From Chitinophaga pinensis (GTDB taxonomy: Bacteria > Bacteroidota > Bacteroidia > CAMBQF01), in assembly GCA_945869825.1 (NCBI GenBank), contig CAMBQF010000003.1, forward strand, positions 1 through 52,934: a DNA stretch of 52,934 nt, written 5' to 3'. Below, in pieces: positions 1-52,934 of this stretch (position 1 is its first letter; each line of letters opens with the position of its first letter). The notes below the pieces were generated by a model, which had not been told where the DNA came from, made no database searches, and saw only the letters and a list, made by a program, of their open reading frames with translations. A program made the position numbers and the translations under genes.

Positions 1-1
1 T

Positions 2-1492
2 GGTACAGGCTTTGTGGGCAAGGCTTTCGGGCCTATTATGTTTATCTGGTTTAGTATGCTGGCGGTGCTAGGTATACGCGAACTTAACGGCCATTGGGAA
101 ATTTTAAGCGCCATTAACCCTATGCACGGTTACAACCTTTTGGTAAACCACCCGCAGGGCTTTTGGCTGTTGGGCGCGGTGTTCCTGTGTACCACCGGGG
201 CCGAAGCCTTATACTCTGACCTTGGCCACTGTGGCCGCATAAACATACGCGTGTCGTGGGTATTTGTAAAAACCTGCCTGCTGCTAAACTACTTTGGCCA
301 GGGCGCATGGTTGTTGCAACACACCGGCATGCCTATTGGCGACAACCGTATTTTCTTTGCCCTTATGCCGCCCGAGTTTTTATTGGTGGGCATTGGCATT
401 GCTACCCTTGCGGCTATTATTGCCAGCCAGGCATTAATATCAGGTTCGTTTACATTGATATCAGAAGCTATACGCCTAAACTTTTGGCCCAAGCTGCGCA
501 TTATGTACCCTACCGATTTTAAAGGCCAGTTGTATATTCCGGCCATTAACACCATGCTATGGGCGGGCTGTGTGGCGGTTACATTATACTTTAGGGAATC
601 ATCGGCTATGGAGGCGGCTTACGGCCTTTCTATCACCATTACCATGCTTATGACCACCGTGCTGTTGTACCATTACCTAAAGTACATCCGCAAGGTATCG
701 TTCGCCATGGTTATCCCATTGCTGTTGCTATTTGTGTTTATTGAGGGATGCTTTTTACTGGCCAACCTGCTTAAGTTTATGGATGGGGGCTGGATAACAC
801 TACTCATAGCTTCGTCGCTTATAATTATTATGTTTGTATGGTACAGGGCACGTAAAATTAAAAACCGCTATACTGAGTTTGATAAGATTGATAAGTACCT
901 GCCCATGCTTACCGCGCTTAGCGCTGACGAGACGGTAGCTAAAAACTCTACTCACCTGGTATACCTTACCAGCGCCAACTTTGATAACCAGCTGGAGAGT
1001 AAGATTGTGTACTCTATCTTTCAGAAACAACCTAAACGTGCCGATGTGTATTGGTTTTTACACGTTGATGTACTGGACTCGCCCTATACCATGGAATATA
1101 AGGTGATTGAACTGGTAAAAGAGCACGTATTCCGTATCGATTTCCGCCTTGGTTTCCGCATAGAGCCTAAGATAAACCTGCTGTTCCGCCAAGTGGTAGA
1201 AAATATGGTAGAGCGTGGCGAGGTAGATATTACCAGTCGCTACCAATCGCTTAAAAAAGAAAGCGTTACCGGCGACTTCCGCTTTGTGGTGTTAGAGAAA
1301 TACCTATCTCACGATAATAACCTGTCGCTTGTAGACAAGGTGGTTATGGACGTATATGCCGAGTTGAAAAAGCTTAGCTTATCAGAAGAACGCGGCTTTG
1401 GCTTAGACACCAGCTCTGTAACGGTAGAGAAGGTACCAATGGTTGTATCGCGTATACAAAAAGCCCCGCTTAAGCGCATAGAGCGCCATTAA
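2..1492 (+). CDS. kup: Potassium uptake protein Kup, C-terminal part
   Basis: Partial gene: the reading frame is already open at base 2, so the start lies outside the window; the GTG at 14 is internal. Kup proteins are inner-membrane K+/H+ symporters. The first visible residues (GTGFVGKAFGPIM) match the conserved Kup segment before a transmembrane helix, and LCTTGAEALYSDLGHCG matches a conserved Kup loop. Several further hydrophobic helices follow up to about residue 275 of the visible part, then a soluble C-terminal domain of about 200 residues starting at the basic stretch WYRARKIKNRY, which is the usual cytoplasmic tail of the family. It converges on the ABC exporter gene with a gap of 12 bases and no visible terminator between them. 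Family assignment is firm. Confidence 0.93.
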   Translation, partial: GTGFVGKAFGPIMFIWFSMLAVLGIRELNGHWEILSAINPMHGYNLLVNHPQGFWLLGAVFLCTTGAEALYSDLGHCGRINIRVSWVFVKTCLLLNYFGQGAWLLQHTGMPIGDNRIFFALMPPEFLLVGIGIATLAAIIASQALISGSFTLISEAIRLNFWPKLRIMYPTDFKGQLYIPAINTMLWAGCVAVTLYFRESSAMEAAYGLSITITMLMTTVLLYHYLKYIRKVSFAMVIPLLLLFVFIEGCFLLANLLKFMDGGWITLLIASSLIIIMFVWYRARKIKNRYTEFDKIDKYLPMLTALSADETVAKNSTHLVYLTSANFDNQLESKIVYSIFQKQPKRADVYWFLHVDVLDSPYTMEYKVIELVKEHVFRIDFRLGFRIEPKINLLFRQVVENMVERGEVDITSRYQSLKKESVTGDFRFVVLEKYLSHDNNLSLVDKVVMDVYAELKKLSLSEERGFGLDTSSVTVEKVPMVVSRIQKAPLKRIERH

Positions 1493-1504
1493 AAAGCTCT
1501 TTGC

Positions 1505-3265
1505 TTATACCTCCTCTTCAGTGTTTTTAAACTGAAGCTCGAACAGGCGTTTGTACTGGCCGTTTTGGGCAAGTAGCCCTTGGTGGGTGCCTTGTTCTAT
1601 AATCTGGCCATGGTCAAATACCAATATATAATCAGCTTTTTGCACGGTAGCCAAACGGTGAGCAATGACTATAGACGTACGCCCTTGCGTTAGCTTAGCC
1701 AAAGCCTCCTGTATCATCTCTTCCGACTCGGTATCTACAGACGAGGTTGCCTCATCAAGGATAAGGATAGACGGGTTGTGGATGTAGGCACGCATAAACG
1801 ATATCAACTGGCGCTGGCCAACCGATAGCACCGCACCACGCTCCATAACATTGTAGTCAAAATCGCCGGGCAGGTTATTAATAAAGCGCTCTGCGCCTAT
1901 CATACGGGCAGCCTCTTGCAGCTGGGCCTTGGTAACCTTATCCTTACCAATGGTAATGTTGTTGGCTATACTGTCTGAAAACAGGAACACATCCTGCAAC
2001 ACAATGCCAATATGCTTGCGGATAACCGCCGTATCATAGTCGCGCAGGTCAACACCGTCAACCTCTATACGGCCTTTGTTGTACTCGTAAAAACGGCCCA
2101 GCAGGCTTATTACCGATGTTTTACCTGCCCCCGTAGCACCTACAATGGCAATAGTCTGGCCGGCCTTTACATTGAACGACACGCCCTTAAGCACCCAGTC
2201 CTCATCGTTATAGGCAAACCATACATCTTTAAAGCTGATGTCGCCCTTAACAACGTCTGTAGTATGCTTATGGGTATTCTCAATAATATCTTCAGTATCA
2301 AGCACCTTAAACACGCGCTCAGAGCTTACAATGCCCATTTGCAGGGTGTTAAACTTATCGGCAAGCTCGCGTATTGGGCGGAATAGCTGATCTATAAACA
2401 TCATATAGGCAAAAATTTCGCCAGGGCTAACGCTACCACCTAAAGCTAAACGGGCACCTATCCATACCAATAAACCTTTTGATGCTGCCGACAAAACCTC
2501 AACAATAGGTAAGAAAAGCGAGTAGTACCAGACCGAGCGGTTGTTGGCATCGCGGTGGTCGCGGTTTATCTTCTCAAACTTATCAAACTCTTGTTCCTCA
2601 CGGCCAAAAATCTGCACAATACCCATACCGGTAATGTGCTCCTGCACAAAGGAGTTCAACTCCGATACCTTGGTGCGCACATCCTGAAACGACTTCTTAA
2701 CCGCGTTTTGAAAGATGCGGGTGCTAATAAGCATAATGGGTATAACCGACAGGCTAACCAACGCCAATTGCCAGTTTACGTAAAACATTACCCCTACAAT
2801 AACTGTCAACTTCAATATATCGGCAATAATAACCAGCAGGCCCTCCGAAAATATATCGGCAATAGTCTCAATGTCAGATATTACGCGGGTAACCAGCATC
2901 CCTATAGGGTTATTATCAAAGTACTTTAACCTTAGGCGCGTAATATGGCGGAATACGCTAGAGCGTAAGTCTTTAATAACCGATTGGCCCAACCAACTTG
3001 CGTAGTAAGAGTACAAAAACTGCAAGCCCGTTTCTAAAAGCATCAGCATTATCAGGGCAATCATCATTTGCACCAAGCCGGGGTAATCGCCCACTATAAT
3101 GTAGTGGTCAATGGTGTAGGCTACCAAAAAAGGCCGTGCCGGGGCAATAACAGCAAGCAAAATGGTTAGCATAGCCGTAAAAAACAGCGTGCTACGATAA
3201 GGCCTTGCATAGCCTAATACCCTGCTTAGTAAAGAAAAATCGAATGCACTGCCTGTTGCGCCCAT
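1505..3265 (-). CDS. ABC exporter, fused permease and ATPase (MsbA/MdlB-like half transporter)
   Basis: 586 residues, the usual size of a type I exporter half transporter that works as a dimer in the inner membrane. Six transmembrane helices fill residues 1-310. The nucleotide-binding domain follows: Walker A GATGAGKTS near residue 371, signature LSVGQ near 480, Walker B ILILDEATSSVD near 500 and the switch histidine in IVIAHR. The substrate (drug, lipid or peptide) cannot be read from the sequence. The ATG at 3265 lies 7 bases after a TAATTTTG -7 promoter element on the same strand, which supports this start. It is downstream of rpoN on the same strand, but 178 bases and a repeat separate them, so it is probably a separate transcript. 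Confidence 0.93.
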   Translation of the reverse strand: MGATGSAFDFSLLSRVLGYARPYRSTLFFTAMLTILLAVIAPARPFLVAYTIDHYIIVGDYPGLVQMMIALIMLMLLETGLQFLYSYYASWLGQSVIKDLRSSVFRHITRLRLKYFDNNPIGMLVTRVISDIETIADIFSEGLLVIIADILKLTVIVGVMFYVNWQLALVSLSVIPIMLISTRIFQNAVKKSFQDVRTKVSELNSFVQEHITGMGIVQIFGREEQEFDKFEKINRDHRDANNRSVWYYSLFLPIVEVLSAASKGLLVWIGARLALGGSVSPGEIFAYMMFIDQLFRPIRELADKFNTLQMGIVSSERVFKVLDTEDIIENTHKHTTDVVKGDISFKDVWFAYNDEDWVLKGVSFNVKAGQTIAIVGATGAGKTSVISLLGRFYEYNKGRIEVDGVDLRDYDTAVIRKHIGIVLQDVFLFSDSIANNITIGKDKVTKAQLQEAARMIGAERFINNLPGDFDYNVMERGAVLSVGQRQLISFMRAYIHNPSILILDEATSSVDTESEEMIQEALAKLTQGRTSIVIAHRLATVQKADYILVFDHGQIIEQGTHQGLLAQNGQYKRLFELQFKNTEEEV

Positions 3266-3272
3266 AAGCGTG

Positions 3273-3280
3273 CAAAATTA
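3273..3280 (-). promoter_or_regulatory. Probable -7 promoter element of the ABC exporter gene
   Basis: The minus strand reads TAATTTTG, a full match to the Bacteroidota -7 consensus TAnnTTTG. A TTTC sits 18 bases further upstream as a weak -33 element. The element ends 7 bases before the ATG, giving a leader of only a few bases. Confidence 0.5.
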
Positions 3281-3338
3281 GTTAATTGTTGCGACATTGA
3301 AACAGATAGATAAACAGGTAATATGTTCTGGGCTATAT

Positions 3339-3437
3339 CCCCTCTTGAGAGGGGTGTCAAAGCTATGCTTTGACGGGGTGTGTAAATTGAGGACTGTTCC
3401 CCTTCTCTCTTTAGGAGAAGGGGTTAGGGGATGAGGT
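3339..3437. repeat. Cluster of GC-rich palindromic repeats between rpoN and the ABC gene
   Basis: Three consecutive hairpins with perfect arms: CCCCTC/GAGGGG at 3339-3354, GTCAAAGC/GCTTTGAC at 3356-3374 and CCCCTTCTC/GAGAAGGGG at 3399-3423, followed by a TTAGGGGATGAGG tail. The same type of sequence recurs at 8490, 8621, 8873 and 41911-42260. None is followed by a T tract, so they look like dispersed repeats rather than intrinsic terminators. Confidence 0.8.
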
Positions 3438-3442
3438 AAAAT

Positions 3443-4996
3443 CTATATCTCCTTCCTCAACCGTGCTACGGGAATATTAAGTTGCTCCCTGTATTTAGCC
3501 ACCGTGCGGCGGGCAATGTTGTAGCCCTTATCCTGTAAAATCTTGGTCAGCTTATCGTCAGTCAGCGGTTTGCCTTTGGTTTCAGCACCAATAGCATCTT
3601 CCAGAATTTTCTTCACCTCGCGGGTCGATACCTCCTCGCCCGAGTCGGTACTTAGCGACTCTGAGAAGAACGACTTTAGCAAAAAGGTACCAAAATGGGT
3701 TTGCACATACTTGCTGTTAGCCACGCGCGATACAGTAGAAATATCAAGGCCTACAATGTCCGCAATGTCTTTCAAAATCATTGGGCGCATCTTGGTTTCA
3801 TCACCTTCCAGGAAATACTCATACTGGTATTCCATAATGGTGTGCATGGTAACAAATAAGGTATCGTTACGCTGCCTAAGTGCATCAATAAACCACTTGG
3901 CGCTCTCAATCTTCTGCTTTACAAACTGTACCGCCTCTTTATTGCCTTTGCTGGTTTTGCTACGGCTATATTCTTTCAGCATCTGGTTGTAGGTGCTGCT
4001 CACCTTAAGGTCGGGCATGTTGCGCGAGTTTAGGCTAAGCTCCAGTATACCATCGTTATTGGCTATTACAAAGTCGGGTATTATGTGTTGGGTCGATTTT
4101 TGCGAATCGCTATACGAGTTACCCGGCTTAGGGTCCAGCTTCAAAATTTCGTTTATGGCTTCGCGCAGCTCATCGCTGTCAACATCCAGCCTGCGCTCAA
4201 TTTTGTCGTAGTGCTTTTTAGAGAATTCGTCCATGCAACGCTCCAGCACAGCAATAGCCAGGGCAATGCTTTTCTGCCTGGTATCTTTCCGTTTAAGTTG
4301 AAGGATAAGGCATTCTTTCAAATCGCGCGCGCCAACACCTGCCGGGTCAAAGGTTTGAATGGTCTCTAATATCTCTGTTACCTCTTCCTCGGTAGTAGTA
4401 ACATTTTGGGCAAAAGCTAAATCGTCAACAATGGCATACACCTCGCGTCGCAGGTAGCCTTGCTCATCAATATTGCCTATAATATATTCGCCAATCTTAC
4501 GGTGGCGTTCATCGGCCACATGCATACCCAATTGCGCTATCAGCTGGTCCTGGAACCCGTCGCCCGATGCAAAAGGAATATCCCTGCGGTCCTCATCGGG
4601 GCTGGTGTTATCCACTGTCAACTTGTACGATGGCACTTCGTCATCGTCCATATAAGGGTCCATGTCAAAGTCATCGCGCTTATTATCATCGTAACTATCA
4701 TCGGCTGCGGTATACACCTCATCTACGCCACCACTAAAGTCATCACCCTCAAAATCGTCACCTGTGCTTATATCGGTATCTTTCTCATCCAATGCGTCCT
4801 CAAACCCATCGGCACTAATTTCCTCCTCCTGTCCGTCTTCATCATCACGCCCTTCTTCCAATGCCGGGTTGCTCTCCAGCTCTTCCTGTATCCGCTCTTC
4901 TAAAGACGCAGCAGGAACCTGCAACAACTTCATCAGTTGTATTTGCTGTGGCGACAGCTTTTGCAGCATTTTTTGTTGCAGTCCTTGTTTTAACAT
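3443..4996 (-). CDS. rpoN: RNA polymerase sigma-54 factor RpoN
   Basis: 517 residues. Sigma-54 directs RNA polymerase to -24/-12 promoters and needs an AAA+ activator to open them. Region I is the typical glutamine/leucine-rich start (MLKQGLQQKMLQKLSPQQIQ), followed by a very acidic linker at about residues 45-125, the core-binding domain, and a C-terminal RpoN box ARRTVAKYRE. I chose ATG 4996 rather than the in-frame TTG at 5017, because the TTG lies inside a -7 promoter element (5015-5022), the family normally begins at MLKQ, and AGGA lies just upstream of the ATG. No sigma-54 activator is encoded in the window. Confidence 0.96.
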   Translation of the reverse strand: MLKQGLQQKMLQKLSPQQIQLMKLLQVPAASLEERIQEELESNPALEEGRDDEDGQEEEISADGFEDALDEKDTDISTGDDFEGDDFSGGVDEVYTAADDSYDDNKRDDFDMDPYMDDDEVPSYKLTVDNTSPDEDRRDIPFASGDGFQDQLIAQLGMHVADERHRKIGEYIIGNIDEQGYLRREVYAIVDDLAFAQNVTTTEEEVTEILETIQTFDPAGVGARDLKECLILQLKRKDTRQKSIALAIAVLERCMDEFSKKHYDKIERRLDVDSDELREAINEILKLDPKPGNSYSDSQKSTQHIIPDFVIANNDGILELSLNSRNMPDLKVSSTYNQMLKEYSRSKTSKGNKEAVQFVKQKIESAKWFIDALRQRNDTLFVTMHTIMEYQYEYFLEGDETKMRPMILKDIADIVGLDISTVSRVANSKYVQTHFGTFLLKSFFSESLSTDSGEEVSTREVKKILEDAIGAETKGKPLTDDKLTKILQDKGYNIARRTVAKYREQLNIPVARLRKEI

Positions 4997-5014
4997 ATAC
5001 GTTCCTATACGAGA

Positions 5015-5047
5015 CAAATTTATAGCAGGTTGCTAATAATGGAACAA
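5015..5047 (-). promoter_or_regulatory. Probable rpoN promoter
   Basis: The minus strand carries TTG (5047-5045), 22 bases, then TAAATTTG (5022-5015), a full -7 consensus match. It ends 18 bases before the chosen rpoN ATG and rules out the upstream TTG start. Confidence 0.5.
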
Positions 5048-5070
5048 TTTTTGTAAGAAAATTATTAACC

Positions 5071-5094
5071 GCCCACTTCTGTGGGCTTTTTTTT
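5071..5094 (+). terminator. Plus-strand intrinsic terminator with no obvious plus-strand gene
   Basis: GCCCAC-TTCT-GTGGGC followed directly by eight T residues, the classic form, on the plus strand. The surrounding genes (rpoN, tRNA-His) are on the minus strand, where the hairpin is preceded by A residues and followed by mixed sequence. It may end an unannotated plus-strand or antisense transcript. Confidence 0.6.
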
Positions 5095-5116
5095 GGCAGA
5101 AAGGCCTGAAAAAACA

Positions 5117-5142
5117 AAGCCCCAACATTACTGTCAGGGCTT
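5117..5142 (-). terminator. Terminator of tRNA-His
   Basis: The minus strand has an AAGCCC/GGGCTT stem with an inner ACA/TGT pairing and GTAA loop, followed by TGTTTTTT, 15 bases after the tRNA 3' end. Confidence 0.6.
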
Positions 5143-5157
5143 CTTTACTCAATGATG

Positions 5158-5232
5158 GGTGGAATACCGGGCTCGAACCGGCGACCTCCTGAACCACAAT
5201 CAGGCGCTCTAACCAACTGAGCTAAAACCACC
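5158..5232 (-). tRNA. tRNA-His (anticodon GTG)
   Basis: A full cloverleaf can be folded. The D arm starts AGCTCAG, the anticodon arm is CCTGA-TTGTGGT-TCAGG with anticodon GTG, and the T arm is GCCGG-TTCGAGC-CCGGT. The extra G before position 1 and C at position 73 are the histidine identity elements. CCA is not fully encoded (CAT follows C73). The acceptor stem GTGGTTT/ATTCCAC leaves U5-U68 and U6-U67 unpaired, which is unusual. The tRNA is followed by its own terminator at 5117-5142. Confidence 0.95.
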
Positions 5233-5283
5233 ATTTTAGGGCGGCAAATATAAACAAAATTTCATTCCGCCTGTCATATATGC

Positions 5284-5291
5284 TAATTTTG
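5284..5291 (+). promoter_or_regulatory. Probable -7 promoter element of the copper ATPase gene
   Basis: TAATTTTG, a full -7 match, with a weak TTTC -33 element 20 bases upstream. It ends 10 bases before the ATG at 5302. No copper-sensing operator is obvious in the short space between tRNA-His and the gene. Confidence 0.45.
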
Positions 5292-5301
5292 TAGCTGAAA
5301 A

Positions 5302-7455
5302 ATGAAAACCATGGAAGAAATAGTAACCCTGGAAGTAGAGGGCATGACCTGCACCAACTGCGCGATGGGTGTTGCCAAAACACTGGAGAAAGCAGGCCTT
5401 ACCAACGTACACGCCGACTTTGCCAGTGGAGAAGTGGTCTATTCCAATGTATCAGCCCTGGCTAAAGATGCCGTAATTAATAAGATTGAAGCCCTTGGCT
5501 ATAAAGTAAAAAGCCAAGGCGAAGATACCCACAATCATGCCCGCAGCAGCAACAAATGGGGCGTTGAGCAAAAATTCTGGTTTAGCCTGGCGTTTACAGT
5601 ACCGCTAATGCTGCACATGGTATTCCCACACACCTCGTTTATCAACAACCCCTGGTTGCAACTAGGTTTAAGTTTACCGGTGGTAATAGTAGGCATACTG
5701 CACTTTGGCCGTAGCGCATGGGGCTCTTTAAAGTCGGGCATACCTAATATGGATGTGCTGATATTTATTGGCTTTAGCGCCGCCTTTAGCTACAGCATAT
5801 GGGGTACTTTATCGTTTGATATTCATACCGTACACAACTATTTGTTCTACGAAACCGCCGCCAGCATTATTACATTGGTATTACTGGGCAACGTGTTAGA
5901 ACACCGCGCCACTATGCAAACAGCAACGGCTGTAAAAGAGTTAGGGCAAATACAAAACACCATAGCCCGCAAGGTAACCTTTGTTAACGGGGTAGAGACC
6001 CTGATAGAAGTACCCAACAGCGAAATTTATGTGGGTGATATTCTGCAGGTAAACACCGGCGACCGTATTCCTGCCGATGGTGCTATTATTAAAGGCGAAG
6101 CCAGCATAGACGAGGCTATAGTTACCGGCGAGAGTATGCCCGTAGACAAAGGCCCCAAAGACCCTGTAGTGGGTGGAACGATGGTAACATCGGGCAGTTT
6201 CAGGATGGGCGCTAAAGCCGTTGGCAACCAAACCGTTATTGCTGCCATTATTAAAATGGTAAAAGAGGCGCAACGCGACAAACCCTCCATCCAACGCCTG
6301 GGCGACAGGGTAAGTGCTGTGTTTGTACCCGTAGTAGTGGGCATATCCGTACTTACATTTTTTATTGCACACTTTGCTTTTGATTTAAGCACCCAAGAGG
6401 CATTAATGAATGCGATTGCCGTATTGGTGATATCATGCCCCTGCGCTATGGGCTTGGCAACGCCCACCGCTGTAATGGCAGGCATAGGACGGGCCGCTAA
6501 AAATGGCATTTTTATAAAAGGCGGGCGTGTATTAGAAGAGTTTGCCAACATAAAAACCATTGTGTTTGATAAAACAGGCACTCTTACAACCGGCAGGTTC
6601 GAGGTGAAAGAGGTTAAACTAGCCGATGGAGTTAACAGGCAAGATGTTATTGATATTACGGTAGAGCTGGAGAAACACTCATCGCACCCCATTGCCCAAT
6701 CTATTGTTACTGCTTTTAAGGCCGATGCAAAGCCTGTTGCATTAACTAATATTAATGAAGAAAAAGGCCTGGGCATGAAAGGAGTTGCAGGCGATGATAC
6801 CTACCAATTAGGTTCAGAGAAAATACTAGCAACGGCTAATACACTACCATTAAATAGCCAAGAAGGCGGTCTCTATCTGCTTAAAAATGGAACACTTATT
6901 GCCTCCTTCATTATTGAAGATACCATAAAGCCCGGCACTGCCGCTGTTATTAAAGAACTTAACATCAATGGCATAGAAACCGCATTGCTTAGCGGCGATA
7001 CCCAGCAACGCACCGACTTATTTGGCAAGCAGGTAGGCATTTCTACCCTACTGGGCCAAAAAACACCTGCCGAAAAGCTACAGGTAATAAAAAGCTATAC
7101 CGCCAAAAACAGCACTGCTATGGTAGGCGATGGTATTAACGATGCCCCTGCCCTGTCGGCTGCTCACGTTGGTATCTCTATCAGTGGCGCCACCTCAGCA
7201 GCTTTAAGTTCAGCTTCTATTGTTTTGTCAAATAAAGAAGATTTGGCCCAACTGGCGCTGGCACATAAAATTGCCAAGCACACACTCATCACCATAAAAC
7301 AAAACCTGTTTTGGGCCTTTTTCTACAACGTAGTAGCCATACCCATTGCCGCCGTAGGATTATTAAACCCTATGATAGCCGCCGCCGCAATGGCTTTTTC
7401 TGATGTTATCGTTATAGGAAATTCTATCCGTTTGAAAAGTAAGAAATTGAAGTAA
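5302..7455 (+). CDS. copA: Heavy-metal translocating P1B-type ATPase, copper type
   Basis: 717 residues. It pumps Cu+ (or Ag+) across the inner membrane using ATP. There is one N-terminal metal-binding HMA domain (GMTCTNC, Cys 17 and 20), membrane helices from about residue 90, the ion-pathway motif CPC at 379-381, the phosphorylation site D423 in DKTGTLT, the P1B histidine-proline pair at 462-463 and the hinge GDGINDAP at 609-616. CPC with a CxxC HMA domain points to monovalent copper rather than zinc. A second ATG at 5311 could also be the start. No CsoR or CueR regulator or copper chaperone is adjacent; the next gene is unrelated. The specificity is an inference from motifs. Confidence 0.92.
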   Translation: MKTMEEIVTLEVEGMTCTNCAMGVAKTLEKAGLTNVHADFASGEVVYSNVSALAKDAVINKIEALGYKVKSQGEDTHNHARSSNKWGVEQKFWFSLAFTVPLMLHMVFPHTSFINNPWLQLGLSLPVVIVGILHFGRSAWGSLKSGIPNMDVLIFIGFSAAFSYSIWGTLSFDIHTVHNYLFYETAASIITLVLLGNVLEHRATMQTATAVKELGQIQNTIARKVTFVNGVETLIEVPNSEIYVGDILQVNTGDRIPADGAIIKGEASIDEAIVTGESMPVDKGPKDPVVGGTMVTSGSFRMGAKAVGNQTVIAAIIKMVKEAQRDKPSIQRLGDRVSAVFVPVVVGISVLTFFIAHFAFDLSTQEALMNAIAVLVISCPCAMGLATPTAVMAGIGRAAKNGIFIKGGRVLEEFANIKTIVFDKTGTLTTGRFEVKEVKLADGVNRQDVIDITVELEKHSSHPIAQSIVTAFKADAKPVALTNINEEKGLGMKGVAGDDTYQLGSEKILATANTLPLNSQEGGLYLLKNGTLIASFIIEDTIKPGTAAVIKELNINGIETALLSGDTQQRTDLFGKQVGISTLLGQKTPAEKLQVIKSYTAKNSTAMVGDGINDAPALSAAHVGISISGATSAALSSASIVLSNKEDLAQLALAHKIAKHTLITIKQNLFWAFFYNVVAIPIAAVGLLNPMIAAAAMAFSDVIVIGNSIRLKSKKLK

Positions 7456-7565
7456 TACACCCATATTTCCTAGACATTTCTTCAAACCATACTGTTCTAT
7501 ATTCAGCAGTTGGTTGCTTAATAGTAGAATTGGGTCAGCAGGCTTTACAGCCTTAAAGGTCCTTT

Positions 7566-7599
7566 AAACAAAAAGGCTACTCCGGCAGTCTTTTTGTTT
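7566..7599 (+). terminator. Terminator downstream of the copper ATPase gene
   Basis: Perfect 10-bp arms AAACAAAAAG/CTTTTTGTTT, extended inside by GCT/AGT, closing an 8-base loop and ending in a T-rich run. It separates the ATPase from the GT-C gene that starts at 7623. Confidence 0.6.
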
Positions 7600-7622
7600 T
7601 ATACCCCTATCTTAGCGCCACC

Positions 7623-8885
7623 GTGCGTCGCGCATTTACCCACATATCACATTATTACGCCCTGGCTATAGTCTTTATGCTAGGCTTAATTATTTTTTTG
7701 CCTGATAGCGGGTACGACAAATACTTTTGGGTAGAATGGGCTAGATACATAAGGCTGCATGGCTTATCCGATGCTTATAACAACCCCGGGATTAACTACC
7801 ACCCTGTAATACTCTTCATAATAAAAGGGTATACTTTTTTCCTCAACAATACCATCAACTACACCAACATCAATTGGCTAAAAGTACCCACAGCTGTGTT
7901 CGACTGGGGCATTATCTTCATCGGTCTTAAACTTATGCAGAAGCATAAAATAAACCTACAATGGGGCTTGTTGTTGGCATTTAATCCAGCCTTTTGGTAC
8001 AATACCGTTATATGGGGGCAGTTTGATAGTATATGGGTGTTCTTTACCCTACTTTCTTTTTACTTAGCAGACAAGGGTAAATTATATCATTCTACCGTGG
8101 CTTTCTTATTTGCCATTAATACCAAAATATTCGCTTTATTTTTCTTGCCCTTTTTAATCCTAATGTGGAGTCGCTTAAAGCCCGATACCAATATGCGCCA
8201 AACAAGGTTCCCGTTTTTTAAGTATGACAGCCTTGGCGCTATTGTAGTTAAGTACATAGCAATCCAGTTTGTAATTTTGCTCCCATTCCTGCACACTGCC
8301 CAATATTCCTTATACGCTATCATCCAACGCTCTACCGAATATTACAACTCCGTATCGCGCAACGCATACAATGTCTGGTATTATTTCTTTGATAATCCTG
8401 TAATCACCGCCGATACAAACCTTTTAACCCCTACAATAATTGGGTTTATAACCATTTACATAATCTTACTTTATTACATTTTTATATGGCCCTCACCCCT
8501 TCGGGGGAGGGTTTGGGAGGGGGCTGCCCTTATCTCCCTAATCTTCTTCCTGTTCCTAACGCGCATGCATGAGCGTTACGCCCACGCTGCATTGGTGTTT
8601 AGCTTCATTGCTTTTTTAAGTTCCCCCTTTATAAAGGGGGTGGATTCCCGCCTTGGCGGGAAGACGGGGGATTTAGCGAGGGGAATATTACCATTCCTCC
8701 TCATCTCCCTCGCCTACATCCTAAACCTAGAAGCAGTTATGCAAACACTAAATAAATCGCTGGGTTATAGCATCAACTACAATTCCATTTTATTTAACCC
8801 AAAACTTATTGCAACTTTGTACGTTATTTCGTTAATACTACTTTTGTACAATACTTTAAATACCCGTAAACTCCCCTCTCCTTAG
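7623..8885 (+). CDS. GT-C mannosyltransferase-like integral membrane protein (Gpi18-like)
   Basis: 420 residues with about ten membrane helices. LLAFNPAFWYNTVIWGQFDS, followed later by RMHERYAHAALVF, is the signature pair of Gpi18-like (COG5542) glycosyltransferases, which use polyprenyl-phosphate sugars at the outer face of the membrane. The start is GTG at 7623; no upstream ATG is available. The gene has absorbed palindromic repeats in frame: residues 290-300 (PSPLRGRVWEG) and 333-355 are translated repeat, both in loops between helices, and the last residues (LPSP) and the stop codon lie in a third repeat. The reading frame is intact, so I do not call it a pseudogene. The sugar donor and acceptor are unknown, and no partner glycan genes adjoin it. 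Confidence 0.8.
   Translation: MRRAFTHISHYYALAIVFMLGLIIFLPDSGYDKYFWVEWARYIRLHGLSDAYNNPGINYHPVILFIIKGYTFFLNNTINYTNINWLKVPTAVFDWGIIFIGLKLMQKHKINLQWGLLLAFNPAFWYNTVIWGQFDSIWVFFTLLSFYLADKGKLYHSTVAFLFAINTKIFALFFLPFLILMWSRLKPDTNMRQTRFPFFKYDSLGAIVVKYIAIQFVILLPFLHTAQYSLYAIIQRSTEYYNSVSRNAYNVWYYFFDNPVITADTNLLTPTIIGFITIYIILLYYIFIWPSPLRGRVWEGAALISLIFFLFLTRMHERYAHAALVFSFIAFLSSPFIKGVDSRLGGKTGDLARGILPFLLISLAYILNLEAVMQTLNKSLGYSINYNSILFNPKLIATLYVISLILLLYNTLNTRKLPSP
8490..8523. repeat. Palindromic repeat inside a coding sequence, copy A
   Basis: 34 bases with a CCCTC-ACCCC / GGGG-AGGG hairpin and a TTTGGGAGGGGG tail. The frame begins exactly at codon 290 of the GT-C gene and adds PSPLRGRVWEG without a stop. 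Confidence 0.8.
8621..8684. repeat. Composite palindromic repeat inside a coding sequence, copy B
   Basis: The perfect 18-base palindrome CCCCCTTTATAAAGGGGG (8623-8640) is followed by a TTCCCGCC/GGCGGGAA hairpin (8645-8662) and a GACGGGGGATTTAGCGAGGGG tail (split: GACGGGGG then ATTTAGCGAGGGG). It is read through in frame as residues 333-355 of the GT-C protein. Confidence 0.8.
8816..8846 (+). promoter_or_regulatory. Probable ispG promoter inside the upstream gene
   Basis: TTTG (8816-8819), exactly 19 bases, then TACTTTTG (8839-8846): an ideal Bacteroidota promoter. It lies within the last codons of the GT-C gene and would put repeat copy C in the ispG leader. Confidence 0.6.
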
Positions 8886-8906
8886 GGAGAGGGGTCGGGG
8901 GTGAGG
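8873..8906. repeat. Palindromic repeat at the GT-C/ispG junction, copy C
   Basis: Perfect 9-bp arms CCCCTCTCC/GGAGAGGGG around the loop TTAG, then GTCGGGGGTGAGG. The loop contains the TAG stop codon of the upstream gene, and the tail supplies a GTG that mimics an ispG start at 8901. Confidence 0.8.
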
Positions 8907-8909
8907 CTC

Positions 8910-10871
8910 ATGGACTTATACTGCAATAGCTTAACACACTACTCTCGTTACGTTACACGCGAGGTAAACATTGGCGGATTACTTATGGGTGGCAATAACC
9001 CTATAAGAGTACAGTCTATGACTACCACCGACACCCTCGACACCATTGCTACCGTGGCACAGGCTGTGCGTATGATTGAGGCCGGCTGCGAACTGGTGCG
9101 CATTACCGCGCCCAGCATGAAGGAGGCGCAAAACCTGCAAAATATTAAAGACGAATTACGCGCCCGTGGGTACAACACCCCTTTGGTAGCCGATATTCAC
9201 TTTACCCCCAACGCTGCCGAAATTGCCGCACGTATAGTAGAAAAAGTGCGCATAAACCCCGGTAATTTTGCCGATAAAAAGAAGTTCGAACACATTGAGT
9301 ATACTGATGTTGCGTATAACGATGAGTTAGACCGCATACGCGAACGTTTTACCCCGCTGGTAAAAATTTGCAAAGAGTATGGCACCGCCATGCGCATAGG
9401 CACTAACCACGGCTCGCTTAGCGACCGTATCCTGTCGCGCTACGGCGATACACCGCTGGGCATGGTAGAAAGTGCTATGGAGTTTTTACGCATTTGCGAA
9501 GACGAGAACTACCATAACCTGGTACTTTCTATGAAAGCCAGCAATGCCCTGGTGGTGGTAGAAGCCTACCGCCTGTTGGTGGCTACCATGCAGCAAAACA
9601 ACATGAATTACCCGCTGCATTTGGGTGTTACCGAAGCCGGCGATGGAGAAGATGGCCGCATAAAATCGGCTGTGGGTATTGGCACCTTGTTAGAAGATGG
9701 CTTGGGCGATACCATTCGCGTATCGTTAACCGAAGACCCTGAGTTTGAAATACCGGTAGCTAAAGCACTGGTTGAGCGCTACAGCATCCGCGCAGCAAAC
9801 CAGCAACCTATTGCCCCTGTGCAGGAAAGCATCAAACTGCCATACAACCCCTACGAGCATGAGCGCCGCGCCACTACCGAGGTTTACAATATAGGCAACC
9901 ACAACGTGCCACGCGTTATTGCCGACTTTAGTAAAACAGAAATAACATCGCCTGCCAAACTGTTCAGTGTTGGTTACAACTACTCTATCCCCTTAGATAA
10001 GTGGAACCTTACCGATATGGCCTGCGATTATATATACTTAGGTAAGCAAAGTATAGGTTTTGCCATACCCGGCACCTTAGGCATTATACAAGATGCCGAA
10101 GTGTGGGATGCTTCTGTACCTAATACCTATCCGTTATTCGATGCAGAGCATCATCCTGAACTTGTTTTAGGAACTCGAAAATCAGAGAGTATTAACTTCC
10201 TAAAACACAATGCGGCAGGGCTTTCTGATGAGTTATTTGATTTACTAAAGAACGACCCAACCATTGTTATTGTACTAAAAACTAATAACGAACATGGCCT
10301 TGCCGAGCAGCGTCGCTTTTTTATAGAGCTTGGCCTGCGCGGCATTAAAAATCCCGTTATAATAAAACGTAATTACAACACCCTTACTACCGACCATCTC
10401 ACACTGTATTCCGCTACCGACTTGGGTGGCCTGTTGGTTGACGGCTTTGGCGATGGTATCTGGATTAATGTAAACGCCCGCGACGAGGTATCACCTAAAG
10501 TGGTTAACCAGGTGGGCTTTGGCATATTGCAGGCTACCCGCACCCGCATCTCTAAAACAGAATATATATCGTGCCCATCGTGCGGACGGACACTGTTTGA
10601 TTTGCAGGAAACTACCGCCAAAATACGCAACCGCACATCTCACCTAAAAGGTGTTAAAATTGGTATTATGGGCTGTATAGTAAACGGCCCTGGCGAGATG
10701 GCCGATGCCGACTTTGGCTACGTAGGAACAGGTGTAGACAAGATTACCCTATACCGCGGCAAAGAGGTGGTTAAACGCAACCTGCACCCCAACATAGCCG
10801 TAGACGAACTTATCCAGCTTATTAAAGACCACGGCATGTGGGTGGAAGAAAAAGCAGAGTTGGATAACTAA
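8910..10871 (+). CDS. ispG: 4-hydroxy-3-methylbut-2-enyl diphosphate synthase, long form
   Basis: 653 residues. It catalyses the penultimate step of the MEP isoprenoid pathway, converting MEcPP to HMBPP with a [4Fe-4S] cluster. The N-terminal TIM barrel starts with the conserved NPIRVQSMTTTDT. The C-terminal iron-sulfur domain has cluster cysteines 555, 558 and 589 (CPSCGRT and GIMGCIVNGPGE). The roughly 250-residue domain between them is what separates the Bacteroidota/Chlamydia/plant form from the short proteobacterial enzyme of about 370 residues. I chose ATG 8910; the in-frame GTG at 8901 lies in repeat copy C. A probable promoter lies at 8816-8846. Confidence 0.96.
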   Translation: MDLYCNSLTHYSRYVTREVNIGGLLMGGNNPIRVQSMTTTDTLDTIATVAQAVRMIEAGCELVRITAPSMKEAQNLQNIKDELRARGYNTPLVADIHFTPNAAEIAARIVEKVRINPGNFADKKKFEHIEYTDVAYNDELDRIRERFTPLVKICKEYGTAMRIGTNHGSLSDRILSRYGDTPLGMVESAMEFLRICEDENYHNLVLSMKASNALVVVEAYRLLVATMQQNNMNYPLHLGVTEAGDGEDGRIKSAVGIGTLLEDGLGDTIRVSLTEDPEFEIPVAKALVERYSIRAANQQPIAPVQESIKLPYNPYEHERRATTEVYNIGNHNVPRVIADFSKTEITSPAKLFSVGYNYSIPLDKWNLTDMACDYIYLGKQSIGFAIPGTLGIIQDAEVWDASVPNTYPLFDAEHHPELVLGTRKSESINFLKHNAAGLSDELFDLLKNDPTIVIVLKTNNEHGLAEQRRFFIELGLRGIKNPVIIKRNYNTLTTDHLTLYSATDLGGLLVDGFGDGIWINVNARDEVSPKVVNQVGFGILQATRTRISKTEYISCPSCGRTLFDLQETTAKIRNRTSHLKGVKIGIMGCIVNGPGEMADADFGYVGTGVDKITLYRGKEVVKRNLHPNIAVDELIQLIKDHGMWVEEKAELDN

Positions 10872-10892
10872 ACCAATGGCTAAGTCTATTAA

Positions 10893-11291
10893 ATGAAGCT
10901 TTTCTCAGCTAAAAACACTACATATATATTTCATGGGTTAACCATTATTTATGGGCTTATAACAGCTTTTTACTATGTAACAAATACACAGGGCGGCATA
11001 CAAATGGGCATTGATGAGTCATGGATTGTTTGGTACGGGCATTTTGCGTTAACATTCTTCATCCTTAATATTTTTCTGTCTGTCATATATCAATTTGTAA
11101 GCCCAAGAATTGTAGCATTAAACCTATTACATATACTGGCAAGCATCGTCTTTATCCTGTACTTGTTACCAATTTCACTTTCAGTTAATTTAGAGGGATA
11201 CATAGGCTTATTTTACCTCTTTGCCACACTATGTTTTTTAATTAACGTAATTTACACGCTGATTAGCTATGGAATTAAATCTTCAAAATAA
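10893..11291 (+). CDS. Hypothetical four-helix membrane protein
   Basis: 132 residues with four predicted membrane helices at roughly 8-27, 47-70, 75-98 and 104-128. There is no recognisable domain and no charged catalytic motif. The gene starts 21 bases after ispG and its end overlaps the start of the SDR gene by 23 bases, so it is probably cotranscribed with both. Function unknown. Confidence 0.7.
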   Translation: MKLFSAKNTTYIFHGLTIIYGLITAFYYVTNTQGGIQMGIDESWIVWYGHFALTFFILNIFLSVIYQFVSPRIVALNLLHILASIVFILYLLPISLSVNLEGYIGLFYLFATLCFLINVIYTLISYGIKSSK

Positions 11292-12054
11292 AAACGCCCT
11301 TGTGTGCGGCTCTACGCAAGGCATAGGCAAAGCAGCAGCGGTAGAATTAGCCCTGTTGGGTGCCAACGTTACCTTATTAGCCCGAAACGAGGAAAGCCTT
11401 AAAGAAGCTATTAAAGACCTGGATGTTACCCTTGGTCAACAACACAACTATTTAGTTGCAGATTTTGCTGATACTAATGCGCTAAAGGTGTTGGCAGAAA
11501 ATAGTATTGTCAAAGGCAACTACCACATACTGGTAAATAATACAGGCGGCCCACCGGCAGGCCCGGCAAAAGATGCTATGGTGGAAGAGTTTCTTTCAGC
11601 CTTTAACAACCACCTGATAGCTAACCACATTATTACACAGGCGGTTATTGACAGTATGAAAACTGCCGGCTATGGCCGTATCATCAACGTTATTTCTACA
11701 TCGGTAAAGCAACCTATACCGGGGCTTGGAGTATCTAACACTATACGTGCAGCCGTAGGCAACTGGGCTAAAACCCTTGCCGGCGAATTAGGCCAATATG
11801 GCATTACGGTAAACAACGTGTTGCCCGGGGCTACTGAAACGCAACGCCTTCATAGCATTATAACCAACAATGCCGCTAAAAAGCAACAATCGGAAGATGA
11901 AGTATCGGCCCACATGGTGGCTGAAATACCAATGAAACGCTTTGCCCAACCCGAAGAAATAGCCGCTGCAATAGCCTTTTTAGCATCGCCTGCCGCGGGT
12001 TATATCAATGGCATTAATGTTCCCGTAGATGGTGGACGAACGGCTTGCTTGTAG
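11269..12054 (+). CDS. SDR-family protein with a non-canonical active site
   Basis: 261 residues, a standard short-chain dehydrogenase/reductase length. The cofactor-binding GSTQGIGKA is near residue 14, NNTGGPP replaces the usual NNAG, and the PG motif (VLPGATET) and C-terminal NVPVDGG are present. Where classical SDRs have the catalytic YxxxK, this protein reads SNTIR (Ser and Arg in the Tyr and Lys positions), while the serine of the IST motif is kept. Other SDRs with NNxGGPP and SNxxR seem to form a subgroup, so this is probably inherited rather than a recent mutation. It may be a reductase with a different mechanism or a binding protein. It is often annotated as FabG, which the active site argues against. 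Confidence 0.85.
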   Translation: MELNLQNKNALVCGSTQGIGKAAAVELALLGANVTLLARNEESLKEAIKDLDVTLGQQHNYLVADFADTNALKVLAENSIVKGNYHILVNNTGGPPAGPAKDAMVEEFLSAFNNHLIANHIITQAVIDSMKTAGYGRIINVISTSVKQPIPGLGVSNTIRAAVGNWAKTLAGELGQYGITVNNVLPGATETQRLHSIITNNAAKKQQSEDEVSAHMVAEIPMKRFAQPEEIAAAIAFLASPAAGYINGINVPVDGGRTACL

Positions 12055-12062
12055 AGAATTTT

Positions 12063-12272
12063 ATGAAACGCAAAATAGCATTTGCTCTAATAATGGGTAT
12101 AGTTACTACTTGTATTATATCCTTTACGTTAATATCTATTAATGTAGGGTTTGTACCCGGTTTTTTACGCATATGGATACGCTCTTGGGGAATAGCTTAT
12201 ATGGTAGTTATTCCAGCTATACTTTTTATTGGCCCACAGGTACAAAAACTGGTAGACAGGTTATTGAAATAA
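12063..12272 (+). CDS. DUF2798-like small membrane protein
   Basis: 69 residues with two membrane helices (about 4-27 and 36-58). The pattern, a first helix ending in SINVGF, then WIRSWGIAY, then a proline-containing second helix and GPQVQKLVDRLL, fits the DUF2798 family of small inner-membrane proteins of unknown function. I chose ATG 12063; a TTG at 12045 overlaps the end of the SDR gene and would add only six residues. It is the last gene of the ispG-side run. Confidence 0.75.
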   Translation: MKRKIAFALIMGIVTTCIISFTLISINVGFVPGFLRIWIRSWGIAYMVVIPAILFIGPQVQKLVDRLLK

Positions 12273-12301
12273 GTTATTGCTGTTTGGTATTAAAACAAAG
12301 C

Positions 12302-12322
12302 CCCCACTTGTTTAAGCAGGGG
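12302..12322 (-). terminator. Probable terminator of the DUF2383 gene
   Basis: On the minus strand, CCCC and CTT pair with AAG and GGGG around an AAAC loop, with a small bulge, followed by CTTTGTTTT. It is 24 bases past the stop codon. Confidence 0.45.
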
Positions 12323-12345
12323 ATAACAAATAAGTAAGGTGTTAA

Positions 12346-12795
12346 CTACCTGTTGTTCAAATAATTTTTAATGCCGTTTAATGATGAGTTGATGCCGTTG
12401 CGCTGCTTAACCAATAACTTGCCTAAAGCGCTGTCGCTTTTAATATTTTCTAAAACATAAGCATATTCTCTAAGGGTAACCTCTTCACCCTTTATGCACT
12501 CCATTATTATTGAGTCATCATCATCATCCAGTACCGCAGATTTTAAAAACACCCATGTACGTTTTGCCACACCTAACGGTTCATCGTCGGCAGCAGTTTT
12601 ACCCACCAACACGCGCAATTGGTTTTGCAGTTGCGTTGCATAGCCAGCATGCTCAGCTGCCAGGCTGGTAAATATCTTTTTCAGCGTAGCGTCTTCCGTA
12701 TCGTTAGCAACATTGGCATAGCCAACTTTAGCATCTTCAGCTATAGCTATTAAGTAATTTATTTTACCCGACAGGGTTTTACCTTCAAATTCCAT
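12346..12795 (-). CDS. PA2169-family (DUF2383) four-helix bundle protein
   Basis: 149 residues, all alpha, ferritin-like in pattern: helix 1 around GKINYLIAIAEDAK, helix 2 around LKKIFTSLAAEHAGYATQLQ, and two C-terminal helices ending in KNYLNNR. This is the DUF2383/PA2169 family, soluble proteins that often appear with stress genes. An acidic run (DDDDDS) lies near residue 90. The gene stands alone between two terminators, downstream of aconitase on the same strand. The biochemical role is unknown. Confidence 0.8.
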   Translation of the reverse strand: MEFEGKTLSGKINYLIAIAEDAKVGYANVANDTEDATLKKIFTSLAAEHAGYATQLQNQLRVLVGKTAADDEPLGVAKRTWVFLKSAVLDDDDDSIIMECIKGEEVTLREYAYVLENIKSDSALGKLLVKQRNGINSSLNGIKNYLNNR

Positions 12796-12822
12796 TATTC
12801 ACTATTTTAAATCTTTAAAACA

Positions 12823-12847
12823 AAAGCCCCGCCTTAAGCGGGGCTTT
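12823..12847 (-). terminator. Terminator downstream of aconitase
   Basis: Perfect 10-bp arms AAAGCCCCGC/GCGGGGCTTT with a 5-base loop. On the minus strand it is followed by TGTTTT. It lies 33 bases after the aconitase stop codon. Confidence 0.8.
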
Positions 12848-12879
12848 CTATAAGCTATACGCTGCAAGCTATCAACTAA

Positions 12880-15144
12880 CTAAGCTACCTGCGCTCGGAT
12901 AATATTTAACGCACCACCTGCTTTAAACCACTCTATTTGTTGGTCGTTATAGGTGTGGTTAACCACTATTTCTTCAGTTGTGCCATCGGCATGGTTTAAC
13001 ACCACCGTAAGTGGCTGGCCTGCAGCAAACGTTGTTAAACCTACAATATCCAACACATCATCTTCCTGAATTTTATTGTAGTCTTCTTTGTTTGCAAAAG
13101 TCAACGCCAACATACCTTGTTTCTTAAGGTTAGTTTCGTGAATACGGGCAAACGATTTTACCAATACCGCGCGAACACCTAAGTGGCGTGGCTCCATAGC
13201 GGCATGTTCGCGAGAAGAACCCTCGCCGTAGTTTTCATCACCCACAACAATAGAACCAATGCCTGCTGCTTTGTAAGCACGTTGTACCGCAGGTACAGCG
13301 CCATATTCGCCAGTTAATTGGTTTTTAACGCTATTGGCAGTATCGTTAGCAAAATTGATAGCGCCAATAAGCATGTTGTTTGATATGTTATCTAAGTGGC
13401 CACGGTATTTTAACCATGGGCCAGCCATAGAAATATGGTCGGTAGTACACTTACCTTTAGCTTTAATAAGTAGTTTTAAGCCTTTCAGGTCAACACCTTC
13501 CCAAGCTGCAAATGGAGCAAGAAGTTGAAGGCGGTCAGACGTTGACGATACAGCAATTTGTACGCTTGAACCATCCTCAGCCGGGGCCTGGAAACCTGCA
13601 TCTTCAACAGCAAAACCGTTGCGTGGCAGCTCGTCGCCGGTTGGGGCTTCAAGCATTACCTTCTCGCCGTTTTCGTTGGTCAGATAATCGGTCAATGGGT
13701 TAAACGTTAAATCGCCGGCAATGGCCAAAGCTGTTGTTATTTCAGGTGATGCAACAAACGCGTAGGTATTTGGGTTACCATCCTGACGGGCAGCAAAGTT
13801 GCGGTTAAAAGAGTGAACAATAGTGTTTTTCTCTTTCTTTTCAGCTCCCGTGCGGGCCCACATACCAATACATGGTCCGCAGGCGTTAGAAAACACCTCA
13901 GCACCTATTTTATTGAAGATATCAATAAAACCGTCGCGCTCTATTGTATAGCGAATTTGTTCTGAACCCGGAGTAATAGTAAACTCAGCTTTGGCTTTCA
14001 GGTTTTTATCAGCCACTTGCTTAGCTAACGATACCGAACGGCTAATATCCTCGTACGATGAGTTAGTGCAAGAACCTATTAAACCCACTTCAACTTTTGT
14101 AGGCCAGCCATTAGCTGCAGCAGCTTCTTTCATTTTAGATATTGGCGTAGCCAAATCGGGCGTAAATGGGCCGTTTATGTATGGCTCAAGCTCATCAAGG
14201 TTAATTTCAATTACCTGGTCAAAGTACAACTCGGGGTTAGCATATACCTCAGGGTCGCCCGTTAAGTGTTCTTTAATAGCGTTGGCAGCATCGGCCACAT
14301 CGGCACGCTCAGTAGCACGCAGGTAGCGGTCCATGCTCTCATCGTACCCAAAGGTTGATGTGGTAGCGCCAATCTCGGCACCCATGTTGCAAATAGTGCC
14401 TTTGCCTGTAGCGCTCATACTTATAGCGCCTTCACCAAAATATTCAACAATAGCACCTGTACCGCCTTTTACGGTTAGTATGCCTGCCACTTTTAAAATA
14501 ACATCTTTTGACGATACCCAACCGTTTAGTTTGCCGGTTAGTTTTACTCCTATCAGTTTGGGGAATTTTAATTCCCAAGCCAAACCCGCCATTACATCGC
14601 AAGCATCGGCACCACCAACACCAATAGCTACCATACCCAAACCACCTGCGTTTACAGTGTGGCTATCAGTACCTATCATCATACCACCAGGAAAAGCGTA
14701 GTTCTCTAAAACAATTTGGTGAATGATACCTGCACCGGGTTTCCAAAAACCAATACCGTATTTATCAGATACTGAGGCAAGAAAATCATACACCTCTTTG
14801 TTGCCTGTAACAGCCTGGCTTAAATCGGGAGCAGAGCCTTCTTTAGCTTGTATTAAGTGGTCGCAATGCACAGTTGATGGTACAGCAACCTTTGGCCTGC
14901 CAGCTTGCATAAACTGCAACAGCGCCATTTGGGCTGTTGCGTCTTGCATGGCAACACGGTCAGGGTTAAAATCTACGTAATCCACACCACGGCCATACGC
15001 TTTAGTAGCATCACCTTCGGCAAGGTGGGTGTAAAGAATTTTTTCTGTTAATGTAAGAGGTTTGTTCACCGCTTTACGGGCTGCAGCAATACGCTCTGGA
15101 AACTTTGCGTAAAGTGCTTTAATCATTTCTATATCAAAAGCCAT
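12880..15144 (-). CDS. acn: Aconitate hydratase
   Basis: 754 residues, the length of the mitochondrial-type aconitase rather than the roughly 890-residue AcnA. It interconverts citrate and isocitrate in the TCA cycle. The three cluster ligands are visible as the cysteine of [10 protein letters not shown] and the two of [10 protein letters not shown]. The substrate-binding [14 protein letters not shown] and the C-terminal swivel-domain motif [10 protein letters not shown] are intact. The start is ATG 15144 ([12 protein letters not shown]). It follows citrate synthase on the same strand, but 361 bases and a terminator separate them, so the two consecutive TCA enzymes are probably transcribed independently. 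Confidence 0.97.
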
Positions 15145-15258
15145 TAGATAATTGAGGTTTTATTAGCTTAAATTTTGAGTGTAAAGGTAGTGATTATAGC
15201 CATTTGGTGTTTAGAAACAATTGCTATTTAGAAATGTTCTAAGAAATAGCCGATACGT

Positions 15259-15396
15259 CTATTTTACAGCTATTTGAAGGCAGTAAAAATAAAATAACAA
15301 TGCCGAGACTAAACAAAGAACCAATAAAATAATGTGTACTGGAATGTGGTGCCCGTACGACCAATATATACCTGCCTCTAAAAAATGACGTGGCAT
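15259..15396 (-). CDS. Possible small single-helix membrane protein
   Basis: 45 codons from ATG to TAG. A polar, histidine-containing start (MPRHFLEAGIYWSYGHH) is followed by one strongly hydrophobic helix at about residues 19-41 and a basic end. This composition is more protein-like than a random AT-rich spacer ORF, and it is on the same strand as both neighbours. There is no homology I recognise, no clear promoter and no clear ribosome-binding site. It may be a real small protein or a remnant. Confidence 0.25.
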   Translation of the reverse strand: MPRHFLEAGIYWSYGHHIPVHIILLVLCLVSALLFYFYCLQIAVK

Positions 15397-15456
15397 TGTT
15401 ACTCAGTCACATTCAGCATAGCCCAACAAGGTAAACTATACTTATATCACCAAATA

Positions 15457-15486
15457 AAACGCCCCGACATTACTGACGGGGCGTTT
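15457..15486 (-). terminator. Terminator of citrate synthase
   Basis: AAACGCCCCG and CGGGGCGTTT arms, extended inwards by further pairs around a GTAA loop. On the minus strand a TTTTATTT run follows. It lies 19 bases past the gltA stop. Confidence 0.8.
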
Positions 15487-15505
15487 CTATAATACTTTAA
15501 TCTAT

Positions 15506-16807
15506 TTAGCTGCGGTCGCCAATGTTAACGTAGTTACGCTCAGTCTCGCCAACGTAAATCTGACGTGGGCGGCCAATAGGCTCTCCGTTAGCAATCATCT
15601 CTTTCCACTGGGCTATCCAACCCGGTAGGCGGCCTAGGGCAAACATTACCGTAAACATCTCAGTAGGTATACCCATAGCGCGGTATATAATACCAGAGTA
15701 GAAGTCTACGTTAGGGTATAGCTTACGCTCTACAAAGTAAGGGTCGCGCAAAGCTACCTCTTCCAGCTTTTTAGCTATCTCCAGTATATCATCGTGCACA
15801 CCCAGTTTGTTCAACAACTGGTCGCAGGCTTGTTTAATAATTTTAGCACGTGGGTCAAAGTTTTTGTACACACGGTGGCCAAAGCCCATTAAACGGAAGT
15901 TGTCGTTTTTATCTTTTGCTTTCTCAACCCACTTGTCAACGTTGCCACCATCTTCGTGAATCATATCCAGCATTTCAATAACCTCTTGATTAGCGCCACC
16001 ATGTAGCGGCCCCCAAAGGGCAATAGTACCTGCTGCTATAGAAGCGTAAAGGTTAGCTTTAGAAGAACCTACCATACGCACGGTTGATGCAGAGCAGTTT
16101 TGCTCATGGTCGGCATGCAGAATAAGCAGTTTATCTAAAGCATTTGCAACTACAGGGTCAATCTCGTACTCCTCAGATGGGTTAGCAAACATCATGTGCA
16201 AGAAATTCTCTACATAGTTTAGAGAGTTTTTGGGGTACATTATAGGATGCCCTACAGAGTTTTTATATGCCCACGAAGCAATAGTTGGGAATTTAGCCAA
16301 TACACGGTGTACGGTTAAATCAATCTCGGCCGCGGTGCGTTTTGATTTGTTATTTTCAGGATAGAAGGTTGATAGCGAGCAAACTACCGATGCTACAACG
16401 CCCATAGGGTGCGCTTTAGATGGGTACGCTTCGTAAAAACGCTTCATATCTTCGTGCACCAGTGTGTGGCGAGATATGTCTGAGTTAAATTTCTCAAGCT
16501 CAGTTTTGGTGGGCAGTTTGCCATATACCAATAAGTACGAAACCTCGGTAAAGGTTGATTTTTCAGCCAGTTGCTCAATGGGGTATCCGCGGTAACGCAG
16601 TATACCTTCCTCACCATCTAAAAAGGTAACGGCGCTAGTGGTAGCACCTGTATTTTTGTAACCCGAATCAAGGGTAATGTAACCGGTTTGGTCGCGCAAT
16701 TTGGTAATATCAATTGCTTTTTCGTTTTCAGTACCAACTGTAACAGGTATTGAATACGTAGTACCGTCTAAGGTAATTTGTGCTGGCTGTTGTTCTTTTT
16801 CAGACAT
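15506..16807 (-). CDS. gltA: Citrate synthase
   Basis: 433 residues, the size of the hexameric, NADH-sensitive bacterial type I enzyme. It condenses acetyl-CoA and oxaloacetate at the entry of the TCA cycle. The catalytic residues are in place: His of GPLHGGANQEV, His of MGFGHRVYKN and Asp of YPNVDFYSG. The N-terminal beta region with GYITLDSGYKNTG is typical of the large bacterial form. The start is ATG 16807 (MSEKEQQ). The upstream region is shared with the divergent Omp85-like gene. Confidence 0.97.
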   Translation of the reverse strand: MSEKEQQPAQITLDGTTYSIPVTVGTENEKAIDITKLRDQTGYITLDSGYKNTGATTSAVTFLDGEEGILRYRGYPIEQLAEKSTFTEVSYLLVYGKLPTKTELEKFNSDISRHTLVHEDMKRFYEAYPSKAHPMGVVASVVCSLSTFYPENNKSKRTAAEIDLTVHRVLAKFPTIASWAYKNSVGHPIMYPKNSLNYVENFLHMMFANPSEEYEIDPVVANALDKLLILHADHEQNCSASTVRMVGSSKANLYASIAAGTIALWGPLHGGANQEVIEMLDMIHEDGGNVDKWVEKAKDKNDNFRLMGFGHRVYKNFDPRAKIIKQACDQLLNKLGVHDDILEIAKKLEEVALRDPYFVERKLYPNVDFYSGIIYRAMGIPTEMFTVMFALGRLPGWIAQWKEMIANGEPIGRPRQIYVGETERNYVNIGDRS

Positions 16808-16920
16808 TGTAGTAAAAGTTTACTGTACTTGGATTTTGCCTTTTTGCTCAGGCGGTGCAAGTTTAAACAATATTTTTTGTTTTTGTAACACCTTGGCCTT
16901 AAAAGTGCTGTTTTATGGGT

Positions 16921-16928
16921 TACTTTTG
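16921..16928 (+). promoter_or_regulatory. Probable -7 promoter element of the Omp85-like gene
   Basis: TACTTTTG, a full consensus match. No -33 element is well spaced: the nearest TTG is 25 bases upstream. Because it lies downstream of the ATG at 16915, it argues for translation starting at 16939. Confidence 0.5.
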
Positions 16929-16938
16929 TATTGCCGCT

Positions 16939-18066
16939 ATGATAAAGCAATTAAGAGCCGTTTTTGTTTTAACCGCTACCCTCATATTTTTAACCCCATC
17001 AGCAAACGCTCAGTTACTAAAGCGCTTTTTTGGCCCGCCCGATAATACAACGGCAAAAACCAAAAGGCATAAAATACTGGCCATACCAGTAATAAGCCGC
17101 GCTCCTGAAACCGACTGGACCTTTGGTGCTGCCGGCACCTGGCTTTTTAAAACCAGCAGTAAAGATACCCTGCTGCGCACCTCCAACTTACAACTAATAG
17201 GCATTTACACCCTGCGCAAACAGTATGTAGGCCAGCTGGATGCTAACATTGTTTTTCCGCGTGAGCGGTGGTACCTGAAAATGCATGCATCGCTATCGCG
17301 TTTCCCCGATACGTTTTGGGGCGTTGGCAACAATATGCCCGATAATAATAAAGAGGGTTACGCCTTTAGCCAATACCATATAAACCCTACACTAATGCGT
17401 ATGATAAGACCTAAGCTATTCGCGGGACTTATTTTCGATTTACAAAAATTCTATAACATAAGCTATACCCCCAGCGGTATATTCGACCAACAGCAGCTAC
17501 CCGGCCGCCGAGGCAGCCTGATATCAGGCACTGGTGTTACTTTTTTATTAGACAGCCGCGATAACCTATACAATGCCTACAAAGGCTGGTATACGCAGTT
17601 TACCTCTATCTTTTACGGAAAAGCCTTTGGCAGCCAATTTACTTACAACCAATTGATAATAGACACCCGCAAGTATATAAATGTATACCGTAAACATGTG
17701 TTAGCGTTGCAGGCTTACTTTGAATATAACGGACCAGGTACGGCACCATTCCGCAACCTGGCGCGTATGGGCGGGCCAGAGCGTATGCGCGGCTATTACT
17801 CAGGACGATTTACCGATAGGGCCCATATGTGTTACCAGGCTGAATACCGTTTCCCCATTTGGTGGCGTTTTGGCGCAACCGTATTTGCGGCACTGGGCGA
17901 AGTTGCCCCTTCTTTTGGTAAAATGAGCATAAACGGCCTTAAGTATACCTATGGTGCAGGCCTGCGCTTTGCCGCCAACCGCATGGAGCGTATAAATTTC
18001 CGTTTCGACTACGGTTTCCGCAAAGGCGGTGGCGATTACTACTTTACCGTTGCCGAAGCATTCTAA
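16939..18066 (+). CDS. Omp85/BamA-TamA-like outer-membrane beta-barrel protein
   Basis: 375 residues. A signal peptide ends at about residue 24 (PSANA before QLL). The rest is alternating hydrophobic and aromatic beta strands with the Omp85 landmark RGYYSGRFTDR, matching the (V)RGY loop of the D15/bacterial surface antigen domain, and a terminal phenylalanine as expected for a BAM substrate. There are no POTRA domains, so it is a short barrel-only member like those annotated surface antigen (D15), not BamA itself. I start at ATG 16939 rather than 16915 because the -7 element lies between them. Its substrate is unknown. Confidence 0.8.
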   Translation: MIKQLRAVFVLTATLIFLTPSANAQLLKRFFGPPDNTTAKTKRHKILAIPVISRAPETDWTFGAAGTWLFKTSSKDTLLRTSNLQLIGIYTLRKQYVGQLDANIVFPRERWYLKMHASLSRFPDTFWGVGNNMPDNNKEGYAFSQYHINPTLMRMIRPKLFAGLIFDLQKFYNISYTPSGIFDQQQLPGRRGSLISGTGVTFLLDSRDNLYNAYKGWYTQFTSIFYGKAFGSQFTYNQLIIDTRKYINVYRKHVLALQAYFEYNGPGTAPFRNLARMGGPERMRGYYSGRFTDRAHMCYQAEYRFPIWWRFGATVFAALGEVAPSFGKMSINGLKYTYGAGLRFAANRMERINFRFDYGFRKGGGDYYFTVAEAF

Positions 18067-18078
18067 TTACTACTTTTG
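18050..18078 (+). promoter_or_regulatory. Probable promoter of the acyltransferase gene
   Basis: TTG (18050-18052), 18 bases, then TACTTTTG (18071-18078). It begins inside the last codons of the Omp85-like gene and ends 11 bases before the ATG. Confidence 0.55.
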
Positions 18079-18089
18079 AATCTGTACCC

Positions 18090-19214
18090 ATGACAGATAA
18101 TCCATACAGTATCCACTTTCCAGGCCTTAACAATCTGCGCTTTATTGCCGCTATGGGGGTGCTTATATTCCATATAGAACTTAAAAAGCAACTGCTGGGT
18201 TTTAAGTTCTACTGCATGCACCAGCTAATAAACCTTGGCGACGTATCGGTAACTTTATTCTTTGTGTTAAGTGGTTTTTTAATAACCTACCTGCTGCTGG
18301 CAGAAAGAAAACAAACAGGTACCGTGGCGGTAAAAAAATTCTATACACGGCGTATATTGCGTATCTGGCCATTATATTATCTTATATTAATACTGGGCTT
18401 TTTTGTGCTACCCAATATTAGTATTTTTCAAATTCCTACTTCGGGTTTAATAAATACGGGCGATACAATTCAGCTATCCTTATTCTTCCTGTTGTTTGCC
18501 AATATTGGATTTATAATATACGGCAATGTTGCGTATATAGACCAAACATGGTCGGTGGCAGTAGAAGAACAATTTTACCTGGTATGGCCATTTATTATAA
18601 AACTATTTAAACGAATATTACCAGCATTGATATTTATAATTTTACTATTTGGGCTATTACGCATTGTTTTTACCCATCTGTTTTACAAGGCAGAGACGTA
18701 TCATTCCTTCTACTGGTTTTTTAAATATACCCGCATAGACACTATGGCTATTGGCGGTTTATTTGCCTACTCGCTATTTAATAGTTATGAAAAAATAACA
18801 ACCCTATTGTACAATAAATACCTGCAACTATTAGCTATTTTTTTATTGATTTTGCTGCTGGTTAAAGGCTATACCCTACCCTATGTACACCAGCAGGTAT
18901 ATGCTGTTCTGTTTGGTATTGTAATTATTAATGCAGCCGCTAACCAAAAATCGTTGCTGTACTTAAAGGTATGGGGTTTAAATTACCTGGGTAAAATATC
19001 GTATGGCGTATATATGTACCATAATATAATGGTGGTTTTGGCTTTAAAAGTGTGCGCTCATTATTTCAGTACTTCTTCTGCCTTGTTCTTAGTTACCTCC
19101 TATTTAGTTGCAATACTTCTTACCTTGTTCATCTCGCATCTTTCTTACTGGTATTTCGAGCGTTTATTTCTTTCCCTTAAAAATAAGTTTACTGTTGTTG
19201 GCAGCACCAACTAG
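18090..19214 (+). CDS. Acyltransferase 3 family membrane protein (OafA/YrhL-like)
   Basis: 374 residues with about ten membrane helices. The family signature is clear: FPGLNNLRFIAAMGVLIFH with the conserved histidine at the end of helix 1, SVTLFFVLSGFLITYLLL, KKFYTRRILRIWPLYYL, and DQTWSVAVEEQFYLVWP. Such proteins O-acylate cell-surface glycans or lipids with acetyl or larger acyl groups. It has its own promoter within the end of the preceding gene and only 23 bases between stop and start. The target glycan cannot be identified, and no glycan genes adjoin it. Confidence 0.9.
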   Translation: MTDNPYSIHFPGLNNLRFIAAMGVLIFHIELKKQLLGFKFYCMHQLINLGDVSVTLFFVLSGFLITYLLLAERKQTGTVAVKKFYTRRILRIWPLYYLILILGFFVLPNISIFQIPTSGLINTGDTIQLSLFFLLFANIGFIIYGNVAYIDQTWSVAVEEQFYLVWPFIIKLFKRILPALIFIILLFGLLRIVFTHLFYKAETYHSFYWFFKYTRIDTMAIGGLFAYSLFNSYEKITTLLYNKYLQLLAIFLLILLLVKGYTLPYVHQQVYAVLFGIVIINAAANQKSLLYLKVWGLNYLGKISYGVYMYHNIMVVLALKVCAHYFSTSSALFLVTSYLVAILLTLFISHLSYWYFERLFLSLKNKFTVVGSTN

Positions 19215-19330
19215 GTAAGTACTTTTTAGTAAACTATACCTGTCTACAAACAAAATAAACTGTTTTAGGTTTCTCCGTACGCCAAAATTATGGCGCTAAA
19301 AATCAATGTTTTAACATCAATAATATACAC

Positions 19331-19382
19331 TGTAGAAACTTTTCACCTAAAAATCGTTTCCGATATGCTAAAAGTTTCTACA
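19331..19382. promoter_or_regulatory. Operator-like inverted repeat upstream of the TetR-RND operon
   Basis: Perfect 13-bp arms: TGTAGAAACTTTT at 19331-19343 and AAAAGTTTCTACA at 19370-19382, separated by 26 bases. The right arm overlaps the -7 element TACATTTG (19379-19386), so binding would block the promoter. The spacing is wide for one TetR dimer, so two dimers or looping are possible. Confidence 0.75.
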
Positions 19383-19386
19383 TTTG
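19379..19386 (+). promoter_or_regulatory. Probable -7 promoter element of the TetR-RND operon
   Basis: TACATTTG is a full match and ends 4 bases before the GTG start codon, so the transcript would be leaderless or nearly so. TTTC 18 bases upstream (19357-19360) could act as -33. Confidence 0.55.
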
Positions 19387-19390
19387 CACC

Positions 19391-20008
19391 GTGGATACTA
19401 AAGAAGAAAATATAATTGCCCAGGTACGACAGATGTACCTGAAATACGGTATAAAGAGTGTTACAATGGATGATGTAGCACGTGAGCTGGGCATATCTAA
19501 AAAAACACTTTACCTATATTTTAAAGATAAGAACGACTTGGTAATGAAATCAATGGAACGCCAGATTGCTATTGACAAAGCCAGCGTTACTTCTATTATA
19601 GATCAACAACTAAACGCTATTGACGAGTTACTTGAAATTGCAGTCAATGTTGCCACTACCTTAAAGTCTATACAACCAGCTGTAATATTCGATATACAAA
19701 AATACTACCCACAGGTATGGGGGCTGCAAACAGAATACAGGCAAAATTTTATTGTACAAACAATTATAGACAATATAAACAAAGGGATAGAACAGGGGTA
19801 TTACCGCCCCAACCTTAACCCCGAAATTATTGCCAAATTTTTTGCGGTTAAGTTGGAAAATATGTTTGACGACAAAGTATTTCCACCGTCAAAATTTGAT
19901 TTGGCAAACGTGTATATGGAATATATACGCTACCATCTTATGGGCATTTGCAACCAAACAGGTGCCGATTATATAGTTAAAAATATTTTCAATATAAAAC
20001 AGTCTTAA
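19391..20008 (+). CDS. TetR/AcrR-family transcriptional regulator
   Basis: 205 residues. The N-terminal helix-turn-helix is clear: MYLKYGIKSVTMDDVARELG, then ISKKTLYLYFKDKNDLV (residues about 13-50), the standard TetR DNA-binding domain. The C-terminal half is the variable ligand-binding domain. The start is GTG 19391, close behind the -7 element, with no better start nearby. It is the first gene of the pump operon (3 bases to the next gene) and most likely represses it from the inverted repeat at 19331-19382, as TetR/AcrR regulators commonly do with adjacent RND pumps. The ligand is unknown. Confidence 0.92.
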   Translation: MDTKEENIIAQVRQMYLKYGIKSVTMDDVARELGISKKTLYLYFKDKNDLVMKSMERQIAIDKASVTSIIDQQLNAIDELLEIAVNVATTLKSIQPAVIFDIQKYYPQVWGLQTEYRQNFIVQTIIDNINKGIEQGYYRPNLNPEIIAKFFAVKLENMFDDKVFPPSKFDLANVYMEYIRYHLMGICNQTGADYIVKNIFNIKQS

Positions 20009-20011
20009 TAC

Positions 20012-21355
20012 ATGAAACGCCTAATAATACTAACACCCCTCTTACTTATGCTCTCTTTGGGCCTATGGGCGCAAAATGCACCAAAGCGTGCCTTTACCCT
20101 AAAAGAGGCTATGGACTATGCCGTTACCAACTCGTACACGGCGCAAAACTCATCTATTGATTTAGAAAAAGCCAAACGCCAAATGAATGAGTTGATTGGC
20201 ATTGGAGCCCCGCAAATTGGCGGCTCTGTTAGCTACAACTACAACATTAAACCACCAGTAGCGTTTTTCCCTGCCGCGTTTTTTGGTGGCCCTCCGGGCA
20301 CTTTTCAGGCTGTTACCATATCGCCAAAACAAACCAATACCATTGGGTTATCGCTAAGCCAGCTGTTGTTAGATGGCACTTACTTTATTGGGTTGCAGGC
20401 CGCCAAAAAATTCAAAGAAATATCGGTAGATATTAACCAGAAAGATATAATGGGTATAAAGGCTGATATAGCTACAACCTATTACGCAGTATTAGTTTTA
20501 GAAGAAAACCGTAAGATATTGGCCGAAAGCTTAACCAAGCTAAACGATACCTACTCGCAAACAGAAAAGATATTTAAAGAAGGCTTGATTGAGGAGAACG
20601 ACCTTGACCAACTAAAACTGATTATTTCTACCCTTAAAACAACACAGGTAAGCCTAGATCGCCAAGCAGAACTTGGTAAAAAATTATTAAACTTTCAATT
20701 AGGGATAGAATTAAGCGAACCTGTTACCTTAACAGACAACCTGGATAAGGTACTAACCGATACACCAAATGAAAGCCCATTAACAAACAGCTTTAAGCCT
20801 GAGAGTAACCTTGATTACATCATTTTACGCAAGCAAAGCGCACTTGCCGACCTTAACTACAAACGTGTTATAGCATCGTATACCCCAAGCCTGTCAGGCT
20901 TTGTAAGCTACCAGTGGCAAAACTTTAGTAACGACAACCGTATTTTTGCAGGCAACTCTCAATACTACGGCGTATCTGTTGCCGGCCTAAACCTACGCAT
21001 ACCAATATTCGATGGTTTATCTACTATACAACGCATCAAATCGGCCAAGCTTGATTATAAGAAAACAGAGATTGGCCTAAAGCAACTGGAAGAAGGATTG
21101 AAACTACAATCGGACCAGGCTACAACCAACTACAACAATGCCCTTGACCAGTTTAAGCTGAAAAAAGAAAATCTTGATTTGGCTAAAAAGGTAAAAGAAA
21201 AAGCACTTATAAAATACAGGGAAGGTGTAGGCTCCAGCCTTGAGGTTACTACTACAGAAAACCAATACCTGCAAATACAGGCCGATTATATATCATCATT
21301 ACTAAACCTGTTTAACGCTAAAATAGCCATTAATAAACTGACAAATAACTTTTAA
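20012..21355 (+). CDS. TolC-family outer-membrane factor
   Basis: 447 residues. A signal peptide ends at about residue 20 (LWA before QN). The mature protein begins with the family motif FTLKEAMDYAVTNSYTAQNS and continues as long coiled helices with two outer-membrane strand regions (around GGSVSYNYN and SGFVSYQW). OMF proteins form the trimeric exit duct of tripartite pumps. The gene sits between the regulator and the adaptor in one operon, so it is the dedicated duct of the RND permease at 22582. Confidence 0.93.
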   Translation: MKRLIILTPLLLMLSLGLWAQNAPKRAFTLKEAMDYAVTNSYTAQNSSIDLEKAKRQMNELIGIGAPQIGGSVSYNYNIKPPVAFFPAAFFGGPPGTFQAVTISPKQTNTIGLSLSQLLLDGTYFIGLQAAKKFKEISVDINQKDIMGIKADIATTYYAVLVLEENRKILAESLTKLNDTYSQTEKIFKEGLIEENDLDQLKLIISTLKTTQVSLDRQAELGKKLLNFQLGIELSEPVTLTDNLDKVLTDTPNESPLTNSFKPESNLDYIILRKQSALADLNYKRVIASYTPSLSGFVSYQWQNFSNDNRIFAGNSQYYGVSVAGLNLRIPIFDGLSTIQRIKSAKLDYKKTEIGLKQLEEGLKLQSDQATTNYNNALDQFKLKKENLDLAKKVKEKALIKYREGVGSSLEVTTTENQYLQIQADYISSLLNLFNAKIAINKLTNNF

Positions 21356-21392
21356 TAAATAGCACTACTACACACATTACACCATACGTTTT

Positions 21393-22523
21393 ATGAAAAA
21401 ATATAATATTATTCTTGTTGCGCTGGTTTTATTCATAGCTGCCTGCACACCGCCAAAAACAGAACTTGATAAAAAAAGGAAAGAGCTGGCCGATATAAAT
21501 GCCAAAATTGACAACTTAAAGGCCGAAGCTAAGATTATTGAAACCGAAATTGCCAAGCTGGACACCGCTGCTGCAGGCATTTTAAAGAACAAAAATGTAA
21601 AAGTTGAAGAGATAAAACCTAGCGAGTTTGACAACTTTATTGAGGTGCAAGGCATGGTAGACTCTGACGAGAATGTAATGGTAAATACCACCCAACCAGG
21701 TATTATTACCGCCATAAACGTTAAAGAAGGCGATGTGGTGCGTAAAGGCCAGATATTGGCAACTACTGATGCCAATATCATTAACAAATCGATAGACCAG
21801 TTACAAACCAACCTAGACCTTGCAACCATTGCTTACGACAAGCAAAAGCGCCTGTGGGATCAAAAAATTGGTAGCGAGATTCAGTTTCTGAGTGCTAAAA
21901 CACAAAAAGAAAGTTTAGAGAAACAATTAAAAACCCTGCAATCTCAAATTGATTTGACAGTTATCAAATCGCCTATAAACGGTGTTGTTGATGATATTAA
22001 TGTTAAAATTGGTGAAATGGCAAGCCCCGGCTTTACCGGCATACGTGTGGTAAACCTAAGCAACATTAAGGTTGTTGCAAAGGTGTCTGACAACTACATA
22101 TCTAAAGTTAAAAAAGGCCAGTCGGTTGTTGTGCGTTTTCCTGATGCCAACTACCAAATTACCGCCCCTGTTAGCTTTGTAAGCAGCGTAATTGGTACCA
22201 ACCGGTCTTTTAACGTAGAAGTTAAGGTAAATAACAAAGACGCCATGATAAAACCAAATATGGTGGCAAGCCTATTAATATCCGACCAAAAATTATCAAA
22301 CGTATTGGTAGTGCCATCAAACGCAATAGAACACACCGCAACAGGCAATTACCTAATGGTAGTAACAGGCACTAAAGATAAATACACCGCCAGCCGCCGC
22401 AAGGTAGAAATTGGTGTAGAATACAACGGCCGCACTATTGTTACCGAAGGCTTGAAAGAAGGTGAAAAGGTTATAACCTTTGGTTTTCAGGATGTTGTTG
22501 ACGGCCAACCTATTTCTTTTTAA
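21393..22523 (+). CDS. RND periplasmic adaptor lipoprotein (HlyD/MFP family)
   Basis: 376 residues. Lipobox at Cys 18 (LFIAAC). An N-terminal coiled coil of about 35 residues (KKRKELADINAKIDNLKAE) precedes the lipoyl-like domain (TTQPGIITAINVKEGDVVRK) and the alpha hairpin. SPINGVVDDINVKIGEMASP is the second half of the lipoyl domain, followed by the beta-barrel and membrane-proximal domains. The adaptor links the RND pump to TolC. The extra coiled coil before the lipoyl domain is common in Bacteroidota adaptors. It is preceded by a 37-base gap and followed by the permease after 58 bases. Confidence 0.93.
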   Translation: MKKYNIILVALVLFIAACTPPKTELDKKRKELADINAKIDNLKAEAKIIETEIAKLDTAAAGILKNKNVKVEEIKPSEFDNFIEVQGMVDSDENVMVNTTQPGIITAINVKEGDVVRKGQILATTDANIINKSIDQLQTNLDLATIAYDKQKRLWDQKIGSEIQFLSAKTQKESLEKQLKTLQSQIDLTVIKSPINGVVDDINVKIGEMASPGFTGIRVVNLSNIKVVAKVSDNYISKVKKGQSVVVRFPDANYQITAPVSFVSSVIGTNRSFNVEVKVNNKDAMIKPNMVASLLISDQKLSNVLVVPSNAIEHTATGNYLMVVTGTKDKYTASRRKVEIGVEYNGRTIVTEGLKEGEKVITFGFQDVVDGQPISF

Positions 22524-22581
22524 TTAAACCAATAACACTGCACGGCCCTGTCCGGCATTAAACATATAAAACGCATTTACC

Positions 22582-25500
22582 ATGCAGATGGAACGATTAA
22601 AAGAATTGTTGGTAACCAACTGGGCGATTAATAACCGCACCAGTGTATATGTGCTTACCATCATTATATCTTTAGCGGGCTTGTTTGTTTTCAACAGCAT
22701 TCCTAAAGAGCAGTTTCCTGATATTGTTGTACCAACCATATCAGTAGTTACCATATACCCCGGCGCTACACCCGAGGATATTGAAAACCTTATTACCAAA
22801 CCAATTGAGAAGCAATTAAAATCGGTATCGGGTATTAAAAAAGTAACCAGTAATTCTATTCAGGACGTATCAATTATTACCGCCGAGTTTAAAACCGACC
22901 AAAAGGTAATTGATTGTAAAAACAAGGTTTCAGACGCGGTTGACAAAGCCAAGAACGACCTGCCGACTGACTTAGATAACGACCCGCAGGTGCAGGAATT
23001 CGACTTTTCTGAATTCCCTATCATGAACATCAACATATCAGGCGACCTTCCCTTAGACAGGCTTAAGAAATATGCCGAAGATTTGGAAGATAAAATTGAG
23101 GGTATGCCAGAAATTACCCGTGTAGATATTGTAGGTGGCCTTGACCGTGAAATACAGATTAACGTTGACCTTTACAAAATGCAGGCCGCTGGTATTACCT
23201 TTGGCGATATTGAAGGTGCCGTAGCCCGCGAAAACGTAAACATATCAGGTGGCGACATTCGTGTTGACGACCAACGCCGCAGCTTACGTGTAACAGGCCA
23301 GTTTAAAAACCCTAAAGACATTGAAAATATTGTAGTTCGCTCTTTTCAGGGCACTACGGTTTTCTTAAGGGATATTGCTACCGTTACCGATGGGTATAAA
23401 GAAAAACAAGACTTTGCCCGCCTTGACCAAAAAACGGTTATCAGCATGAACGTTATTAAACGGTCGGGCGAAAACTTAATTGCAGCATCAGACAAAATTC
23501 AGGATATTATACAGGAGTTTAAGGCAACTAAATTCCCCAAAGGGTTAGAGGTTACTATTACCGGAGACCAGTCTGACAACACCCGAGTATCTATTGCCGA
23601 CCTTATCAATACCATTGTTATTGGCTTTACGCTGGTGCTTATAGTACTGATGTTTTTTATGGGCCTTAGCAACGCGTTTTTTGTTGCGTTAGCGGTGCCT
23701 CTTTCATCACTTATCGCATTCCTTTTCTTACCCGGTTTAGATTATACGCTAAACGTAATTGTACTATTCTCTTTCTTACTGGCGTTGGGTATTATTGTGG
23801 ATGATGCCATTGTGGTTATTGAAAACACCCACCGTATATACAACAAGTACGATTTTGATGTAGTACAGGCTGCCAAGTATGCCGCAGGCGAGGTATTTAT
23901 ACCCGTACTGGCAGGTACGCTCACTACTATTGCCCCCTTCTTCCCGCTGCTGTTTTGGCCGGGTATAGCGGGCGAGTTTATGGGTAAACTGCCTGTTACA
24001 CTTATTATAACCCTTGGCGCATCGTTATTTGTGGCCTTTATAATGAACCCTGTGTTTGCTGTGTCGTTTATGAAAAAAGGCGACCATGCAGAACTTCCTC
24101 CTATCCGCAGCCTGTTCCGCAACCTGATTATATTTGGTGTGTTGGCAATATTTGGCTTTTTAAGCGGTGGCTATGGCTTTGGCAACTTTATGTTGTTTAT
24201 GATTGTGATGGCCGTATTCTACCACTTTGTACTTACCCGCGCAATCAAATCATTCCAGGAAAAAGTATGGCCTAAATTTATTGCAGGCTACCGCAAGGTG
24301 CTTGTAGTATTTGTAAAAGGTTACAGGCCTATATTTGTTGTTGGTATTACATCGGTAGCTACGCTTGTTACTATTTTTGCCTACTTCAGCTCTGAGCCAA
24401 GATTTGAATTTTTCCCTAGCGGCGACCCTAACTTTGCTTACGTATACATACAGGCTCCACTGGGTACCGACGCTGAAGTAACAGACTCTATTACCCGCAT
24501 TGCTGAGAAGAGGGTTTACGAAGTATTGGGCCAGAAAAACCCCAATGTAAAATCTGTTATTGCCAACGTTGGCCTAAACGCCGGCGACCCGCAAAACCCA
24601 GACCGCGTGCCTACCCCTTATAAAGGTAAAATTACGGTAGCTTTTGTTAAATTCTCTGATCGTGCCGCTGGTTTTAACACTAGCGAGGCACTGAATAACA
24701 TCCGCGAGAAGTTTAAGAAAGAGCCTATACAGGGTGTTTCTATATCGGTAGATAAAGAGGCTAATGGCCCACCGGTAGGTAAGCCTGTAAACATGGAAAT
24801 TAGTGGCGACGAGTTTCCTGTGCTGTTAGACCTGCAAGAGAAAGTGTTTAAAGCTGTTGCCAAGGCCAAAATTACCGGCATGGAAGAGTTTAAAAGCGAC
24901 TTGCAGCTGAACAAGCCTGAGATAATTATTGATATAGACCAGGAAAAAGCCCAACGCGAAGGTGTAAGCAAAGCCCAGATTGGTATAGACCTGCGCACGG
25001 CCTTGTTTGGCAAAGAAATATCAAAATACAAAGATGCTAATGATGACGCGCCTATACAACTGCGTCTTACTGAAGATTACCGCAAAAAAGTAGAACAGCT
25101 TACCAACCTGCAAATATCTTTTATGGATATGGCAAGTGGCCGTTTTAAGCAATTGCCCTTATCATCAGTAGTTACGGTGCGCTACGCGCAGTCGTATAAC
25201 GGTATCAACCGCAAAAACCAAAAGCGTGTGGTATCCTTATCATCAAACGTTGAAAACCCTGATTTAACAAGCAACATTGTTGCCCAGCTAAACAGCGTTA
25301 TAAGCACTATTGATGTACCTGAAGGGTATGAAATAAAAATGACCGGTGCGCAGGAAGATCAGAAAGAAACATCAGACTTTTTAGGGGTAGCGTTTTTAGC
25401 TGCTATTTTGTTAATGTTCTTCATCCTGGTAACACAGTTTAACTCTGTTGTTAAGCCAATGCTTATCTTCTCAACCATCTTCTTTAGTTTGATGGGTGTG

Positions 25501-25950
25501 TTCTTAGGCTTTATCATATTCGACTTTAGCTTCTCTATTGTAATGACGGGTGTGGGTATCTTTGCCCTATCGGGTATCGTTATCCGTAACGGTATATTAC
25601 TAATAGAATTTATTGATGAGCTGCGCCAGCGCGGCGAAACCATTCACGAAGCGGTGGTTGATGGCGGCGCAACCCGTTTAACACCTGTATTTTTAACAGC
25701 AGTATCGGCCATACTTGGTTTAATACCGTTAGCTATAGGTTTAAATATTGATTTTGCCGGGTTATTTACCCACTTCGACCCGCATTTCCACCTTGGTGGC
25801 GATAACGTTGCCTTCTGGGGCCCGTTAGCCTGGACAATGATATTTGGTTTAGTTATAGCAACCTTCTTAACCCTGTTAGTAGTGCCTACCATGTACATGA
25901 TGGCCTACAAAACCAAGCACAAAGTGTTGGGCTGGTTTAAGAAAAAATAG
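22582..25950 (+). CDS. RND-family efflux permease, HAE/AcrB-like
   Basis: 1122 residues, slightly longer than AcrB. Helix 1 is followed by the porter-domain motif FPDIVVPTISVVTIYPGATP with EDIENLITKPIE; the second helix bundle has the proton-relay aspartates in LGIIVDDAIVVIENT; the second half repeats the pattern with GIVIRNGILLIEFIDE. The double Asp indicates a hydrophobe/amphiphile exporter rather than a heavy-metal pump. Extra length lies in the membrane region around residues 490-540 (FRNLIIFGVLAIFGFL). It is the last gene of the TetR operon and ends at the terminator at 25983. Substrate unknown. Confidence 0.93.
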   Translation: MQMERLKELLVTNWAINNRTSVYVLTIIISLAGLFVFNSIPKEQFPDIVVPTISVVTIYPGATPEDIENLITKPIEKQLKSVSGIKKVTSNSIQDVSIITAEFKTDQKVIDCKNKVSDAVDKAKNDLPTDLDNDPQVQEFDFSEFPIMNINISGDLPLDRLKKYAEDLEDKIEGMPEITRVDIVGGLDREIQINVDLYKMQAAGITFGDIEGAVARENVNISGGDIRVDDQRRSLRVTGQFKNPKDIENIVVRSFQGTTVFLRDIATVTDGYKEKQDFARLDQKTVISMNVIKRSGENLIAASDKIQDIIQEFKATKFPKGLEVTITGDQSDNTRVSIADLINTIVIGFTLVLIVLMFFMGLSNAFFVALAVPLSSLIAFLFLPGLDYTLNVIVLFSFLLALGIIVDDAIVVIENTHRIYNKYDFDVVQAAKYAAGEVFIPVLAGTLTTIAPFFPLLFWPGIAGEFMGKLPVTLIITLGASLFVAFIMNPVFAVSFMKKGDHAELPPIRSLFRNLIIFGVLAIFGFLSGGYGFGNFMLFMIVMAVFYHFVLTRAIKSFQEKVWPKFIAGYRKVLVVFVKGYRPIFVVGITSVATLVTIFAYFSSEPRFEFFPSGDPNFAYVYIQAPLGTDAEVTDSITRIAEKRVYEVLGQKNPNVKSVIANVGLNAGDPQNPDRVPTPYKGKITVAFVKFSDRAAGFNTSEALNNIREKFKKEPIQGVSISVDKEANGPPVGKPVNMEISGDEFPVLLDLQEKVFKAVAKAKITGMEEFKSDLQLNKPEIIIDIDQEKAQREGVSKAQIGIDLRTALFGKEISKYKDANDDAPIQLRLTEDYRKKVEQLTNLQISFMDMASGRFKQLPLSSVVTVRYAQSYNGINRKNQKRVVSLSSNVENPDLTSNIVAQLNSVISTIDVPEGYEIKMTGAQEDQKETSDFLGVAFLAAILLMFFILVTQFNSVVKPMLIFSTIFFSLMGVFLGFIIFDFSFSIVMTGVGIFALSGIVIRNGILLIEFIDELRQRGETIHEAVVDGGATRLTPVFLTAVSAILGLIPLAIGLNIDFAGLFTHFDPHFHLGGDNVAFWGPLAWTMIFGLVIATFLTLLVVPTMYMMAYKTKHKVLGWFKKK

Positions 25951-25982
25951 TCCGGTTTTCATTTTAATAGATTTAGTAAAGC

Positions 25983-26018
25983 AAAAAAGCGCCGCATAGC
26001 AATATGCGGCGCTTTTTT
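25983..26018. terminator. Strong bidirectional terminator between the two efflux operons
   Basis: A 16-bp perfect stem (AAAAAAGCGCCGCATA / TATGCGGCGCTTTTTT) with a 4-base loop, A/T tracts on both sides. It serves the RND permease (plus) and the diheme gene (minus). Confidence 0.92.
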
Positions 26019-26037
26019 TATGCTGCTAAGCATATAT

Positions 26038-26511
26038 TTAGTTTACAAAAATCTTGTCTTCAGAAACACCATGGCAACTATTACAGGCGCCATTAGTTAT
26101 GGCACTACTCATATACTGTACATCGCCGCTGGTGCCAGTAATGCCTGGGTACAAACCGCTGCCAAAGTCTATATCTTCTGTAGTGTAAAAATTGCCTTTA
26201 GCATCAACCTCTATGGTGTATTTAAGTGTGCCAGTGCCATCGGGCCCTGTATATAGTTTAACTGTACCGTTTGGTTGAACGTTGGTAAACGCAGCATTGT
26301 AAACAGTGCCCGCCGCATTAAACCAACCTTCGCCCGCGCCGCCACTTTTATGGCAGTTCATACAATTTTGTCCCATGTTGTGGCTGTCGTCATCGCCGTA
26401 GCGAGATATGTTAGTTTCGTTTTCCTCGTTTTCCTTTTCGCAGCCCTGTATGGCTACCATGCCGCCAAATAAGGCAGTGAGCAATCCCATTGTAATTAAC
26501 TTTTTTTTCAT
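26038..26511 (-). CDS. Diheme cytochrome c-like lipoprotein
   Basis: 157 residues. Lipobox Cys 24 (VAIQGC) is followed by an acidic linker. There are two CxxCH heme-binding motifs, CMNCH at 50-54 and CNSCH at 143-147, one near each end. The roughly 85 residues between them are beta-rich (NAAGTVYNAAFTN, GTVKLYTGPDGTGTLKY), resembling a small transthyretin- or carboxypeptidase-regulatory-like sandwich. It is predicted to be an envelope-anchored electron carrier. It lies 44 bases downstream of the metal-pump adaptor on the same strand and could be cotranscribed. I do not recognise a named family. The domain arrangement (heme motif, beta domain, heme motif) is unusual. Confidence 0.75.
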   Translation of the reverse strand: MKKKLITMGLLTALFGGMVAIQGCEKENEENETNISRYGDDDSHNMGQNCMNCHKSGGAGEGWFNAAGTVYNAAFTNVQPNGTVKLYTGPDGTGTLKYTIEVDAKGNFYTTEDIDFGSGLYPGITGTSGDVQYMSSAITNGACNSCHGVSEDKIFVN

Positions 26512-26555
26512 GGTTTCTATTTTAAACTTGATAATTGCTTGTAGTAAAAAATTAT

Positions 26556-27686
26556 TTATTCCGATTTATTTTTTAAACTCATAAGTAAGGCATAAGCCCC
26601 CTTTATAGCAAAGCGGTAGTTATTTATGTCTTTATTTTTATCCGCAGGCACAATTTCAGTAAAGCCTCGCTCGCTGCTGCCGGGCAATACCTCAAACAAT
26701 TCAAATACCCCGGCTGATTTTTGTATAAATACGTAATGTTTGTTTTCAAATTCAACAATGGCATCATCTGGCAAGGCAGGCGCATTACTACTTTTAACCT
26801 CAACATTTGCATTCATATACATACCCGGTATCAGGCCCTTATCATACTCTTCAAAATGGCAATGCACCTCTACGCTACGCTCTACCGAAAGGCTTTTACC
26901 AATAAGGATAACCTCGCAGGTATATTTTTTATCGGCATTGTTAGTATAGGCATATACCTTTTGGCCAATGGTAAACTTGTTAAGGTCTTTTTCAAACACC
27001 GTTAGGTTAAGGTGTATGTCGGCAGGGTTTACAAGCTCAAACAACACATCGGCAGGGTTTACATATTTGCCAATGTTTACGTTTACCTTCGATACAAAAC
27101 CATCAATAGGTGAATATACGTTTATGCCACGCGATAGGTTATTCTCATTTAGGTTATCAGGGTTGATACCAATTAGCTTAAGCTTTTCGTACAACGATTT
27201 CATCAATATCTTCTGCGATTTATAGTCCGCTTCAGCCTGCTGAAAAACCTTGTCGCTGCTGGCTTTAGTGGCGTTTAAATCTTTCTGGCGAAAATACTCC
27301 CCTTCTATATATTTAAATTTAGCCTGTGCGTTCAGGTAATCCTGTTGAAGTTGAATATACTGCTGGTCTTCCATTACGGCAATAACATCGCCTTTGCCCA
27401 CATGCATACCCGGCAGCAACTTGGTGCTCTTTAAATACCCGCCCAACGGCACACTTACCGATACCATATTTTGGGGCGGCACATCAATAATACCATTTAC
27501 TTTTAGTATCGATGATAGGCTCTTCATTTCGGCTTTGCCCACTTGCACGTCTGCGTTTTTACTTTGCGCATCGGTAAGGGTAACTGTTGTGCCGCTTTCT
27601 TCTTTAGCAGATGTTTCATCGGCCTGCTTTGCTCCGCCGCAGGCGGTTAGCAATGATATGGCAATAAAAATTATATACTTGTTCAT
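26556..27686 (-). CDS. Metal-efflux RND periplasmic adaptor (CzcB/CusB-like)
   Basis: 376 residues. Lipobox Cys 16 (SLLTAC). The lipoyl half-motifs GGYLKSTKLLPGMHVGKGD and YSPIDGFVSKVNVNIGKYV flank an alpha hairpin, followed by beta-barrel and membrane-proximal domains. It belongs to the heavy-metal adaptor branch (CzcB/CusB). It starts 4 bases after the pump fusion gene ends, so the two are translated from one message. It lacks the extra N-terminal histidine-rich metal-binding domain seen in some CzcB and CusB proteins. Confidence 0.9.
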   Translation of the reverse strand: MNKYIIFIAISLLTACGGAKQADETSAKEESGTTVTLTDAQSKNADVQVGKAEMKSLSSILKVNGIIDVPPQNMVSVSVPLGGYLKSTKLLPGMHVGKGDVIAVMEDQQYIQLQQDYLNAQAKFKYIEGEYFRQKDLNATKASSDKVFQQAEADYKSQKILMKSLYEKLKLIGINPDNLNENNLSRGINVYSPIDGFVSKVNVNIGKYVNPADVLFELVNPADIHLNLTVFEKDLNKFTIGQKVYAYTNNADKKYTCEVILIGKSLSVERSVEVHCHFEEYDKGLIPGMYMNANVEVKSSNAPALPDDAIVEFENKHYVFIQKSAGVFELFEVLPGSSERGFTEIVPADKNKDINNYRFAIKGAYALLMSLKNKSE

Positions 27687-27690
27687 GTTG

Positions 27691-30600
27691 TTACTTGTTT
27701 GTTAGTGCGTTTAAATCAATCACACTAAGGTTTAGCGCCTTTACGGCGTCTAAATAATCACTTTGGGTGGCAATGGCCTGGTTAATCAGCATTACCCAGT
27801 CCAGATAATTAATATCGCCACCTTGTAACTGAGTGCTGGCTGTTTTAATAATGGTATCAGCATAGCCGAGGGCGCTGCCCTCATAATAATCTACCGCCTG
27901 CTTGTTCTTTGTGTAATTGGCCAATGCCTGGCTGTAGGCTGTTTGCAAAGAGTTTACCCCCGACAGGTAGTTGTATTGCGCAATTTGCTTGTCTATTTTC
28001 AATGCGCCAATTTTTGCTTTTTGTGCGCCAAAAAACAAGGGAATACCCAAGCCAAATTGCGCCGACTGAAAACGGTAAGTAGTAGTGTAGGCTTTATTAT
28101 CGGCACCTATACCTCGTATACTCATGTTGCTGTAGCCCAAGCTAATATCAGGCAACAGGCCTGCCTTTTCTGTTTTTAGGCGGTAAAGGCTTACCTGCTC
28201 TTGTTGTTTTAAGTAGCCAGCCAGCGGGTGCTGCATAAGGGTGCTGCTATCAACCACCATAGGCAATTCAATTTTAAATTGCGGTTGGTAGGGTATATAA
28301 TCCACGCCGGTATTAAGCAGATAATTAAGTTGCTTTTGAAGCACAACATAGTCTTGCTGCAACTGGGTAAGTTGCAGGTTTACTTTGCCTTTAAGGTTAT
28401 CGGCAGTGGTCTTTTCCAAGATGTTGCTTTCGCCCTTGTTAAAGCGTTGCGTACTTTTTATTAAAAACTCAGTAAAAAGGCTATCGGCACGTTGCAAAAG
28501 TTTCTTCTTCTGGTCTAAAAAGAGCAACTCATAAAACACCGCAGACACCTGCTTCTTCAAATCGTTCTGCTTAATGGCTACTGCCAGTTGCCCGCCTTTA
28601 TACTCCTCATTAAGCAACTGCTTTTGGGTGCTGTAAACAGTAGGAAATTTTATGGTTTGAGAAATACTAAAACGGGTATCGTTATACACACTGTTTATTT
28701 GCCCATACTCGCCTATAACAGCGGTAGATTGTAGGTTCCACGCGGTGCCTTTTAACTTGCCCAGATAGTCGGTTTGCAGGTTTTGTGCACGCAGGCTTAC
28801 GTTGTTTTTCAAAGCGGTATCAATAGCCGCTTGCAGCGTTAAAGTTTGCTGCCCATAGCTTGCTGTAGAGCCAAAACTCATAAAGCCGATAACGGTTAGC
28901 CCTGCTACAATATGCTTTTTAACTTTAAAACCACTCTCAAACAAAATGTACAGTATGGGTAATACAAAAAGGGTAAGCAAGGTGGCCAGTAACAGCCCGC
29001 CAATAACTACCGTAGCTAACGGACGCTGCACCTCTGCACCTGCCCCGTTGCTAACGGCCATAGGCAAAAAGCCCAGCGATGCCACAAAGGCTGTCATAAG
29101 CACTGGCCTAAGCCTAACTTTGGTGCCTTGAGTAACAATGCGCTTAACATCCTTTAGCCCTTCGGCACGCAGGCGGTTAAACTCGGCAATAAGTACAATG
29201 CCATTTAGCACCGCCACGCCAAACAAGGCAATAAAGCCCACCCCGGCTGATATACTAAACGGTAAGCCCCTTGCTGCAAGCGCAAATATGCCACCAACAG
29301 CAGACAGCGGAATAGCCGTGTAAATAAGTAAGCCCTGTTTAATAGAGCCAAATGCAAAATACAGCATAAGAAATATGAGTAGTAACGATATGGGAACGGC
29401 AATGCTTAAGCGCTTTTTAGCCGCATTCAGGTTTTCAAACGCGCCACCATAATCTATACGGTAGCCACGTGGGAGTTTGATGTCGGAAGTAACCTTGGCC
29501 TGCAACTCAGTTACAATACTTTGTACATCGCGCCCACGAACGTTAAAGCCAACGATTATGCGCCTTTTAGACCCCTCGCGTTGAATTTGGTTAGGGCCGT
29601 TTTTGCTTACAATACTTGCCAACTGGTATAAGGGCACTTGTGTGCCTTGCCTGGTAGGTATCAGCAGGTTTTCTACATCAGTAATGTTACTGCGTTTTTC
29701 AACTTGTAGCCGCACTACCATATCAAACCTTTTTTCACCCTCAAACACCAAACCCGCACTTTGTCCAGCAAAGGCGGTGTTTACCACCTTGTTTACATCG
29801 CTAATATTAAGGCCGTACTGTGCCATTGCACTACGATTGTAGCTAATTATAATTTGCGGCATACCGCCAACGGGTTCAACAAATATATCTTTAGCACCAT
29901 CAATAGTACCAGCTGCTTCGCCCAGCTTTTGGGCAAATAAGGCAAGGCTATCCATATTGTCGCCAAATATTTTACAAACTACATCCTGGCGCGCCCCCGT
30001 CATCAACTCGTTAAAACGCATTTGCACGGGGTATTGAAAGCCTGTGGTTAAACCGGGCACAGCTTCCAGTTCTTTGCTCATTTTATCGGCCAGTTCATTA
30101 AATGTTTGGGCTGATGTCCACTCGCTTTTGTCTTTCAGTATTATCATCATGTCTGATGCTTCAATAGGCATAGGGTCTGTGGGAATTTCGCCGCTGCCTG
30201 TTTTGGTTACCACTTTTTGTACTTCAGGAAATTTTTCGAGCAGAATATGCGATGCCTTTTGCGTAGCCTCAATATTTGCTGTAAGGTTGCTACCGGTAAG
30301 CAGGCGGCATTCAACGGCAAAATCGCCTTCTTCTAAACTAGGTATAAACTCGCCGCCTAAAAAGGTTAGCGTTACTACCGCACCAATAAATAAAGCAATA
30401 GTAACAGCTAAAATGGTTTTAGGGAAATTTAATGCCCTTGTAAGTGTTTTTTGGTATAATCGCCCTATGCCCTCCATGATCCTGTCGGATATTGTTTTTT
30501 TATGGCTGATTTTTTTGCTTAAAAACAGCGCGCTAAAGGCAGGTATATAGGTTAGCGAGAGGATGAAAGCACCCAACAGTGCAAAGGCTACTGTTTGAGC

Positions 30601-32040
30601 CATGGGCTTAAACATTTTACCCTCTATGCCCTGCAATGTAAATATGGGCAGGTATACTATTAAAATTATTATTTGTCCAAAAACAGCGCTATTCATCATC
30701 CGCCCCGCCGATTGGTTAACCTCGGTATCCATATCGCCCTGGGTTAGCTTGCTTACCTGACTGAATTTTTTGCTATGGGTAAGCGTGTGCATTACAGCCT
30801 CTACAATAATTACCGCCCCATCTACAATAAGACCAAAATCTAACGCGCCAAGGCTCATCAGGTTGCCGCTAACGCCAAACAGGTTCATCATAATTATGGC
30901 AAACAACATAGCCAGCGGTATTACCGATGCCACCAATAGCCCTGCCCTAAAATTGCCTAAGAAAAGCACCAGCACAAAAATCACAATCAACGCACCTTCC
31001 AGTAGGTTTTTCTCTACAGTGCCGATGGCATTGTTTACCATTTTGGTTCGGTCTAAAAAAGGTTCTATTACCACCCCTTCAGGCAGGTCTTTCTTAATTA
31101 ATTCAATCCGCTCTTTTACATCTTTAATAACGCTGCTACTGTTGCCGCTCTTTACCATCATCACCACACCGCCGGCTACCTCGCCCATGTCATTATAGCA
31201 CAATGCGCCATAGCGTATGGCATTACCAAAGCGCACATCAGCCACATCGCGAATAAATAGCGGGGTGCCATTTTCTGTGCTTTTTACCTGTATGCTTTCA
31301 ATATCGGCAAGGGTGCCCACTAAGCCTTCGGTACGTATGTACTGCACAGTAGGGCCTTTTTCAATGTAGGCTCCGCCGGTATTCTGGTTGTTATTCTCCA
31401 GCGCGCTAAAAATATCAGCAATGGTTACCCCATACGATTTTAGCTTATCGGCATTTACAGCAATTTCGTACTGCTTAAGCTTGCCGCCAAAGCTGCTTAC
31501 ATCGGCCACACCGGCTACGCCTAGTAGTTGGCGACGCACCGTCCAATCTTGTATAGTGCGCAACGCTGTGGCATCATACTTATTCTCATATCCCTCTTTG
31601 GGCCTTACAACGTATTGATAAATCTCGCCAAGGCCGGTAGTTACCGGGCCCATTTCGGGCAAGTCTACCCCCGGGGGCATAAGCGGTTGCACTTTTACAA
31701 GGCGTTCGCTAACCTGCTGGCGCGCCCAGTAAACATCTACATCATCAGTAAAAACCAACGTAACCACCGATAAACCAAAACGCGAAAAGCTACGCATTTC
31801 CATTAAGCCCGGTATGTTGGCGTTAGCCTGCTCTATTGGGTAAGTAATAAGCCGCTCAATATCGGTAGCGCCCATAGCGGGAGCTACAGTAATAACCTGC
31901 ACCTGATTGTTGGTAATATCGGGCACGGCATCTATGGGTAAACGCGTTACCTCGTAACTGCCATAGCCAATAAGGCCAATAACAAACAGGGCAATTATCA
32001 GCTTATTTTTAACTGAAAATTGAATTATCCGGTTTAGCAT
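27691..32040 (-). CDS. czcA: CzcA-type heavy-metal RND pump fused to a TolC-like outer-membrane factor
   Basis: 1449 residues, about 400 more than a normal CzcA. Residues 1 to about 1040 are an HME-RND permease: LPIDAVPDITNNQVQV after helix 1, and near residue 405 the motif DFGLIVDGAVIIVE, whose Asp, Asp and Glu spacing matches the essential proton-relay residues of CzcA. This favours Zn2+, Co2+ or Cd2+ over the copper-type CusA. From about 1065 the protein is a TolC-like factor starting TLTLQAAIDTALKNN. Between them lies KKHIVAGLTVIGFMSFG with STASYGQQ, which looks like a complete signal peptide. Such fusions are recurrent in Bacteroidota. It replaces a separate CzcC in this operon. Confidence 0.93.
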   Translation of the reverse strand: MLNRIIQFSVKNKLIIALFVIGLIGYGSYEVTRLPIDAVPDITNNQVQVITVAPAMGATDIERLITYPIEQANANIPGLMEMRSFSRFGLSVVTLVFTDDVDVYWARQQVSERLVKVQPLMPPGVDLPEMGPVTTGLGEIYQYVVRPKEGYENKYDATALRTIQDWTVRRQLLGVAGVADVSSFGGKLKQYEIAVNADKLKSYGVTIADIFSALENNNQNTGGAYIEKGPTVQYIRTEGLVGTLADIESIQVKSTENGTPLFIRDVADVRFGNAIRYGALCYNDMGEVAGGVVMMVKSGNSSSVIKDVKERIELIKKDLPEGVVIEPFLDRTKMVNNAIGTVEKNLLEGALIVIFVLVLFLGNFRAGLLVASVIPLAMLFAIIMMNLFGVSGNLMSLGALDFGLIVDGAVIIVEAVMHTLTHSKKFSQVSKLTQGDMDTEVNQSAGRMMNSAVFGQIIILIVYLPIFTLQGIEGKMFKPMAQTVAFALLGAFILSLTYIPAFSALFLSKKISHKKTISDRIMEGIGRLYQKTLTRALNFPKTILAVTIALFIGAVVTLTFLGGEFIPSLEEGDFAVECRLLTGSNLTANIEATQKASHILLEKFPEVQKVVTKTGSGEIPTDPMPIEASDMMIILKDKSEWTSAQTFNELADKMSKELEAVPGLTTGFQYPVQMRFNELMTGARQDVVCKIFGDNMDSLALFAQKLGEAAGTIDGAKDIFVEPVGGMPQIIISYNRSAMAQYGLNISDVNKVVNTAFAGQSAGLVFEGEKRFDMVVRLQVEKRSNITDVENLLIPTRQGTQVPLYQLASIVSKNGPNQIQREGSKRRIIVGFNVRGRDVQSIVTELQAKVTSDIKLPRGYRIDYGGAFENLNAAKKRLSIAVPISLLLIFLMLYFAFGSIKQGLLIYTAIPLSAVGGIFALAARGLPFSISAGVGFIALFGVAVLNGIVLIAEFNRLRAEGLKDVKRIVTQGTKVRLRPVLMTAFVASLGFLPMAVSNGAGAEVQRPLATVVIGGLLLATLLTLFVLPILYILFESGFKVKKHIVAGLTVIGFMSFGSTASYGQQTLTLQAAIDTALKNNVSLRAQNLQTDYLGKLKGTAWNLQSTAVIGEYGQINSVYNDTRFSISQTIKFPTVYSTQKQLLNEEYKGGQLAVAIKQNDLKKQVSAVFYELLFLDQKKKLLQRADSLFTEFLIKSTQRFNKGESNILEKTTADNLKGKVNLQLTQLQQDYVVLQKQLNYLLNTGVDYIPYQPQFKIELPMVVDSSTLMQHPLAGYLKQQEQVSLYRLKTEKAGLLPDISLGYSNMSIRGIGADNKAYTTTYRFQSAQFGLGIPLFFGAQKAKIGALKIDKQIAQYNYLSGVNSLQTAYSQALANYTKNKQAVDYYEGSALGYADTIIKTASTQLQGGDINYLDWVMLINQAIATQSDYLDAVKALNLSVIDLNALTNK

Positions 32041-32043
32041 AGC

Positions 32044-32532
32044 TTAGTCCTCAACATCTGTTTGATCAATAGCCCCGGCAGCGCTTGTTGCGCCTCCTGC
32101 TATTTCGGTATGGCGAATTTGCCCGCCATAATAGCCCGCTCTTGCCATTGCTGCAAAAGCCAAAACTGTTAAAATCGTACAGGCTATAAACAGGCTTTTG
32201 CGCACAGGCAATTTGCGTATGCTAAAAAACAAGTAAATAGCACATAGCAAGCCTGAGGCCAATGTTAATATTAGTGCAGGCTTTGCAGCATCTTCGTGGG
32301 TATGGATAGAATCTTTAGTAACGCCCGGAATTTTTTTGGCGGTATGTTCTGCGCTCTCGCCGGTGTTGTTAACTACCATGGCGCTCACTGCCAATACTAT
32401 TACAAGGCCGGCAGCAAAATCTTTAAACTTGGGGTTGTTTTTTACTATGGCCCAAACCATAATTGCGCTTGTTATTAACGTGCCCACAATGGGGAAGTGT
32501 GTTAACAGCAAATGAATGTGTGTAGCGTTCAT
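32044..32532 (-). CDS. Hypothetical four-helix membrane protein of the metal efflux operon
   Basis: 162 residues from ATG 32532; the longer reading frame up to 32601 adds a non-conserved stretch that I reject. Four membrane helices with histidines at their ends (THIHLLLTHFPIVG at the start, HTHEDAAKP between helices 2 and 3, QIRHTEI at the end). The opening HLLLTHFPIVG recalls DUF2231-type membrane proteins. It lies 3 bases upstream of the CzcA fusion gene, so it is almost certainly cotranscribed. The histidines could bind metal or heme, but no function is established. Confidence 0.75.
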   Translation of the reverse strand: MNATHIHLLLTHFPIVGTLITSAIMVWAIVKNNPKFKDFAAGLVIVLAVSAMVVNNTGESAEHTAKKIPGVTKDSIHTHEDAAKPALILTLASGLLCAIYLFFSIRKLPVRKSLFIACTILTVLAFAAMARAGYYGGQIRHTEIAGGATSAAGAIDQTDVED

Positions 32533-32622
32533 TGCTAAATAATTTAATACTGTTAAAATGATAGTTTCCGCGTAAACAGAAAGGCAACCTGTGCAAGGCA
32601 AAACCTAAATCAGAAAAAATTA

Positions 32623-33009
32623 TTAGCAGCTTTTGGGCGGTTGCCAAATGGATGAAAGGTATTGCGAAGACACAAGGGTTTCATCAATTAAAATATGGCT
32701 TATGTACGAATGTTCGATTGGGTTGATGCTAAACTTATGGTTGACCGCCGGAAGGGCGTTCATAACCGTAGCAATAGAATGGTCGTGGGTTTTAAAGGGG
32801 AGTTGCTGGTCGCGTTTGTAATCAGCATCCTGCTCATCGCCACTAAAATAATGCTCGTTGATATAGGCCAAAAAATCAAGCGATTTATCGGTTTGCTTAT
32901 GCTCGAAAAAGTGCTGCACCAACACCGGAGCCTTGAGCAACTGGTGCATTGGCGTAGCCGAAAATAGCACGACACCCAAAAACAATATGGCAATTATCCT
33001 TTTCAACAA
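32623..33009 (-). CDS. Hypothetical histidine-rich protein, first gene of the metal efflux operon
   Basis: About 128 residues. No ATG is available near the N-terminus. I place the start at TTG 33009 (33006 is equally possible); an upstream TTG at 33015 overlaps the -7 element. An N-terminal hydrophobic segment (LKRIIAILFLGVVLFSA) is a signal peptide or anchor. The rest contains many histidines (HQ, HFFEHK, EHYF, THDHS, HKF, HSYISH) and ends in PPKSC. Small proteins like this are found ahead of metal efflux genes in related bacteria. A periplasmic metal-binding role is an inference only. Confidence 0.65.
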   Translation of the reverse strand: MLKRIIAILFLGVVLFSATPMHQLLKAPVLVQHFFEHKQTDKSLDFLAYINEHYFSGDEQDADYKRDQQLPFKTHDHSIATVMNALPAVNHKFSINPIEHSYISHILIDETLVSSQYLSSIWQPPKSC

Positions 33010-33012
33010 TAG

Positions 33013-33043
33013 CAAATTTAACTTATTAAACCCGCAAAGGCAA
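33013..33043 (-). promoter_or_regulatory. Probable promoter of the metal efflux operon
   Basis: The minus strand has TTG (33043-33041), 20 bases, then TAAATTTG (33020-33013), a full -7 match. The element ends 3-6 bases before the TTG starts at 33009/33006. No clear operator repeat is visible and no regulator gene adjoins. Confidence 0.5.
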
Positions 33044-33080
33044 TTTCCGCAAAAAATTCAGAATGATTTTAAATAGACCA

Positions 33081-33115
33081 AAAAAAAAGCCCGACTAAAA
33101 ATCGGGCTTTTTTTT
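33081..33115 (-). terminator. Terminator of recQ
   Basis: A stem of 13 or more bp, A-tract plus GCCCGA pairing with TCGGGC plus T-tract, around a 7-base loop. It is 14 bases past the recQ stop and symmetric enough to act in both directions. Confidence 0.88.
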
Positions 33116-33128
33116 ATTTGTTGAGGCT

Positions 33129-35339
33129 CTAGTTACCTAAGTCGCTAATAAATTTAAGTCGAACCAGGCGCAACTCTTCGCTGCTGTAAGTTTCTTCGCC
33201 AAACTCTTCAACAGCATCTTCAATGCTGTCAGTTTCAGCCGTGCGGAAGAAATCAAAAATCTCCTGTTGCTCTTCTTCGCCCAACAACTCGTTCAGGTAG
33301 TAGTTAAGGTCTAGCTTAGTGCCAGACGATACGATACTTTCCATCTCGGTAATAAGTTCGTTAGGTGTTACCCCTTTCGCCTCGCATATATCTTCAAGCG
33401 GCAACTTACGGTCAACGCTTTGAATGATGTACACTTTAAGGCCCGACTTGTTTACCACCGATTTTACAACCATATCCTGTGGGCGGTGGATATCATTATC
33501 CTCCACATACTTTTTGATAAGTTCGACAAACGGTTTGCCGAACTTTTGGGCTTTACCTGCGCCAACACCGCTAATGTTTTTCATTTCCTCTAGCGTTACC
33601 GGATACTGAATAGTCATATCCTCTAACGATGGGTCTTGAAACACAACGTATGGTGGCACATTATTTTGCTTAGCAATTTTTTTGCGTAAGTCTTTTAGTA
33701 AGGTAAAAAGGGCATCGTCAGAAGCACCGCCGCCACCTTGGGCTGCTGCGCCGTCTACGCCTTCTTCGTCCTTATCTGTTTCATCAAAATTCTGGTCCTT
33801 TGTCAACATAATTGAATAAGGTTTTTCCAAGTATTGTTTACCTTTTTCTGTTACTTTTAATATTCCGTAGTTCTCAATTTCCTTTGATAAAAAGCCCAAC
33901 ACAGCAGCCTGGCGGGCAACTGCCATCCAGTGGCGTTCTCCCTCTTCAACTCCTTTGCCAAAGATTTCAAGCTCGTGGTGCTTATACTGTTTTATAGCGG
34001 TATTGGTATTACCTACCAGTACATTGGCCACGTGCCTGTCTTTAAACTTCTCTTTAACGGCTAAAACGGCTTCAATTATATCACAAATTGCGTCTTCGCC
34101 CTCAAAAGGTGTTTTGGGGTTACGGCAGTTATCGCACATGCCGTTACAACCCTCTTCATCAAATTCTTCGCCAAAGTAATGCAAAACTATCTTACGTCTG
34201 CAATTTGAACTTTCAGCATAGGCTATAGTTTCTGATATCAATTGCATCCCAATCTCTTGCTCAGCAACGGGTTTGCCCTTTAAAAACTTTTCTAATTTTT
34301 GTATATCATCATAGCTGTAAAAGGTAATACAGTTGCCTTCGCCCCCGTCGCGGCCGGCTCTTCCGGTCTCCTGATAGTAACCTTCCAGGCTTTTGGGTAT
34401 CTCGTGATGGATAACAAAACGAACATCGGGCTTGTCTATCCCCATACCAAAAGCTATAGTGGCTACTATAACCTGGATATCTTCCATAAGGAACTTATCC
34501 TGTGTTTCGGGCCTTGTTTTGGCATCAAGACCCGCATGGTATGGCAGGGCTTTAATACCATTGGCCTGAAGCAAAGCTGCCAATTCTTCAACCTTCTTCC
34601 TGCTCAAACAATAGATAATACCACTTTTGTTTGGATTTTGTTTAATGTACTTAACTATTTCTTTATCAGCATTTACTTTTGGGCGTACCTCGTAGTAAAG
34701 GTTGCTGCGGTTAAATGATGATTTGAATACCCTGGCGGTTTGCATGCCCAGGTTTTTCAAAATATCCTGCTGTACTTTTGGGGTTGCTGTTGCGGTAAGG
34801 GCAATAATAGGCACCTGGCCAATAGCCTCTATAATAGAGCGCAGACGGCGGTACTCCGGGCGAAAATCGTGCCCCCACTCAGAAATACAGTGTGCCTCAT
34901 CAATTGCAAAGAATGATATTTTAATTTCGCGGAAAAAGGCTACGTTTTCTTCTTTAGTGAGCGACTCGGGCGCTACATACAACATTTTGGTGCGCCCGGC
35001 AGTAATATCGGCCTTTACCTTTTCAATTTCTTTTTTGGTAAGCGATGAGTTTAGGAAATGGGCCACTCCATCGTCAGACCCGTAGTTGCGTATTGCATCT
35101 ACCTGGTTTTTCATCAATGCAATAAGTGGAGATACAATAATTGCCGTACCCTCGCTAATTAAAGCCGGCAACTGGTAGCATAGGCTTTTACCACCGCCCG
35201 TAGGCATTATAACAAAGGTATCATTACCTGCTAAAATACTGTTTATTACTTCCTCCTGTTCTCCTTTAAACTTGTTAAACCCAAAATACTGTTGCAAATG
35301 GGTGGCTAAAGGCACCTCAATTTCGTTGTCAATTAACAT
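33129..35339 (-). CDS. recQ: ATP-dependent DNA helicase RecQ
   Basis: 736 residues. It is a 3'-5' DNA helicase in recombination and fork repair. Walker A MPTGGGKSLCYQLP is near residue 50, the DEAH box is in FAIDEAHCISEWGHDFRPEY, and motif VI is QETGRAGRDG. The RecQ zinc-binding site has four cysteines (CRRKI, then CNGMCDNC), followed by the winged helix and an HRDC domain at about 540-610 (NNVPPYVVFQDPSLEDM). The last 110 residues are an extra C-terminal helical tail ending in an acidic segment. It is a single-gene transcript with its own promoter and terminator. Confidence 0.97.
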   Translation of the reverse strand: MLIDNEIEVPLATHLQQYFGFNKFKGEQEEVINSILAGNDTFVIMPTGGGKSLCYQLPALISEGTAIIVSPLIALMKNQVDAIRNYGSDDGVAHFLNSSLTKKEIEKVKADITAGRTKMLYVAPESLTKEENVAFFREIKISFFAIDEAHCISEWGHDFRPEYRRLRSIIEAIGQVPIIALTATATPKVQQDILKNLGMQTARVFKSSFNRSNLYYEVRPKVNADKEIVKYIKQNPNKSGIIYCLSRKKVEELAALLQANGIKALPYHAGLDAKTRPETQDKFLMEDIQVIVATIAFGMGIDKPDVRFVIHHEIPKSLEGYYQETGRAGRDGGEGNCITFYSYDDIQKLEKFLKGKPVAEQEIGMQLISETIAYAESSNCRRKIVLHYFGEEFDEEGCNGMCDNCRNPKTPFEGEDAICDIIEAVLAVKEKFKDRHVANVLVGNTNTAIKQYKHHELEIFGKGVEEGERHWMAVARQAAVLGFLSKEIENYGILKVTEKGKQYLEKPYSIMLTKDQNFDETDKDEEGVDGAAAQGGGGASDDALFTLLKDLRKKIAKQNNVPPYVVFQDPSLEDMTIQYPVTLEEMKNISGVGAGKAQKFGKPFVELIKKYVEDNDIHRPQDMVVKSVVNKSGLKVYIIQSVDRKLPLEDICEAKGVTPNELITEMESIVSSGTKLDLNYYLNELLGEEEQQEIFDFFRTAETDSIEDAVEEFGEETYSSEELRLVRLKFISDLGN

Positions 35340-35393
35340 AAATGATATAAAATTCTGATAATGAGTTAGTTACTCGTTTCCCCTTTCGGAATG

Positions 35394-35426
35394 TAAAGAT
35401 ATAGAAAAAATTCTCTTAAAATCAAA
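35394..35426 (-). promoter_or_regulatory. Possible recQ promoter
   Basis: The minus strand has TTTG (35426-35423), 21 bases, then TATCTTTA (35401-35394), one base off the -7 consensus. It ends 54 bases before the recQ ATG. Confidence 0.35.
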
Positions 35427-35582
35427 ATAACATTGGTTGTTTTTGTCTTAATAACAGGGTGTTGATAATATAAAAAAGCCGCGCCACGCATAAATTGCTT
35501 TATAGGGGTAAATTAGCCTTTAAATTTATTACAGGCATTAAAGAGGCCTAATAGTTTATTTTAGATACAGTAAAGCAAGCCG

Positions 35583-36470
35583 ATGGACAAGAGCAAAACG
35601 CTTAGTATAGTAATACCGGTATACAACGAAGAAAAATCATTACCAACCGTTTTACCGGAGGTTATAAGTTTTGTGGCAGCCAATAATTACCATTTAATAT
35701 TGGTAAACGATGGGTCAAAAGACCAATCGCTGGCCACAATGTCTGCCTTTTGTAAAGATATGCCCTATTGCACCATTGTAAACCACAAGGTAAACCGGGG
35801 GTATGGCGGGGCTATAAAAAGCGGGGTATTAGCCGCCGAAACCGATTTTGTAATAACTATTGATGCCGATGGGCAACATTACCTTGAAGATGTTACCAAA
35901 CTATTTAGCCACCTGCTTGATACAGATGCAGATATGGTAGTAGGCAGCCGCAAAGGCCAAAAAGAGGCATCAGCATTCCGCGGGGTGGGCAAATCCATTA
36001 TACGAAGTGTCGCTAAAGTATTGATGCCCATAAATATTTACGACATCAATTCGGGCATGAAGATATACAACACAGGACTTGGCAAGCTTTATATTAAACT
36101 TTGCCCAGACTCTATGGCATACAGCGATATTATTGCCCTAGTATTTATAAGCCAACGCCACAGGGTGCTTGAAACACCTATTGGTATAAAAGCACGAGCC
36201 GCGGGCGAAAGCACCATAGGGGCGCGCACTGCCTTTGAAACCATTATGGAGATTTTAAACGTGGTAATTTTGTTTAACCCTATGCGGGTGTTTTTGCCCA
36301 TAGCCATCCTGTCTATGTTTACTGGCATTTTGTGGGACCTGCAGTTTCTTTTTACAGGGCGCGGCTTAAGTATTGGTGCATCTATGCTAATTATTGCCGG
36401 GTTTATATTTTTCTCTATCGGGTTGATAACAGAGCAACTATCGCAAATACGTAAAAGGCAAATTTTGTAG
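35583..36470 (+). CDS. GT2-family glycosyltransferase, polyprenyl-phosphate sugar synthase-like
   Basis: 295 residues. The GT-A domain starts SIVIPVYNEEKSLPTVLPEV, has the DxD-type ITIDADGQHYLEDV, and later GSRKGQKEAS and INSGMKIY, typical of the DPM1/DPG synthase branch that transfers a sugar from an NDP-sugar to polyprenyl phosphate. Two C-terminal membrane helices (about 235-285) anchor it. It is the first gene of a six-gene run; its TAG overlaps the GTG of the deacetylase by one base. The product would be a lipid-linked sugar used outside the membrane. The sugar is not identifiable. No clear promoter is seen in the 243 bases upstream. Confidence 0.9.
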   Translation: MDKSKTLSIVIPVYNEEKSLPTVLPEVISFVAANNYHLILVNDGSKDQSLATMSAFCKDMPYCTIVNHKVNRGYGGAIKSGVLAAETDFVITIDADGQHYLEDVTKLFSHLLDTDADMVVGSRKGQKEASAFRGVGKSIIRSVAKVLMPINIYDINSGMKIYNTGLGKLYIKLCPDSMAYSDIIALVFISQRHRVLETPIGIKARAAGESTIGARTAFETIMEILNVVILFNPMRVFLPIAILSMFTGILWDLQFLFTGRGLSIGASMLIIAGFIFFSIGLITEQLSQIRKRQIL

Positions 36471-37297
36471 TGGCTATAACCAATAAAAAATATTACCTAT
36501 TTAGTGTTGACTTAGAGGATGTTAGGGACATGATTGACAATGGTATGCAATACAAAGAAGCCGTTGTAAGCAATACCCAAAAATATCTTGCTTGGCTAAG
36601 TAAACACAAATTTAAAGCCACATTTTTTGTAGTTGGGCGCACCGCCCAGGCATTTCCATCGTTAATAAAAGAAATTGCCGATAGCGGGCACGAAATTGCC
36701 CTGCACAGCCACAACCATGTGCACATTACCAAACTTACACCCGAGCAATTTAAGGCAGATATAACAGCCAATATTAATGCTATACAAAAGGCGGGTGTTG
36801 CAACCGTAAAAGGCTTTAGGGCGCCTACTTTCTCGCTGGTTGAACAAAGTAAATGGGCATATAAAATTTTGCGCAATGCGGGTATCGAATATTCATCATC
36901 AGTAATACCAAATACAAACCCTCTGTTTGGCTGGCAAAATTTTGGTGGCGAACAAATGGTAGACGGGGTGTATGAAATACCAATGAATATAGGCAACAAG
37001 CCTTTTAGTGTGCCATTTGGCGGCGGGGTTTATTTTAGGTTTTTACCATGGCTTATATCTAAGCGTTTGTTTAAAAACACGGCAAAAAAACAACAGCCTG
37101 TTTTAGGATATTTTCATCCGTATGATATAAATACAGAGCAGGAACGTTTTATGCACCCGCACCTAAACAACAACAAGCTTTTAAACAAGCTTATGTATAT
37201 TAACCGCAGCAAAGTATTTAACCGCCTTGACCGGGTTATTGATTTAGGTTTTGAAGTGGTTAGGTATGATGACTATTATAGGATGCAAACAGAATGA
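36470..37297 (+). CDS. Polysaccharide deacetylase (NodB-type), paralogue 1
   Basis: 275 residues, GTG start directly on the end of the GT2 gene. The NodB-homology motifs are FSVDLEDV (motif 1, Asp pair), HSHNHVH (metal-binding His pair) and KGFRAPTFS (motif 3), plus GYFHPYDINTEQERF near the C-terminus. The form SVDxED matches the deacetylases found in polysaccharide export clusters more than peptidoglycan deacetylases. It has no signal peptide, so it acts in the cytoplasm on a precursor. Its closest relative here is the gene at 41059, with the same motifs and the same unusual tail HPYDI(N/D)TEQERFMHP. The next gene overlaps by 4 bases. Confidence 0.9.
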   Translation: MAITNKKYYLFSVDLEDVRDMIDNGMQYKEAVVSNTQKYLAWLSKHKFKATFFVVGRTAQAFPSLIKEIADSGHEIALHSHNHVHITKLTPEQFKADITANINAIQKAGVATVKGFRAPTFSLVEQSKWAYKILRNAGIEYSSSVIPNTNPLFGWQNFGGEQMVDGVYEIPMNIGNKPFSVPFGGGVYFRFLPWLISKRLFKNTAKKQQPVLGYFHPYDINTEQERFMHPHLNNNKLLNKLMYINRSKVFNRLDRVIDLGFEVVRYDDYYRMQTE

Positions 37298-37698
37298 GTA
37301 ATGCTAAGCTATATACAAACGAGGCTGAAAGGCTAAGCCTTTACATTATTGGTAAATCTTGCAATAGCGATGTTGCTGATGGGTATGCTGCTGCGGTAAC
37401 CAAGCTGGATATGGCATTAACACCCGCGCAGGAACAAACCTATAAACGTATGGTTGGCTGGCGCTTTTATATGCGGGCTATTGATGGTGGGTTGGCATTT
37501 ACCAATCGCGAGTCGCTATTGCGGAAACGGATATTTGTAATGCTATGCCTGCTTGAATCATCAAAATACAATACCGAGTACTTTTTGCCACGCAAGCGCA
37601 ACCCCTTTTACTTTTTTGGTATTGGCCTTAATGTGGCCTACGCTTTTTTTACCGCTATAATTGGTATATTAATAATTAAACTGAACAACATTGAATAG
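37294..37698 (+). CDS. Hypothetical 134-residue protein with a C-terminal membrane helix
   Basis: Starts with the ATGA overlap on the deacetylase and overlaps the oxidoreductase start by 8 bases, so it is translationally coupled on both sides. Residues 1-105 are soluble and mainly helical (YIIGKSCNSDVADGYAAAV, LTPAQEQTYKRMVG), and residues 108-131 are a membrane helix. I recognise no domain or catalytic motif. Its position between two enzymes suggests that it tethers or regulates them at the membrane, but that is an inference from gene order only. Confidence 0.75.
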   Translation: MSNAKLYTNEAERLSLYIIGKSCNSDVADGYAAAVTKLDMALTPAQEQTYKRMVGWRFYMRAIDGGLAFTNRESLLRKRIFVMLCLLESSKYNTEYFLPRKRNPFYFFGIGLNVAYAFFTAIIGILIIKLNNIE

Positions 37699-39307
37699 CC
37701 CCGAAAGCGCAATAGACTATATTATTGTAGGCTCGGGCTTAACCGGGGCCATGGCTGCGGAAACACTGGTAACAGAAGGGGCTGATGTACTGATGCTGGA
37801 TGTTGCTTATAAAAACGAAACGGGAGTAGAATATCCTACAACCGATTTTTTAAGCATCCGCAAAGAAAATGACAACCAGCGGCAGCTATTTTTAGGCGAT
37901 AATTTTGAGGGAGTACCTTGGGGCGCTATAAAAACAGGAGCGCAGCTTACACCTGGACGAAAATACATTGTAAAAGAACTTGATAAATGGCTTGCTATTG
38001 CCGGTGACACCTTCTTTCCGATGGAAAGTTTGGCTTATGGCGGACTTGGCAATGCCTGGGGTGCAGGCTGCTATATCTTTTCTGATGCTGAATTTGAAAA
38101 AATGGGCATTAGCAAGAGTAAGTTTACTGATAGCTACCAAACCGTGGGTGATAGGATTGGCGTTTCGGCGGGGTTGGATGATGCATTACCGTATACAGTT
38201 GGCGGGCTAAACAATATACTGCCGGCCATAAAGCCCGAAGCTGGGATGCTGGCTATGCTGGAGCGATACACCAGAAAAAAACAAGCACTAAACAAGAAAG
38301 GTTTTTATGCGGGTGTGCCGGGGGTTGCTTTGCTCACAAAAGACAAAGAAGACCGCAAGGCATTTTCGTATAACGACATGGACTTTTGGCACGACAATGA
38401 ACAATCGGTATACAGGCCATGGATGACGGTGGATAAGCTGAAGAAAAAGACAAACTTTCAATTGGAAGAAAGGGTGCTTGTAACCCGCTTTGAAGAAGTT
38501 GGCGACCTTGTAAAAGTTGTATGCACCCATACTGAAAAGAACGAAGAAAAAGAATTTTGGTGCCGTAAATTAGTATTATGTAGCGGTGTATTAGGCACAG
38601 CGCGTATAGTGCTGCGCTCTTTTAAAAAACAACAAACACTGCCGCTAATTTGTAACCCATATGTTTATGTACCAATGATAAACTGGCGTATGCTGGGTGT
38701 AGAAACCCAAAGTCACAAAAGCGGTATGGGGCAGGCGGTTTTGTTTTACGATAAAAAACAAGACAACAGCGATGTTGCAATGGCAGCTATGTTTACCTAC
38801 CGGTCGTTATTGCTGTATAGGTTGATAAAAGAAGCGCCGCTAAACTTTGCCACTGGGCGCGCGGTAATGCAATACCTTGTTCCGGCAATGGTTATAGCAG
38901 GCATACACCACCCCGAATATGGTGGCAGCAATAAGTTTGTACGGCTTGAAAAAGATATAAACTCTGCAACAGGCGACAGGCTATTTGCAGATTACAGGCT
39001 TAGCAGTACTGAAGAAAAGGAAGTGCTGGCAACGGAGGCCAAATTTTTTCAAACTTTCCGCAGCCTGGGGTGCATACCCATACAAAAAATTTACCCGGGC
39101 CATGGCTCTAGCATACACTATGCGGGTGTTTTGCCATTTTCGGCTACAGAAGAGTTATATACAACAGCAGAAAACGGCAGGCTGCACCAAACAAAAAACG
39201 TTTGGGTGGCCGATGGCTCATCTTTTAAATATGTGCCGGCCAAAGGCATATCATTTACCCTTATGGCCAACGCCGATAGGGTAGCTAAACACGCGTTAAA
39301 AAGGTAA
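37691..39307 (+). CDS. GMC-like FAD-dependent oxidoreductase
   Basis: 538 residues with TTG start 37691; a TGA at 37682 just upstream in frame excludes an earlier start. The FAD-binding Rossmann motif IIVGSGLTGAMAAETL is at about residues 11-26. The C-terminal GMC-type motifs HGSSIHYAGVLPF, and VWVADGSSFKYVPAKG ending in NADRVAKHAL, are present. Such enzymes oxidise alcohols or sugars or reduce double bonds. The middle part (GLGNAWGAGCYIF, FQLEERVLVTRFEE) fits the family. In this cluster it probably oxidises a sugar or lipid-linked intermediate. The substrate is unknown, and the pairing with a deacetylase and epimerase is unusual. Confidence 0.85.
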   Translation: MNSPESAIDYIIVGSGLTGAMAAETLVTEGADVLMLDVAYKNETGVEYPTTDFLSIRKENDNQRQLFLGDNFEGVPWGAIKTGAQLTPGRKYIVKELDKWLAIAGDTFFPMESLAYGGLGNAWGAGCYIFSDAEFEKMGISKSKFTDSYQTVGDRIGVSAGLDDALPYTVGGLNNILPAIKPEAGMLAMLERYTRKKQALNKKGFYAGVPGVALLTKDKEDRKAFSYNDMDFWHDNEQSVYRPWMTVDKLKKKTNFQLEERVLVTRFEEVGDLVKVVCTHTEKNEEKEFWCRKLVLCSGVLGTARIVLRSFKKQQTLPLICNPYVYVPMINWRMLGVETQSHKSGMGQAVLFYDKKQDNSDVAMAAMFTYRSLLLYRLIKEAPLNFATGRAVMQYLVPAMVIAGIHHPEYGGSNKFVRLEKDINSATGDRLFADYRLSSTEEKEVLATEAKFFQTFRSLGCIPIQKIYPGHGSSIHYAGVLPFSATEELYTTAENGRLHQTKNVWVADGSSFKYVPAKGISFTLMANADRVAKHALKR

Positions 39308-39308
39308 C

Positions 39309-40160
39309 ATGAAAATTGCAATAACAGGCGCATCGGGTTTTATTGGGGCTGAATTGGTTAAGTACCTATCGGCACACCATAGTATTATAGCACTAAAACG
39401 CACACTAAGCAATGCGGCAGGGCAAAACACCGAAGAGCGAAGGTTTGATTTAACAGACGAAAACACATTTAATGCTTTTGACGATGCAGAGGTTTTAGTG
39501 CACTGTGCTTTTATTAAAGCTGATAAAAAAAACAAGCATGCATTGCAAACTAATATTGATGCTACGCTAAAGCTGGCGGCTATTTGCAAGCAAAAAAACA
39601 TACACTTTGTATTCCTATCATCAATGTCGGCACACAGCGATGCATTGTCTGACTATGGAAAACACAAGTTTAACCTGGAACAAAAGCTTGATAATTCCGC
39701 AACCTGCGTATTAAAGCTGGGCCTTGTAATGGGCAATAGTGGCGGGCTTTATAATACCATACAACAAACCATTGCAAAATCGTCTGTTATACCCTTAATA
39801 AGTGGCGGGCAGCAACCCATACAGGTTATCCATGTATCAGACCTGGCAAAGCTTACAGAGAAAATAGCGCAACAAAAAATTACCGGCACCTACTGCGTTG
39901 GATCGGCAAAAGTTTATACGCTTAAGTATATGTATGAAGCTATTGCTGCATCGCTGGGCAAAAAAATAAAATTTGCCAGCCTGCCATTCGGGTTTATGCG
40001 GTTTTCCCTAACTATTGCAGAGGGTATAGGCTTAACCCTGCCCGTAACAACAGAAAATCTTTTGGGGCTAAAGCAGCTGAAGGCCTTTGATACGCAAGCC
40101 GACTTAGATTCGCTGCAAATAACCCTGCTGAGTTTGGAAGAAGCGGTAACAATTTCATAG
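39309..40160 (+). CDS. NAD-dependent epimerase/dehydratase (extended SDR)
   Basis: 283 residues. The nucleotide-binding motif GASGFIGAEL is at residues 7-16, the catalytic serine in LSSMSAHS, and the YxxxK motif in DYGKHKFNLE. It belongs to the UDP-sugar epimerase/dehydratase superfamily, which changes the configuration or oxidation state of NDP-sugars. It is a little shorter than GalE (about 330), so its sugar-binding domain is reduced. It starts one base after the oxidoreductase stop. It could act on the same sugar intermediate as the oxidoreductase, for example as a ketoreductase partner. Confidence 0.88.
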   Translation: MKIAITGASGFIGAELVKYLSAHHSIIALKRTLSNAAGQNTEERRFDLTDENTFNAFDDAEVLVHCAFIKADKKNKHALQTNIDATLKLAAICKQKNIHFVFLSSMSAHSDALSDYGKHKFNLEQKLDNSATCVLKLGLVMGNSGGLYNTIQQTIAKSSVIPLISGGQQPIQVIHVSDLAKLTEKIAQQKITGTYCVGSAKVYTLKYMYEAIAASLGKKIKFASLPFGFMRFSLTIAEGIGLTLPVTTENLLGLKQLKAFDTQADLDSLQITLLSLEEAVTIS

Positions 40161-40169
40161 CTTTAACGC

Positions 40170-41015
40170 ATGTACAACTTTACACGGGTAACTACTGACA
40201 ATGAAGCCAACGCTGCACATGCAGGCCTCTTGGCCAATGTTTTTGAAAAACCGGTGCTGTTTACCCCTGCGTTTATTAAATGGCAATATGCTGATAACCC
40301 CGCAGGCCAAATAGTTGGTTATAATGCAATGGCAGGCGATGTTATGGCCGCGCATTATGTAACACAACCATTTTACGCTGTTTTAGAAGGTAGAAAAAGT
40401 AAGGGCTTACTATCACTTAATACCGCTACACATGCCGACCACAGAGGCAAGGGGCTATTTACCCGGCTGGCCGATAAAACGTATGAAGCTGCTGCTGCAG
40501 AGGGCTATGAATTTGTAATTGGCGTAGCCAACCAAAACTCTGTACATGGGTTTACCAAAAAGCTAGGCTTTCAGCTTGCGGGACAGTTGCACGCCAAGGT
40601 TGGTTTTGGGCATCCGCCTGCAATTAATAGCAATGTTAATGCACAGTATGAGCGGATATGGGATGCCCAAATGCTAAACTGGCGATTAGCCAACCCGTCA
40701 AACAATTATTTGTCGGCTGGAGGTAAGATGGTATCATTCTATTCTAAAACACATATACCATTTATAAAATCGCACTTAGTTAGTATAGATAAAAGTATAG
40801 TGAACAAGGAATTTGGCAGCACCGTGTTTAACCCACTAACATTGTATATTGGTATTGATGCAGGCATAAAATTTACAGGTAGCACGTTTTTCAATATCCC
40901 ATTGCGGTTTAGGCCGGCGCCACTCTACCTGATATTTAAAGATTTGACGGGGAAAGGCCAAGTTTTAGACTTTGATAACATACGGTTTAGGCTTATTGAT
41001 TTTGATGCCTATTAG
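40170..41015 (+). CDS. GNAT-family N-acetyltransferase
   Basis: 281 residues. The N-terminal half is a GNAT domain: the acetyl-CoA loop motif is HADHRGKGLFTRL, followed by YEFVIGVANQNSVHGFTKKLGF, which is the usual C-terminal GNAT strand and helix. The second half (about 150-281) is a longer extension with no clear domain. It starts nine bases after the epimerase. In glycan clusters such acetyltransferases modify amino sugars, which would be the reverse chemistry of the deacetylases here. Substrate unknown. Confidence 0.85.
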   Translation: MYNFTRVTTDNEANAAHAGLLANVFEKPVLFTPAFIKWQYADNPAGQIVGYNAMAGDVMAAHYVTQPFYAVLEGRKSKGLLSLNTATHADHRGKGLFTRLADKTYEAAAAEGYEFVIGVANQNSVHGFTKKLGFQLAGQLHAKVGFGHPPAINSNVNAQYERIWDAQMLNWRLANPSNNYLSAGGKMVSFYSKTHIPFIKSHLVSIDKSIVNKEFGSTVFNPLTLYIGIDAGIKFTGSTFFNIPLRFRPAPLYLIFKDLTGKGQVLDFDNIRFRLIDFDAY

Positions 41016-41022
41016 CAGGGTA

Positions 41023-41052
41023 TTGATAGTTTGCAATTAAAATTTACATTTG
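41023..41052 (+). promoter_or_regulatory. Probable promoter of the second deacetylase gene
   Basis: TTG (41023-41025), 19 bases, then TACATTTG (41045-41052), ideal spacing. It ends 6 bases before the ATG at 41059 and excludes the TTG at 41050 as a start. Confidence 0.6.
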
Positions 41053-41058
41053 CAACCC

Positions 41059-41910
41059 ATGTTTACGCCTTCAGAAAAATATTTCCTTTTTTCGATTGAT
41101 TTGGAAGACATCCGTTTTAGGATGCCTGATGGGGAAAAGTATGCAGAGCGTGTGCCGGCTATGGTAGATAAATACCTGGAATTTTTGAGCCGCCACAACA
41201 GTAAATGTACCTGGTTTACGGTGGGCGATGTTGCCCGCAAATACCCATCGATAATAAAAATGCTGGCTGACGAGGGGCATGAAATTGCCTGCCATACAGA
41301 CCTGCATATACCCCTTACCAAACAAAATAAAGAAAGTTTTAGCAACGATTTAAAGCGGAATATAGAATCGCTGTATAATGCAGGGGCTAAAAATATTATG
41401 GGTTTCAGGGCGCCTATATTTTCGCTAACCCCCAATACCCAATGGGCGTATGAAGTGTTGGAGCAGCAGGGCATTGTGTATTCAAGCTCGGTATTGCCAA
41501 ACCCCAACCCTTTTTATGGCTGGCCAAATTTTGGCGAAAACCCACGTATGGTAGGCCATGTGCTTGAAATACCTATGACGTTGGGGCGGTTTTTCCACCT
41601 GCGGGTACCTATTGCGGGGGGAGTGTATTTCCGCCTGTATAATTACAAGGCCCTGAAGTTGAATTTTGATATGCACTATAATGCGGGGAGAGCTGTTGTC
41701 AGCTACTTTCACCCATACGATATTGATACAGAACAGGAGCGCTTTATGCACCCCGACTTGAACGGGAGCAAGCTGTATAATTTTTTGATGTATTACAACC
41801 GTAAATCGGTATTGCCGCGTTTGGATAGTTTGATGCACGGTATGAAGCTAACTATTGTTCCTTACCGCGATTATATAGCTGATATTAAGCCATCGTTGGT
41901 AGTGGGGTAG
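41059..41910 (+). CDS. Polysaccharide deacetylase (NodB-type), paralogue 2
   Basis: 283 residues. Motifs: FSIDLEDI (motif 1), HEIACHTDLH (metal-binding His pair), MGFRAPIFS (motif 3) and YFHPYDIDTEQERFMHP. It is clearly homologous over its full length to the gene at 36470, including the YSSSV(I/L)PN(T/P)NP segment, but the loop around the first histidine differs (HTDLHIPL versus HSHNHVHI), suggesting a different substrate or residue position. It has its own promoter, so it can be expressed separately from the six-gene run. The active-site residues are kept, so it is likely to be functional. Confidence 0.9.
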   Translation: MFTPSEKYFLFSIDLEDIRFRMPDGEKYAERVPAMVDKYLEFLSRHNSKCTWFTVGDVARKYPSIIKMLADEGHEIACHTDLHIPLTKQNKESFSNDLKRNIESLYNAGAKNIMGFRAPIFSLTPNTQWAYEVLEQQGIVYSSSVLPNPNPFYGWPNFGENPRMVGHVLEIPMTLGRFFHLRVPIAGGVYFRLYNYKALKLNFDMHYNAGRAVVSYFHPYDIDTEQERFMHPDLNGSKLYNFLMYYNRKSVLPRLDSLMHGMKLTIVPYRDYIADIKPSLVVG

Positions 41911-42270
41911 GCACCCCTTCCCCCCAAAGGGGGAGTTAATCCACCAATTATTTTAGTTGACAAAGGGCATGTTGAGGTTGTACCTTTGCATAAAACTGAA
42001 CTATGCCGTTACTACCCCTCCCCCTCTCCTAAAATTAATCCGCAGAATTGATAGCTTCTGCTACCGCCGGAAGGGTTTGAGGGTGCAATAAAAAGACTCC
42101 CTCCCCCTCGCAAGCTCGGGTACTCCCTCTTAGAGGGAGATTTAAAAAAAACAATCCGCAGAATTGATAGCATCTACTACCGCTGCAAGGGTTTGAGAGA
42201 TTCTATTTATACCTCCCCGCCCTAAAGGGCACCCCTCTTACATTAGGAGGGGAGTTTAAAAAATATACCA
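41911..42270. repeat. Repeat-rich spacer between deacetylase 2 and ileS
   Basis: There is no gene in this 360-base stretch. It carries palindromic C/G-rich elements (CCCCCCAAAGGGGG near 41920, CTCCCTCTTAGAGGGAG near 42123, GCCCTAAAGGGC near 42220, CCCCTC/GAGGGG at about 42232-42253). Two 45-base direct repeats, at 42037-42081 and 42153-42197, differ at only a few positions and both begin AATCCGCAGAATTGATAGC. The element family is the same as in the rpoN/ABC spacer and the GT-C gene. Confidence 0.75.
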
Positions 42271-42281
42271 ACTAAAAACCG

Positions 42282-42289
42282 TATCTTTG
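42282..42289 (+). promoter_or_regulatory. Probable -7 promoter element of ileS
   Basis: TATCTTTG, a full match, ends 19 bases before the ileS ATG. The only -33 candidate (TTTA) is 23 bases upstream. No T-box-like leader can be seen in the 19-base leader. Confidence 0.5.
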
Positions 42290-42308
42290 CACCTATTTTT
42301 TACAGACC

Positions 42309-45300
42309 ATGCAAAAGCAAGTATATACCGAATATAAAGGCCTTAACCTACCCAAGATAGCTGAAGAAATATTGGCGTTTTGGGAGAAGGAAGGCATATT
42401 CGAAAAGAGCATAACTACCCGCGAGGGCAGCCCGCAATTTACATTTTACGAAGGACCTCCTTCGGCTAACGGCCTGCCGGGCATACACCACGTTATGGCC
42501 CGCAGCATTAAAGATATTTTTTGCCGCTACCAAACCCTTAAAGGCTTTCAGGTAAACCGCAAAGCCGGTTGGGATACCCATGGCCTGCCTGTAGAGCTGG
42601 GCGTGGAAAAAGCTTTAGCCATAACCAAAGAAGACATTGGCAAAACCATTAGCATAGAAGACTATAACAAAGCCTGCCGCGCCGATGTAATGAAATATAC
42701 CGACCTATGGGCCCGCCTTACCAAGGAAATGGGCTATTGGGTAAACATGGAAGACCCCTACATTACCTACGAAACCGACTATATGGAGACCGTATGGTAC
42801 CTTTTGAAAATGTTTTTTGAGAAGGGGTATCTATACAAGGGCTACACCATACAGCCATACTCTCCCGCAGCAGGTACGGGGCTTAGCAGCCACGAGTTGA
42901 ACATGCCCGGCACCTACAAGGCAGTAAAAGACACTACGGTTGTAGCACAGTTTAAAATACAAGATGTAGATAAACTGCCCTTTACACCCACACATGAGGC
43001 GTTTTTCCTTGCCTGGACCACAACACCGTGGACATTACCATCGAACACCGCGTTAGCCATTGGTGAGAAGATAGATTATGTTGCCGTAGAAACATTAAAC
43101 CCATACACTTATAAGCCTGTTGTTGTAGTAATGGCAAAGGCGCTGATGGGTAAATACTTCCCTGAGAAAAACGCCGAATTGAAGTTTGAAGACTTTAAAG
43201 AAGGCGATAAAAACATCCCATTTCGCTTGGTTGGCGAGTTTAAAGGCAAAGACCTTGTTGGCATACGCTACGAACAGTTGATGCCCTACGCGCAACCAAT
43301 AGAAGGCGATGCCTTCCGCGCAGTTGCAGGTGATTTTGTAAGTACCGAAGATGGTACGGGTATCGTTCACATTGCTCCAAGCTTTGGTGCTGATGACTTC
43401 CGCACGGCTAAGCAAAACGGCATAGGCGCGTTAACATTGGTTGACCTGCGTGGCCGTTTTACCGATAACGTTGGCGAGTTTGCCGGCGAATATGTGAAGG
43501 AGCAATACCTTACCGACGAAGAAAAAGAAGCAGAACGCGCCAAGCAGGGCCGTGATAAATACCTGAATGTTGATGAGCGCATTGCCATCAAACTAAAGAC
43601 AGAAAACCGCGCGTTTAAAGTAGAAAAATACGAGCATAACTATCCCCATTGCTGGAGGACTGACAAGCCTGTTTTATACTATCCTCTTGACTCGTGGTTT
43701 ATCAAAACAACAGCGGCCAAACCGCGCCTGATAGAACTTAACAAAACCATAAACTGGATGCCTGAAAGCACCGGCAGCGGCCGCTTTGGCAACTGGCTGG
43801 AGAATTTGCAGGACTGGAACTTATCGCGCAGCCGCTACTGGGGCATACCATTGCCGCTGTGGATTAGTGAGGACAAGATGGAAACCACCTGTATAGGTTC
43901 GGTTGAGGAACTGAATAAAGAGATTGATAAAGCTATAGCTGCAGGGGTAATGAGCGGTAATCCGCTTAACCGCCCCGATGGCAGTGTTGACCTGCATAAA
44001 CCGTTTGTTGACGAGGTAATATTGATTAGCCCAACAGGTCAAAAAATGTACCGCGAATCGGACTTAATAGACGTGTGGTTTGACTCTGGTGCTATGCCTT
44101 ATGCCCAGCTACACTGGCCTTTTGAGAACCAGGATAAGTTTAAAACAATGTTCCCTGCCGATTTTATTGCAGAGGGCGTTGACCAAACCCGCGGCTGGTT
44201 TTTTACATTGCACACCATTGCGGTAATGCTGTTTGACAGTGTTGCTTATAAAAACGTTGTATCGAACGGGTTGGTGCTGGATAAGAACGGCAATAAAATG
44301 TCGAAGCGTTTAGGCAACGCTGTTGACCCGTTTGAAACCCTTGGCAAATATGGCCCCGATGCTACCCGCTGGTACATGATAACCAACGCGCAGCCTTGGG
44401 ACAACCTTAAGTTTGACGTAGAAGGCATTGGCGAGGTGCAACGTAAGTTCTTCGGCACGCTATACAACACCTACTCGTTTTTTGCGCTGTATGCCAATAT
44501 TGACAAGTTTGTAATAGACGAAAATAACCTGGTGCCTGTTGCTGAGCGCAGCGAGCTTGACCGTTGGATACTATCTAAACTACACAGTCTTATAAAGCTG
44601 GTAACAGAGCAACTGGATGCATACGACCCAACACCGGCTGCACGCGCTATAGACGAGTTTGTGGGTGAGCATTTAAGTAACTGGTATGTACGTTTAAGTC
44701 GCCGTCGTTTTTGGAAAGGGGATATGAACCCCGATAAGAAGGCCGCTTACGAAACACTATATGAGTGCCTTAACACAGTAGCCCAGTTGATGAGCCCTGT
44801 GGCCCCGTTTTTTGCCGATTGGTTGTACCAAAACCTTAACGCTGCGGGCGAAGGCAAACCAGAATCGGTACACTTAACATTTCTTGCTAAAGCCGACGAA
44901 AAGTTTATAGACAAAGCACTGGAAGAGCGTATGGAGCTGGCGCAGAAAATAACATCGCTTACCCTTGCTTTGCGCAAAAAGGTAAACATACGTGTACGCC
45001 AGCCATTGAATAAAATAATGGTGCCTGTATTGAATGATGACTTCCGCAAAAAAGTGGAAGAGGTGAAGGGGTTAATATTATCAGAAGTAAACGTTAAGGA
45101 ACTGGAATTTTTGGTTGATACCGGATTCCTTGTTAAGAAAATAAAGCCCGACTTTAAAGCCCTTGGCCCTAAGCACGGTAAGCTGATGAAGTCTATAGCG
45201 GCTGTAATTGGCACATTTACTAAAGAGGATATTACCGAGATAGAAACGCACGGCTACAAAGACATTACTGTTGAAGGCCAGCCTATAAAGCTGGAAGCCA

Positions 45301-45665
45301 ACGATGTGGAGATACTGACCGACGACATACCGGGATGGGTGGTAAACAGCTGGAACGGGGTAACTGTGGCGCTGGACATAACCCTGACCGAGCAGTTAAA
45401 AGAAGAAGGCATAGCCCGCGAATTGGTAAACCGTATACAAAATATAAGGAAAGACCTTGACTATGAGGTAACTGACCGCATTGAAGTGTTAATACAACAT
45501 CATGATTTGATTGCCCCGGCTGTGCTAAATAATTTCGAGTATATTTGCGCCGAAACTTTAGCAGGGCATTTAGAGTTAAAGCCTTTGTTAAATGCGGGAG
45601 AAGCAGTAAACGTTGAGGTAGACGAAAACGTTGAAACCCTTATCCTTATTAGTAAACTTAATTAG
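42309..45665 (+). CDS. ileS: Isoleucyl-tRNA synthetase, long (type 2-like) form with GIHH signature
   Basis: 1118 residues, longer than the about 940-residue E. coli enzyme and similar to the eukaryote-like IleRS2. It charges tRNA-Ile. The KMSKR loop is at 663-667. The ATP-binding HIGH signature is changed: after PSANGLP the sequence is GIHH (residues 58-61), a GxHH arrangement in place of HxGH. The CP1 editing domain lies at about 200-430 (WTTTPWTLPSNTAL), and an anticodon-binding domain follows the catalytic core. There is a small ATG-proximal leader. The start MQKQVYTEYKGLNLPKI is typical for Bacteroidota. The DksA-like gene follows 28 bases later. Confidence 0.97.
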   Translation: MQKQVYTEYKGLNLPKIAEEILAFWEKEGIFEKSITTREGSPQFTFYEGPPSANGLPGIHHVMARSIKDIFCRYQTLKGFQVNRKAGWDTHGLPVELGVEKALAITKEDIGKTISIEDYNKACRADVMKYTDLWARLTKEMGYWVNMEDPYITYETDYMETVWYLLKMFFEKGYLYKGYTIQPYSPAAGTGLSSHELNMPGTYKAVKDTTVVAQFKIQDVDKLPFTPTHEAFFLAWTTTPWTLPSNTALAIGEKIDYVAVETLNPYTYKPVVVVMAKALMGKYFPEKNAELKFEDFKEGDKNIPFRLVGEFKGKDLVGIRYEQLMPYAQPIEGDAFRAVAGDFVSTEDGTGIVHIAPSFGADDFRTAKQNGIGALTLVDLRGRFTDNVGEFAGEYVKEQYLTDEEKEAERAKQGRDKYLNVDERIAIKLKTENRAFKVEKYEHNYPHCWRTDKPVLYYPLDSWFIKTTAAKPRLIELNKTINWMPESTGSGRFGNWLENLQDWNLSRSRYWGIPLPLWISEDKMETTCIGSVEELNKEIDKAIAAGVMSGNPLNRPDGSVDLHKPFVDEVILISPTGQKMYRESDLIDVWFDSGAMPYAQLHWPFENQDKFKTMFPADFIAEGVDQTRGWFFTLHTIAVMLFDSVAYKNVVSNGLVLDKNGNKMSKRLGNAVDPFETLGKYGPDATRWYMITNAQPWDNLKFDVEGIGEVQRKFFGTLYNTYSFFALYANIDKFVIDENNLVPVAERSELDRWILSKLHSLIKLVTEQLDAYDPTPAARAIDEFVGEHLSNWYVRLSRRRFWKGDMNPDKKAAYETLYECLNTVAQLMSPVAPFFADWLYQNLNAAGEGKPESVHLTFLAKADEKFIDKALEERMELAQKITSLTLALRKKVNIRVRQPLNKIMVPVLNDDFRKKVEEVKGLILSEVNVKELEFLVDTGFLVKKIKPDFKALGPKHGKLMKSIAAVIGTFTKEDITEIETHGYKDITVEGQPIKLEANDVEILTDDIPGWVVNSWNGVTVALDITLTEQLKEEGIARELVNRIQNIRKDLDYEVTDRIEVLIQHHDLIAPAVLNNFEYICAETLAGHLELKPLLNAGEAVNVEVDENVETLILISKLN

Positions 45666-45693
45666 TGTAACCCATAATAACCTATAATAAATT

Positions 45694-46128
45694 ATGGCAA
45701 AGAAAGTAGTTACAAATGACAAACCTGCGGCTGAAAAAACCAGCTACAGCCATGAAGAGCTGATGGAGTTTAAGGAGATAATCAACCGTAAGCTTGAAGA
45801 AGCGCGCACTGACTACGACCTTTTGGTTAGCTCTTTTTCTAACAAAGATGACCATGGTACTGATGATACTTCGCCAACATTTAAATTGTTAGAAGAAGGC
45901 TCTGAGGTTCTTTCTAAAGAAGAGACAGGCCAGCTTGCTACCCGCCAGAAAAAATTTATTGAGAGTCTGGAAGCAGCTTTGGTACGTATACAAAACAAAA
46001 CATACGGTATTTGCCGTGTTACAGGTAAACTTATACCTAAAGAGCGCCTACGCATTGTGCCCCACGCTACCCTTAGCATGGAAGCTAAAATGCAACGTAA
46101 TGACTTTAACACCAGCAGCGGAGACTAA
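45694..46128 (+). CDS. TraR/DksA-like protein with a degenerate zinc finger
   Basis: 144 residues. An N-terminal coiled coil (HEELMEFKEIINRKLEEAR) and helix ending in LVRIQNKTYGICRVTG are typical of DksA/TraR proteins that bind in the RNA polymerase secondary channel. The zinc-finger region reads YGICRVTGKLIPKERLR followed by VPHATLSMEAKMQ: only Cys 107 of the expected four cysteines remains, the others being Thr, Leu/Ser and Ala. This degenerate form seems common in Bacteroidota. It is cotranscribed with ileS and followed by a terminator. Whether it still answers ppGpp is unknown. Confidence 0.85.
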   Translation: MAKKVVTNDKPAAEKTSYSHEELMEFKEIINRKLEEARTDYDLLVSSFSNKDDHGTDDTSPTFKLLEEGSEVLSKEETGQLATRQKKFIESLEAALVRIQNKTYGICRVTGKLIPKERLRIVPHATLSMEAKMQRNDFNTSSGD

Positions 46129-46147
46129 TTATTAAACACGATTTTTT

Positions 46148-46177
46148 AGCCCCGGCACGAAAGTCACCGGGGCTTTT
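46148..46177 (+). terminator. Terminator after the DksA-like gene
   Basis: AGCCCCGG/CCGGGGCT perfect 8-bp stem with an 11-base loop, followed by TTT. It lies only 7 bases before the lspA ATG, so read-through or re-initiation must supply lspA, or the hairpin is partial. Confidence 0.6.
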
Positions 46178-46184
46178 GTATAGT

Positions 46185-46868
46185 ATGAAAAAGCCTTTGC
46201 TAATAATATTCCTAGTACTGCTTATAGACCAGACTATAAAGTTTTGGATTAAAACGCATATGTACATAGGCGAATCGATTAAGGTACTGGGTGATAAATT
46301 TCAGATATACTTTATTGAAAATAACGGTATGGCCTTTGGCATGGAACTAGGTGAAACCGACTATAGCAAACTAGCCCTTAGCCTTATACGCATTGTGTTT
46401 GTTACTGGCATAGCGTGGTATTTATACAAAATAACAAGCAGTAAAGAGAAAGCGCCCAATGGTTTAATAGTTAGCCTGTCGCTGATATTTGCCGGTGCTA
46501 TAGGTAATATTATTGATAGTATGTTTTATGGCCTGCTGTTTAGTGCCAGCCCCGAGGGAACCCCTATTGTGGCTGAGTTTTTGCCCGCAGGTGGCGGCTA
46601 CGCCCCGTTTTTAAAAGGGCAGGTGGTAGATATGCTCTACTTCCCCTTATTTACCATTGAGCATATGCCCAACTGGATACCATTTATAGGTGGAGAGCGT
46701 TTTAGCTTTTTCAGCGCTATATTTAACATTGCAGACAGCGCAATTACCGTTGGAGTACTAATGATGCTGTTCTTCCAAAAGCGCTATTTCACATCGAAAA
46801 ATGTGATAAATACGAAGCCAGCTACAACTAAAGTAGAAAACGCCGAACCAGGCCAAAACCCTAAATAG
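46185..46868 (+). CDS. lspA: Lipoprotein signal peptidase
   Basis: 227 residues from ATG 46185; the TTG at 46176 lies in the terminator T-run. LspA cleaves prolipoproteins after lipidation. Four membrane helices, with the catalytic aspartates in GAIGNIIDSMFYG and FNIADSAITVG, and the conserved ENNGMAFG. It is about 60 residues longer than the E. coli enzyme, mainly in the periplasmic loop between the two Asp motifs (SPEGTPIVAEFLPAGGGY region), which is normal for this phylum. The many lipoproteins in the window (at least four) are likely substrates. Confidence 0.95.
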   Translation: MKKPLLIIFLVLLIDQTIKFWIKTHMYIGESIKVLGDKFQIYFIENNGMAFGMELGETDYSKLALSLIRIVFVTGIAWYLYKITSSKEKAPNGLIVSLSLIFAGAIGNIIDSMFYGLLFSASPEGTPIVAEFLPAGGGYAPFLKGQVVDMLYFPLFTIEHMPNWIPFIGGERFSFFSAIFNIADSAITVGVLMMLFFQKRYFTSKNVINTKPATTKVENAEPGQNPK

Positions 46869-46870
46869 GG

Positions 46871-47050
46871 CTACTTAGGGAATATCACGTAGCGGAATAG
46901 TAGAATAAATAAACAGATGATGAACATGAAAATAGACAAACGGTTAATGCCGTGCATCATCCGTAAGTTAAAGTTTGGCCTTGGGGCGCCTTCTTGTGGC
47001 TTAGCAAAAAAGGTGCGCAAATCAAGGTAATGAAGTACTTTTTTCCACAT
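46871..47050 (-). CDS. DUF6728-like 59-residue membrane protein
   Basis: 59 codons from ATG (47050) to TAG (46871), in what would otherwise be a blank spacer. Residues 1-38 are basic and polar (MWKKVLHYLDLRTFFAKPQ, later NFNLRMMHGINRLS), and 39-57 form a single membrane helix ending in the basic FPK. The sequence MMHGINRLSIFMF matches my memory of the Bacteroidota-specific DUF6728 family. It is convergent with lspA (2 bases apart) and upstream of no same-strand gene; the glycosyltransferase gene 42 bases above ends before it. Function unknown. Confidence 0.8.
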   Translation of the reverse strand: MWKKVLHYLDLRTFFAKPQEGAPRPNFNLRMMHGINRLSIFMFIICLFILLFRYVIFPK

Positions 47051-47092
47051 AGTGCGTATACTGTAATAAAATATAAAGGTAGTAAAATTGTG

Positions 47093-48697
47093 CTACTTAA
47101 TAATATGCAACAGGTAGTGTTTTTCCAGCGTTTGGTTGCGGGTGGCAGGGTTAAGGAATCTGGCCGATAGCATTACAATATGGTAATGGTTAAACAGCTT
47201 TTCTTCTGCTACATTTAGGCCCTTTGCTTTTACTTCGTTGTAGCCTGCTTCGTCGGTTACCAGCCATACATCGCCGGTTAAGGTATCGGGTGTTGTTTCG
47301 GCAATAATGGTGCGTGTATAAAACTCGAAAGCATGGCCTAGGGTATGGTAATAGCGAATGTTGTTTACTGATATTTTCTTTTCTACCACATAGTGCGCCA
47401 TAACGCTGCTGCTATGGTATTGCAATAGTTGTGGATAGATGTAGCTATTCATAATCCCATTGAATATAGCCAATGCAAACAAGCCCGGAAACAGCAGACG
47501 GACAATGCCGTTTGTTTTAAAGAACAGCCATAATGCAAAGCCTGCAACGGCTGCTATTATTGCCCATAATACAATGTTCTGCATTGGGAAAAACCATATG
47601 CAAAACAACCCGATAACAACCAATGCAAGCACAACAACAAACAGGTGCAGGTAGCGGAATATGCGCTCTGTGCTAATATCCAGACCTGTAACGTAGCTTG
47701 CAGCCAACAATGCGCCAAACGGGGCTACTACAAATATGTAGTGTGGCAACTTGTAGTGCGACATTGACAGGGCGATAAACGGCAGCGTAAAACCCGCCAG
47801 CAACAATACCTGCCTGGCATAGCGCTGCGCGAATTTGCTTTTAAGTACCAGCCAAACATTGTTTGCCCAAGCCCAATACGCCAGCAACGAGAATGGCAGA
47901 AATGCCCATAAAAAAGTGTGTACAAAAAAGAAATAACCGGCATCATTTTTCCATACATTCTCGCCCGTAATGCGGCCAAAGCTTTGAGTCCAAAAGAAAA
48001 AGAGCGGCCCATCAGCCCCATACTGCTTATAAAGCCCATACACCATTGGAGCCAGTAGAATACCAATAATACCTAAGCCTATTAACCATCGGGGATTGAA
48101 GATGGTTTTATAATCGCGTTTGTAGAGTAAATACGTGCCCAAGGCTAACACAGGAACCATAATACCCAACGGGCCTTTGGCCAGCATACCTAAAGCTACA
48201 AACAGAAAGCCAATGATGAAATGGAACGGCTTTTTGGTATCAATATATTCAAACAAGGCCCAAACGGCTGTGATGACTGATGCCGCCAACATTGTATCGG
48301 TGCGGACATCGTTATTAAAGCTATACCAAGCCTGACAACCGTAGAGCATAAGGGCAGCAATTTGTCCGGTTTGCTTGGTGTACAGCTTTTTGCCCAATGC
48401 ATAGGTTGTATATACACCCATAAGCGTAAACAAGAACGATGGCAACTTGTAGGCAAAATTAGATACCCCAAACAGCTTAAACATAAGTGCTGAACACCAA
48501 AACAGTAAAGGTGGTTTGTCTAGGTAATTTTGGTGGCGATGCATTACCTGTAGCCAGCTGCCCTCGTCGGCCATTTCGCGGCTAATGTTTGCATACTGCG
48601 CGGCATCAACCTCCATCACATCAACAAACAACCCTACTATGTATACAATAGTAAAAGCTATAAATGCCCAAGGGAGTATCTTGCTAAACTTGTTCAA
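47093..48697 (-). CDS. GT39/ArnT-family membrane glycosyltransferase
   Basis: 534 residues with about eleven membrane helices. The first periplasmic loop carries VDAAQYANISREMADEGS and NYLDKPPLLFWCSA, the ArnT/PMT-type signature with the catalytic Asp. Such enzymes transfer a sugar from a polyprenyl-phosphate donor to a lipid or protein at the outer face of the inner membrane, for example 4-amino-arabinose to lipid A. The donor might come from the GT2 enzyme at 35583, but they are 11 kb apart. It lies directly downstream of coaE (one base apart) and is probably cotranscribed with it. Confidence 0.88.
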   Translation of the reverse strand: MNKFSKILPWAFIAFTIVYIVGLFVDVMEVDAAQYANISREMADEGSWLQVMHRHQNYLDKPPLLFWCSALMFKLFGVSNFAYKLPSFLFTLMGVYTTYALGKKLYTKQTGQIAALMLYGCQAWYSFNNDVRTDTMLAASVITAVWALFEYIDTKKPFHFIIGFLFVALGMLAKGPLGIMVPVLALGTYLLYKRDYKTIFNPRWLIGLGIIGILLAPMVYGLYKQYGADGPLFFFWTQSFGRITGENVWKNDAGYFFFVHTFLWAFLPFSLLAYWAWANNVWLVLKSKFAQRYARQVLLLAGFTLPFIALSMSHYKLPHYIFVVAPFGALLAASYVTGLDISTERIFRYLHLFVVVLALVVIGLFCIWFFPMQNIVLWAIIAAVAGFALWLFFKTNGIVRLLFPGLFALAIFNGIMNSYIYPQLLQYHSSSVMAHYVVEKKISVNNIRYYHTLGHAFEFYTRTIIAETTPDTLTGDVWLVTDEAGYNEVKAKGLNVAEEKLFNHYHIVMLSARFLNPATRNQTLEKHYLLHIIK

Positions 48698-48698
48698 A

Positions 48699-49286
48699 TC
48701 AGCTGTTTCGTAATAGTTTGTCTAATGCTAATACCTGTGCTATAACAGGGACGTTTCCTTCATTCCAAATAACATAATCGGCGTGGGTCAGTTTTTGGGT
48801 TTCGTCCCACTGGTTTTTTACGCGGGCCAGCACCTCATCGCGGGTGGCATTGTCGCGCTGCATAACCCGGTGCAGTCGGGTTTTTTCATTAGCCGCCACC
48901 AATATGCTTTTATCCAGTTGCTTGTAAGCACCACTTTCAAAAAGTATGGCTGCTTCGTAAATTATGTAAGGAGAATTTTTATTCTCTGTTAACCAAATAG
49001 GTAAGCCTGCACGCACGGCAGGGTGTACAATAGCATTCAGCTTGGCCAATGCATCTGGGTTATTGAAAACCAGAGCCGCCATTTTAGGCCTGTCAAGCTT
49101 GTCGGTGGCATACATATCAGCACCAAAGGTTTCTTTAATTTGAGCAACAACGCTTGGGTCTTGGTCGGTGATGTTGCGGGCAACCTCATCGGCATGGTAA
49201 ACAGGAACGCCCAAGGCCTTAAACACCTTGCACACGGTAGACTTGCCGCTACCAATGCCACCGGTTATGCCAACTTTTAAGGTCAT
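48699..49286 (-). CDS. coaE: Dephospho-CoA kinase
   Basis: 195 residues. It carries out the last step of coenzyme A synthesis, phosphorylating dephospho-CoA at the 3' position. The P-loop GITGGIGSGKST is at residues 6-17, followed by PVYHADEVA with the conserved Asp, and the lid region (RVMQRDNATRDEVLARV). Its start overlaps the end of the YbbR-like gene by 4 bases. The order DUF1573, YajC, YbbR, CoaE is conserved in many Bacteroidota. Confidence 0.96.
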   Translation of the reverse strand: MTLKVGITGGIGSGKSTVCKVFKALGVPVYHADEVARNITDQDPSVVAQIKETFGADMYATDKLDRPKMAALVFNNPDALAKLNAIVHPAVRAGLPIWLTENKNSPYIIYEAAILFESGAYKQLDKSILVAANEKTRLHRVMQRDNATRDEVLARVKNQWDETQKLTHADYVIWNEGNVPVIAQVLALDKLLRNS

Positions 49287-50278
49287 CGTTTCAGCAGGTA
49301 CCGCACACGGTCGTCTATAATGTTTACAGACGAGGTGTTCTTTGGGCTTTCGGCCACTGTAAGTTTTATATTATCGGCGGTTTGGGTAAGCACATTGCGG
49401 CAATCGGCCACTACCCTAAACTCGTTAGGTTTTATGCCAGCATAATAGCTAAGCGGCACACGGTATTTTACAATAGCCTTGGCCGGCACCAATACCACCT
49501 TAGCGCCCGGCGGCACATTAACCTGCTCAATAGGCACTTCCAGCGTACCTTCTGTAAACTCCTGCACATCAACCTTAACGCCAACCGTGTTGGGGCTCAT
49601 TTGTATTTCAGAACCAAAACCATTACGGGCAATTTTGACGCGGTCTTCAAAAGGCGCTTCAATATCGTCTTTAGTAAGCAATTCGGTCTCAACAAAATCA
49701 ATACGGTCTATTTGCGATTTTGGCCCGTTGATGGTAATACTATCGGGCGATATAACAGGTTCGGCCGAGAGCATGTACTGTTTCCTAAAATCAAATTCAG
49801 TTTTTAGTACCACGGCCACCTTTTTACCAGCTCTTTCGCTGGCGCTAACAAAAAGTGTATCGGGCTCTACCTTAAGCACCTTTGCATCATTACTAAGCTG
49901 GCGTGCAATAACCTCGGGCTTGTAGTTAAGCAACACATACGCCTCGTTACGGCGGTTGTTGCGGAATATGCGGTAGTTATTAAAATCAACGGTGATGGAA
50001 TGCGCTTCGTTACGAAAACGGTAACCTACAATATTGTACCCATAATCTTCCAGTTCTAAAGAAACCTGGCGAGGCAGGTTAACATCTTTAACCCCAAAGC
50101 TATTGGCATTTTGGTATAGCACCTCAAAATCTACCAACACCTTATACGGGCGGGTAAGGGCGGTAAGCACCCATAAAAAGCCTGCCACCACTACGCATAC
50201 ACCAAATGCCAAAAGCCTGCCGCCGGGCCTGAAAAGCTTGCGCAGGGTTCTGGATGTAAATATGTCGCCAATTTCCAC
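49283..50278 (-). CDS. YbbR-like (CdaR-like) domain protein
   Basis: 331 residues. An N-terminal membrane helix (about 20-38, LLAFGVCVVVAGFLWVLTAL) is followed by a periplasmic part built of YbbR-type beta domains (ISPDSITINGPKSQIDRIDFVETE is the most typical stretch, here quoted only by its first residues ISPDSITINGP). In Firmicutes YbbR/CdaR regulates the c-di-AMP cyclase CdaA; here no cyclase gene is adjacent, so that role is not supported. It lies between yajC and coaE in a conserved order. Confidence 0.85.
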   Translation of the reverse strand: MEIGDIFTSRTLRKLFRPGGRLLAFGVCVVVAGFLWVLTALTRPYKVLVDFEVLYQNANSFGVKDVNLPRQVSLELEDYGYNIVGYRFRNEAHSITVDFNNYRIFRNNRRNEAYVLLNYKPEVIARQLSNDAKVLKVEPDTLFVSASERAGKKVAVVLKTEFDFRKQYMLSAEPVISPDSITINGPKSQIDRIDFVETELLTKDDIEAPFEDRVKIARNGFGSEIQMSPNTVGVKVDVQEFTEGTLEVPIEQVNVPPGAKVVLVPAKAIVKYRVPLSYYAGIKPNEFRVVADCRNVLTQTADNIKLTVAESPKNTSSVNIIDDRVRYLLKR

Positions 50279-50314
50279 AGGGGAGCCGTTTAAGGCAAAT
50301 ATAACAAAAGCTTG

Positions 50315-50653
50315 TTAGCTAGCCTTGTTTAATGCTGCTGAAGCTTCTTGCGATATAGCGGTTTTGTCAATTTTAAGCTTGCCACCGCCCTCGGTTTCAA
50401 TAATTACAGTAGCATCGCTTATCTCGGCAATTTTGCCGTGTACGCCACCAATGGTAACTATTTTATCGCCTTTTTTAATTCCCTCGCGGAAAAGTTTGGC
50501 TTCTTTAGCTTTTTTAGTTTGGGGGCGAATCATAAAAAAATAAAACACCAAAGCCATCATACCCAACATAGGTAATAATGTGCCAAGGCCACCGCCGCCC
50601 TGGGCTCCGCCTTGTGGTGGGCCCATTAAGAAAATTGATAAAAGGGTTGTCAT
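50315..50653 (-). CDS. yajC: Sec translocon accessory subunit YajC
   Basis: 112 residues. A glycine- and glutamine-rich start (GPPQGGAQGGGG) precedes one membrane helix (LGMMALVFYFFMIRPQTKK, residues about 29-48), then the cytoplasmic domain with the diagnostic GDKIVTIGGVHGKIAEI. YajC associates with SecDF and the Sec channel and with the holin-like AcrB contacts in E. coli. It lies 36 bases upstream of the YbbR-like gene and 24 bases after the DUF1573 gene. Confidence 0.95.
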   Translation of the reverse strand: MTTLLSIFLMGPPQGGAQGGGGLGTLLPMLGMMALVFYFFMIRPQTKKAKEAKLFREGIKKGDKIVTIGGVHGKIAEISDATVIIETEGGGKLKIDKTAISQEASAALNKAS

Positions 50654-50677
50654 TTGTATGGTATATAATACTGATTT

Positions 50678-51130
50678 TTACTTTTTTACAAAACCGCGCA
50701 ACTTAAGTATAATTTTATTGGGCTGCGTGTTAGCTATTACGGTAATGGTTTTAACCACTTCGCCATCGCTGCCTTTGTTGGCTGAGTCAAAATCTACTTT
50801 AATCTCACCGCTATCTCCGGGGCTGATAGGTTCTTCAGGATACTCGGGAACGGTGCAACCGCACGATGTTTTTGTATCGGCAATAATTAAGTTCCCCTTA
50901 CCTGTATTTTTAAACTTGAAGTTAAACTTAACATGGTCGCCTTCTTGAATAGTGCCATAGTTATATTCTACCGTTTCGAACTCCATTTTAGGCAGGGTCT
51001 CAGGATCGTAATCGCCCGATGCTGTTGCAGGGTTGTTTACATCGCCGGCATTAATACCGCCTTTACCATCTCCACAGCTATTAAAAACTAATACTGAAGC
51101 GGCTACTAAGGCTATAATAATCTTTTTCAT
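50678..51130 (-). CDS. DUF1573 lipoprotein
   Basis: 150 residues. Lipobox Cys 19 (VLVFNSC). The mature part is one DUF1573 domain, an immunoglobulin-like (ASH/MSP-type) fold: MEFETVEYNYGTIQEGDHV, FKNTGKGNLIIADTKTSCGC with the usual Cys pair, and PGDSGEIKVDFDSANK. These proteins are widespread in Bacteroidota with unknown function. First gene of the run DUF1573-yajC-ybbR-coaE-GT39, with its own promoter at 51154-51185. Confidence 0.93.
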   Translation of the reverse strand: MKKIIIALVAASVLVFNSCGDGKGGINAGDVNNPATASGDYDPETLPKMEFETVEYNYGTIQEGDHVKFNFKFKNTGKGNLIIADTKTSCGCTVPEYPEEPISPGDSGEIKVDFDSANKGSDGEVVKTITVIANTQPNKIILKLRGFVKK

Positions 51131-51153
51131 GGTACTTGTTGCAATTAAGGCAG

Positions 51154-51185
51154 CAAAGGTAGTTAAAAATCAACCTCTACTACAA
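51154..51185 (-). promoter_or_regulatory. Probable promoter of the DUF1573-yajC-ybbR-coaE operon
   Basis: The minus strand has TTG (51185-51183), 21 bases, then TACCTTTG (51161-51154), a full -7 match. It begins inside the last codons of the exonuclease III gene. Confidence 0.55.
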
Positions 51186-51930
51186 GGGGGCAATGGTCAG
51201 AATGACGTGCATCGGGCAATATTATTGCACGGCTTAGCGAACTATCTAAAGGTGTGCTTGCCAAATGATAATCAATACGCCAGCCCAGGTTTTTAGCGCG
51301 GGCATTAAAGCGGAAGCTCCACCAGGTGTAATTGTGGGGCTCCTGGTTAAACTTGCGGAAGGTATCGGTAAAGCCTGAATTCATAAACCCATCAATCCAC
51401 TCGCGCTCTTCAGGTAAAAAGCCGCTGCTTTTGGCATTGCTCTTAGGGTTGTGTATGTCGATAGGCCTATGGCAAATGTTATAATCGCCTGAGATAATAA
51501 GGTTTGGGCGGCTTTGCTTAAGCGTATCAATATAGGGTTGAAAATCGGCCAGGAACTGCATTTTAAACGCCTGCCTTTCGTCGCCACTGCTGCCTGAAGG
51601 CATGTACACACTCATTACCGATACATCGCCAAAATCGGCACGGATAATACGGCCTTCGTTATCGTACGCTTCAATACCACAGCCATATTCAACCAATGTT
51701 GGGGTTATGCGGGTAAGTATAGCGGTACCGCTGTAGCCTTTTTTTTGCGCGGGGTACCAGTAGCAGCTGTAGCCTAATGCTTCAAAAATATGTTGTTCTA
51801 TCTGGTCGGGCTCGGCTTTAACCTCTTGCAGGCAAACCACATCAGCATCGGTAGCCTTAAGCCATTCAGCAAACCCCTTAGACATAGCCGAGCGTATGCC
51901 GTTTACGTTGTACGATATAATTTTTTTCAT
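51163..51930 (-). CDS. xth: Exodeoxyribonuclease III
   Basis: 255 residues. An AP endonuclease/3'-5' exonuclease of base-excision repair. The active-site residues are visible: Asn in ISYNVNGIRSA, Glu in VCLQEVKAEPD, Tyr in SVYMPSGS, Asp-Asn in ISGDYNICH, and the terminal Asp-His in ARHSDHCPLVVEVDF. Length and motifs fit ExoA/ExoIII. The start is ATG 51930 (MKKIISYNVNGIR). The gap to the DUF1573 start is 32 bases, but the intervening promoter suggests partly separate expression. Confidence 0.96.
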   Translation of the reverse strand: MKKIISYNVNGIRSAMSKGFAEWLKATDADVVCLQEVKAEPDQIEQHIFEALGYSCYWYPAQKKGYSGTAILTRITPTLVEYGCGIEAYDNEGRIIRADFGDVSVMSVYMPSGSSGDERQAFKMQFLADFQPYIDTLKQSRPNLIISGDYNICHRPIDIHNPKSNAKSSGFLPEEREWIDGFMNSGFTDTFRKFNQEPHNYTWWSFRFNARAKNLGWRIDYHLASTPLDSSLSRAIILPDARHSDHCPLVVEVDF

Positions 51931-52010
51931 AAATTAACGTTTATTCTTGTTAATACCTTTTCAAACTAGTTGCTGTGCGAATTATTTGAAGCGGTTAACT
52001 TGCAGCTACT

Positions 52011-52934
52011 ATGCGTTGGCGGTTTATATGTGTTTTTTCTGTTTTCCTGTTGATGCTTTTGTCTACCCTGGCAAAGGCACAAACAGGCAGCAACCTGCGT
52101 ACGCAATACATTAGCACCGCCAAAGATACGGTACAACTAGACAGTTTAAGTATCATTCCGGGGTCGTTTTTTATCCACAATACCGCAGGCGATAGCGTAG
52201 CTGAAAACCTGTACACTTTTGATTTTATAAATGCCCAGCTGATATGGAACCGCAAGGCGCTTAACCAATTAGGTGTGGTGCGCGATACCGTATACGAGGC
52301 CAACTTCCGCGTGTTCCCTACCCGCTTAAACAAGCCCGTGGCACATAAAACCATGGCCACCGTAAACCAGGTAAATAAGGGCTATACCAACCCCTTCCAA
52401 ATTAAGGGCGACCAAACGCGGGAGGATATTTTTAAGTTTGACGGCTTGCAGAAAAGCGGAGCCATATCGCGCGGTATAAGCTTTGGCAACAACCAGGATG
52501 TGGTGGTAAACTCCAACCTCAACCTGCAACTATCGGGCAAGATTGGCGATAATATTGAACTTACGGCAGCTATTACTGATGATAACATCCCTATTCAGCC
52601 TGATGGGAATACGCAGCAGCTGCAAGACTTTGACCGGGTATACATTCAGCTGGCGAATGAGAACACCAAACTTATTGCAGGCGACTTCCAGATAAACCGC
52701 CCTGAGAGTTACTTTATGAACTTTAACAAGCGGCTAAAGGGCGGTAGCTTTACTACAAAATTTACGGCACTGAAAAACAGCGAGGGCAAGGTGATAGCCA
52801 CCAATAAAATATCGGCATCCATAGCCATTGCGCGGGGGCGTTTTGCACGTAACCAAATACAAGGTGTAGAGGGCAACCAGGGGCCGTACCGCCTGCGGGG
52901 CAATAACAACGAGGTGTTTATCATTATCCTTTCA
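52011..52934 (+). CDS. Large Bacteroidota outer-membrane or surface protein, N-terminal part
   Basis: The reading frame runs from ATG 52011 to the window edge with no stop, giving 308 visible residues. A signal peptide ends at about residue 23 (STLAKA before QTG). The rest is beta-rich with asparagine-rich strands (ISFGNNQDVVVNSNLNLQ, LTAAITDDNIPIQPDGN, LIAGDFQINRP, QGPYRLRGNNNEVF). This pattern matches my memory of a conserved, uncharacterised Bacteroidota envelope protein of around 1,100 residues, probably a beta-barrel. It is divergent from xth, and the 80-base spacer has no full -7 match. Function unknown. Confidence 0.8.
   Translation, partial: MRWRFICVFSVFLLMLLSTLAKAQTGSNLRTQYISTAKDTVQLDSLSIIPGSFFIHNTAGDSVAENLYTFDFINAQLIWNRKALNQLGVVRDTVYEANFRVFPTRLNKPVAHKTMATVNQVNKGYTNPFQIKGDQTREDIFKFDGLQKSGAISRGISFGNNQDVVVNSNLNLQLSGKIGDNIELTAAITDDNIPIQPDGNTQQLQDFDRVYIQLANENTKLIAGDFQINRPESYFMNFNKRLKGGSFTTKFTALKNSEGKVIATNKISASIAIARGRFARNQIQGVEGNQGPYRLRGNNNEVFIIILS

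Follow-up and report, generated by a model that had tools for sequence, protein, structure and literature searches.

A gene cluster of Chitinophaga pinensis proposed to make and edit a polyprenyl-phosphate-linked sugar

What is made by a compact cluster in which a glycosyltransferase, two deacetylases, a flavin oxidoreductase, an epimerase-like protein and an acyltransferase stand together with a small protein of no known family? The question is raised by positions 35583–41910 of a 52,934-nucleotide stretch of DNA from Chitinophaga pinensis, here an uncultured member of the Bacteroidota; this stretch is hereafter referred to as the window. Reading of the ORFs in the window revealed seven tightly packed genes in this interval, all on the forward strand. 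Genes 1 and 2 overlap by 1 nt, genes 2 and 3 by 4 nt and genes 3 and 4 by 8 nt; the remaining gaps are 1 nt (genes 4 and 5), 9 nt (genes 5 and 6) and 34 nt (genes 6 and 7; or 43 nt with the ATG at 41059 as the start codon of gene 7). A preliminary description of the sequence had spoken of overlapping or nearly touching genes, and this was confirmed. Its family assignments (GT2, NodB, unknown, GMC, epimerase, GNAT and a second deacetylase) each received Pfam or fold support, gene 3 staying without a family, and no flippase, polymerase or exporter gene was found within the interval, as it had also stated. A divergent recQ gene (33129–35339, reverse strand), recognized by a RecQ profile match and occupying the corresponding position in many relatives, forms the conserved left boundary of the locus and is outside the pathway. 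In six loci a 323-aa gene upstream of the GT2 gene codes for a KdsD/KpsF-like isomerase (SIS+CBS); we judge it to be an old neighbor of recQ that does not belong to the pathway either.

Gene 7 had been thought to possess its own promoter. A putative site, TTGATA-16-TACATT at 41023–41050, matches at 9 of 12 positions, and the promoter scan found 30 sites compared with 22.1 ± 4.7 in shuffled sequence. The Bacteroidota-type pattern TTTG-N17-24-TAnnTTTG had no match in the gap before gene 7. The gap is only 34–43 nt long, and a separate promoter was rejected as unsupported; gene 7 is plausibly the final gene of the same operon.

Gene 1 (35583–36470) codes for a 295-aa GT2 glycosyltransferase (PF00535, 5e-27) of polyprenyl-phosphate type (GT2-B). 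Its nearest solved structures are ArnC (9hwj, 3e-16, aligned over residues 5–276) and Pyrococcus DPM synthase (5mlz, 6e-15, residues 4–271). Two C-terminal hydrophobic segments have hydropathy peaks at residues 227–245 and 264–282. Catalytic-domain similarity together with these putative membrane segments points to a polyprenyl-phosphate GT2 of the DPMS/ArnC/GtrB type. The protein is not an ArnC equivalog (NF007986, 80.8 bits vs a cut-off of 529).

The products of gene 2 (36470–37297, 275 aa; PF01522 4e-25, PF11959 1e-17) and gene 7 (41050–41910, with the ATG start probably at 41059, 286 aa; PF11959 9e-23, PF01522 3e-17) combine a NodB fold with DUF3473. Catalytic motifs are intact in both: DLED, HxxxH (HSHNH/HTDLH), RAP and FHPYD. 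The PF01522 match and the Asp-His-His metal-site motifs identify both as predicted NodB (CE4-like) deacetylases. No signal peptide was seen in gene 2. The best model for both proteins was TIGR03006, the XrtA-system deacetylase, with 166 bits for gene 2 and 178 bits for gene 7 vs a cut-off of 276, and membership of an XrtA/PEP-CTERM system was rejected. Gene 6 (40170–41015, 281 aa) codes for a GNAT N-acyltransferase (PF13527, 2e-7, over the cut-off).

Gene 4 (37691–39307, 538 aa) was recognized as a divergent GMC-fold FAD oxidoreductase by a fold search with its AlphaFold2 model (pLDDT 85.6); the GMC match by sequence is weak (PF05199, 5e-4, under the cut-off). The top folds, with TM 0.75–0.78, were the fructose dehydrogenase large subunit (E 8e-26, TM 0.78) and Burkholderia FAD-GDH alpha. 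Residues G14, G16, G19 and His476 are invariant in the family alignment. The modelled fold, the FAD Rossmann motif and the C-terminal catalytic His argue for membership of the GMC superfamily. The second catalytic position, usually Asn/His and assigned here by sequence motif only, is Ser/Thr521 in 22 of 22 sequences, close to the invariant Lys518. No signal peptide was found. DprE1 was rejected as an identity for the protein: there was no FAD_binding_4/ALO (VAO-type) Pfam match and the fold is GMC. Gene 5 (39309–40160, 283 aa) codes for an extended SDR of the NAD-dependent epimerase/dehydratase superfamily (PF01370, 2e-15) with intact GxxGxxG and YxxxK motifs; G7, G10, G13, Y116 and K120 are invariant in 19 sequences. 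The SDR profile is equally near to complex I subunit NDUFA9 and to various reductases.

The 134-aa product of gene 3 (37294–37698) is predicted to be all-helical (pLDDT 88.5), its C-terminal end being a hydrophobic or amphipathic helix (helix 105–130). It had no match in Pfam and none in the PDB by sequence or fold (best fold E 1.8). Gene 3 is a new family, and we propose that it is a membrane adaptor of the GMC enzyme.

The distribution of the two proteins was surveyed by profile searches with gene 3 and GMC in 295 Bacteroidia genomes. Both profiles matched the same 30 genomes, which span 13 families, some of them divided (f10, f15). The two genes adjoin in 25 of the 30, and both are still present in the five where they are unlinked. 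This shared occurrence exceeds chance and answers the question, posed earlier, of whether the 134-residue protein always co-occurs: with the GMC gene it does. An apparent exception, G157, seemingly with gene 3 but lacking GMC, rested on a single-sequence gene 3 match (2e-4, with an internal stop codon) that disappeared under the profile search. In a phylum-wide sample of 346 genomes GMC matched only in the window's own genome, and when one sequence was used to scan contigs, just two close relatives came up.

GMC and SDR genes are neighbors in 25 of the 30 genomes, with one ORF in between in G077; no SDR gene was seen in the region read in G038, G043, G046, G123 and G229. The locus is composite, with gene 3-GMC-SDR as its core. 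Of the 30 genomes that carry the core, 16 have a shorter-type GT2 gene adjoining a DUF2304 gene (the same-genus G001 and 15 others; PF10066 5e-31 for G021), and the order GT2-DUF2304-gene 3-GMC-SDR is uninterrupted in 13 of these 16 (13/30 overall). DUF2304 is absent from the window, where the ArnC/DPMS-like GT2 takes the place of the relatives' pair. DUF2304 is typical of GacJ, the partner of the Und-P-GlcNAc synthase GacI (PMC8327497, PMC8035078). Where the locus is split, in G048, GT2-DUF2304-gene 3 lies apart from GMC-SDR, and in G110, G142 and G229 gene 3 also stays beside DUF2304, which is consistent with gene 3 working at the membrane side. At several core loci (G038, G043, G046, G172, G042 and G114) GT2 was not in the region read.

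Relatives of gene 6 share a cluster with a NodB gene in G021, G038, G091, G145 and G175. The core is absent from G091, which has GT2-NodB-GNAT with a carrier-type GT2, and from G145 and G175, in which a PMT_2 gene lies two genes upstream of GT2-DUF2304-NodB-GNAT. NodB-GNAT is a separable module that has been added to the core here. Among the genomes surveyed the complete seven-gene set occurs only in G000 and G002; to regard it as a single seven-gene system is wrong, the core and NodB-GNAT occurring separately elsewhere.

A recurrent neighbor protein of these loci, with multi-TM and TPR parts, has essentially only TPR matches in Pfam and the PDB; a GT-C nature is suggested only by its sequence pattern and the example of TMTC proteins. 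Candidate GT-C genes adjoin several related loci, and contig C88 of this genome encodes a relative of the multi-TM/TPR protein. Because of this, the missing transferase is less puzzling.

On gene content, co-occurrence, synteny, folds and motifs, polyprenyl-phosphate-sugar synthesis and editing is a likely general function of the operon, and we hold the following four-step scheme to be somewhat better than evenly supported. With a nucleotide sugar as donor, gene 1 would attach the sugar unit, probably an N-acetylated hexosamine, to undecaprenyl or polyprenyl phosphate at the cytoplasmic face, where editing would also occur. Gene 2, gene 7 or both would remove the N-acyl group, and gene 6 could attach a different acyl group to the free amine. 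The FAD enzyme, which gene 3 would keep at the membrane, would oxidize a ring hydroxyl to give a keto-sugar, which the SDR would reduce. An unlinked flippase and a GT-C transferase would use the product outside. With separate enzymes for oxidation and reduction, net inversion of one carbon of the lipid-linked sugar is possible; this two-step epimerization in particular we regard as tentative, a little short of an even chance. Several observations count against the scheme. The GT2 and SDR families are broad, and several core loci are without GT2 in the region read. Relatives of NodB and GNAT could act on free polysaccharide or nucleotide sugar. Ser/Thr replaces the second catalytic residue of GMC, and no GT-C or flippase gene is adjacent in this genome.

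Should the SDR reduction be unrelated, GMC would make a lasting keto group or oxidize the lipid part, with no epimerization. The five GMC genomes without SDR in the region read fit this, meaning that this reduction may not always follow the oxidation, and so does the undecided SDR profile; however, the SDR is kept beside GMC in 25 of the 30, including split genomes in which the two travel together, and we consider this alternative unlikely. Rather improbable is a nucleotide-sugar or EPS-type pathway: GMC and SDR would use a soluble sugar as substrate, and a polysaccharide would be trimmed by the deacetylases and GNAT in the manner of XrtA/PEP-CTERM loci. Polysaccharide loci commonly contain GNAT and NodB, and TIGR03006 is the best model for both NodB proteins, but the scores lie well under its cut-off, no exosortase, Wzx/Wzy or other GT was seen beside the operon, and it is a carrier-type GT2 that is conserved as partner, joined by DUF2304 in relatives.

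The folds closest to GMC are exactly those alpha or large subunits that need a small helical partner (PMC6719666), and gene 3 is small, helical and directly upstream. It might then be a divergent Gluconate_2-dh3/hitch-hiker (gamma) subunit (PF13618) of an ordinary catabolic electron-transfer sugar dehydrogenase. Yet comparison with nine Bacteroidia Gluconate_2-dh3 proteins gave an hhalign probability of 0.1%, and PF13618 was found in none of nine genomes tested. No twin-arginine (RR) signal was present at the N terminus in the gene 3 alignment, and neither the gene 3 product nor the GMC protein has a Tat or other signal peptide. A cluster of conserved cysteines that could hold a 3Fe-4S center is missing, no cytochrome gene lies alongside, and the neighboring genes are glycosyltransferases. 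We find this explanation very improbable, and Gluconate_2-dh3 was rejected as an identity for gene 3. Synthesis and editing of a lipid-linked amino or keto sugar, as the preliminary description had suggested, is the best-supported reading, favored by a GT2 near ArnC and DPM synthase, the GT2-DUF2304 pair in relatives and the sugar-dehydrogenase-like flavoprotein fold.

Carrier-lipid sugars supply surface decorations of LPS, glycoproteins and cell-wall glycans, and few cases of sugar editing once on the lipid are known (ArnD, NaxD, DprE1/E2). If the proposed reading is true, a portable cassette for sugar editing, whose obligate partner protein is unstudied, exists in about one-tenth of sampled Bacteroidia species, unusual sugars are predicted in environmental Bacteroidota, gene 3 gains a testable role and DprE1-type chemistry gains a second flavoenzyme fold for comparison. 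It is conceivable, at somewhat less than even odds, that GMC, the obligate new adaptor family and SDR constitute a second, independently evolved carrier-lipid sugar epimerization or oxidation system, carried as a portable cassette between carrier-lipid GT2 and transferase in at least 13 Bacteroidia families.

Several known systems offer comparisons. The GT2-DUF2304 arrangement of relatives is that of GacI/GacJ, which makes undecaprenyl-P-GlcNAc (PMC8327497). Of the parts of multi-component transmembrane glycosylation systems, candidate transferases (PMT_2, as in the G145 locus, or multi-TM/TPR) occur near some relatives; here neither a flippase nor a GT-C gene lies in the interval, and contig C88 encodes the relative of a multi-TM/TPR neighbor protein. 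GacI/GacJ-type systems pass the sugar on unchanged, as far as described (PMC8035078, PMC8327497), whereas editing enzymes are inserted in the present loci. FAD fructose/glucose dehydrogenase complexes (gamma-alpha-beta; PMC6719666) share the closest GMC fold and a small helical partner gene just upstream, but the locus lacks their Fe-S cysteines, cytochrome subunit and signal peptide, and profile comparison shows no homology between gene 3 and Gluconate_2-dh3. A search of one literature library returned nothing relevant on GMC with polyprenyl phosphate, or on GMC with undecaprenyl and glycosyltransferase. In lipid A aminoarabinose synthesis a carrier-lipid GT2, ArnC, is followed by ArnD, a NodB-fold N-deacylase acting on a lipid-linked sugar; the present locus has no other arn genes, its GT2 scores 81 bits against the cut-off of 529, and GNAT, GMC, SDR and gene 3 are added. 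DprE1 has a VAO-type fold. The DprE1/DprE2 pair, which epimerizes decaprenyl-P-ribose (PMC10307805), resembles the proposed FAD oxidation of a polyprenyl-P sugar and its NAD(P)H-dependent reduction by a separate enzyme, while the locus differs in its GMC fold, its extended SDR, the additional membrane-associated gene 3 and the lack of a pentose-phosphate transferase. By analogy, the best reading is that the locus would resemble both ArnC/ArnD and DprE1/DprE2 in its working and belong to neither.

All seven open reading frames claimed in the preliminary description were found on the plus strand with the coordinates assigned there. They overlap by 1, 4 and 8 nt and are then separated by gaps of 1, 9 and 34–43 nt. 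The family assignments were upheld by Pfam and NCBIfam searches, that of GMC for gene 4 being weak by sequence. A separate promoter for gene 7 (the second NodB) did not hold up, since only the 34–43 nt gap precedes it and the promoter-like site there matches no better than expected by chance. Assignment of both NodB proteins to the XrtA system and of the GT2 to the ArnC equivalog was rejected, with scores well under cut-off. Gene 7 (window 41050–41910) is 99% identical to its counterpart in G002 (L030:11360–12217), against 91–96% for genes 1–6; slower evolution, recent transfer or gene conversion could account for this. A CusA/CzcA-type efflux pump gene (1449 aa) lies at window 27691–32040 on the minus strand, and its homologue in locus L032 continues into a TolC-like domain, suggesting a putative RND-TolC fusion.

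The window's genome (2.98 Mb, 189 contigs) was compared with two relatives of the same order, all three belonging to one genus. A single set of 295 class-level genomes was searched with a profile of GMC and with one of gene 3, the 134-residue protein. Both profiles matched 30/295, and the 30 genomes are identical; within this set gene 3, whose constant co-occurrence had been raised as a question, always accompanies GMC. The positive genomes are spread over 13 families. Two families are divided (f10, G123 positive and G011 negative; f15, G188 positive and G016 negative), both negatives lacking gene 3 as well as GMC. In 5/30 genomes (G048, G077, G110, G142 and G229) the two genes are unlinked (at least 20 kb apart or on different contigs), yet both are present. 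Although the genomes are not independent samples, we consider this strong evidence for functional dependence. Among 346 genomes sampled across the phylum, the sole match was the window's own genome.

Gene order was analyzed in regions of ~18 kb or less per locus, with open reading frames of relatives predicted by a plain length criterion and verified with profiles derived from these same loci. The commonest order, GT2 (~240 aa)-DUF2304-gene 3-GMC-SDR, usually divergent from recQ, was observed in 13/30 genomes, including the same-genus G001. GMC directly follows gene 3 in 25/30, and SDR adjoins GMC in 25/30, with one open reading frame intervening in G077. The window's genome and G002 differ in having the longer GT2-B; in both, a NodB gene precedes gene 3 as an insertion, and SDR is followed by GNAT and another NodB. 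GT2-B without NodB or GNAT is found in G123 and G188, while G038 and G021, from other families, have the order NodB-gene 3-GMC(-SDR)-GNAT. In the GMC tree G001 clusters with the window's genome and G002, apart from the G021/G038 pair, and therefore gain or loss of NodB/GNAT took place on more than one occasion. The main well-supported groups recur in the gene 3 tree. The G001 GMC gene (L032, G001:C1:283400–284994, complete MAG) consists of two overlapping frames with an internal TGA and is thus frameshifted, either as a pseudogene or through an error of assembly. In six genomes of one family (L043–L046, L048, L050) a KdsD/KpsF-like isomerase gene (SIS+CBS) lies between recQ and GT2, in some loci ending just a few bases before GT2. 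In family f37 (L036, L041, L042, L053) a gene for a gamma-carbonic-anhydrase-like hexapeptide protein adjoins DUF2304 and/or gene 3.

GNAT relatives also occur in genomes without GMC. In G091, GT2-B-NodB-GNAT lies next to recQ, with a convergent gene for a multi-TM/TPR protein; G145 and G175 carry GT2-DUF2304-NodB-GNAT with a PMT_2 gene two genes upstream (PF13231, 1.5e-20 in G145). Since NodB-GNAT stands beside GT2 in these genomes without the core, it forms a module separable from that of gene 3-GMC-SDR, each of the two being attached to a carrier-lipid GT2. The multi-TM protein (600–790 aa, TPRs at the C terminus, FxFDD motif close to the N terminus, membrane part without a Pfam name) is encoded near the locus in nine genomes (L037, L038, L039, L040, L054, L055, L058, L101, L133), with two cases of a tandem arrangement, and is a possible GT-C transferase. 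A relative is encoded away from the operon in the window's genome (contig C88).

Gene 3 belongs to no family, and neither its sequence nor its fold has a solved relative. Its model is all-helical. The terminal helix (residues 105–130) is strongly hydrophobic in the window's protein and contains basic residues in many relatives; it therefore serves either as a tail anchor or as a membrane helix of amphipathic type. We propose that gene 3 is a membrane-side adaptor, mainly because split genomes keep it with DUF2304 (G110, G142, G229) or GT2-DUF2304 (G048), and GMC with SDR (G048, G142, G077, G110). Identity with Gluconate_2-dh3 was rejected (profile comparison probability 0.1%), and no PF13618 protein was detected in nine genomes tested. 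In L118 (G058:C26:76309–76686) a single open frame of ~650 codons or more apparently encodes a Rossmann/GMC-like protein with a Gluconate_2-dh3-like domain fused to its N terminus.

The AlphaFold2 model of gene 4 (pLDDT 85.6) is nearest to the fructose dehydrogenase large subunit and the Burkholderia FAD-glucose dehydrogenase alpha subunit (E 8e-26 to 3e-24, TM 0.75–0.78). The latter binds a 3Fe-4S centre at loop 197–229, where gene 4, in contrast, lacks clustered cysteines. The second catalytic Asn/His position is Ser/Thr in 22/22 GMC sequences, close to invariant Lys518. The FAD motif begins inside the first 20 residues, and no membrane segments were predicted in the editing enzymes (genes 2, 4, 5, 6 and 7), which is consistent with cytoplasmic action.

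The solved proteins nearest to gene 1 are ArnC and DPM synthase, which attach a sugar to polyprenyl phosphate. The GT2-DUF2304 pair of relatives corresponds to GacI/GacJ, the streptococcal pair that makes undecaprenyl-P-GlcNAc (PMC8327497; PMC8035078). A carrier-linked N-acetylhexosamine would be a sensible substrate for the NodB deacetylase and then GNAT; this substrate is a proposal, and synteny and co-occurrence do not by themselves define one. Polyprenyl-P-HexNAc would be made at the cytoplasmic face, deacetylated and re-acylated; the gene 3-GMC pair would oxidise the lipid-linked sugar, SDR would reduce it to the epimer, and unlinked proteins would export and transfer the product. The logic of the proposed redox steps is the same as in DprE1/DprE2 (PMC10307805), but here the flavoenzyme is unrelated.
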